From a virus, in IMG/VR virus record IMGVR_UViG_3300030090_002335, positions 1-30,252 of that record: DNA of 30,252 bases. One strand, 5' to 3'. Shown here in pieces: positions 1-30,252 of this stretch. A program made the translations under genes and the position numbers. Numbering within the stretch: position 1 is the first letter of the stretch; each line of letters opens with the position of its first letter. The notes under the pieces are model-generated. The model was not told the DNA's origin and made no database searches. It was given only the letters and a program-made list of their open reading frames with translations.

Positions 1-201
1 ACCAGAGCTAGATGCTTGTCCACCTATAGTAAAATCACTATGAGATATAACATGTGTAGCTGTATTTGTTGGTGTTAAGGTGATTTTAAGTGGAAGACTA
101 GCCGCGTCAATAGTACCGTCACCATCTACGTCAACTGAACCCCAAGTTGAGTTTACATTAGCAGTAACGCTAGTACATTCAAATGTATAATTTAAAGCCA
201 T
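1..201 (-). CDS. Virion/tail protein, N-terminal fragment cut by the window edge
   Basis: Only the first 67 residues are visible; the gene continues past position 1. The ATG at 201-199 lies just after the stop of the giant nozzle gene (TAA at 205-203), so the two are almost contiguous and probably co-transcribed. The visible part is rich in Thr, Ser, Val and Asn in alternating patterns, which suggests beta-sandwich structure. It contains the loop DVDGDGTID (residues 24-32), which matches the spacing of EF-hand or dockerin-type calcium loops. The position after the connector and nozzle genes fits a tail fibre, appendage or other virion surface protein. The family is not recognised, and the function is inferred from context and composition only. 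Confidence 0.6.
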   Translation of the reverse strand, partial: MALNYTFECTSVTANVNSTWGSVDVDGDGTIDAASLPLKITLTPTNTATHVISHSDFTIGGQASSSG

Positions 202-202
202 A

Positions 203-3200
203 TTATTCGTTATCTTCTTCGTTTACAATTGTTATGTTTACTGTTTGACTAGAGCTTTCTACTTGATCTCCTGCCACCATCTTACCAAGACCTTGTACGC
301 TAAACTCTTTTAAGTCTTCTTTATCAATAGTATCTCTTTTGCCACCACTTATATTTTGAAACCATTTACCTTCTTTGTTTTTAAAATTAATAGCTTCACC
401 TTGTCTTGACAAGTCAGTTTGTATTTGACTAACCCACCAACCATCAACATTGTTTAAGTTGTAGTATTCACTATCTTGTGTATTTTGATCTATTCTACTT
501 TGTGAACCCTCGTAGTGAGCTGTTCTGAAACCTTTAACTACATCTGGCATTTCATTAAACGTAGCCACTAAATGGGAATTTGTAAAAAATCTACCATCTA
601 AAAAATTTGTACCAGTTGTTGTAATTGGTTTATAAAAAGTATTTCTATTAGTAACTTTACCATCAATAATAATATCCTCGTTGTGCATAAATATACCTTT
701 CTTGTCTACAGACTCACCGTTTACTATTTTATTAATATCAGTTGATATAGCTGTTAAATATTTCCCAGAAACACTAACACCAGTTTGTGGTACAAAAGAT
801 TTAAAACTAACCCAACCTTTTGAATCTTCATTAAACGAAACAGTTACATCATCTATACCTAAAGTATCTTTATAATCTAATGTTATATTATATTCACCAT
901 TAACAATATCAAAAGTACCTAATAAACTTTTACTTTTCTTTAAGTTGTCTCTAAACCAAGTTTTCATACCAACATTAGATATTGGAGTTAAACCGTCTCT
1001 TGATAATCTCATAACAGCACCACGCTGCATGTCTGTAAAATAAACTCTAAACTGATCAAAAGCCATTGATTCTGGATTTTTAGATATACCATAGTCTCCA
1101 GCGTAAGGCATCGCTGTACCTAAAACTCTATTTGATGCTAAAAGTTGAGGATTACCATCAGCGTTGAATAAAGCATCTTTATTTGTTTGAACTCTTAAAA
1201 TTTTATCTTCAGCTAAAACAACCATGTCAGTATCTCTAGTTTTTAACCTTTGTATTGTACCGTACATAGGATTTATATCCTTAGTTATTTTTTCAGCCAT
1301 ATTAAACTCATTGAGGTTGTTTGTACCTGAAGTTGAGTTATATAAACCTGAGTATATCATTCTACTGCCTAAAACTTCTTTACCGTAATCTAATATAGTA
1401 GATGAAGCTTTTACACCGTTATCTATTTGATTTGCATTAAAGTCATCTCTTATTCTATCTGACTCAACACCATTACCAAAAGAGAAACAATTACTCCAAC
1501 CAAGCTCTATTGGGAACTTCCACACGTTAGAATCTATTTTGTAAAAACCTGTTGCACTACTACACTCTCTAAATCTAGTTTCAGACGTGTACGTTATTTC
1601 TGGGTAAGTTATCAAACCATTTGACATTGTAGCCGTTATTGTCTCACCATTAGCATCTATAGGTTCCATGTTAGCTATTACCTTAGACATTGTTTTTGTA
1701 CCATCGCTGTGATTAAAAACTAAATAGTTAAATAGTATATTATCTGAAGCTATTATACTCTCTTCACCAGCCCAATAGTTTGGACCAGTACCACCACCAC
1801 CACCAAAAGTATTTAACTGAAGTTGCCCTGATAAGTACATCTCTCCTTTTATACCTATAACAGAGTGGCTTTTTGTATAACCTATGTAATACAGTCTATG
1901 GTTTCTTGATATTTCAACTTGCTCATCAAGCGCAAATGAATTGCTAGTTTGAGTAACAGGATCTATTACAACATCTCTATAAAAACCATTAAGATAGCTT
2001 TTCATTGTTATTGGTGAATTATAAGGGGCAAAAGTTGAAGTGTTTTCACTAGTTAGTCTAGTTGGAAAAGCGTTTGAGGCTTCATAGTATATATCTAAAC
2101 CTACATCTTCTTTTGGTTCTGTCTCCCATATAGCTGCGTTAGCTGGTGGCACATAAATGTCCCCAGCTATAGTAACCTGTTTAAGAGTTGTTATACCCAT
2201 AGCTTCTCTACCATCGTGACATATTTGACTTCTAGGATCCCAAACAGTAGTGTCTATACCTTTGTTAGGTAAGATTTGTCCAGTTTCTTTATCTAATCTT
2301 CTGAATTCTATTTTTATACTTTTTCTAACACAAAGGCCAGCTTCTGCCTCTTCAGCTAAAACATCAGCTTGGTCAAATACTTGTCCCTGCGTATTACCAC
2401 CAAAATATTCTGCGCCAGTTGGAAATATATGTTCATTGCAGGGTGTACAAGTAAAGTGTGTGTTTTCATCTGGTATATTATCATAACCCCAAGCGCTACC
2501 AGTAGTGTTATAACCACTATCTGGATGTGTTATACCACCAACATTTACAAAAGTAGTTACACCGTCAGCATAACCAGATATAGTTAAAGCTGATATAGTA
2601 GAACCTGGATCTGCGTCATCATAAACATTACTTATAGTAAAACCATCAAGACTGTTTATACTGTGCTTTGGATTTATGTTTGCAAAATTTAAAGGAGCAT
2701 AGCAATCTAAAGCGTTAGTACATTTAGCTTGATCATAAGCACCATCATTGTAAGCGTATTGACCAGTTTCACCATACCAAGGACTACGCCACCATCTAGC
2801 TCCTGGTGATTCGTCTATCTCAGGATCATCAAAATTAGTCCAAGCATAACTACCATCATCATTTGTAGCTGTTAGTGCTGCGTTGTGAGCATGTCTAGGT
2901 AGCACGCTCGTATTCCTGCTTTCCATTTCGTAAGCAGTATTAGTATTGCTAACAACAACATAAACTTCTAAATTTGGATCTCTATTAAATTTAAATCTAG
3001 TTCCTTGTGTTAAAAACTTTTCTCTAAAGCCATATGAGTTTTCTTCTTGATCTTGAGACCAATTGTTTAATACAGAAAAAGTAACAGCACCTAATTCACC
3101 TTCTGTTCCTTCAAAAGTATAAGCATCAAGAGTTGTTGATGGACTACCAGATAAAGTACCCTCTTCAAAAGCTGTGTGTTTATAATATGTTCCAGTGGGT

Positions 3201-6200
3201 TCATCATCTGGTAAACCGCTAACAACCTGTCTAGTTCTCATACCATCTATAAATATCTTAGCACCATGATTACCACGTTCTATTCCATTTTCGTTTGTTG
3301 AAGCTTCGTTTTTAAACCATGACCAAAATTTATATGTTATATTGGTTCTATTCATTACATTACCAGGTTCATCTTGACCACCACCAAACGGTATATCAGT
3401 ACCTAAAACATCTGTCAAGTTACCTTGAGCATCTCTTTCTTCATGCGTACAACCTAAAGCCAAAAACTCAGCGTCATAAGGATGGCAACCAACACCACTA
3501 ACCAAATTACCACCACCAGAATTACCACAAGCTTCATAATTTACATCACCTGTTCCAGCGTGTTCACCAGCCCAACCACCAAAAGAACCCCAAATGTTAA
3601 TGCCAATCGAGTTATCTAAATTAGCAACATTTAAATTACCAATGTTACCATTTGTACCTTGAAAAGCGGCTTGACTATCTATAGGTTGTATAACAGTATT
3701 ACCATTAATATCTGTAAAAGAAAAATCTGTAAATACACCATAAGTAACTAAATCATCTGTTTCTGTACCGTTAACGGTTAAATCTGGTTGATTAAACCAC
3801 TTGTAACCTCTTCTTGGGCCAGGATTATCATTAAACATTACACCTGGATTATACTCTTGATTATCTATATAACAAACTAAGTACGTGGTGTCATCAACAT
3901 AATATTGACTAGCATCTGTAACGCCTAACACTTTATTAGCTAAAACATCGTCTCTTTCTATTTTTACAAAAAACTTACCTTCAAACTCTGGTTGACTTTT
4001 TGTTACTAGTTCTCTAAACTCCATAAACCAAGTTATGTTTGGTAGAGGAGTAGCACCAAATTGTTCAACTAGTTGATCAAACATAGCTGTAGCGTTAAAT
4101 TCTTTGTCCCACCTTAAAACACCAGTTCCATCAAGCTCGGGATCATCAGGGTCTTCAAACTTATGTTGATACGTAACTAATCTCCATGGACATATAGAAC
4201 CTACAGTTGTTGTATCACTAACAGCTTTTAATCTTATTTGTAAATCACCTTGAGTTTCATAGCCATCTAAAAAACCACCCCATTTAGTATTTGTTATTGC
4301 TATTTCTGTAGATGTCATTAGTCTATCAGGAGCTTGTGTAAGAGGATTTACTGTGCTCCACATGTGGTCTGAGTACATAACGTCAGTCCAACCACTTTCA
4401 CCACCAGTTTCAAAAGCACCTAGTAAAAGTTGACCCATGTCTCTTTTTTGTTGTTTTATAAAATCAGGAGCTTCATTATCTATAGCAATAATTTTATATC
4501 TAGCAGCTTCTGCCACAGCGTTATCTGTTCCGTGTTCGTTTTTTAATATTAGATAAGTATCTTCGTCAATTTTGTTTCTATCCGCTGATGGAAAAGATAT
4601 CCATATATTACCATCTTCTGCATTGTACCATCTATCCATAACTAGATTATAGTACTCATTTGAGGTTTCTTTTATGTAGTATTTAGTGTAGTGAATCCAA
4701 TCATCTGGTATACCTTCATCTGTTTCACCCCAAAACTGTTGTAACTCTAATTTGTTTTTAAATTTTGAAAATTGTTTTGGCACTTTTATTGTACCATCAA
4801 ATACAGAGTATCTATCACCAGGTTCTTTTTGTTGTATATATGTAGCTGCAAATACTGGAGTTTCTCTACCATACTTGTCACCAAATACCATACCTACTTT
4901 ATAATCTCTTAATGATTTAATTGATTTATCAGGTGTAGTAGGTGATGGTGTTCTATATGTTTTTAAATGTTGTTTTATACTAGGCTTATTGTTGACGTCC
5001 CAACCCTGAACAACGTTTGCGTAAACTAATCTATTAGCTGCAATTTCTTGAGCCAACGCTGTTCTTGGTACATTATCCCATGCTCTTAACGTTTGATTGT
5101 TTGGTAGAGTTTTGTGTATCATTTCTGATGTTATATTTAACTCTCCAAAAGCTAATGTAGGAAACTCGTCGTTTATAGAAAAATTATCCCACTCTGGATC
5201 TATACCTCTAGTTATTGTTTTAACAACATAAACATTTGGACCTTCAGTAGTTTTATACAGTATATCTATAGCGGTAATATCAACCTGCCTGTCTCTTTGA
5301 GGTGGTATAAAGTCTTTTATAATTAAACTTCTAACAGTATTTGCCATACCTAGATTATAACCTTTTTTATAGTCATAATCAAATTGTCCAGGTAAAAATG
5401 CTATTTCAGAAAATGGACCAAAATTTGAATACTCACCATCTTCATACTTATACCTTAAACCAAACCTACCAAACTTTAACTCAAACAATGCATCTGACTG
5501 TTCTAGTGTTGTTGTCCAATAACCAGAGTTTGTTATAGCTGTTGAATATAGTAGGTCTTTATTTTTAGTTAAAACTCTAAATGTTATAACTTTGTAATCA
5601 CCTGAAAAGTCTATTGTTTCTACTTTAGCTGTTAACCAACTTTCAGTATCTGTTGTTTCTTCATTAAACTCTATTATATCGTTTATCTCATATTGTATAT
5701 TATTAAATATAGCAGGATCATTTGATGGACTAGAGGTTCCAGCTATATCACCTTCAGTTGGAATTGTAAAAGTATTACCAGGTTGTATGTCTTCATCTTC
5801 ACCTTCATAGTTAGCAAAGTTATAAAATACATTTGTTTGCGTTACAATACCTTCTCTCTCTGATTGACTCATTTCTACAACAGGTGCAGATAAAGGTGCT
5901 TTACGAATAACTGTTACGTGCTTTTTTTCTATATCACTATTAACGGTGGTTGATAGTGATTGTTCTATTTGATTATCATATGCGTCTAATAGTATTTCAG
6001 AATCTGTTGGTAACTCTAGTTTAACTTTAGTATGAGTTAAGAAATCTATTGAACCATCTTTACACTTTTTTATATTTATTCTTTTTGGCTCGTTGTAATT
6101 ATCAGTCCAAAATAAAAGATCATCAATAATGTTTATACCTGTTACTATTCTGTCTTGTTTAAAGTTTAAAGCTCTTCTTTCTTCTGGTATAAAAAATGTT

Positions 6201-6982
6201 ATAATGTCTACTTGGTTCCAGTTGACTGGTTGTTGTTCTGTGTAAAATAATATTTCATTACCATTTATATCTTGTATTTCAGCGCCTTGATCTCTAAAGC
6301 TACTGTTTATAGAATCTTGACTAAACTCTGGTTCAACATTAGTGTACATTGAATGAATATATTGTTGAGTTGAAGCTTGTGGAGTAGATGTAGCATAGTT
6401 GTACGCACGCATAACCATACCAACTCTAAGATTATCTGTTACACCTGGAGCTAAAGTTAATTGAGTATATTTTCCAGATGGTGGATCATCATCTGAAAGT
6501 ATATTTGCTTTTGTGTCCATAAAACCATATCTATCAACAACAACTGGATTAATAGAAGAGTCTGATGCATTATAACTAACATCAGCTTCTACTATATAAT
6601 CTATAAATATTTTTTTTGGATTTGTAGCTTGTTGAATAGTTGGGTTTTCAAGTGGATCACTTATAACAGACATAAATTTATCAACACTTGGAGATGCTAT
6701 TAGAAAATAAGCTTTATTATCTTTTTCGTTAGCCACGCTACCTATAAAAGAAGTATAATCATTATGCTTGTTACCCCATTTAGATTCGTAGTGTATAGAG
6801 TCTAAAATAGCTTTATTGCCAGGTATATTTTGAACAGTACCAGCGTTACCTTCACCTCCTTCAGAATTTGTAGTTCTGACCTGTATGTTCATCGCATCTC
6901 TGTACTGACCATTGGGAACAATTCTCTCATCGAGATCTTTGTTCATCTTACCAGAAGAAAAATCTTTTTTAATTTGTGGCAT
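203..6982 (-). CDS. Giant tail nozzle/stabilisation protein (gp12- or P22 gp10-like role)
   Basis: This 2259-residue protein begins MPQIKKDFSSGKMNKDLDER, a start I associate with the stabilisation or tail-tube protein of crAss-like and marine podoviruses. It sits directly after two connector/ring candidates, the usual place for the nozzle protein that closes the tail. The sequence is dominated by Asn, Asp, Thr, Gly and aromatic residues with no transmembrane helix, consistent with beta-propeller and beta-sandwich domains. A cysteine cluster (GVGCHPYD and LGCTHEE, around residues 1160-1185) and further Cys residues around 1400-1500 and 1820-1840 hint at inserted accessory domains. The C-terminal third contains TDMQRGAVMRLSRDG, the type of repeat strand seen in nozzle propellers. 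It is long even for this family. The tail-nozzle role is inferred from gene order and N-terminal similarity. Confidence 0.75.
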   Translation of the reverse strand: MPQIKKDFSSGKMNKDLDERIVPNGQYRDAMNIQVRTTNSEGGEGNAGTVQNIPGNKAILDSIHYESKWGNKHNDYTSFIGSVANEKDNKAYFLIASPSVDKFMSVISDPLENPTIQQATNPKKIFIDYIVEADVSYNASDSSINPVVVDRYGFMDTKANILSDDDPPSGKYTQLTLAPGVTDNLRVGMVMRAYNYATSTPQASTQQYIHSMYTNVEPEFSQDSINSSFRDQGAEIQDINGNEILFYTEQQPVNWNQVDIITFFIPEERRALNFKQDRIVTGINIIDDLLFWTDNYNEPKRINIKKCKDGSIDFLTHTKVKLELPTDSEILLDAYDNQIEQSLSTTVNSDIEKKHVTVIRKAPLSAPVVEMSQSEREGIVTQTNVFYNFANYEGEDEDIQPGNTFTIPTEGDIAGTSSPSNDPAIFNNIQYEINDIIEFNEETTDTESWLTAKVETIDFSGDYKVITFRVLTKNKDLLYSTAITNSGYWTTTLEQSDALFELKFGRFGLRYKYEDGEYSNFGPFSEIAFLPGQFDYDYKKGYNLGMANTVRSLIIKDFIPPQRDRQVDITAIDILYKTTEGPNVYVVKTITRGIDPEWDNFSINDEFPTLAFGELNITSEMIHKTLPNNQTLRAWDNVPRTALAQEIAANRLVYANVVQGWDVNNKPSIKQHLKTYRTPSPTTPDKSIKSLRDYKVGMVFGDKYGRETPVFAATYIQQKEPGDRYSVFDGTIKVPKQFSKFKNKLELQQFWGETDEGIPDDWIHYTKYYIKETSNEYYNLVMDRWYNAEDGNIWISFPSADRNKIDEDTYLILKNEHGTDNAVAEAARYKIIAIDNEAPDFIKQQKRDMGQLLLGAFETGGESGWTDVMYSDHMWSTVNPLTQAPDRLMTSTEIAITNTKWGGFLDGYETQGDLQIRLKAVSDTTTVGSICPWRLVTYQHKFEDPDDPELDGTGVLRWDKEFNATAMFDQLVEQFGATPLPNITWFMEFRELVTKSQPEFEGKFFVKIERDDVLANKVLGVTDASQYYVDDTTYLVCYIDNQEYNPGVMFNDNPGPRRGYKWFNQPDLTVNGTETDDLVTYGVFTDFSFTDINGNTVIQPIDSQAAFQGTNGNIGNLNVANLDNSIGINIWGSFGGWAGEHAGTGDVNYEACGNSGGGNLVSGVGCHPYDAEFLALGCTHEERDAQGNLTDVLGTDIPFGGGQDEPGNVMNRTNITYKFWSWFKNEASTNENGIERGNHGAKIFIDGMRTRQVVSGLPDDEPTGTYYKHTAFEEGTLSGSPSTTLDAYTFEGTEGELGAVTFSVLNNWSQDQEENSYGFREKFLTQGTRFKFNRDPNLEVYVVVSNTNTAYEMESRNTSVLPRHAHNAALTATNDDGSYAWTNFDDPEIDESPGARWWRSPWYGETGQYAYNDGAYDQAKCTNALDCYAPLNFANINPKHSINSLDGFTISNVYDDADPGSTISALTISGYADGVTTFVNVGGITHPDSGYNTTGSAWGYDNIPDENTHFTCTPCNEHIFPTGAEYFGGNTQGQVFDQADVLAEEAEAGLCVRKSIKIEFRRLDKETGQILPNKGIDTTVWDPRSQICHDGREAMGITTLKQVTIAGDIYVPPANAAIWETEPKEDVGLDIYYEASNAFPTRLTSENTSTFAPYNSPITMKSYLNGFYRDVVIDPVTQTSNSFALDEQVEISRNHRLYYIGYTKSHSVIGIKGEMYLSGQLQLNTFGGGGGTGPNYWAGEESIIASDNILFNYLVFNHSDGTKTMSKVIANMEPIDANGETITATMSNGLITYPEITYTSETRFRECSSATGFYKIDSNVWKFPIELGWSNCFSFGNGVESDRIRDDFNANQIDNGVKASSTILDYGKEVLGSRMIYSGLYNSTSGTNNLNEFNMAEKITKDINPMYGTIQRLKTRDTDMVVLAEDKILRVQTNKDALFNADGNPQLLASNRVLGTAMPYAGDYGISKNPESMAFDQFRVYFTDMQRGAVMRLSRDGLTPISNVGMKTWFRDNLKKSKSLLGTFDIVNGEYNITLDYKDTLGIDDVTVSFNEDSKGWVSFKSFVPQTGVSVSGKYLTAISTDINKIVNGESVDKKGIFMHNEDIIIDGKVTNRNTFYKPITTTGTNFLDGRFFTNSHLVATFNEMPDVVKGFRTAHYEGSQSRIDQNTQDSEYYNLNNVDGWWVSQIQTDLSRQGEAINFKNKEGKWFQNISGGKRDTIDKEDLKEFSVQGLGKMVAGDQVESSSQTVNITIVNEEDNE

Positions 6983-6986
6983 AATA

Positions 6987-7901
6987 TTATTTTATTTGTT
7001 TACTCATACCTTTTAGTATTTGAGTAAATTCTTCTATTTTAATATTAGATAATCTTATTTTTGCTTTTCTTGTTTCAGCAAATCTTTCTCTTTTAAATCT
7101 CATTAAAAGACCATCTGGTATACCTGTTCTACAAGATAACAAACCGTATGCTATCCACTTATAACAAGCTTCTTCACAAAACTTATGTATCACCATTTCT
7201 TCATCTGTACCTAAACTATCACTAATGTAATCAAGTACGATTGTTTTATTTACAGCACTAGAACTAAAATGTATATAACCTCTTTGATAATCTATATAAA
7301 ACGAACCGTGTTGATGAGCGTGTTGTGGATCAAGACCGTATCTTCTACCTCTATTTTCATGTTCAACATCTGAAGCGTCTGTAGAAGTTGTTGTTTGTTC
7401 TGTATGACTATTATCTTTGTATTTTGTCCAAGTAGTACTATCTCCATGTATATATGGATCACCATCACCAGTATTTAAGTCGTCATTTACTCCATCATTA
7501 TTAACATCATCAAAGGTATAAGAACCGTCTGCATTTTGGCTTATTTTAAAAGGATTAGAAGTTTTACCAGTTGGATATAAATTCTTTTTTATACCATCCT
7601 CACCAACCATAGTTAACTTAACATAGTTAACATAATCATGAGGTAATGGCATTTTTAGTGTATTAGGAACTACTATTTCTTGAGATTTAACAGACCTTAA
7701 AACATCATATGTTAATTCTTGAGCAGCTCTCATTGCATGAAACTGAACATCAGTTCTATTTACTTTAGCTAACACCTTACCTTCGCCAACGTAAGCAAAC
7801 ATAAAAGCGTTTATAATATTTTCAAGAGTAACAAATTGGTAGTTACCAAGATCATTGCCATTGTAGTATTCAGATTGAGTTTGATTATCTAATAGTCCCA
7901 T
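6987..7901 (-). CDS. Head-tail connector/ring protein candidate
   Basis: A 304-residue soluble protein, separated by only a few bases from the nozzle gene downstream and the second connector gene upstream. The N-terminal third (around residues 25-110, with NIINAFMFAYVGEG and the helical HAMRAAQELTYDVLR) and the C-terminal helical part (CEEACYKWIAYGLLSCR) resemble the adaptor or ring proteins found between capsid and nozzle genes in podoviruses. A middle insertion contains DVNNDGVNDD followed by NTGDGD (about residues 133-148). This Asp/Asn-rich pattern is typical of calcium-binding loops, and the stretch around it is low-complexity and Thr/Asp rich. It probably forms one ring of the neck. Which of the two adjacent proteins contacts the portal cannot be told from sequence. 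Confidence 0.65.
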   Translation of the reverse strand: MGLLDNQTQSEYYNGNDLGNYQFVTLENIINAFMFAYVGEGKVLAKVNRTDVQFHAMRAAQELTYDVLRSVKSQEIVVPNTLKMPLPHDYVNYVKLTMVGEDGIKKNLYPTGKTSNPFKISQNADGSYTFDDVNNDGVNDDLNTGDGDPYIHGDSTTWTKYKDNSHTEQTTTSTDASDVEHENRGRRYGLDPQHAHQHGSFYIDYQRGYIHFSSSAVNKTIVLDYISDSLGTDEEMVIHKFCEEACYKWIAYGLLSCRTGIPDGLLMRFKRERFAETRKAKIRLSNIKIEEFTQILKGMSKQIK

Positions 7902-7903
7902 AT

Positions 7904-8602
7904 TTAGTCATTTTGTGATTGTTTGATTGCAGCTTCCATACCACCTCCATATTGAACTACATCTGGCTTCATTATAACTACACCCGATAATGCTAGTATT
8001 TTTGCAACTAAAATTTCTTCCTCTGATTTGTGTAGTGAAAAATCTACCGAACCAGTAGAGTTATATAAAGCAGATCCTTGAACAACTACGTAGTTCCAAT
8101 TTGGTTTTGTTGGGGTTTTATAGTAATTAAGAGTTATCTCTATATCTGTTATTGGAGTTGGATAAATATTAAATTTACTATCACTTATACCTCTTTCAAA
8201 AACCCTTCTTTTATGTGTAGCTTTTGTTAAAGGATTATTCTCAGAATATATTATTTCATCTGTTGACATTTCTACAATAGGTAGATTATCACAAGTTACA
8301 TTTTTTATTCTATATATTGAGGTTGTTAAATTAAAATAAGTTTGACCAGATGGAACACTTATTGTTTGTGAAGCTATAAATGGATGTAGTTTTTCTTGTA
8401 GCATTTCCATTTCATCACCATATGATATATTTGTTTTTGGTTTTAAATCAACCGTTTTAAAATCATGAAAATATCCATTATATATTTCCATTTGAGCTTT
8501 ATCAGCTAATAAATTAAACTCTTGAGGCGTTATATAACCTCTTTGTTCTTTATTAGCCATTGCTAAAACTTTTTGATATACTGTATCTACGCTTACTGAC
8601 AT
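7904..8602 (-). CDS. Head-tail connector/ring protein candidate (adaptor)
   Basis: A 232-residue protein beginning MSVSVDTVYQKVLAMANKEQ. I recognise this start, followed by RGYITPQEFNLLADKAQMEI, as typical of a conserved connector-region protein in marine phages. The helical N-terminal half followed by a beta-rich middle (TISVPSGQTYFNLTTSIYRI) fits adaptor proteins that bridge portal and tail. The stop lies two bases before the next connector gene, and the two are clearly co-transcribed. No catalytic motif is visible. The role is inferred from position between the capsid and nozzle genes and from family memory. It could instead be a capsid-vertex or tail-tube component. Confidence 0.65.
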   Translation of the reverse strand: MSVSVDTVYQKVLAMANKEQRGYITPQEFNLLADKAQMEIYNGYFHDFKTVDLKPKTNISYGDEMEMLQEKLHPFIASQTISVPSGQTYFNLTTSIYRIKNVTCDNLPIVEMSTDEIIYSENNPLTKATHKRRVFERGISDSKFNIYPTPITDIEITLNYYKTPTKPNWNYVVVQGSALYNSTGSVDFSLHKSEEEILVAKILALSGVVIMKPDVVQYGGGMEAAIKQSQND

Positions 8603-8604
8603 TT

Positions 8605-8766
8605 TTATTTATTGTTATATGGAAACTTATTATTCAACCACTCTTTACGTTTATTACAACCACAGTCTTTTTTACCAACAGCACCCATTGATAGTTCTAC
8701 CAACGATTTTATACCAGTTGCTTTTGTAAATTTTTCAATTGAATCACCTAAACCTTTTGAACTCAT
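8605..8766 (-). CDS. Small conserved phage protein with CGC...RKxxLNxxFPY C-terminus
   Basis: This gene encodes 53 residues starting MSSKGLGDSIEKFTKATGIK and ending with DCGCNKRKEWLNNKFPYNNK. The pattern GLGD-x-IEK-x-TKATGI followed by CGC, RK, LN and FPY is one I associate with small conserved proteins inside structural clusters of marine phages; the function is unknown. The two cysteines could bind metal or form a disulfide, and the protein is basic at its C-terminus. It ends two bases before the connector gene and is the first gene after a strong terminator, so it starts the neck-tail transcription unit or is reached by read-through. The reading frame is supported by the motif, the tight spacing and the AT-rich leader. 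Confidence 0.7.
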   Translation of the reverse strand: MSSKGLGDSIEKFTKATGIKSLVELSMGAVGKKDCGCNKRKEWLNNKFPYNNK

Positions 8767-8822
8767 AATATAATATATTTTACTAGTATATAGTTACATA
8801 ATAAAGCGGAAGGTTAGCCCCT

Positions 8823-8857
8823 AAATAAAAATAGCCACCCGTAATGAGTGGCTATTT
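8823..8857 (-). terminator. Intrinsic terminator after the capsid-neighbour gene
   Basis: A perfect 10-bp inverted repeat (8829-8838 with 8848-8857) surrounds a 9-nt loop. Read on the minus strand it lies 18 bases after the stop at 8875 and is followed by a T-rich tract (complement of 8823-8831). This is the standard shape of a Rho-independent terminator. Confidence 0.85.
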
Positions 8858-8874
8858 AAACTAGTTAAATTATA

Positions 8875-9690
8875 TTAACCTAACCTTTTTTCAATATTAG
8901 AATATATTTCAACACCTTCATCTGTTTTAAACCAAGCAGCTAAAGCTGAATATGGATGTTCATCAAATGGTATTGTCATAATCTTTCTACCATTAGAAGC
9001 CCAAGTAAAATATCTTTGATCTTGAGATAACGACAGTATTCCAGCTTCAACAGCTTTAATACCAAAGTTTCTAAGCTGAACATTATCATCAGCAGCTAAT
9101 TCTAAGAACAGTTTTGGGTTTCTTTTAGCAAATAGCAAGAAATCTCTTCTAAGTTCCTTAGAACTCATATTACTAACATCAGATCCAACTTCTGCTCTCA
9201 TAATAGCTTCAGCCATATCAATATCCATGTCTTTAGCTATTTTCAAAGCTTCAATTTCAAACTCTAACCAATCTAATTGATTCTCAGCTATAGCAATAGG
9301 CTTGTACTCGTAAAACAATTGACCGTTATGAGGATGATATAGTGATAATAGTTTTTGTAAAGTTACTTTTGATTTTTCAACGTGAAGAGCACCATTTCTA
9401 AAAACAATATGCTCTAGTCTTTGATCGCCTTTCATTTCGTCAACAAAAGGGGTTTTTTGATTTTGACAATATTTAAGTTCTCTTTCGTAACCTAATTTTT
9501 CATCAAAGTAATAAATGTTAGAAGATCTAATAGTGTATGTTAAAGGTTTTTTACGTCCTTTTAAATAATAAACTCTATCTTTTATTTCCCAATCTGGTTT
9601 TTTTGATTCTTTTTTAACTATCGGTTTTTGTGCAACCGTTTGTTGAACTACAGGTTCTTCAACCGTAGTTGTTTCTTTTTTCTTTGCCAT
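8875..9690 (-). CDS. Conserved virion protein next to the major capsid protein
   Basis: A 271-residue soluble protein. The first 35 residues are Lys/Glu/Thr/Val-rich and probably disordered. The body contains DEMKGDQRLEHIVFRNG, LQKLLSLYHPHNGQ, DMDIDMAEAIMR and a C-terminal DEHPYSALAAWFKTDEG. I recognise this series as a family that recurs beside capsid genes in marine phages, but I know of no assigned activity. The gene has its own strong terminator, and a second terminator separates it from the capsid gene, so its dosage is controlled separately. It may be an auxiliary capsid, vertex or internal head protein. No nuclease, protease or nucleotide-binding motif is visible. Confidence 0.65.
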   Translation of the reverse strand: MAKKKETTTVEEPVVQQTVAQKPIVKKESKKPDWEIKDRVYYLKGRKKPLTYTIRSSNIYYFDEKLGYERELKYCQNQKTPFVDEMKGDQRLEHIVFRNGALHVEKSKVTLQKLLSLYHPHNGQLFYEYKPIAIAENQLDWLEFEIEALKIAKDMDIDMAEAIMRAEVGSDVSNMSSKELRRDFLLFAKRNPKLFLELAADDNVQLRNFGIKAVEAGILSLSQDQRYFTWASNGRKIMTIPFDEHPYSALAAWFKTDEGVEIYSNIEKRLG

Positions 9691-9712
9691 AATATAATAT
9701 AATAAAAATTAA

Positions 9713-9748
9713 TAAAAAATATAAGGGCGATACGTGACCGCCCTTATA
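9713..9748 (-). terminator. Intrinsic terminator after the major capsid gene
   Basis: A perfect 10-bp inverted repeat (9720-9729 with 9739-9748) encloses a 9-nt loop. On the minus strand it begins about 10 bases after the capsid stop and is followed by a T-run (complement of 9713-9719). It should set capsid mRNA stability and limit read-through into the neck and tail genes. Confidence 0.85.
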
Positions 9749-9758
9749 AATAAATGAT

Positions 9759-11267
9759 TTACTTCATTAACATAAAGTTGTTTGCACCTTGAGTGATTAA
9801 ACATCTTTCAGTTAAGAAATGAATCTGCATTGCATCAAGTGCTGATGTAGCAGCTCCAACAGAACCAGTTGTCCAAGTTTTCATTCTTCGATCATCTGTT
9901 TGTGAAGCTCTATATCTAACGTGTAAGAACGGACGTTTTAGGTTTTTACCTAAAGCTTGATCATACACAGTAGATGTACCAGCTGGAATCATAATACCTC
10001 TAATAGCGTTTGCTGCATTAGCAGTATTAATACTTCCTCTTGTAGCTTTGTCATTTAAGTATCTGAAGTCAGATTTGTAGAAATCATATGAACCTCTTCG
10101 GAAACCTGAGAAACCTAAATTTAATGCCATATCTTCGTCGTTGTCAAATACTCCGTAAGAAGTACCTCCAGCTCCGTAAGAATTCATTGAAGCTAACATA
10201 TCGTCCATAGCTAAACTAACGTCACGATTAACAAACATCATGTACTCTTCAATAGCACCTTGTTTGTCAAATTCTTTTAGTATAGCATCGAACTCAGCTA
10301 AATCAGTAGCAGCATTAACACCAGTAACACCAGTAGTAATATTACCTCTTGATTCAACAGCAGCAAATAAACCTTCAGTACCAACAGCATCTCCAGTGTC
10401 TGATCCGTATAAAGACTCATCAACTACAGTTTCAGCTGTAGCATCTAAACCTTTTTCAGCTTCAAGCATTGCCATTTCTAAATAATCATTAAATCTAGAT
10501 CTTGTGTCAGCTTCTGCTTTTAAATACCAGTAATAACCTCCTTGACCAGACTCACCAGTTACTTCAACCCAACCTATTCGACCAGTATCAGAACCAGATA
10601 CTTCAAAGTAATCTTTCATGATAATTGGCTTATTAGTAAAAGTTGTGAAAGCTGGTTCATTAGCTCCTCTTGAATCTTCAGTATTAAAAGTACCATCTGA
10701 CTTATTATATCTAGTTCCTTTTCCATATTCAGAACCATAAACTAGTATAGTACAGTCTTTGTTACCGTTAGTACCAGTAGCGTGAGTTATCACATTAGCT
10801 CCATATGGAGATATAGTAATAGTATCAGTAGATATAGACTTAACTAATGCTTTAACAACCTCTACTGAGTTTGCTATAATAACAGTGTCATTAACTCTAA
10901 TTCCATGACCACCAGATGTTGCTGATGAAATACCAGAAGCGTTATACTTAGCCTCATCAATATCACCTTGTATTAAAACTGTAGTTGTTGATGCAGTTTT
11001 ACCTACATAAGATAAGTGTAGTCTACCTTGTTCTGACCATATAACTTGATCTGAACTCATAGCCTCTTCTGCACCAACTTTTTCTAAAAAACCTGAAATT
11101 GTTCGTTGACCAAAAACTTCAGCTTCTTTTTCCATTAAGTCGGGCAGGTATTGCTGAGCCCAACCTTTTGTGTCTGCGCTCGTAAAATCGATGTAATTTG
11201 ATTGTAACGTTACCGCTTTAGCAGCTGGAACGCTATTTAACAAACCACCGGGATTTGAAATTGCCAT
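9759..11267 (-). CDS. Major capsid protein
   Basis: A 502-residue protein whose N-terminal region contains QQYLPDLMEKEAEVFGQR, EKVGAEEAMSSDQ and VIWSEQGRLHLSY. This combination is characteristic of the HK97-fold capsid proteins of crAss-like and related marine podoviruses. A domain rich in beta strands follows (about residues 85-180, TASTTTVLIQ to DCTILVYGSEYGKG), then a helical core and the C-terminal P-domain-like part ending FLTERCLITQGANNFMLMK. The gene lies after the portal and scaffold genes and is followed by its own terminator, as expected for the most abundant late product. Length and position both fit the family. No separate prohead protease gene was recognised nearby. Confidence 0.88.
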   Translation of the reverse strand: MAISNPGGLLNSVPAAKAVTLQSNYIDFTSADTKGWAQQYLPDLMEKEAEVFGQRTISGFLEKVGAEEAMSSDQVIWSEQGRLHLSYVGKTASTTTVLIQGDIDEAKYNASGISSATSGGHGIRVNDTVIIANSVEVVKALVKSISTDTITISPYGANVITHATGTNGNKDCTILVYGSEYGKGTRYNKSDGTFNTEDSRGANEPAFTTFTNKPIIMKDYFEVSGSDTGRIGWVEVTGESGQGGYYWYLKAEADTRSRFNDYLEMAMLEAEKGLDATAETVVDESLYGSDTGDAVGTEGLFAAVESRGNITTGVTGVNAATDLAEFDAILKEFDKQGAIEEYMMFVNRDVSLAMDDMLASMNSYGAGGTSYGVFDNDEDMALNLGFSGFRRGSYDFYKSDFRYLNDKATRGSINTANAANAIRGIMIPAGTSTVYDQALGKNLKRPFLHVRYRASQTDDRRMKTWTTGSVGAATSALDAMQIHFLTERCLITQGANNFMLMK

Positions 11268-11284
11268 AATTAATTTATTTTAAG

Positions 11285-12433
11285 TTATTTTTTTCTTTTT
11301 ATTTTAAACTTGAAATCATTTGCAGAATCACCAATGGCTCTAACTTTAATACCACCAACCTCAGTTTCACCATGAGTTTGTCTAGGGTCTAAATTAATAT
11401 TTTTATCTTTAGCTATAGTTTCTTTAATTGCATCTGCTTTACCTTGCTCGTAAAAATGTTTTGCAATAGTGTCAGCATTCATAGCTGTAAATAAAGACTT
11501 ATGATAACCACTAGCGTCATCAAGTGAGGTATTGTCTTTGTTAGCAAACTTTTGAACAAAGTTAGATAAATCACTTTGATTTAATTTAACCTTGTCAACA
11601 TCTTTAACTTGAAATCTGAATTTTTTATCTCCAACTTGATAATCAAAACCTTTGAAATCTTCATTGAAAACATCTTCAGTTTTCTTTAAAAATGTTTCTT
11701 TATTTAATTGTGTTAACTGATTTTTTTCTGCACTTTCTTTCTGATAATTGTTGTAGAAATTAATAGCTTCAATTTGTTTATCTGTTAGATTAACACCACC
11801 TTTAATTTCTTCATAGTATTTAGACTTTTGCCCGTCTAAGTGGGCTCTAGCCTCGGCAACTTGCTCTTTGAGGGCTATTTTCTTTTTACGTATTTCTTTA
11901 GCATCTTCTTCTTCTTCATTATAACCAAACTGCTCTTGTAATAAAAAGCTTCTTTCTTCTGGTGTTAAATGAGACTTTGTGTTTCTATAATACTCGTCTA
12001 ATACGTCAGAGTCATCTAGTTTAGATATATCTCTGTTTAAGTTAACGTAATCGTTCAAATCACCTCCAGTTTCCTTCATAAACGCGGCTACTTTTTGTAG
12101 CTTTTCTGGTAGTTCATACTTAACCTCTTTTGGTATTTCAACCTTAGGCACGTTTAAAGGAGGTGGCTCGTTTGTAACATCTTGCAATGTTGGAGCTTCT
12201 TCTTGTTTATTCTCAACCTCTTCTTTTTTAGGTTCTTCATTGATTACGACCACGTCTTCGTCAACGGGTTGCTTTTCAACCTCTTCGTTTTTCGTAGGTG
12301 GATTTGATAAATCAACTTTAGTAACATTACTTTTAAGTTCTTTAGCTTTCTTTTTTAAGTCAACTTTAGTAACGTTGGGTTTCTTAGGTTCTTCAACCTT
12401 AGTCTCTTCGACTTTTTTATTTTCTTCTGCCAT
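11285..12433 (-). CDS. Scaffolding protein candidate
   Basis: A 382-residue, highly charged protein between the portal and major capsid genes, the classical place for a head scaffold. The first 110 residues are Lys/Glu/Val/Pro-rich with repeats of NVTKVDL (residues about 19-25 and 35-41) and look disordered. The middle (residues about 150-260) is predicted coiled coil by its heptad-like Leu/Glu/Lys pattern. The C-terminus is basic and ends FKFKIKRKK, as scaffolds often do where they bind capsid protein. No enzymatic motif is present. The scaffold role is inferred from position and composition. The alternative is an internal core protein retained in the virion. Confidence 0.65.
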   Translation of the reverse strand: MAEENKKVEETKVEEPKKPNVTKVDLKKKAKELKSNVTKVDLSNPPTKNEEVEKQPVDEDVVVINEEPKKEEVENKQEEAPTLQDVTNEPPPLNVPKVEIPKEVKYELPEKLQKVAAFMKETGGDLNDYVNLNRDISKLDDSDVLDEYYRNTKSHLTPEERSFLLQEQFGYNEEEEDAKEIRKKKIALKEQVAEARAHLDGQKSKYYEEIKGGVNLTDKQIEAINFYNNYQKESAEKNQLTQLNKETFLKKTEDVFNEDFKGFDYQVGDKKFRFQVKDVDKVKLNQSDLSNFVQKFANKDNTSLDDASGYHKSLFTAMNADTIAKHFYEQGKADAIKETIAKDKNINLDPRQTHGETEVGGIKVRAIGDSANDFKFKIKRKK

Positions 12434-12465
12434 AATAAAATTTTATAAAATATTAAAAATAAGGA

Positions 12466-14853
12466 TTAAAACCGGTCCATACCAGCATCCCCTGTAACTA
12501 TATCATTACCTGACGACTCAAATCTTTTAACGGATTTAGCCGAATTTCTTTGTTGATCAACTCTTCTTTGGTTGTCCATCTTCATCATCTCTCTATTATT
12601 TCTACCCTTTTCTTTCATTGCCTCAAGACTAGCTGTGTTTTGTAAATCCATTTGTTTGTTTTGACTTGACAAGTTGAATTCAAAAGCCATTAGCTCTTTT
12701 TTAATTTTAGCTTCTTCTTGTAAATATTGTATTTTAAGAGTGTTTTTAGTTCTCTCAACCTCTGACTCAATTCTTGCTGCAGCCTCATTCTTTTGCATTT
12801 CAGCTTGAGCGGCAACTTGTTGAGCTTGACCATTAGCTTGAGCTTGAGCCTGCATGTTCCTTTCTGCCACTTGTTGATCTCTAAGTTGTTTAGATTTTCT
12901 TTTTATTTTTAGTAGTTGGTTAGCTAGTTTTATATTTTTAACTTCTCTAACATCAATAGCGTCATCAAGATCTATTAACTTTTGACCTAATGCTACTTGT
13001 ATGTTTTGTTCTAATACAGCCTTTTCTTCTTCGTCTGGCATCAACTCTATAAATATACCAAAATCATATAAGTGTAATTCTGACATTTCTTTTAAAGTAG
13101 CAACATTGTGAGCACCTATAGCTCTAACAAAAGCTTGTCTTGTTGGAGAGTATTCTACTATATCAGCTATCCTTAATGATAAATTTTCTGCAGATTCAGC
13201 TGTTAAAAATAACATTGATTGCAATATGTGTCTTGTCGCTGTATTAGAGTTTGCTGCCGCTAGTTTTTGTACACCAACCAAAGCGTTTTTATCTGGCATA
13301 CTACCATCTCTAGCTTCATTTAGTCCGGTTACATCACGTATCATTTGTAAGTAATAATTATAAGTTTGTATTAAACTTTGTATTTTATTACTACCAGCTC
13401 CATTTTGTATTTGTTGTATTGGTATCTTACCAGGATTCATTTCACCTTCAGATGTAAAGCTTCTACCAATAACACTACCAGTTTGGAAGAACATGTTTAA
13501 AGCTTCTTGTGGATTATAGTTTGTTCCATTACCTAAATCTATTTCAGCTAAACCGTCAGCATCTAAATATACACCATCTGGAACCATACGTGCCATCACT
13601 TGTTGTAACTTCAAATGTGTAAGCTGTATCATATCAGCAAAACCTGTTACTCTACCAACAAGTGATTCTATCCTACCTTCATACATACGTGGCGCAACTA
13701 TTTGGTAGTTCATTTTGACTTTATTAAAGTTTGATTTTGTTCTCATCATATTTTGAGCCATATTCCACTTTAATAATTTTTCAGAACCTATAACATAAAC
13801 GCCTTCAAATAAAACTTCTGTTACTCTTTCTAGTTTTTCAAAATTACCTTCTTTTTGTTTATCAGCCGGTGGATTAAAACCTTGATCTTTTTCTATAACC
13901 TTTTCACCACCTGATCCACTAGTTTTTAATTTGTATATATCATGAGTGTGAGTTTTATAATTAAAGTATAAAACACTAACTTGATTTTTATCATAGTGAT
14001 TATTACCCATAACAGGATCATGAGAATAATCAGATATTTCTTTTATATCTTCTTCTGTTAAGTCTGGAAACTGTCTATACAATTCATTTATTGGTATTCT
14101 TTTTACCTCACCAACGTAGTATATATCATCAAAATATGGCGAATCAGTATGCGACCAAACCATATCAGCTGGATCTACATATTCAACTTTAGCTCCATCA
14201 GCCCAATCAAAAGTAGTTTTAACAGCACCTATACCTATAGTTGTTAAATCATACAAACATCTTCTTCTAGTTAAATCATAATTACTACCTTCAAACAAAA
14301 CATTTAAAGCTTGTTCTTCAGCTAACTCAACAGCTTGTTTGTAACTTAGCTGCATGTGTAGTTGTAATTCTTCTTCTGAGTCAGGTAATCTTTCTGGAGG
14401 TGTTTCATATAGATCAAAGTTAAACATTTGTTTAACAGCATCATTGTAACTTCTTGACATCATATCACGCATCAAAGCTTGCATGTACTCTGTTCTTTTA
14501 CTTACACCATACTTATCTTGAGAATAACAATTTATCTCATAAGATCTTTGAGCCATACCATTTACAACAATATCTACAAACTTGGGTATTATAGGTACAG
14601 GCTTCCAGTCTAAGTTTAAGTAAGATAAATCACCGTTAATAGATAATTCATTTTTGTATTTCTCAATAGATTGTTCACCTCTAGCGTACAATCTTAACTT
14701 TCTAAACTCATTTAAATTGCCAGCGTATTTATTTGTACTATCTGAAAACCACTCTTGTCTAATAGCTTTTGCAACTTTTTCACCGTATTCAAATGATAAC
14801 TTTTCTTTATCGCTAACGGCTTGATTTGGAAAATTAACATAAGTATTTCTCAT
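12466..14853 (-). CDS. Portal protein
   Basis: A 795-residue protein that starts inside the end of the terminase gene (ATGA overlap at 14850-14853), matching the terminase-portal coupling of tailed phages. The body (about residues 30-600) has the mixed alpha/beta pattern and Tyr/Asp-rich segments of large podovirus portals, including VDPADMVWSHTDSPYFDD and QMIRDVTGLNEARDGSMPDK; the latter resembles the stretch just before the portal crown. The last 160 residues are Gln/Ala/Glu/Lys-rich coiled coil (AQAQANGQAQQVAAQAEMQK), a probable long barrel. It forms the 12-mer through which DNA is packaged and ejected. The size is typical of crAss-like portals. Confidence 0.85.
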   Translation of the reverse strand: MRNTYVNFPNQAVSDKEKLSFEYGEKVAKAIRQEWFSDSTNKYAGNLNEFRKLRLYARGEQSIEKYKNELSINGDLSYLNLDWKPVPIIPKFVDIVVNGMAQRSYEINCYSQDKYGVSKRTEYMQALMRDMMSRSYNDAVKQMFNFDLYETPPERLPDSEEELQLHMQLSYKQAVELAEEQALNVLFEGSNYDLTRRRCLYDLTTIGIGAVKTTFDWADGAKVEYVDPADMVWSHTDSPYFDDIYYVGEVKRIPINELYRQFPDLTEEDIKEISDYSHDPVMGNNHYDKNQVSVLYFNYKTHTHDIYKLKTSGSGGEKVIEKDQGFNPPADKQKEGNFEKLERVTEVLFEGVYVIGSEKLLKWNMAQNMMRTKSNFNKVKMNYQIVAPRMYEGRIESLVGRVTGFADMIQLTHLKLQQVMARMVPDGVYLDADGLAEIDLGNGTNYNPQEALNMFFQTGSVIGRSFTSEGEMNPGKIPIQQIQNGAGSNKIQSLIQTYNYYLQMIRDVTGLNEARDGSMPDKNALVGVQKLAAANSNTATRHILQSMLFLTAESAENLSLRIADIVEYSPTRQAFVRAIGAHNVATLKEMSELHLYDFGIFIELMPDEEEKAVLEQNIQVALGQKLIDLDDAIDVREVKNIKLANQLLKIKRKSKQLRDQQVAERNMQAQAQANGQAQQVAAQAEMQKNEAAARIESEVERTKNTLKIQYLQEEAKIKKELMAFEFNLSSQNKQMDLQNTASLEAMKEKGRNNREMMKMDNQRRVDQQRNSAKSVKRFESSGNDIVTGDAGMDRF

Positions 14854-17087
14854 ATCTCTTGTTTTATTATTCTTGATGTTATTCCTTTGTTATTATATTT
14901 CGATATATTTAAATTTAACGAACTTTTTTCTTGTTTTGGATTTGGTCTATACAAATGTCTATTACAAGCCATTATTGCTAGACCAGAACTTATTGAAGCA
15001 TCAAACTTAGTTCTTTTTGTTATATCAAATTTAGACCAATCATTTAAAGTACCGTTGAAATACATTGTACCATAAGTACCATCTTCAATTAAACCAACAT
15101 GGTCATTAATATATGTTTCTATAGCAGCTGCATGAGCCTGCTTTATATCTTCACTTGAGTTTGGTATTCCACCAACTTCTTTTTCTGCAACTGATAACTT
15201 GTTCCAAACTTTATCAGGTCTATTCATACTAAAACCTCTATATCCTCTTCTACGTAAATAGTATAATAATCTAGGTTTATTATTTTCAGCTAATATTGGC
15301 ATACCATAAAATACTAACGCCATCAAAACGTCTTCAAAAAATATATCTGCTGTTTGTGGTCTAGCTATATATTCTAAAAAAAACGTATTAGCTGGAGCGT
15401 CTTCCATTGAAAACTTAGTCAACCCGTGTAACGCTCCTTTAGATCCAGTACCATCTACTGTACCCGATATATCATACGAGTCACAACCAAACGCTCCCAT
15501 GTGTTCATTACCAGGATATTTATTATTATTTTTTAAAATAATATTATTTTGCATATTATAATTTGGAATCCAACTAACATTAAACCTTCCGTTAGGATCT
15601 GGACTAAAAAATACTTTTGTATCTTTAACTCCGTTAGACCATTGAAAATTACCTTTTGTTAATACCGATGAGTTTCTATTTCCTTCATTATAATCTATTT
15701 GCTCATATATCTTGACTAAATTAAACAAGCTGTTTTTAGTTTCGTCTCTAAACGCGTGCTCTTCAGTTCTAGGAAACTGACGATAAAACTCATTTAAAGC
15801 GTCTTGATCATCTTTTAATCCTTCAGCTTCATTTTCCCAATGATCTATTACGCCGTAATCTATTTCTATTCCATGTGGATCAAATGTGGGTTGTTCAGGA
15901 TTATTAAAAACGGGTTGTCCGTATTTATCAATGAATCCTTCGTAATTCCATTCCATAGGAATAAACAAAGAATATAATCCAGACTTAGTTTGTCCGTTTC
16001 TGTTTCGTTTATTAACGTCTGAGTTTGCATATAAGTTTTTAAAATTATCACCACCTTTATCCAACGCATTACTTGTACTACCCATCATACATTTACCTAT
16101 AATCCTACTACCTAATCGTAAACAAGTTTTTGTAACCCTCCAATTGTTTTTTATATTATCAGGTCTTTCCCACTTACCGCTTTCATCATGTACTAATAAA
16201 GAAAGTTTTTCACCATCATAACTATTATCACCCGTATTCTTCCAATCTATAGTTGTATCAAGACCTTGCATATCGTCTTGTTCTTCACGTTCCCTCATTT
16301 TCCTACGAGTAAACTTTTTTGCTGGTACTCTATATGCCAACTCTGATTTTGGTCTATCCATACCATCTTGTATAGGTTTAAAAAAGAAAGGATAGTTTAA
16401 ACTTATAGGCACTACTTTGTCAGTAAACATTTTTTTCGCATCAGCACCAGTCTTAGATAATATACCAAATCTACTATCACTTGCGAGAGTTGCTAAGTTT
16501 ACTGTTTCAGCTGAACTCATAAATGAAAAACCTGATCGTCGATTTTTTAAATAGCACATACCATAACATCTTCTATCAGCTTTACAAGCTTCCCAAAATA
16601 TATAAAACAACCTGTTTGACTCTCTATAGTCTGGAGCCCCAACATCTATTTTACTCCACTGTAGATACATATAGTGTGTTCCTGTTATGTAAGTTGGTTT
16701 ACCATTATTCATAAACCAAAAACCTTCTTCTCTTCTTTTAAACTCTTGGTCAATATATCCATAATGTTTTTCTTTAAAATCATCTGGATATTCTTGCCAG
16801 TCAAATACAGTTTTAATTCTTTTAAAATCAGGATTAGCATCAAATCTATTCCATAACTGAGCGACTTTATTTTCACTACAAGAATAAATTTCTTTAGGTT
16901 GTTTAGGTAAAGCTATTTTCAAACCTTGTATTTCAAGTATCTCACCTATCATACCAGTCTTTGATATCACAACAATATCATTTTCTTTGTTGTATCCATA
17001 CCCCCACTTTTTAGATTTATTTAACCTTTTTAAAGTGTTTAATCTTACTGGTTCTACTATTTTATATAAATTTTGCTCGTACTTCAT
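14850..17087 (-). CDS. terL: Terminase large subunit (packaging ATPase and nuclease)
   Basis: A 745-residue motor protein that pumps phage DNA into proheads and cuts the concatemer. The ATPase domain shows a Walker-A-like segment YLKNRRSGFSFMSSAE (about residues 179-194), with the variant Arg/Gly pattern of crAss-like terminases. It also has a Walker B strand LSLLVHDE (295-302, catalytic Glu 302) and a coupling segment CMMGSTSN (333-340). The C-terminal nuclease domain has an Asp-rich strand GCDSYD and, near the end, KFDASISSGLA, which fit the metal-binding residues of an RNase-H fold. The gene overlaps both the small-terminase candidate upstream and the portal downstream by 4 bases, so translation is probably coupled. 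All key motifs appear intact. Confidence 0.9.
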   Translation of the reverse strand: MKYEQNLYKIVEPVRLNTLKRLNKSKKWGYGYNKENDIVVISKTGMIGEILEIQGLKIALPKQPKEIYSCSENKVAQLWNRFDANPDFKRIKTVFDWQEYPDDFKEKHYGYIDQEFKRREEGFWFMNNGKPTYITGTHYMYLQWSKIDVGAPDYRESNRLFYIFWEACKADRRCYGMCYLKNRRSGFSFMSSAETVNLATLASDSRFGILSKTGADAKKMFTDKVVPISLNYPFFFKPIQDGMDRPKSELAYRVPAKKFTRRKMREREEQDDMQGLDTTIDWKNTGDNSYDGEKLSLLVHDESGKWERPDNIKNNWRVTKTCLRLGSRIIGKCMMGSTSNALDKGGDNFKNLYANSDVNKRNRNGQTKSGLYSLFIPMEWNYEGFIDKYGQPVFNNPEQPTFDPHGIEIDYGVIDHWENEAEGLKDDQDALNEFYRQFPRTEEHAFRDETKNSLFNLVKIYEQIDYNEGNRNSSVLTKGNFQWSNGVKDTKVFFSPDPNGRFNVSWIPNYNMQNNIILKNNNKYPGNEHMGAFGCDSYDISGTVDGTGSKGALHGLTKFSMEDAPANTFFLEYIARPQTADIFFEDVLMALVFYGMPILAENNKPRLLYYLRRRGYRGFSMNRPDKVWNKLSVAEKEVGGIPNSSEDIKQAHAAAIETYINDHVGLIEDGTYGTMYFNGTLNDWSKFDITKRTKFDASISSGLAIMACNRHLYRPNPKQEKSSLNLNISKYNNKGITSRIIKQEI

Positions 17088-17359
17088 CTTGATCTACCTT
17101 CTGCAAAACCTTTAAATTTATTTTCTTTTTTTTCTTCAACCGGTTTATTTTCTAACATGTTCTCTTCTTCATGTATACGGTTTAATATTTCAAAAGCATC
17201 AAATATAGCTAGCTTCTTTGTAGCTGCAGCATTTTTTAATCTATCAGCTGATATATCATCGTCTGAATCAACTATAGCTTCTTTAGCTACTTTAATCAAT
17301 TCTTCTACAGCTTTATGCCCAGCTTGGATTATATTCTTTTTCGTGTCCTTGATATTCAT
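17084..17359 (-). CDS. Small terminase subunit candidate
   Basis: A 91-residue, mostly helical protein that ends in a 4-base overlap with the terminase large subunit, the usual position of the DNA-recognition subunit. It contains SADRLKNAAATKKLAIFDAF and EILNRIHEEENML, a pattern I recall upstream of terL in several marine phages. The C-terminus is Lys/Glu-rich and disordered. It begins inside the preceding gene (47-base overlap), so the start could be later, although the N-terminal helix looks natural. No obvious helix-turn-helix can be pointed to. The assignment rests on position, size and helical content. Confidence 0.55.
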   Translation of the reverse strand: MNIKDTKKNIIQAGHKAVEELIKVAKEAIVDSDDDISADRLKNAAATKKLAIFDAFEILNRIHEEENMLENKPVEEKKENKFKGFAEGRSR

Positions 17360-17882
17360 ATTTAATTGTAATAAATTTATTTAACACCCTGTATAATCTT
17401 TGATTGTCTATAATAAACTCGTATTCGCTACTAGGTGTAAATCCAACTAATGTATTTTTAACAAAAGTTCCATCAGTATATTTTACAATACCAACCAATG
17501 GTTGTTCTTTTTCTTGAGTAATTTTATCATTAGACTCTACTGGTTGAACAAAACAATAACCAGGTGTAGCTTTTTTATTATATAAAAAAATTTGATCTTC
17601 TGATATTATATATTTATCTTCTTTCCAATAAGATCTACTATTACGCTCTCTACCCTTAACATCATGCCACCTTCTAAATATATTATGATGTACTATTACT
17701 TCATCACCCACTTTAATGGGTGATGGAAATAACATTGGAGTAGCGATTACTTTTGCTTTTCTATTTACAAAATGATGATTAAAAATTTCAGTATTAAGTA
17801 TTAAATTTTTATCACCAACTTTTTTAGAATTATTATATCTTTCACCTATTGGAGATATTATAAAATCTTTATAAGCTTTCAT
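17313..17882 (-). CDS. Conserved phage protein, possible GroES-like fold
   Basis: A 189-residue protein of unknown function. Its beginning (ISPIGERYNN), the central KVGDEVIVHHNIFRRW (about residues 57-72) and the later IISEDQIFLYN follow the order of features in GroES: an N-terminal strand, a mobile-loop-like stretch, GD followed by a strand, and a C-terminal strand with an acidic residue. This is a reading by eye and not a proven homology. The C-terminal half (after residue 120) is an extra domain with no parallel. The gene is coupled to its upstream neighbour by a TAATG overlap and lies just before the terminase genes. It is distinct from the genuine GroES gene at 20483-20740. Confidence 0.55.
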   Translation of the reverse strand: MKAYKDFIISPIGERYNNSKKVGDKNLILNTEIFNHHFVNRKAKVIATPMLFPSPIKVGDEVIVHHNIFRRWHDVKGRERNSRSYWKEDKYIISEDQIFLYNKKATPGYCFVQPVESNDKITQEKEQPLVGIVKYTDGTFVKNTLVGFTPSSEYEFIIDNQRLYRVLNKFITIKYEYQGHEKEYNPSWA

Positions 17883-18112
17883 TAATACTCTAAGTTGTAC
17901 TCAACTGATATCGCCATGTTTTTGTTAAAGTCTTTCCAAGGTATAACAACCTTGTCTTTTCTAATATATATAGAGTACTTATCATCTTCCTCTATTATAT
18001 CACAAATTTTATGACCACCGTAAACGTCTTGATCTACAGCATAGTGCATTGAGTCGTTCTTATAATCTTTACCTATTGTAATTTTTCTTATAATATTATC
18101 CTTCATTTTCAT
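17882..18112 (-). CDS. Small conserved phage protein of unknown function
   Basis: A 76-residue protein with the conserved-looking core ITIGKDYKNDSMHYAVDQDV, YGGHKICDI, YSIYIRKD and a C-terminal SVEYNLEY. I recall a similar protein next to packaging genes in marine flavophages, but no function is known to me. The beta-rich pattern with regular hydrophobic alternation suggests a small barrel or sandwich. It overlaps the 3' end of the previous gene by 17 bases and shares a TAATG stop-start with the next one, so it belongs to a tightly packed operon. A start two codons later (ATG at 18106) is equally possible. Confidence 0.65.
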   Translation of the reverse strand: MKMKDNIIRKITIGKDYKNDSMHYAVDQDVYGGHKICDIIEEDDKYSIYIRKDKVVIPWKDFNKNMAISVEYNLEY

Positions 18113-18383
18113 CTTTCTTAGATTCAGGCCAATTTATAGTACCGTCATGAATGTTGACGTCATAAGAACCATATTCTCTAAGTAAAGTATCTTGAAGAGC
18201 ACTAACACCATCTTGCTGTTTAGCTAGTTCTTTTAAAGCGGAGTGTTTTTGTATCTCCATCTTACCTATATTAAATTGTATTGAATTTATCGTGTTTACT
18301 AAATTTTGCATTTCTTTTAAATGCTTGTCGTGTATTTTTACAGCTTTTTCAGTTTTAACTGTAAGTTCTTTTTGTTTTGCCAT
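18096..18383 (-). CDS. Small coiled-coil protein
   Basis: A 95-residue protein. Residues 10-70 form a probable coiled coil (KHLKEMQNLVNTINSIQFNI, KELAKQQDGVSALQDTLL), followed by a short beta-like tail ending in an acidic stretch. There are no catalytic motifs or membrane segments. The start is supported by a striking leader of tandem TAAAA units directly before the ATG, with no Shine-Dalgarno. Proteins of this size and shape occur next to packaging genes in related phages. A role in head assembly or as a terminase accessory is possible but unproven. Confidence 0.65.
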   Translation of the reverse strand: MAKQKELTVKTEKAVKIHDKHLKEMQNLVNTINSIQFNIGKMEIQKHSALKELAKQQDGVSALQDTLLREYGSYDVNIHDGTINWPESKKDENEG

Positions 18384-18404
18384 TTTTATTTTATTTTATT
18401 TTAT
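18384..18404 (-). promoter_or_regulatory. Tandem pentamer A/T leader before a late gene
   Basis: On the minus strand, four tandem TAAAA-type units sit directly before the ATG at 18383. There is no purine-rich Shine-Dalgarno sequence. A/T-rich unstructured leaders of this kind are the usual initiation context in Bacteroidota. Confidence 0.5.
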
Positions 18405-18412
18405 TTAATTAA

Positions 18413-18763
18413 TTAACAATTTGTTCTAGTTAGCACTACTCCAACAGTATTTAACTCTATGGTAACACTTCCTCTAGCTGATGTTATTTTATAAAAACCA
18501 GCAGTCATCTTATTATTAGTGAAAGCTCTTGGTTCTGAATAAACTATATCGTTAACAACTGGTATGACGGCAGTCCCATCATGAAAAAATGTGTTAGTAG
18601 TAACATCACTAACAGCACAAGCGTCTGTGTGATTGTTTCGCATAATACCACATCTAAACAACGTAAGATTTGCTCCATCAGCAACCTCTTTATTTCTTCT
18701 TTTAATTAAAGCTTTTGATTTACCTTTAGCCTTACCAACACTCATGTTATTACCTAGTCCCAT
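18413..18763 (-). CDS. Small virion-type protein
   Basis: A 116-residue protein starting at the ATG that overlaps the stop of the upstream gene (TAATG, 18765-18761). A longer frame exists upstream, but it would run through the end of that gene with an unnatural Cys/Trp-rich start, so this ATG is preferred. The N-terminus is strongly basic (GKAKGKSKALIKRRNKE); the rest is beta-rich with YSEPRAFTN and GFYKITSARG. I associate the family with small conserved proteins of marine phages. It may be a virion component that touches DNA through its basic tail. The exact role is unknown. Confidence 0.6.
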   Translation of the reverse strand: MGLGNNMSVGKAKGKSKALIKRRNKEVADGANLTLFRCGIMRNNHTDACAVSDVTTNTFFHDGTAVIPVVNDIVYSEPRAFTNNKMTAGFYKITSARGSVTIELNTVGVVLTRTNC

Positions 18764-19128
18764 TAGAATCCAAAGTAACAGATTATACCACCGCCTGTAA
18801 CAGCAGCATTTAAAGAAACAATCGTCCACCTACCGTATATAGTTAAGCCGGCTGGAAATGTTGTTGCAGTTAAAACAGCCTCTCCATTACCACTAGTATT
18901 AGCATTATCTATACCAAAATAAGTGTTACTAGTTTCCGTGCCACTATATACCACTGAATTACTAGTATCGCAAGTTAGTTTGTCAAATGCCATATTATCA
19001 CCCACCATTGTTATAGCTACAATAACCATGCCGTCTGGTGGAGTTATATCTTCACCATGATCAGCAGTCATAAATACACTACCTAATTGTCCAAAATCAT
19101 AAGATGTTGCTGTTGAATTTATTCCCAT
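18763..19128 (-). CDS. Small virion-type beta protein
   Basis: A 121-residue protein beginning MGINSTATSYDFGQLGSVF, with TPPDGMVIVAITMVGD and FPAGLTIYGRWT. It is poor in charged residues and rich in Gly, Thr, Ser and Val, which suits a compact beta-sandwich decoration or head protein. I recall similar proteins in uncultured marine phages, always beside structural genes. It has an A/T-rich leader with no Shine-Dalgarno and shares its stop with the start of the next gene, so the two are translationally coupled. No signal peptide is visible. A structural role is inferred. Confidence 0.6.
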   Translation of the reverse strand: MGINSTATSYDFGQLGSVFMTADHGEDITPPDGMVIVAITMVGDNMAFDKLTCDTSNSVVYSGTETSNTYFGIDNANTSGNGEAVLTATTFPAGLTIYGRWTIVSLNAAVTGGGIICYFGF

Positions 19129-19129
19129 T

Positions 19130-19552
19130 TTATTTTTTATTTATTTGTTCATTTTTTTTTGACGATCCTCCAAAGAAGAAGTCGACAACTGTATTAACTT
19201 TAGCGCTCATAGCACCGAATATCGTTGAGATGAAACTAATTTCAAACTCACCTAAGTCTATGTCTTTCATTACAAAAACTTTAAACATCATAAAACTTAG
19301 TCCAAAGTACGCAGCAGTAAATAACGTTGCAAGTACTTTTTGAATAAACGCGTCGTCTTTGTACATATCTCTAGCGCTCTTTCTGTCTTCGACTTCTTTC
19401 GCGAAGGCTTCTTTTTCAGCTTCAAGTAATAATCCTTTGAGAGCGAGCTTAGCTTCATCTCTCTCTTTGTCTGTTGTAATAACCTTATCAAGTATTCCTT
19501 CTGCATTGTTAACTACTTTACTGAATAAACTTCCAATTACATTTCCTATCAT
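19130..19552 (-). CDS. Holin-like membrane protein
   Basis: A 140-residue protein with an N-terminal amphipathic helix, a charged middle region containing EVEDRKSARDMYKDD (about residues 53-67), and two hydrophobic segments (about 73-95, VLATLFTAAYFGLSFMMFKV; and 104-127, ending in DFFFGGSS). The DRKSARDM element followed by two membrane spans and FFFGSS matches what I know of the GTA/3TM phage holin family. Such holins gather in the inner membrane and time lysis by releasing the endolysin. No endolysin gene is recognised in this window. The gene overlaps its upstream neighbour by 4 bases. Confidence 0.75.
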   Translation of the reverse strand: MIGNVIGSLFSKVVNNAEGILDKVITTDKERDEAKLALKGLLLEAEKEAFAKEVEDRKSARDMYKDDAFIQKVLATLFTAAYFGLSFMMFKVFVMKDIDLGEFEISFISTIFGAMSAKVNTVVDFFFGGSSKKNEQINKK

Positions 19553-19989
19553 CGTTCATTATCTTTTATCATATCATCGATAGACTTATTCATTACCTTA
19601 TCGGTGTATGATTTGTTATTAAAAAAAACACTCTTTTCTGATGTTGGTAAATCTTCTTCACCTAAGAGTATTCTATATATTCTACTTATTAAGTGCGAAC
19701 ACTTAAAGGAGGTTTTGAATACAGAGTATTTGATGGTTGTTCTGTTTCTGTGTCTCCATGCTTCGATCCAACCATTCCTCCTTAATTTTTCCCAACGATT
19801 CTTATCCCAACTCATTGTGTAAGTACCGTCGATAAATTCTTGACGCGTAAATCTTTTTTTACAGTCTAAATAAATTAATAATTCAAGATCAGCGTCTGTT
19901 AACCCGTAAGTTTTACAGGCCCATTTTCTAACGAGCCTGTAATACTTAAGGATTTGTAAGTCACGTAAATCATGACTTGTTAATCTCAT
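19549..19989 (-). CDS. Winged-helix-like DNA-binding protein
   Basis: A 146-residue basic protein. Residues about 10-90 read as a winged helix-turn-helix: helices around YGLTDADLELLIYLD and FTRQEFIDGTYTMSWDKNRW, then the recognition-like LRRNGWIEAWRHRNRTT and a wing strand TIKYSVF. The pattern resembles MarR-type domains, and I recall a close relative in many marine flavophages. The last 50 residues are charged and probably extended. It lies in the late module and overlaps the holin gene, so it could regulate late transcription or lysis timing. A purely structural role cannot be excluded. Confidence 0.6.
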   Translation of the reverse strand: MRLTSHDLRDLQILKYYRLVRKWACKTYGLTDADLELLIYLDCKKRFTRQEFIDGTYTMSWDKNRWEKLRRNGWIEAWRHRNRTTIKYSVFKTSFKCSHLISRIYRILLGEEDLPTSEKSVFFNNKSYTDKVMNKSIDDMIKDNER

Positions 19990-19996
19990 CTAACTA

Positions 19997-20365
19997 TTAG
20001 TTATCTGGATTAGTGTCATCATCAGCTGTTTTTATGATTACTGCTGAAATGTCACTGTGAATAAATTTACTGTTGTTCATGTCGGCTATAACAATCATAG
20101 GATTGTTTATCGCATTAGCGCTAGCAATAGCACCACATATAGCTTCAGCAACTTCTTTATATTTACCTGAAGTGTAAGTTAGCTCAACGTAGTTCTTTGT
20201 AGAATCTGCGTCTGTACCTTCTAAAATTCTAGGATTTTTAAAATAAAGGTTGCAAGTTCCAGCTGCTGTAGCATTTATACCTATAACAGCATCAGCTGGT
20301 ATAACCATATTATCAGCTGCAGCATCAGCACCACCAGCGTCTGCAAAATATAAAAATTTTTTCAT
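19997..20365 (-). CDS. Small virion-type protein of unknown function
   Basis: A 122-residue protein starting MKKFLYFADAGGADAAADNM, with VIGINATAAGTCNLYFKN and AEAICGAIASANAINNPMIV. It is Ala/Asp/Gly-rich, has no membrane segment and has the look of a small capsid decoration or appendage protein. I recall proteins with the same start in marine phages. It has its own 117-base upstream spacer containing a tandem repeat, unlike the tightly packed genes around it, so it may be separately regulated. Function is not known. Confidence 0.6.
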   Translation of the reverse strand: MKKFLYFADAGGADAAADNMVIPADAVIGINATAAGTCNLYFKNPRILEGTDADSTKNYVELTYTSGKYKEVAEAICGAIASANAINNPMIVIADMNNSKFIHSDISAVIIKTADDDTNPDN

Positions 20366-20409
20366 TATTTAAATTTTTAAGATTAATAATTAATTGATTT
20401 TGATTCTAA

Positions 20410-20437
20410 GTTTATTGTTTATGGTTTATAGTTTATG
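20410..20437. repeat. Four tandem 7-bp repeats (GTTTATN)
   Basis: Four consecutive units GTTTATT, GTTTATG, GTTTATA and GTTTATG lie in the spacer between groES and the following late gene. They would be in the 5' leader or promoter region of the gene starting at 20365. Confidence 0.75.
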
Positions 20438-20450
20438 TATAATCTACTTT

Positions 20451-20485
20451 AATAGTAATTACACGTTTTTACTAAATAGTAATTA
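20451..20485. repeat. Direct repeat of 11 bp, AATAGTAATTA
   Basis: Identical 11-bp copies occupy 20451-20461 and 20475-20485, about two helical turns apart; the second overlaps the groES stop codon. They could be a paired protein-binding site or chance in AT-rich DNA. Confidence 0.45.
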
Positions 20486-20740
20486 TTCTACTATAACTAT
20501 ATCTCTAGCCCTTATAACTCGATACATATCATCATTATAAGCTATATCATGACCAGCAATACCATCATAATAAACACTATCACCTTTTTTAACAATAGGT
20601 ACATCATTACCTACAGATATAATGTTTGCTTTTCTATATCTATTAGTCTCATCTGTTTTGTCAGTTAGTATTAAGCCACCAACCTTCTTTGGACCTTCTT
20701 TTTTCTTATCTACTATTACGTAATCGTTAACTGCTTGCAT
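20483..20740 (-). CDS. groES: Co-chaperonin GroES
   Basis: An 85-residue protein, slightly shorter than the usual 95-100, that would form the lid of the chaperonin. The order of elements is canonical: an N-terminal strand NDYVIVDKK, a mobile-loop region PKKVGGLILTDKTDE with the hydrophobic Leu-Ile-Leu triplet that docks on GroEL (about residues 23-25), then ANIISVGND, VKKGDSVYYDGIAGHD and a final YRVIRARDIVIVE. All key features of the family are present, so it should be functional. It begins inside groEL (14-base overlap), so translation of the two is probably coupled. Phage co-chaperonins such as T4 gp31 allow folding of capsid protein. Confidence 0.9.
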   Translation of the reverse strand: MQAVNDYVIVDKKKEGPKKVGGLILTDKTDETNRYRKANIISVGNDVPIVKKGDSVYYDGIAGHDIAYNDDMYRVIRARDIVIVE

Positions 20741-22292
20741 TTTCTACTCTTATATTTGAAATTACACAATCTGCTGACATCACAGTTAAAGCTACACTCA
20801 CAGCATTTTTAAGTGCAGATTTAGTTACAAGTACTGGATCGATAATACCTTCGTCAATCATTTTAACAAACTTACCGTTTACAACATTGCAGCCATAACC
20901 CTCTTTCATGTTAAGATTAAGTTTTAATCCGGCATTGTCCATTATAGTTTCAAATGGTGCAGATAAAGCATTTAACAATACCTTACCAGCATCGCTGGTC
21001 GAAATTTTTTGAGAAGCATTTAACAGTGCTATACCACCTCCTGGTACAATACCTTCTTGCAACGCAGCTTTAGTAGCGTATATAGCATCTTCAACTCGAT
21101 CTTTCTTTTCTTTAAGTTCTACTTTAGAATTAGCACCAACCTTTATAACACCAACACTACCAGATAACATAGCTAGTCTATCTTCTAGTTTCTTTTTAAT
21201 AAAACCGTTTTGCTCTTCAGCTAAATGTTTATTTAACTCATCTATTCTATCTTCAATACCATCGGTCATACCTTCTAGTGTTAATATGGTTTGTTTATCA
21301 TCTGTTACAGAAAACTCAGCTTCACCTAAATGTTCAGGCTTCATTAAATCTAAATCATCACCAAGCTCTTCATTTAATACTGTAGCACCTGTTAGTATGG
21401 CTAAATCTTCTGTAGCGTCCTTTTTAGTAGGACCAAAGCCAGGTAAATCAATAATGTTTACTTTAATATTACCTTTAACCTTGTTCATCATCAGCGCCGA
21501 CTTTACCTGCTGTGCTACTGGTGCTACAATTAGTAAAGATCGGTTTGATTTTATAACGTGTTCTAATATCTTTTGTATTTTACGTACGTTAGGTATTTCA
21601 GATGAACATACAAGTATTAATGGTTTATCTAGCTCACATGATTGTTTTTCAGTATTAGTTACAAAATGAGGGGATGTTAAACCACATTCTACTTTAACAC
21701 CATCTACGATGTCAACATATGTTTCATCTGATTCACTTTCTTCCATTAATACTACACCTTGATCACCAACCTTGTCATAAGCTTCAGCTATAATAGCACC
21801 CAGCTCTTCATCGTTGTTACAAGATATAGCACTAACAGATTTTAGCATATCACCTTTAACTTCAGTAGCTATATTATTTAAATAGCTAATGACACTATCT
21901 AGTGTTTCGTTTACTCCATCTTTTATTTCTCTGATTGTAAGACCATCTGCGACCGCAGTGTCTACTTGTTTGATTATTGCTTCAGCTAATACTGTAGCAG
22001 TTGTTGTACCATCACCAGCATCTTTAACTGTATTTCTGGCAGCTTCTTTTATGAGTGTTGCACCCATGTTTTCAACCGGATCATATAAGACTACGCTTTC
22101 CGCTACGGTTACACCATCTTTTGTTATGACCGGCTTGCCACGTCCGTCTTCGTAGATAACACATTTACCTGACGCTCCTAATGTGGATTTAACGGCTTGG
22201 GCTAGTTTATTTACTCCTGTGACAACCTTATCTTTAGCTTCACTACCAAAGTTAAGATCCTTCACCAATTCACTTGGTAAGTTATATTCCAT
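20727..22292 (-). CDS. groEL: Chaperonin GroEL, phage-encoded
   Basis: A 521-residue protein collinear with bacterial GroEL (about 548). The ATP site is intact: KSTLGASGKCVI (35-46), the loop DAGDGTTTATV (91-101) and the hydrolysis Asp in RVEDAIYATK (Asp 402, equivalent to E. coli Asp 398), plus PGGG (417-420) and EGIIDP (481-486). The apical domain (about 180-370) is complete. The C-terminus ends without the Gly-Gly-Met tail of bacterial GroEL, and TLGPKG is altered to TLGASG. It is transcribed with groES downstream, the reverse of the usual bacterial groES-groEL order. It probably folds capsid or other large virion proteins. The lack of the tail and the divergence argue against recent acquisition from the host. 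Confidence 0.93.
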   Translation of the reverse strand: MEYNLPSELVKDLNFGSEAKDKVVTGVNKLAQAVKSTLGASGKCVIYEDGRGKPVITKDGVTVAESVVLYDPVENMGATLIKEAARNTVKDAGDGTTTATVLAEAIIKQVDTAVADGLTIREIKDGVNETLDSVISYLNNIATEVKGDMLKSVSAISCNNDEELGAIIAEAYDKVGDQGVVLMEESESDETYVDIVDGVKVECGLTSPHFVTNTEKQSCELDKPLILVCSSEIPNVRKIQKILEHVIKSNRSLLIVAPVAQQVKSALMMNKVKGNIKVNIIDLPGFGPTKKDATEDLAILTGATVLNEELGDDLDLMKPEHLGEAEFSVTDDKQTILTLEGMTDGIEDRIDELNKHLAEEQNGFIKKKLEDRLAMLSGSVGVIKVGANSKVELKEKKDRVEDAIYATKAALQEGIVPGGGIALLNASQKISTSDAGKVLLNALSAPFETIMDNAGLKLNLNMKEGYGCNVVNGKFVKMIDEGIIDPVLVTKSALKNAVSVALTVMSADCVISNIRVENASS

Positions 22293-22301
22293 AATTTATT
22301 T

Positions 22302-22320
22302 GATTTAATTTAATTTAATT
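22302..22320 (-). promoter_or_regulatory. Tandem A/T-rich leader before groEL
   Basis: On the minus strand three TTAAA units and a TCAAA lie about 10-28 bases before the groEL start. There is no Shine-Dalgarno. The layout is like the leader at 18384-18404. Confidence 0.45.
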
Positions 22321-22327
22321 GTATTCA

Positions 22328-22339
22328 ACGCTTAAGCGT
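22328..22339. promoter_or_regulatory. 12-bp perfect palindrome upstream of groEL
   Basis: ACGCTTAAGCGT is a perfect 12-bp palindrome that overlaps the stop codon of the upstream gene and sits 36 bases before the groEL start. It could bind a dimeric regulator. It is too short and loop-less for a good terminator. Confidence 0.35.
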
Positions 22340-23114
22340 CGTCTCCTTCTATTCTTTCTTTCATTCTTTCAAAGGCCATACCAGCACCTAACATTCCACC
22401 AGTAGCTCCTAATATAGAACCTCCTTGACCCATTAGTTTTTTTAATCTCTCTGCTTTTTTCTGTGCTTGACTTCTAGCATCCCCATCTTGCGATTCTCTT
22501 TCTTCACAAGCTTCACAGGCATCAACCATTTGACCTTCACCTCCTTCACCACTACCATCATTAACACCCTCAAACTTTAAAACTTGATCACCTCTTAAAG
22601 CTCTAACACCCATAGATATAGGATTGTTTCTAGCAACATTACCTACTGTTCTTGCTATATTTCTAAAACTACCAAAAAGTTTCATTGGTGAGTCTTCAGA
22701 AAACTCAACTTCCATATTGCCATCTTTATTAGAAACATTGATATCTTTGCTTTCTGCTTTAATAGCTGACTTTTCCCATGGGTGGTCTGGATGGCCCTCG
22801 GGTAATCTACCAGCTGGGCCATCTATAACCTTTTCACCGTCAACGGTTTTTCTTAAGTATATTTTACCTTCCCACTCTACATGGTTATCGCCGTAATTAG
22901 CTCTACCATTTTCCATATCTTTTATATGACCGAGTTCGTGAGATAAAGCTTCTTTAAAAGCCTTTGAATTAACAGGAACTGATTTATCTACAAATATAGA
23001 TCCGTCATTATTAGCTTCAGCTTTTATGCCTTTCTCTAATTTTTTTCTGAATACAGGTGTTTTACCACCAGGTATATTCATTTTACGTCTTTCACTTCCT
23101 AATTTAAATGCCAT
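22332..23114 (-). CDS. Virion-associated protein with an HExxH metallopeptidase-like motif
   Basis: A 260-residue protein. The N-terminus MAFKLGSERRKMNIPGG is followed by a domain (about 20-125) containing ALSHELGHIKDMENG. HELGH (59-63) is an HExxH zinc-peptidase motif on a likely helix, and WEGKIYLRK and HPWEKSAIKAE could supply the third metal ligand. I recall this family in marine phages with the same HExxH helix. The middle has SPMKLFG and basic amphipathic helices, then an acidic Gly-rich linker with CEACEE, and a C-terminal hydrophobic Gly-rich helix (about 228-250). It may be an internal virion protein with peptidase activity. Whether it cleaves anything is untested. Confidence 0.6.
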   Translation of the reverse strand: MAFKLGSERRKMNIPGGKTPVFRKKLEKGIKAEANNDGSIFVDKSVPVNSKAFKEALSHELGHIKDMENGRANYGDNHVEWEGKIYLRKTVDGEKVIDGPAGRLPEGHPDHPWEKSAIKAESKDINVSNKDGNMEVEFSEDSPMKLFGSFRNIARTVGNVARNNPISMGVRALRGDQVLKFEGVNDGSGEGGEGQMVDACEACEERESQDGDARSQAQKKAERLKKLMGQGGSILGATGGMLGAGMAFERMKERIEGDDA

Positions 23115-23115
23115 G

Positions 23116-23409
23116 CTACTTAAAAGTTTTAACTACTTTAGGTCCTTTAATATACTCTAATTTTTTAGAGAAATGCTCAATGCTACTTTCTATAGCTTGT
23201 TCAGCTCCCTCTAGTGTTTCTCTTCTGGTTACATCAACCCATTTGTTTTCATCGTTAGGATCATTTACCTCTGTTTGGTAATATCCATTTGGTAGTTGTG
23301 TAATTCTCCAGTTCTTTTTATCAGATAAATGCTTCCATTCTGAAATTGTTTTCTCTGATACGTTTGGTTCAGAAGTACGCGTAGTACCTCTATAATAAAA
23401 ATAAGTCAT
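23116..23409 (-). CDS. Small protein of unknown function
   Basis: A 97-residue protein with an aromatic N-terminus (MTYFYYRGTTRT), a middle rich in Trp, Asn and Asp, and a C-terminal helix (GAEQAIESSIEHFSKKLEYI). No domain is recognised and no membrane segment or metal motif is present. The reading frame is supported by its length, tight fit between neighbours (one base to the next start) and an A/T-rich leader. It follows the disordered acidic protein gene and precedes the HELGH protein gene, so it may take part in the same virion substructure. Confidence 0.55.
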   Translation of the reverse strand: MTYFYYRGTTRTSEPNVSEKTISEWKHLSDKKNWRITQLPNGYYQTEVNDPNDENKWVDVTRRETLEGAEQAIESSIEHFSKKLEYIKGPKVVKTFK

Positions 23410-23451
23410 ATTGGTTTTTGTTTTATTGGTTATTAATTAATTGGTTTGGGT

Positions 23452-24360
23452 TTATCCCATCCATTCTTTCATACGATTAGTTAGGTTTGACTTTTGTCTT
23501 GCTGTCCACCCAGCTAATTTGTCTCTATTTTGATAAGCATATTTACCTAGCTTGTACATGTCTCTCGCCATCATTATTTGTCCTACACCTGGTACAAGTC
23601 TTGCAGCTCCTTTCAATGCTACTTTAGCTGCTACTTTAGCTGCCGTTTTACCACCTAATTTTTTAGAAGCTTCTTTTACACCCTTTTCAATAGCACCTTG
23701 TTGTATATCTCCTTTTACTTTTTCTTTAGCTAGATTTAAGCTATCAGTGGCAACTGTTCTAGCTGCTTCATCTTCTTGTTGTTTTCTGAAAGCTTCTTCT
23801 TGCATTTCAGATTCAGACTTTACAACTGGTGCAACTTCTGTCGATGCTATGTCTGCTTGTTTTTGTTCAACAGTCTTTTGCTCTGGCGGTGGTGCTACCT
23901 CTTGTTCTTCAGCAACTTTTTCCTCTGGAACTTCCGGTGCACGTCTTTCCTCCGCTTTTTCTTCTGTTGGTAAATCTTCAGCTGGTTGCTCATCTTCTTC
24001 GTCTTCAGCTGGTACTTCAGCTGGTATTTCATCTTCTACTGGCTCTGGTGGTGTTGTACCACCAACTTCTTCACCTCTCTCTTCAGCTTGTGTTGTTTCT
24101 TCTTTTTCATCATCATCATCTTCTTTTAATGGTGATGCAGCTCCTTCCATACCTCCACCAAGATCTTGACTAAGTTTCTTTTGATATTTATCAAACTTAC
24201 CTTTTTCTAGTAATCTTTGTGCTTGTTCATTAGAACGAAAGCCTTTATTCATTGGAGTTGTTTCAACAACAGCTATAGTCAGGTTATCCATTGGCTCGCA
24301 TTGAGCTAATAGACCACCTGACATTTTTGGCTTGTTACCTGATTTTAATTTAAAACCCAT
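23452..24360 (-). CDS. Acidic, mostly disordered protein with a hydrophobic C-terminal helix region
   Basis: A 302-residue protein of three parts. The N-terminal 80 residues include MGFKLKSGNKPKMSGG and end with SPLKEDDDDE. A Glu/Pro/Ala-rich segment (about 80-190) is clearly disordered. The C-terminal third is Lys/Ala/Gly-rich and hydrophobic (KVAAKVALKGAARLVPGVGQ, residues about 242-261), resembling membrane-active amphipathic helices. The N-terminal pattern FKL-x-S-x4-KM and the SPLK element recur in the HELGH protein nearby (SPMK), so both may use the same targeting signal. A role as an internal or ejection protein is an inference from composition. Confidence 0.5.
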   Translation of the reverse strand: MGFKLKSGNKPKMSGGLLAQCEPMDNLTIAVVETTPMNKGFRSNEQAQRLLEKGKFDKYQKKLSQDLGGGMEGAASPLKEDDDDEKEETTQAEERGEEVGGTTPPEPVEDEIPAEVPAEDEEDEQPAEDLPTEEKAEERRAPEVPEEKVAEEQEVAPPPEQKTVEQKQADIASTEVAPVVKSESEMQEEAFRKQQEDEAARTVATDSLNLAKEKVKGDIQQGAIEKGVKEASKKLGGKTAAKVAAKVALKGAARLVPGVGQIMMARDMYKLGKYAYQNRDKLAGWTARQKSNLTNRMKEWMG

Positions 24361-24365
24361 GGTTA

Positions 24366-24839
24366 TTACCCTCTATCGAATCTAAAAAATTCTAAAGTTT
24401 GACCATTTGCTGTTGCTTGAGCGTATATATCTCCACAGTAATCAAATGGGAAGAAAGCAAATTCACCTGGTAATAACGCAAATGTTCTATGAGAATCAGC
24501 ATGTGATCTAGTTAAGTCATCTCCTGTATCATCAAAAGCTGGAGCACTTTCACCTTGGTGTAGTATTCCTACGCATATTGTATCAGTTCCTGATGTCATT
24601 GTGTTTTTCATATATATGAAACATCCATTTGTACCAGGTACAAACGCTGATTCTAATGCACTACCATCTATTATAGTAGTATTAGCTCCTGTGTTTATTG
24701 TAAATATTTCTGACTCAACAGTATCAACTGTTAATGAATCTGTTACAGATAATGACAGGGCAAAACTAAGCGGGCCAGGTAGTGTTGTAGCACTAGCAGC
24801 GTTTGATGTTAGTTGTAAAGTTGGTTTTATTGTTGCCAT
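24366..24839 (-). CDS. First late gene: small virion-type protein
   Basis: A 157-residue protein starting MATIKPTLQLTSNAASATT, rich in Thr, Ser, Ala and Gly with alternating hydrophobic strands, no membrane segment, and a C-terminal LLPGEFAFFPFDYCGDIYAQ. I recall related proteins in marine phages, near structural genes. A beta-sandwich decoration, fibre or tail protein is the likely type. It is the first gene of the minus-strand late module, directly downstream of the G-rich leader region, so its transcript would carry the unusual G-rich sequence if the promoter lies right of 25075. Confidence 0.55.
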   Translation of the reverse strand: MATIKPTLQLTSNAASATTLPGPLSFALSLSVTDSLTVDTVESEIFTINTGANTTIIDGSALESAFVPGTNGCFIYMKNTMTSGTDTICVGILHQGESAPAFDDTGDDLTRSHADSHRTFALLPGEFAFFPFDYCGDIYAQATANGQTLEFFRFDRG

Positions 24840-24870
24840 GTTTTTTCTATTTTAAAGCTTTATTAATTAT

Positions 24871-24885
24871 GCGGTCCGGTACCGC
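24871..24885 (+). other. Short GC hairpin followed by T-run
   Basis: GCGGT and ACCGC pair around a 5-nt loop, followed by TTTT at 24886-24889. It looks like a weak plus-strand terminator but has no upstream plus-strand gene in the window. It may instead be a hairpin in the late leader. Confidence 0.35.
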
Positions 24886-24925
24886 TTTTCCATATTGTAG
24901 ATAATTACATAGTACTTTATATATT

Positions 24926-24953
24926 TACTCCCCGTATTATAAATATAGGAGTA
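24926..24953. repeat. Inverted repeat TACTCC / GGAGTA
   Basis: Six-base arms at 24926-24931 and 24948-24953 flank a 16-bp AT-rich centre, which fits an operator for a dimeric regulator or a hairpin in a late leader. Nothing else in the sequence identifies the ligand. Confidence 0.35.
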
Positions 24954-24980
24954 TAGTGTTGCAACTACTATGCCATACCA

Positions 24981-25074
24981 CCCCCTCCCCCTAAAAAGTG
25001 CATCCCCCCACCGGGCCCCACCTACGCCCCCGCCCCCGGCCCCAGGCTATACCCCTACCGCCGGCCCCCACCCC
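24981..25074 (-). promoter_or_regulatory. C-rich tract with minus-strand G-quadruplex potential
   Basis: Ten runs of four to six C on the plus strand (24981-85, 24987-91, 25004-09, 25016-19, 25027-31, 25033-37, 25040-43, 25052-55, 25065-69, 25071-74) stand out in a genome that is otherwise strongly AT-rich. The minus strand therefore has ten G-runs and could form several G-quadruplexes. Runs this pure are rare in phage coding or random DNA. The tract sits exactly between the divergent modules. Confidence 0.8.
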
Positions 25075-25116
25075 ATTTATTATACCATCGTCATCGTCGT
25101 TTCATTTACACAAATT

Positions 25117-25143
25117 AACTACTACTATTATTCGATAATATAT
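25117..25143 (+). promoter_or_regulatory. Bipartite early motif, copy 1 (diverged first box)
   Basis: AACTACTA, 9 nt, GATAATATAT. The first box is the most diverged of the nine. It precedes the first gene of the early module (start at 25175) by 31 bases. Confidence 0.5.
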
Positions 25144-25174
25144 TTATAATAATAATATAATAAATTAATATACT

Positions 25175-25312
25175 ATGCAGATAATAAATAAAATAACAAA
25201 ACAAGATGTCACTAAAAAATATAATGACATGATGATTAAAGAGATACTTGAAAGCGGTAGAAAGTATTTCGACAGCGACGGCAATGAAGTCACGCTACAA
25301 GATTTAGTATGA
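25175..25312 (+). CDS. Small early protein of unknown function
   Basis: Encodes 45 residues starting MQIINKITKQDVTKKYNDMM, with a C-terminal YFDSDGNEVTLQDLV. It is mixed-charge, probably helical, and matches no family I know. It is the first plus-strand gene after the divergent region and follows motif copy 1. An AT-rich leader and a clean ATG and stop support it, but its small size limits confidence. Small first-expressed phage proteins often bind and inhibit host enzymes; nothing in the sequence says which. Confidence 0.55.
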   Translation: MQIINKITKQDVTKKYNDMMIKEILESGRKYFDSDGNEVTLQDLV

Positions 25313-25385
25313 CAATAGCTTATTACTATATATAACTTATATAGCTAATGTCACACTATAATAATAACAATAATAATTGTGAGCA

Positions 25386-25436
25386 ATGAGAGGTGGCGGA
25401 ATAACTCCTGCAACAAATTATAGTATAAACAAATAA
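25386..25436 (+). CDS. Possible 16-residue peptide
   Basis: A short frame encodes MRGGGITPATNYSINK. It is GC-richer than the surrounding spacer and sits in a gap with no other gene. It may be a real micropeptide or a structured piece of an untranslated RNA. Support is weak. Confidence 0.2.
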   Translation: MRGGGITPATNYSINK

Positions 25437-25452
25437 TATACTTTTACAAAAC

Positions 25453-25479
25453 AAATACGAAGTCGTTTAGATAATATAA
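25453..25479 (+). promoter_or_regulatory. Bipartite early motif, copy 2
   Basis: AAATACGA, 9 nt, GATAATATAA. It is followed at once by an ATG-TAA pair (25480-25485), so that ATG is not a gene start. The same ATGTAACTAA follows copy 3. Confidence 0.7.
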
Positions 25480-25502
25480 ATGTAACTAAAAATAAATACA
25501 AT

Positions 25503-25577
25503 ATGGAATTTTTAATTTTTATAACAATGTACTTAATTGTAAGAATAGCAGAGTATTTTGCAAATGTAAAAAACTAA
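25503..25577 (+). CDS. 24-residue hydrophobic peptide, likely membrane
   Basis: MEFLIFITMYLIVRIAEYFA followed by NVKN. Most of the peptide is one hydrophobic helix, sufficient for a single membrane span with a basic end. It follows motif copy 2 by 23 bases with an A/T-rich leader. Tiny single-span peptides are common early phage products, sometimes acting on the envelope or on superinfection. The frame is too short to be certain. Confidence 0.4.
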   Translation: MEFLIFITMYLIVRIAEYFANVKN

Positions 25578-25588
25578 TTTCACAATGT

Positions 25589-25615
25589 AAATACGAACAA
25601 GTGTAGATAATAATA
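25589..25615 (+). promoter_or_regulatory. Bipartite early motif, copy 3
   Basis: AAATACGA, 9 nt, GATAATAATA. It lies 28 bases upstream of the gene starting at 25644 and shares with copy 2 the ATGTAACTAA just downstream. Confidence 0.7.
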
Positions 25616-25643
25616 ATGTAACTAATATATAAAATAAATAATT

Positions 25644-25865
25644 ATGATAAATTCAAAAAGATTTGTAGTGAGACAATCACTAATTGGCAAAGACCAAACA
25701 ATAAATGTAACTTTCAAAAATGGTAATACAGTAACTTACAATCACGACAAAGTGTTTGCAATAATGAAAGATAGCTTAGAAGCAATGAACTGCTGGGCAA
25801 AGTACAAGTCGTACACTGCTACTAACAATATACCTAAAGTATTACGTGATAAAGATATTGCATAA
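25644..25865 (+). CDS. Small early protein of unknown function
   Basis: A 73-residue basic protein with RFVVRQSLIGKDQTINVTFK and GNTVTYNHDKVFAIMKDSLE. The first half is beta-like and the second half helical. No family is recognised. Two genes of this cluster are coupled by a TAATG overlap at its stop (25863-25867), which is the usual signature of translational coupling. It is the first gene behind motif copy 3. Size, codon use and coupling support it as real. Confidence 0.6.
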   Translation: MINSKRFVVRQSLIGKDQTINVTFKNGNTVTYNHDKVFAIMKDSLEAMNCWAKYKSYTATNNIPKVLRDKDIA

Positions 25866-26110
25866 TGAAGTTGCGTAACACATTCAACGATGGTAAAAAC
25901 TTCAGTCACTACGCATTCGTTGTATTCAAAGTAGGTTTAGTAACAACTTACCTGTGTAGTGGCGTGCTAATGTTCGGTGCGTTTTATATGAACGCATCAG
26001 AGCACATGCAAGATGTAGGTGTAGAAATAATACACGACATGAAAAAGTTCTACTTTTCAGATGATGAGCGATACTCATTAGATTGTATGAACTGTGATGA
26101 AATAGATTAA
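25865..26110 (+). CDS. Small membrane protein of unknown function
   Basis: An 81-residue protein with one strong hydrophobic segment (about residues 18-42, containing FVVFKVGLVTTYLCSGVLMF), a basic N-terminus that probably faces the cytoplasm and an acidic C-terminal tail with two Cys (DCMNCDEID). It is coupled to the upstream gene. A single-span membrane peptide of this form could act on the host envelope or exclude other phages, but no function is assigned. Confidence 0.6.
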   Translation: MKLRNTFNDGKNFSHYAFVVFKVGLVTTYLCSGVLMFGAFYMNASEHMQDVGVEIIHDMKKFYFSDDERYSLDCMNCDEID

Positions 26111-26120
26111 GTCGGTAAAT

Positions 26121-26184
26121 ACCACTGATGAAGTGCTGATTAGTCAGTGGTGACTTGAGACGTAGTTGACTACATTTAGCGTCT
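26121..26184 (+). ncRNA. Hairpin pair upstream of the tRNA-like element
   Basis: Two strong stem-loops lie in the gene-free gap 26111-26315: arms 26121-26128 with 26144-26151 (8 bp), and AGAC/GTCT (26158-26161 with 26181-26184) plus GTAG/CTAC inside (26162-26165 with 26170-26173). Their proximity to the tRNA-like element suggests one structured transcript or a processing leader. Confidence 0.45.
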
Positions 26185-26210
26185 TATAAAAAATGCGAAT
26201 GAGTAATACA

Positions 26211-26278
26211 TAGTAGTGAAGGCGGCTGTAATCCTCTCCGAGTGATGATAATCAAGTGGTTCGAGTCCACAACTACTA
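26211..26278 (+). tRNA. Atypical tRNA-like element (D-arm absent; possible GTA anticodon)
   Basis: The ends pair as a perfect 7-bp acceptor stem (TAGTAGT 26211-26217 with ACTACTA 26272-26278). A canonical T-arm follows the rules (GTGG, loop TTCGAGT, CCAC at 26256-26270) apart from an A-A mismatch at its base. A 4-bp variable-arm hairpin (TGAT-gata-ATCA, 26243-26254) abuts it. An anticodon arm with loop CTGTAAT would read GTA (Tyr, 26228-26230), but its stem has one mismatch. Only three bases separate the acceptor from that arm, so there is no D-arm. CCA is not encoded. It may be a degenerate tRNA-Tyr, a tRNA mimic or an unconventional tRNA. Confidence 0.5.
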
Positions 26279-26286
26279 CACAATAT

Positions 26287-26313
26287 AAATACTAATAGTT
26301 AAAGATAATAATA
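26287..26313 (+). promoter_or_regulatory. Bipartite early motif, copy 4
   Basis: AAATACTA, 9 nt, GATAATAATA. The ATG at 26316 is two bases downstream. It follows directly after the tRNA-like element. Confidence 0.65.
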
Positions 26314-26315
26314 AT

Positions 26316-26444
26316 ATGATAGATTTAACAACACTAACACTCGATCAATTACACTTAGTAGCTAATAACCAGCGAATATACAGCGGTAGAGTAAAACAAG
26401 AGGTAATTGACGAAATTAAAAAACGTGAGAATAATGCAGAATAA
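26316..26444 (+). CDS. 42-residue early protein of unknown function
   Basis: MIDLTTLTLDQLHLVANNQR opens a helical peptide that ends KQEVIDEIKKRENNAE. The start is fixed by motif copy 4 two bases upstream. The next gene begins inside its last codons (ATG at 26434 within AATGCAGAATAA), an overlap consistent with coupled translation. No family is known; it may be a small helical adaptor. Confidence 0.5.
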   Translation: MIDLTTLTLDQLHLVANNQRIYSGRVKQEVIDEIKKRENNAE

Positions 26445-26712
26445 TATAGATATAGAAATAATAATGAATAACACTTACGGAGTGTTAACAAACAGGTGTT
26501 CTGTAGAAGATATTCTTGAGCAATACGAAGGTGTAGACGCTATGTTTTATGGTAATCCATATGAAATGGAGTACACTGATATTGATGAAGTAATATCTTT
26601 CTACGAGAATACTGAAGAATATGAAAAGTGTAGTGAACTAATGCAAGTTAAAAGTAGCATGTATTTAGAAGAACTACTAGATTACAATTTAAATACTAAT
26701 AGTAAAAGATAA
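26434..26712 (+). CDS. Acidic early protein of unknown function
   Basis: A 92-residue acidic protein with the start chosen at the ATG that overlaps the previous stop. A TTG farther upstream (26407) would lie inside the previous gene and is less likely. The body is rich in Glu, Tyr and Asn (VEDILEQYEGVDAMFYGNPY, DIDEVISFYENTEEYEK). No motif or domain is recognised. A strongly acidic, Tyr-rich small protein is compatible with a DNA-mimic or host-binding role, which is speculation. Its 3' end carries motif copy 5 for the next gene. Confidence 0.55.
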   Translation: MQNNIDIEIIMNNTYGVLTNRCSVEDILEQYEGVDAMFYGNPYEMEYTDIDEVISFYENTEEYEKCSELMQVKSSMYLEELLDYNLNTNSKR

Positions 26713-26717
26713 TATAA
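26691..26717 (+). promoter_or_regulatory. Bipartite early motif, copy 5
   Basis: AAATACTA, 9 nt, GATAATATAA, inside the 3' end of the preceding gene. The next ATG (26720) is two bases downstream. Confidence 0.65.
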
Positions 26718-26719
26718 TT

Positions 26720-26842
26720 ATGAAAATACGACGAAAAGACATAGTAACACGTAATCCATACTGGAAACTAGCGTCATTCAAGCGTGTTCACAAAAGTAAA
26801 AAAACTTATACTAGAAAGAAAAAACACAAAAATCATGAATAA
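26720..26842 (+). CDS. 40-residue very basic protein
   Basis: MKIRRKDIVTRNPYWKLASF begins a peptide rich in Lys and Arg (HKSKKTYTRKKKHKNHE at the end), likely nucleic-acid binding by charge alone. The start is two bases after motif copy 5. Its stop overlaps the next start by 8 bases (ATGAATAA). It has no recognisable family. Confidence 0.5.
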   Translation: MKIRRKDIVTRNPYWKLASFKRVHKSKKTYTRKKKHKNHE

Positions 26843-27461
26843 AGTTAAAACAATGGAAGAAGCATATCGAGTATTTGACTTACTCGGTATCAAAGAAGTC
26901 ACTAAAAAGTGGCAAAAAGCTAACGGCTCTGAAGTATGGGAGTTACCATTTAAAACTATGTACGCTAACGGCTATACAGAAGTAAACAGATTTACTATTT
27001 ACAGAAGCGGTTATGTACGTAAAATGGTAGTTCACCCTGAAAGTAACGCAAGTTATAGTTGTTATCAACTAAACAAAGTACGCAAAAAAGAGTATTTTGT
27101 TAAAGATTATGAGTTTATCGGTGACACTTACGAGACTAAGTGGACAGGTAAGTATCGTAAACAGCACGGTAATGAGCGAATAATGATAGATAATCATAGA
27201 GATCGAGTGGTATATTTATGTAATTACATACTAAAAAACTACTACAGAAGTAAAACTGGCGCTGGTTTTTATAGAATTAACGACTATCAAGTAAGCTTAA
27301 TGCAAAATACTAAGCCAGAGCCACAAGATTTACCGTTTAAATGTGAATCAGAAACATATACTAAAGACTTAACGTTTGAAGAAACAGTAGAGCGTGATAG
27401 TTTTATAGATAATAATGAAATTAAAGTAATAATCAACGGTCACCGTTATAATTTAAGTTAA
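26835..27461 (+). CDS. Basic early protein of unknown function
   Basis: A 208-residue protein starting at the ATG in ATGAATAA. A longer frame begins with GTG at 26784 but would run inside the previous gene. It is rich in Tyr, Lys, Arg and Asn with few Pro, and contains WQKANGSEVWELPFKTMYAN, YVRKMVVHPESNASYSCYQL and NGHRYNLS at the end. It is the largest early gene here. I see no catalytic motif, zinc ligands or membrane segment. The basic, aromatic composition suggests nucleic-acid or protein binding. Confidence 0.6.
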   Translation: MNKVKTMEEAYRVFDLLGIKEVTKKWQKANGSEVWELPFKTMYANGYTEVNRFTIYRSGYVRKMVVHPESNASYSCYQLNKVRKKEYFVKDYEFIGDTYETKWTGKYRKQHGNERIMIDNHRDRVVYLCNYILKNYYRSKTGAGFYRINDYQVSLMQNTKPEPQDLPFKCESETYTKDLTFEETVERDSFIDNNEIKVIINGHRYNLS

Positions 27462-27463
27462 AT

Positions 27464-27550
27464 ATGAAAAAAGAATTAACAAAACCAACTGGATTATTTT
27501 TAGTAACTAATCCAAATGGAGTACCTGCTAATTTAATTCCTAAAAAATAA
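27464..27550 (+). CDS. 28-residue peptide
   Basis: MKKELTKPTGLFLVTNPNGV then PANLIPKK. Proline- and lysine-rich, with a short hydrophobic stretch too small for a membrane span. It is wedged two bases after one gene and six before the next, without a motif copy of its own. Tight packing supports it; length limits confidence. Confidence 0.4.
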   Translation: MKKELTKPTGLFLVTNPNGVPANLIPKK

Positions 27551-27556
27551 AAAGAT

Positions 27557-27808
27557 ATGATAGAAAAATTAAAAGATTTAGAACAAGAAGCAATGGATAA
27601 TCTCGATCCAGAAGTATATGATGCAATAGTATCTAATGTTTTATGCGAAGAAGATCAAGAAATATACCAAAGTGGATATATAGATGGCTTGCAAACAGCT
27701 ATAAGACTATTAAGTGTAAATGACTCAGAAATGAGCTATACAGTAGAGGTAGACGAAATGTTTGGCGAAGACTACGCAAAAATAGATGATGACGAGGACA
27801 CAAAATAA
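27557..27808 (+). CDS. Small acidic early protein
   Basis: An 83-residue acidic protein, helical in its first half (KLKDLEQEAMDNLDPEVYDA) and with YQSGYIDGLQTAIRLLSVND in the middle; the C-terminus is Asp-rich (DDDEDTK). No family is recognised. It has the feel of small phage proteins that pair with a host enzyme. Its stop overlaps the next motif copy. Confidence 0.55.
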   Translation: MIEKLKDLEQEAMDNLDPEVYDAIVSNVLCEEDQEIYQSGYIDGLQTAIRLLSVNDSEMSYTVEVDEMFGEDYAKIDDDEDTK

Positions 27809-27833
27809 ATACGATAACTTGTCGATAATATAT
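27807..27833 (+). promoter_or_regulatory. Bipartite early motif, copy 6
   Basis: AAATACGA, 9 nt, GATAATATAT, overlapping the stop of the previous gene. The preferred ATG (27836) is two bases downstream; an ATG at 27832 stops after four codons. Confidence 0.65.
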
Positions 27834-27835
27834 GT

Positions 27836-28045
27836 ATGAAATGTAAATGTAAAAATATAATACCAGAAGGCCGCTTGCGACTAGGTTTTAAAGTGTGTGT
27901 ATCATGCTCAACTGTCGAAGCTTACGGTTGTGCTCCAGTCATAAACCACAAGACAGGCAACACCATTCAAATAATGTCGCAAAGAGATGCTAAACGTATA
28001 GCAAAACTTACGCGCAGGCGTGGCTATGGTACAATGTTAAAGTAA
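27836..28045 (+). CDS. Zinc-ribbon-like small protein
   Basis: A 69-residue protein with CKCK at residues 3-6 and KVCVSCSTVEAYGC, giving a C-x-C and C-x2-C arrangement that could bind one zinc ion, like the C4 knuckles in small phage transcription or DksA-like proteins. The remaining part has PVINHKTGNTIQIMSQ, then a basic tail with RDAKRIAKLTRRRGYG, likely for nucleic acid. Metal binding is inferred from the cysteine pattern; no function is assigned. The start is two bases after motif copy 6. Confidence 0.55.
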   Translation: MKCKCKNIIPEGRLRLGFKVCVSCSTVEAYGCAPVINHKTGNTIQIMSQRDAKRIAKLTRRRGYGTMLK

Positions 28046-28051
28046 ATATAT

Positions 28052-28255
28052 ATGAATAGAATTAAAATACTTAAAAACGGAAACTTAGTAATGACTAAGT
28101 CAAATGTAGAAATAACTTATAAACCACATAAAATAGGTGAATTACCAAAAGACTTTGGCTGTAACGAGTACAAAGCACCAAACGGTAAGTGGCGAGATGG
28201 TATAAACAATTGGTTTAAATATAAAGGTTTAACTTACGTGCAAGTCACAAATTAA
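28052..28255 (+). CDS. Small basic protein of unknown function
   Basis: A 67-residue protein starting MNRIKILKNGNLVMTKSNVE, with beta-like segments and the conserved-looking GINNWFKYKGLTYVQVTN at the C-terminus. It has high Lys, Asn and Tyr content, and no Cys or membrane region. Small barrel folds often have such a pattern, but no family is recognised. It lies six bases after the zinc-ribbon-like gene, and its stop overlaps the next motif copy. Confidence 0.5.
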   Translation: MNRIKILKNGNLVMTKSNVEITYKPHKIGELPKDFGCNEYKAPNGKWRDGINNWFKYKGLTYVQVTN

Positions 28256-28280
28256 ATACGATTGCTAATAGATAATATAA
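28254..28280 (+). promoter_or_regulatory. Bipartite early motif, copy 7
   Basis: AAATACGA, 9 nt, GATAATATAA. It is preceded by a sequence identical to that before copy 8 (28243-28261 equals 29307-29325). The next start at 28295 is 14 bases downstream. Confidence 0.7.
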
Positions 28281-28294
28281 TAAAATTAAATAAC

Positions 28295-28690
28295 ATGAAT
28301 AAAGAAGACTTAACAAGAGAAATAGCTAAATTACAATTAGCTTTAGAATCTCACGAAGAGCAAGTAAAAGATTTAAATCACGATTTGAAGATCGCTACAC
28401 AAAGATTAGAGGATTGTGATAAGCCAAAGTTAACTAGAAAACAATTCGATGAGTTGCATAAAGTTATAGAAAACAGTGTTGATAACTTTGACTTTAATAA
28501 CGTTGAAAACTATAATGCTGAAATGGGCATGGAATATGACAATAAAGTATACTTAGATTGCATAGAATTTGAAAATCATGCTGATTTATATGAGCAAATT
28601 ATAAGAGATGTTGAAGATTTATTTGGCGTAGCTGATGAAAGTGACGACAACGACGAAGACCCGTACGCTAATCCCGTACACCCTGAGTAG
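28295..28690 (+). CDS. Coiled-coil acidic protein
   Basis: A 131-residue acidic protein. The start at the ATG after the motif is preferred; an upstream TTG at 28262 would lie inside the motif spacer. Residues 1-45 form a heptad-like coiled coil (IAKLQLALESHEEQVKDLNH), followed by KPKLTRKQFDELHKVIE and a C-terminal stretch rich in Asp, Glu and Asn ending NPVHPE. No enzyme motif is visible. A scaffold-like or host-binding role is possible. The structured RNA begins about 28 bases after its stop. Confidence 0.6.
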   Translation: MNKEDLTREIAKLQLALESHEEQVKDLNHDLKIATQRLEDCDKPKLTRKQFDELHKVIENSVDNFDFNNVENYNAEMGMEYDNKVYLDCIEFENHADLYEQIIRDVEDLFGVADESDDNDEDPYANPVHPE

Positions 28691-28717
28691 TTGCCAAGCG
28701 AATAATCAGTTAAAATT

Positions 28718-28862
28718 GCAGGCGAAGGATGTGTAAACTCGACGTATTATCCGAGTTATCTTACCTTCTTGCTGCGTGAGCGTTGGTTGTAATCACCGTG
28801 CCCTGTTAGTATTAACGTGGCAAAAATAATGCGCTCAAAACTGCGGGTGAAGGGCGCGTTTT
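28718..28862 (+). ncRNA. Three tandem stem-loops, 5' domain of a large RNA
   Basis: Three hairpins follow the preceding stop at 28690: a long one at 28718-28775 (arms GCAG/CTGC, GAAGG/CCTTC, AACTCG/CGAGTT); one at 28777-28837 (TGAGCG/CGCTCA with an inner GTTA/TAAC); and one at 28837-28862 (AAAAC-t-GCG with CGC-GTTTT). They share no coding potential and look GC-richer than the genes around them. They probably form the 5' domain of the same RNA as the next entry. Confidence 0.6.
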
Positions 28863-28869
28863 AGACGCT

Positions 28870-29158
28870 GCAGCTCGCGAGTGGTGCAAACAGTACAAGG
28901 TACTAGCCACTCAAAACCGTGAACTAGGTGGTTCAATGTAGGATAAAGCGATTAAAGCAAACTCTAAGGTTCGCGATGGAATAGTAGTTAATTCATGCTA
29001 TAGAAGTTGAAGGGATAAGGTTTTATGGGACCACACCTACGGTTCACAACAGCTTGAAATGGATTAATTCAATAATGCGTTTAAGTGTATACTTTTACAA
29101 GTAATTTATTGAATTATTTACCTGACGAGGTGGGAGGTTCGATTCCTCCCCGAGCTGC
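28870..29158 (+). ncRNA. Large structured RNA with oversized cloverleaf and tRNA-like T-arm
   Basis: The ends pair over 8 bp (28870-28877 with 29151-29158). Inside, in order, are a D-arm-position hairpin (28879-28884 with 28907-28912, inner 28892-28904), a long anticodon-position helix (28919-28930 with 29034-29047, two-base bulge) around about 100 nt, an 11-bp hairpin (29065-29075 with 29106-29116), a 4-bp variable-like hairpin ACCT-gacg-AGGT (29120-29131), and a canonical T-arm (GGGAGG, loop TTCGATT, CCTCCC; 29132-29150). This resembles a cloverleaf with inflated arms. It lacks the conserved tmRNA 5' segment, an ALAA-type tag, and group I or RNase P cores. It is not CCA-encoded. No known RNA class fits. 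Confidence 0.65.
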
Positions 29159-29176
29159 TAACCAATAATATGTAAT

Positions 29177-29308
29177 ATGACTAATTTAAGAGATGAAATA
29201 GCTTACCTAGAATATGGTAAGAAATACGCTGAACTATCAGCTGGAGAACAAAGAGAAGTAGAATATGAGTATAATGATTTAGTAGATCTGCTTGGAGAAG
29301 AAATGTAG
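29177..29308 (+). CDS. 43-residue acidic protein
   Basis: MTNLRDEIAYLEYGKKYAEL opens a helical, acidic peptide (AGEQREVEYEYNDLVDLLGE). It follows the structured RNA by 18 bases, has an A/T-rich leader but no copy of the early motif, and ends 9 bases before the next copy. The lack of a motif suggests it is translated from the same transcript as the RNA. Confidence 0.5.
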   Translation: MTNLRDEIAYLEYGKKYAELSAGEQREVEYEYNDLVDLLGEEM

Positions 29309-29325
29309 TCACAAATTAAATACGA
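29307..29325 (+). repeat. 19-bp exact repeat of 28243-28261
   Basis: Positions 29307-29325 are identical to 28243-28261. Both contain the first box of the early motif. This suggests duplication of a promoter segment with the gene behind it. Confidence 0.7.
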
Positions 29326-29344
29326 ATAAAGTAAGATAATATAA
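29318..29344 (+). promoter_or_regulatory. Bipartite early motif, copy 8
   Basis: AAATACGA, 9 nt, GATAATATAA. The ATG at 29347 is two bases downstream. Confidence 0.7.
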
Positions 29345-29346
29345 AC

Positions 29347-29580
29347 ATGAAAACAATATACGATAAACTCAAACCAGATATTCTGGCGAGTATAAAAGCA
29401 GATGAAAAAACATATCCATACACAACTAGAGCTCTTATCAAAGAACTTAAAGACTGTTTAGACTGGTCACAGCTGTCAATAGCCGCGTGTAGAACAATAA
29501 TAATACACTCACATGTAAAACTTATCGACTCGGTTGATATTCAAGATTTATGGTGGGGTGATAAATTTTTAATAAAATAA
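29347..29580 (+). CDS. Small early protein of unknown function
   Basis: A 77-residue protein starting two bases after motif copy 8. It is largely helical (YDKLKPDILASIKADEKTYP, RALIKELKDCLDWSQLSIAA) with a Trp-Trp near the C-terminus (DLWWGDKFLIK). No family is recognised. The position directly behind a clear motif copy makes the start reliable. Confidence 0.55.
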   Translation: MKTIYDKLKPDILASIKADEKTYPYTTRALIKELKDCLDWSQLSIAACRTIIIHSHVKLIDSVDIQDLWWGDKFLIK

Positions 29581-29581
29581 T

Positions 29582-29659
29582 ATGTTACCATTAAAAATAG
29601 TATTAATAGCTTATTTAGGCTTGTTTTTATTGGCAACGTTTCAAGTAAAGAAAAAATAA
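29582..29659 (+). CDS. 25-residue membrane peptide
   Basis: MLPLKIVLIAYLGLFLLATF then QVKKK: a single hydrophobic span with a basic end. It starts one base after the previous stop and ends one base before the next start, so it is embedded in an operon. Compare the 24-residue membrane peptide at 25503-25577. Confidence 0.45.
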   Translation: MLPLKIVLIAYLGLFLLATFQVKKK

Positions 29660-29660
29660 T

Positions 29661-30089
29661 ATGGCAACAAGAGCAATGATAAGTATTGCTAAACGTGAAG
29701 AAGGAGTATCGTTTAGCGAAATACCAGACAAGACAATTGTGGACATTTACCATCACTGGGATGGTTATCCTGAAGGTTTAGGCGTGAAATTAGCCTCTTA
29801 TCTTAATGGTTATCACATAGTTAATGGTCTTGGTAGAGAAAACGACAATTTATTTAACGGTATAGGTTGTATGGCCGCTTCAATAGTAGCTGAATTAAAA
29901 GATGGTCCAGGTGATGTGTATATAGAACCTAGAAAATCTCATAGTTGGATAGACTACAGTTATTACGTGTGGGGTGATTACTACAAATCTATATGGATTA
30001 GTATATTTGACGGTAATGAATGTATATTTGTAGGTAAACCTCAAGCATTACTAGATAAATACAAACTAAATACGACAACTCATGGATAA
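29661..30089 (+). CDS. Conserved phage protein with YHHWDGYPEGLG motif
   Basis: A 142-residue protein starting MATRAMISIAKREEGVSFSE, with IYHHWDGYPEGLG (about residues 29-41) and DNLFNGIGCMAASIV. The motif H-H/C-W/F-DGYPE-G is one I recall in a widespread family of phage and mobile-element proteins that begin MATR and have no known activity. The rest is beta-rich, with WIDYSYYVWGDYYKSIWISI near the C-terminus. It is a likely functional early or accessory protein. Its stop overlaps the next start by 8 bases (ATGGATAA). Confidence 0.65.
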   Translation: MATRAMISIAKREEGVSFSEIPDKTIVDIYHHWDGYPEGLGVKLASYLNGYHIVNGLGRENDNLFNGIGCMAASIVAELKDGPGDVYIEPRKSHSWIDYSYYVWGDYYKSIWISIFDGNECIFVGKPQALLDKYKLNTTTHG

Positions 30090-30094
30090 TATAA
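30068..30094 (+). promoter_or_regulatory. Bipartite early motif, copy 9
   Basis: AAATACGA, 9 nt, GATAATATAA. Here the best next start (ATG at 30082) lies inside the motif, unlike all other copies. Confidence 0.6.
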
Positions 30095-30252
30095 AAGATG
30101 AAAACTTAAAAAAACTAGGAAAGTTTATAGCACAAGAGCTAATAGAACTAGCTAAAGATACTACAAGTACAGACTGGGTAGAAGATAGTATGCGAGACTA
30201 CACAATAGGTGAGTTAGCACGCTGTGTCACACTACAAAATCTATATCTAGAT
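30082..30252 (+). CDS. Small protein, cut by the window end
   Basis: An open frame from the ATG at 30082 runs off the window: 57 residues starting MDNIKDENLKKLGKFIAQEL, with LAKDTTSTDWVEDSMRDYTI. It is helical and acidic; no family is recognised. It overlaps the previous stop by 8 bases. An ATG at 30098 in another frame stops after three codons, so 30082 is the likely start, although a later in-frame Met (30187 region) would restore a normal distance from the motif. Confidence 0.5.
   Translation, partial: MDNIKDENLKKLGKFIAQELIELAKDTTSTDWVEDSMRDYTIGELARCVTLQNLYLD

What the first reader, a model, noticed from the sequence alone, without database searches (positions are those of the whole stretch)
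28718..29158. About 440-nt structured RNA ending in a tRNA-like T-arm, unlike known classes
Between two early genes lies a stretch with no coding potential but dense helices. Its 3' half closes with an 8-bp stem directly stacked on a canonical T-arm (loop TTCGATT), with a variable-like hairpin next to it. The D-arm and anticodon positions are filled by a 34-nt hairpin and a long helix around about 100 nt: a cloverleaf with inflated arms. An alternative local hairpin (28921-28924 with 28931-28934) competes with the long helix, so the RNA could switch conformations. Large ornate phage RNAs such as GOLLD and ROOL are known to occur near tRNAs, but I cannot match this sequence to either, nor to tmRNA.
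Basis: partly seen in the sequence, partly recalled or inferred. Interest (0 to 1): 0.85.

Follow-up and report, generated by a model that had tools for sequence, protein, structure and literature searches.

The report
Modular phage RNA with tRNA mimic
A crAss-like bacterial virus and at least 15 relatives carry, between two small early genes, a string of interchangeable folded RNA modules that always includes a tRNA look-alike without an anticodon; it matches no known RNA family and looks like a new class of viral RNA whose job is not yet known.

Summary
In detail: 28690-29160 is a non-coding, structured RNA locus with a T-arm near its 3' end and no Rfam or ARAGORN match. The real acceptor stem is local: 29050-29056 with 29151-29157.

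The locus is a row of separate modules. The tRNA-like module (29050-29157) has a 7-bp acceptor, a 3-bp D-stem, an invariant GG, a 10-nt stub where the anticodon arm should be, and a 6-bp T-stem with UUCGANU loop. 99% of pairs are kept; 11 of 19 change on both sides. Its 3' end has the same format as the phages' own tRNA genes. Upstream lies a pseudoknot module (28919-29047; 15 of 17 pairs covary) that also occurs detached from the tRNA mimic. Further modules are shuffled between phages at about 98% identity while the adjacent gene is only 67% identical. Distant relatives have an empty site.

It is neither tRNA, tmRNA, GOLLD nor ROOL. Most likely host tRNA-maturation enzymes process it, releasing exchangeable RNA effectors. 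That step is inferred.

The parts
28690..29160 (+). whole modular RNA locus between the 131-aa ORF and the next small ORF
   Evidence: no ORF of its own; homologues at the same place in relatives, empty site in L021, L023, L024
28718..28775 (+). module B: GCAGGCGAAGG ... CCUUCUUGCUGC, closing helix with variable inner arm
   Evidence: recurs in L005, L007, L014, L018, L094, L099-L102; 4 of 10 pairs change on both sides, all cells paired
28778..28836 (+). module C: GAGCG/CGCUC arm with GGUUGNAAUCACC
   Evidence: recurs in L004, L005, L014 and diverged in L018; closing pairs invariant, so covariation untested
   Evidence: sequence and local fold only
   Evidence: recurs in L094, L099, L100, L103 with GAGUAG/CUACUC; four other phages have a different module D here
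28919..29047 (+). module K, pseudoknot: P1 28919-28925/29041-29047, P2 28928-28932/29030-29034, pseudoknot 28938-28942/29036-29040, conserved AUAAAGCG 28943-28950, variable inner arm 28951-29029
   Evidence: 94.8% of cells paired, 15 of 17 pairs with changes on both sides, 0/500 shuffles as high; occurs detached from the tRNA mimic in L094, L099, L101, L102
29050..29157 (+). tRNA-like module: acceptor 29050-29056/29151-29157, D-stem 29057-29059/29117-29119, GG 29061-29062, inserted arm 29063-29116, stub hairpin 29121-29130, T-arm 29132-29150 (loop 29138-29144)
   Evidence: 16 homologues, 99.0% of cells paired, 11 of 19 pairs with changes on both sides
29158..29160 (+). C-U-A after the acceptor, at the place of CCA; C-(U/A)-A in 15 of 16 homologues
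   Evidence: the phages' tRNA genes carry a non-CCA sequence beginning with C at the same place
28295..28690 (+). upstream 131-aa ORF, conserved neighbour
29347..29580 (+). downstream 77-aa ORF, conserved neighbour (directly adjacent to the 131-aa ORF in relatives with the empty site)

Best explanation
The locus makes a string of self-folding RNA modules inside an early-region transcript of a crAss-like phage. The constant module is a tRNA mimic: acceptor and T-arm stacked into 13 bp, a D/T-loop elbow (GG with UUC), a stub instead of the anticodon arm, and a D-loop used as a landing site for extra arms. Having no anticodon arm, it cannot decode (shown from anatomy). It is probably recognised by host tRNA-maturation enzymes: RNase P would cut at about 29049/29050 and the tRNA 3' pathway would trim to C74 and add the rest of CCA. 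This would give defined, exonuclease-resistant ends to the mimic and to the pseudoknot module directly before it (inferred). The other modules are interchangeable effectors acting in the early phase; their targets are unknown, and host or rival-phage RNA-binding or RNA-cleaving proteins are the likeliest (inferred from cassette exchange).
For: Covariation in every tRNA-like helix: 99% paired, 11/19 pairs with double changes, slid controls 34-50%. The acceptor sequence changes freely (CAGCUUG, CAGCACG, UAGCACG, UAGUAUG, CAGUUUG) while shape, GG and T-loop stay, as expected for recognition by shape and not by one synthetase. Exactly 13 nt separate the T-loop from a C-(U/A)-A, the same 3' format as the phages' tRNA genes. 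Pseudoknot module K is supported by 15/17 covarying pairs, lies 1-4 nt from the mimic and also occurs alone. Modules are exchanged: window and L006 share 129 nt at 97.7% while the adjacent gene is 67% identical; L001 and L004 share 138 nt at 98.6% against 67.5%. The mimic is the one module present in all 16 loci, and module A was never found in IMG/VR without it.
Against: No expression or processing data. Position 1 is C or U and -1 usually A, not the usual bacterial RNase P site. The enzyme step rests on anatomy alone. Most homologues were found with patterns from the mimic itself, so its constancy is partly by selection; the synteny search and module A search reduce this bias but do not remove it.
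Confidence: 0.5

Rival explanations
1. Decoy or sponge: the mimic itself is the effector. It titrates a host factor that binds the tRNA elbow or acceptor (for example a tRNA-cleaving abortive-infection nuclease or a tRNA-sensing defence), and the other modules are decoys for other host RNAs or nucleases.
For: Shape is kept while acceptor sequence drifts; the anticodon arm is gone; modules are swapped like counter-defence genes; position among small early genes.
Against: No match of any module to a known host RNA, CRISPR repeat or antitoxin RNA; no defence target identified.
Confidence: 0.25
2. Structural RNA of the GOLLD/ROOL kind: modules are arms of one large RNA that assembles into an RNA-only particle.
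For: Similar size, phage origin, pseudoknots, a conserved 3' part and a variable 5' part, as described for GOLLD (PMC12286853).
Against: No Rfam hit. Module number and order vary (3 to about 6), modules close on themselves and occur in different orders and detached, unlike a particle with fixed geometry.
Confidence: 0.12
3. A degenerate or intron-bearing tRNA, or a relic of a tRNA used as insertion site.
For: tRNA-like anatomy; a related genome, MW202828, has an odd tRNA with an inflated anticodon loop.
Against: Strong purifying selection on helices with many compensatory changes. The stub UGACGA is invariant, and L002 lacks any insert yet still has no anticodon arm. No integrase context was sought or seen, and the acceptor is phage-specific.
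Confidence: 0.05
4. A tmRNA or split tmRNA variant.
For: T-arm and weak D-arm; the distant homologue in L019 has G3:U70 and A73 in its acceptor, the alanine identity of tmRNA. Rfam tmRNA gives 9.9 bits over the T-arm only.
Against: No tag reading frame; L002 has only 11 nt between the GG and the stub hairpin; no G3:U70 in the 16 loci; far below Rfam cut-off.
Confidence: 0.03

Closest known systems
canonical tRNA (Rfam RF00005)
   Same: acceptor/T-arm stack, T-loop UUCRANU, GG in a D-like loop, 13 nt from T-loop to the 3' C
   Different: no anticodon arm (10-nt stub), 3-bp D-stem with no spacer after the acceptor, D-loop inserts of up to about 80 nt, 7+6 bp stack, not detected by Rfam or ARAGORN
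tmRNA (RF00023)
   Same: tRNA-like domain with reduced D-arm and inserted sequence; pseudoknots nearby
   Different: no tag frame, no G3:U70 in the main family, pseudoknot lies outside the acceptor stem
GOLLD and ROOL large phage RNAs
   Same: long non-coding phage RNA, pseudoknots, conserved 3' and variable 5' part (PMC12286853)
   Different: no covariance-model match; modules are exchangeable and occur separately
viral tRNA mimics: plant-virus 3' tRNA-like structures (reviewed in PMC5723415), gammaherpesvirus tRNA-miRNA transcripts (from memory)
   Same: virus-encoded tRNA mimic that need not decode; herpesvirus ones pair a mimic with extra hairpins
   Different: DNA phage of bacteria, different topology, no sequence relation

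Membership tests
tRNA | acceptor stem and T-arm with canonical T-loop | tested here: met
   covariation in 16 sequences
tRNA | anticodon arm of 5 bp with 7-nt loop | tested here: not met
   3-bp stub with loop GACG in all 16; L002 has no other arm
tRNA | recognised by tRNA models | tested here: not met
   ARAGORN and Rfam negative at the locus
tRNA | CCA end and aminoacylation | not testable with these tools
   only the encoded C-W-A format, shared with the phage tRNA genes, is seen
tmRNA | tag reading frame inside the tRNA-like domain | tested here: not met
   11 nt between GG and stub in L002
tmRNA | G3:U70 alanine identity pair | tested here: not met
   acceptor pairs; present only in the distant L019 homologue
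tmRNA | Rfam RF00023 score above gathering | tested here: not met
   best 9.9 bits against 47
GOLLD / ROOL | match to the Rfam covariance models | tested here: not met
   no hit in window or homologues
GOLLD / ROOL | RNA-only oligomeric cage | not testable with these tools
   needs native gel or cryo-EM

The most novel reading that the evidence does not exclude
A new class of phage counter-defence or host-takeover locus built from exchangeable structured RNA cassettes instead of genes, anchored by an anticodon-less tRNA mimic that borrows the host tRNA-maturation enzymes.
Probability: 0.35. Interest if true: 0.88.

Novelty: new variant of a known kind. Interest (0 to 1): 0.74.

Why it matters
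Phage genomes are usually read as proteins and tRNAs. Here a whole locus appears to be a mosaic of RNA domains recombined between phages while the neighbouring gene diverges, with a tRNA mimic as its constant part. If the modules are effectors, RNA cassettes would be a route of phage-host conflict parallel to counter-defence proteins. The mimic also asks a direct question: which host enzyme needs only the tRNA elbow and acceptor? The alignments give sharp, testable predictions for ends and mutants.

Tried and rejected
Rfam at gathering and at relaxed thresholds in window and homologues: only real tRNAs, one tmRNA elsewhere, and weak chance hits. Group I / group II intron: I noted superficial similarity of CCUACGGUUC to group II domain V; dropped because the helix encloses a variable domain and the covariation gives a pseudoknot. 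Permuted tmRNA: rejected, both acceptor strands lie within 61-142 nt in the expected order. Pairing UAGGU/ACCUA in module K: rejected because L018 and L100 keep GUAGG/CCUAC-type pairs with double changes instead. BLASTN against named phages: none. Search of 257 Gb of bacterial and archaeal genomes with a tRNA-mimic pattern: none. Two pattern hits in coding DNA (L008-L011) were chance. A covariance model was not built because the D-loop inserts vary from 11 to about 90 nt and the pseudoknot cannot be modelled.

Full report
Setting. The window belongs to a crAss-like phage: terminase phrog_6681 (E 4e-180), portal and capsid families. The nearest named genome by terminase is MW202828.1 (64% identity); the nearest cultured ones are Flavobacterium 'elemo' phages (46%). 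The host is therefore probably a flavobacterium (inference). The locus lies among small plus-strand genes, divergent from the structural genes.

Checking the observation. Between the stop at 28690 and the 43-aa ORF at 29177 there is no plausible gene. Rfam and ARAGORN find nothing. Comparative evidence was therefore needed.

Homologues. Pattern searches with the T-arm, with the pseudoknot region and with the neighbouring 142-aa protein gave 15 homologous loci besides the window: L001, L002, L004, L005, L006, L007, L012, L014, L018, L094, L099, L100, L101, L102, L103. The window is absent from these as a separate record. L105 is near-identical to L100, and several other loci are repeats of the same contigs. 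Where the neighbours could be traced, the RNA usually lies between the 131-aa and 77-aa genes or directly upstream of the latter. In the more distant L021, L023 and L024 the two genes are adjacent, with about 10-25 nt between them: an empty site. All six contigs with at least 60% identity in the 142-aa neighbour (L013-L018) carry the tRNA mimic.

The tRNA mimic. In all 16 loci the strand after the T-arm pairs with a strand 61-142 nt upstream: 29050-29056 in the window. With the variable insert left out, 16 rows align without gaps. In the named structure 99.0% of cells pair, 11 of 19 pairs change on both sides, and covariation score is 0.506 against 0.223 +/- 0.021 in shuffles and at most 0.108 in slid controls. 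Every helix has double changes: acceptor (4 of 7 pairs), D-stem (2 of 3), stub hairpin (2 of 3) and T-stem (3 of 6). L002 shows the minimal form: acceptor, D-arm AAU-UGGUACUA-AUU, one nucleotide, stub CCU-GACG-AGG, one nucleotide, T-arm, acceptor. In the others, arms of very different sequence are inserted in the D-loop after the invariant GG. The stub's UGACG is invariant. There is thus no anticodon arm. An alternative wording (D-arm absent, inserts in the anticodon position, stub as variable arm) does not change this, since L002 has no insert.

3' end. In all 16, exactly 13 nt separate the T-loop from C-(U/A)-A (one G). In real tRNAs 5 + 7 + 1 = 13 nt precede CCA. The phages' own tRNA genes (Arg, Asp, Met, Gln) also carry C followed by non-C at that place. 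The same rule holds for the distant forms in L019 and L022. So the mimic has the 3' format of a phage tRNA gene. That it is matured the same way is inference.

The pseudoknot module K. Window, L018, L100, L102 and the detached copies in L094, L099, L101 and L102 define P1, P2 and a pseudoknot (GUAGG/CCUAC; GUGAG/CUCAC in L018; GCAGG/CCUGC in L094) with a conserved AURAARC strand. With variable parts left out, 94.8% of cells pair, 15 of 17 pairs change on both sides, and no shuffle of 500 reaches the covariation score. The detached copies, separated from the mimic by other sequence or a gene, show that K and the mimic are independent modules.

The other modules. At least eight more recurring modules (A, B, C, D, D', E, F, G, with H, I, J as smaller ones) appear in different combinations and orders. 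Module B has 4 covarying pairs of 10, on five distinct sequences only. Some modules occur twice in one locus (H in L006), and an arm found in D-loops (J) recurs upstream in L019. Exchange is recent: window and L006 share 129 nt at 97.7% while their 131-aa genes are 67.1% identical; L001 and L004 share 138 nt at 98.6% against 67.5%.

Mechanism. Shown: independent conserved modules, an anticodon-less tRNA mimic, cassette exchange, an empty ancestral-type site. Inferred: co-transcription with early genes; recognition of the mimic by RNase P and the tRNA 3' pathway; release of K with a short protected tail; effector roles of modules. A decoy role of the mimic is the main rival and could hold at the same time. 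I put about one half on processing as its main role.

Novelty. Large phage RNAs (GOLLD, ROOL; PMC12286853) and viral tRNA mimics (PMC5723415) are known kinds. I found no described family with this anatomy in Rfam or in the held literature; the library is not complete. I therefore file it as a new variant of a known kind, with an appreciable chance that it is a new class.

Caveats. Alignments for pair counts were trimmed by hand of variable inserts and aligned from structure-aware extraction, which favours the structure; the size of the covariation and the slid controls make chance very unlikely. Homologues come mostly from related metagenome samples. No expression data exist here.

Noticed in passing
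L106 (MW202828.1) 523-630 and 637-697: Two odd tRNAs missed by ARAGORN: one leucine-like with a roughly 46-nt insert in the anticodon arm (47.3 bits) and a 61-nt one (37.2 bits).
   Followed up: partly
L019 and L020, 3913-4370: A more distant phage has a different RNA of about 450 nt after the homologue of the 131-aa gene, ending in a tRNA-like module with G3:U70 and A73 as in tmRNA, but no Rfam hit.
   Followed up: partly
L022 3783-3892: A tRNA-like module with acceptor UAACUAG/CUAGUUA and CUA end lies upstream of the 69-aa gene homologue, a different place in the genome.
   Followed up: partly
window 25453, 25589, 26287, 26691, 29318: Repeated leader element AAATACGAATAAAGTAAGATAATA before plus-strand genes, probably an early promoter or translation leader.
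   Followed up: no
L095 2745 and 3945-4302: A 412-kb viral contig with a tmRNA gene (tag AENVDSPAYEYAIAA) and, 1.2 kb before it, another T-arm with a tRNA-like acceptor (UGCUUG/CAAGCA) not called by ARAGORN.
   Followed up: no
L094 5026 and L006 481, L012 386: Module G (GGUCGCUGG...CCAGU) may itself contain a pseudoknot.
   Followed up: no
window 20483-22292: Phage-encoded GroEL and GroES-like genes (521 aa and 85 aa), also in the relatives.
   Followed up: no
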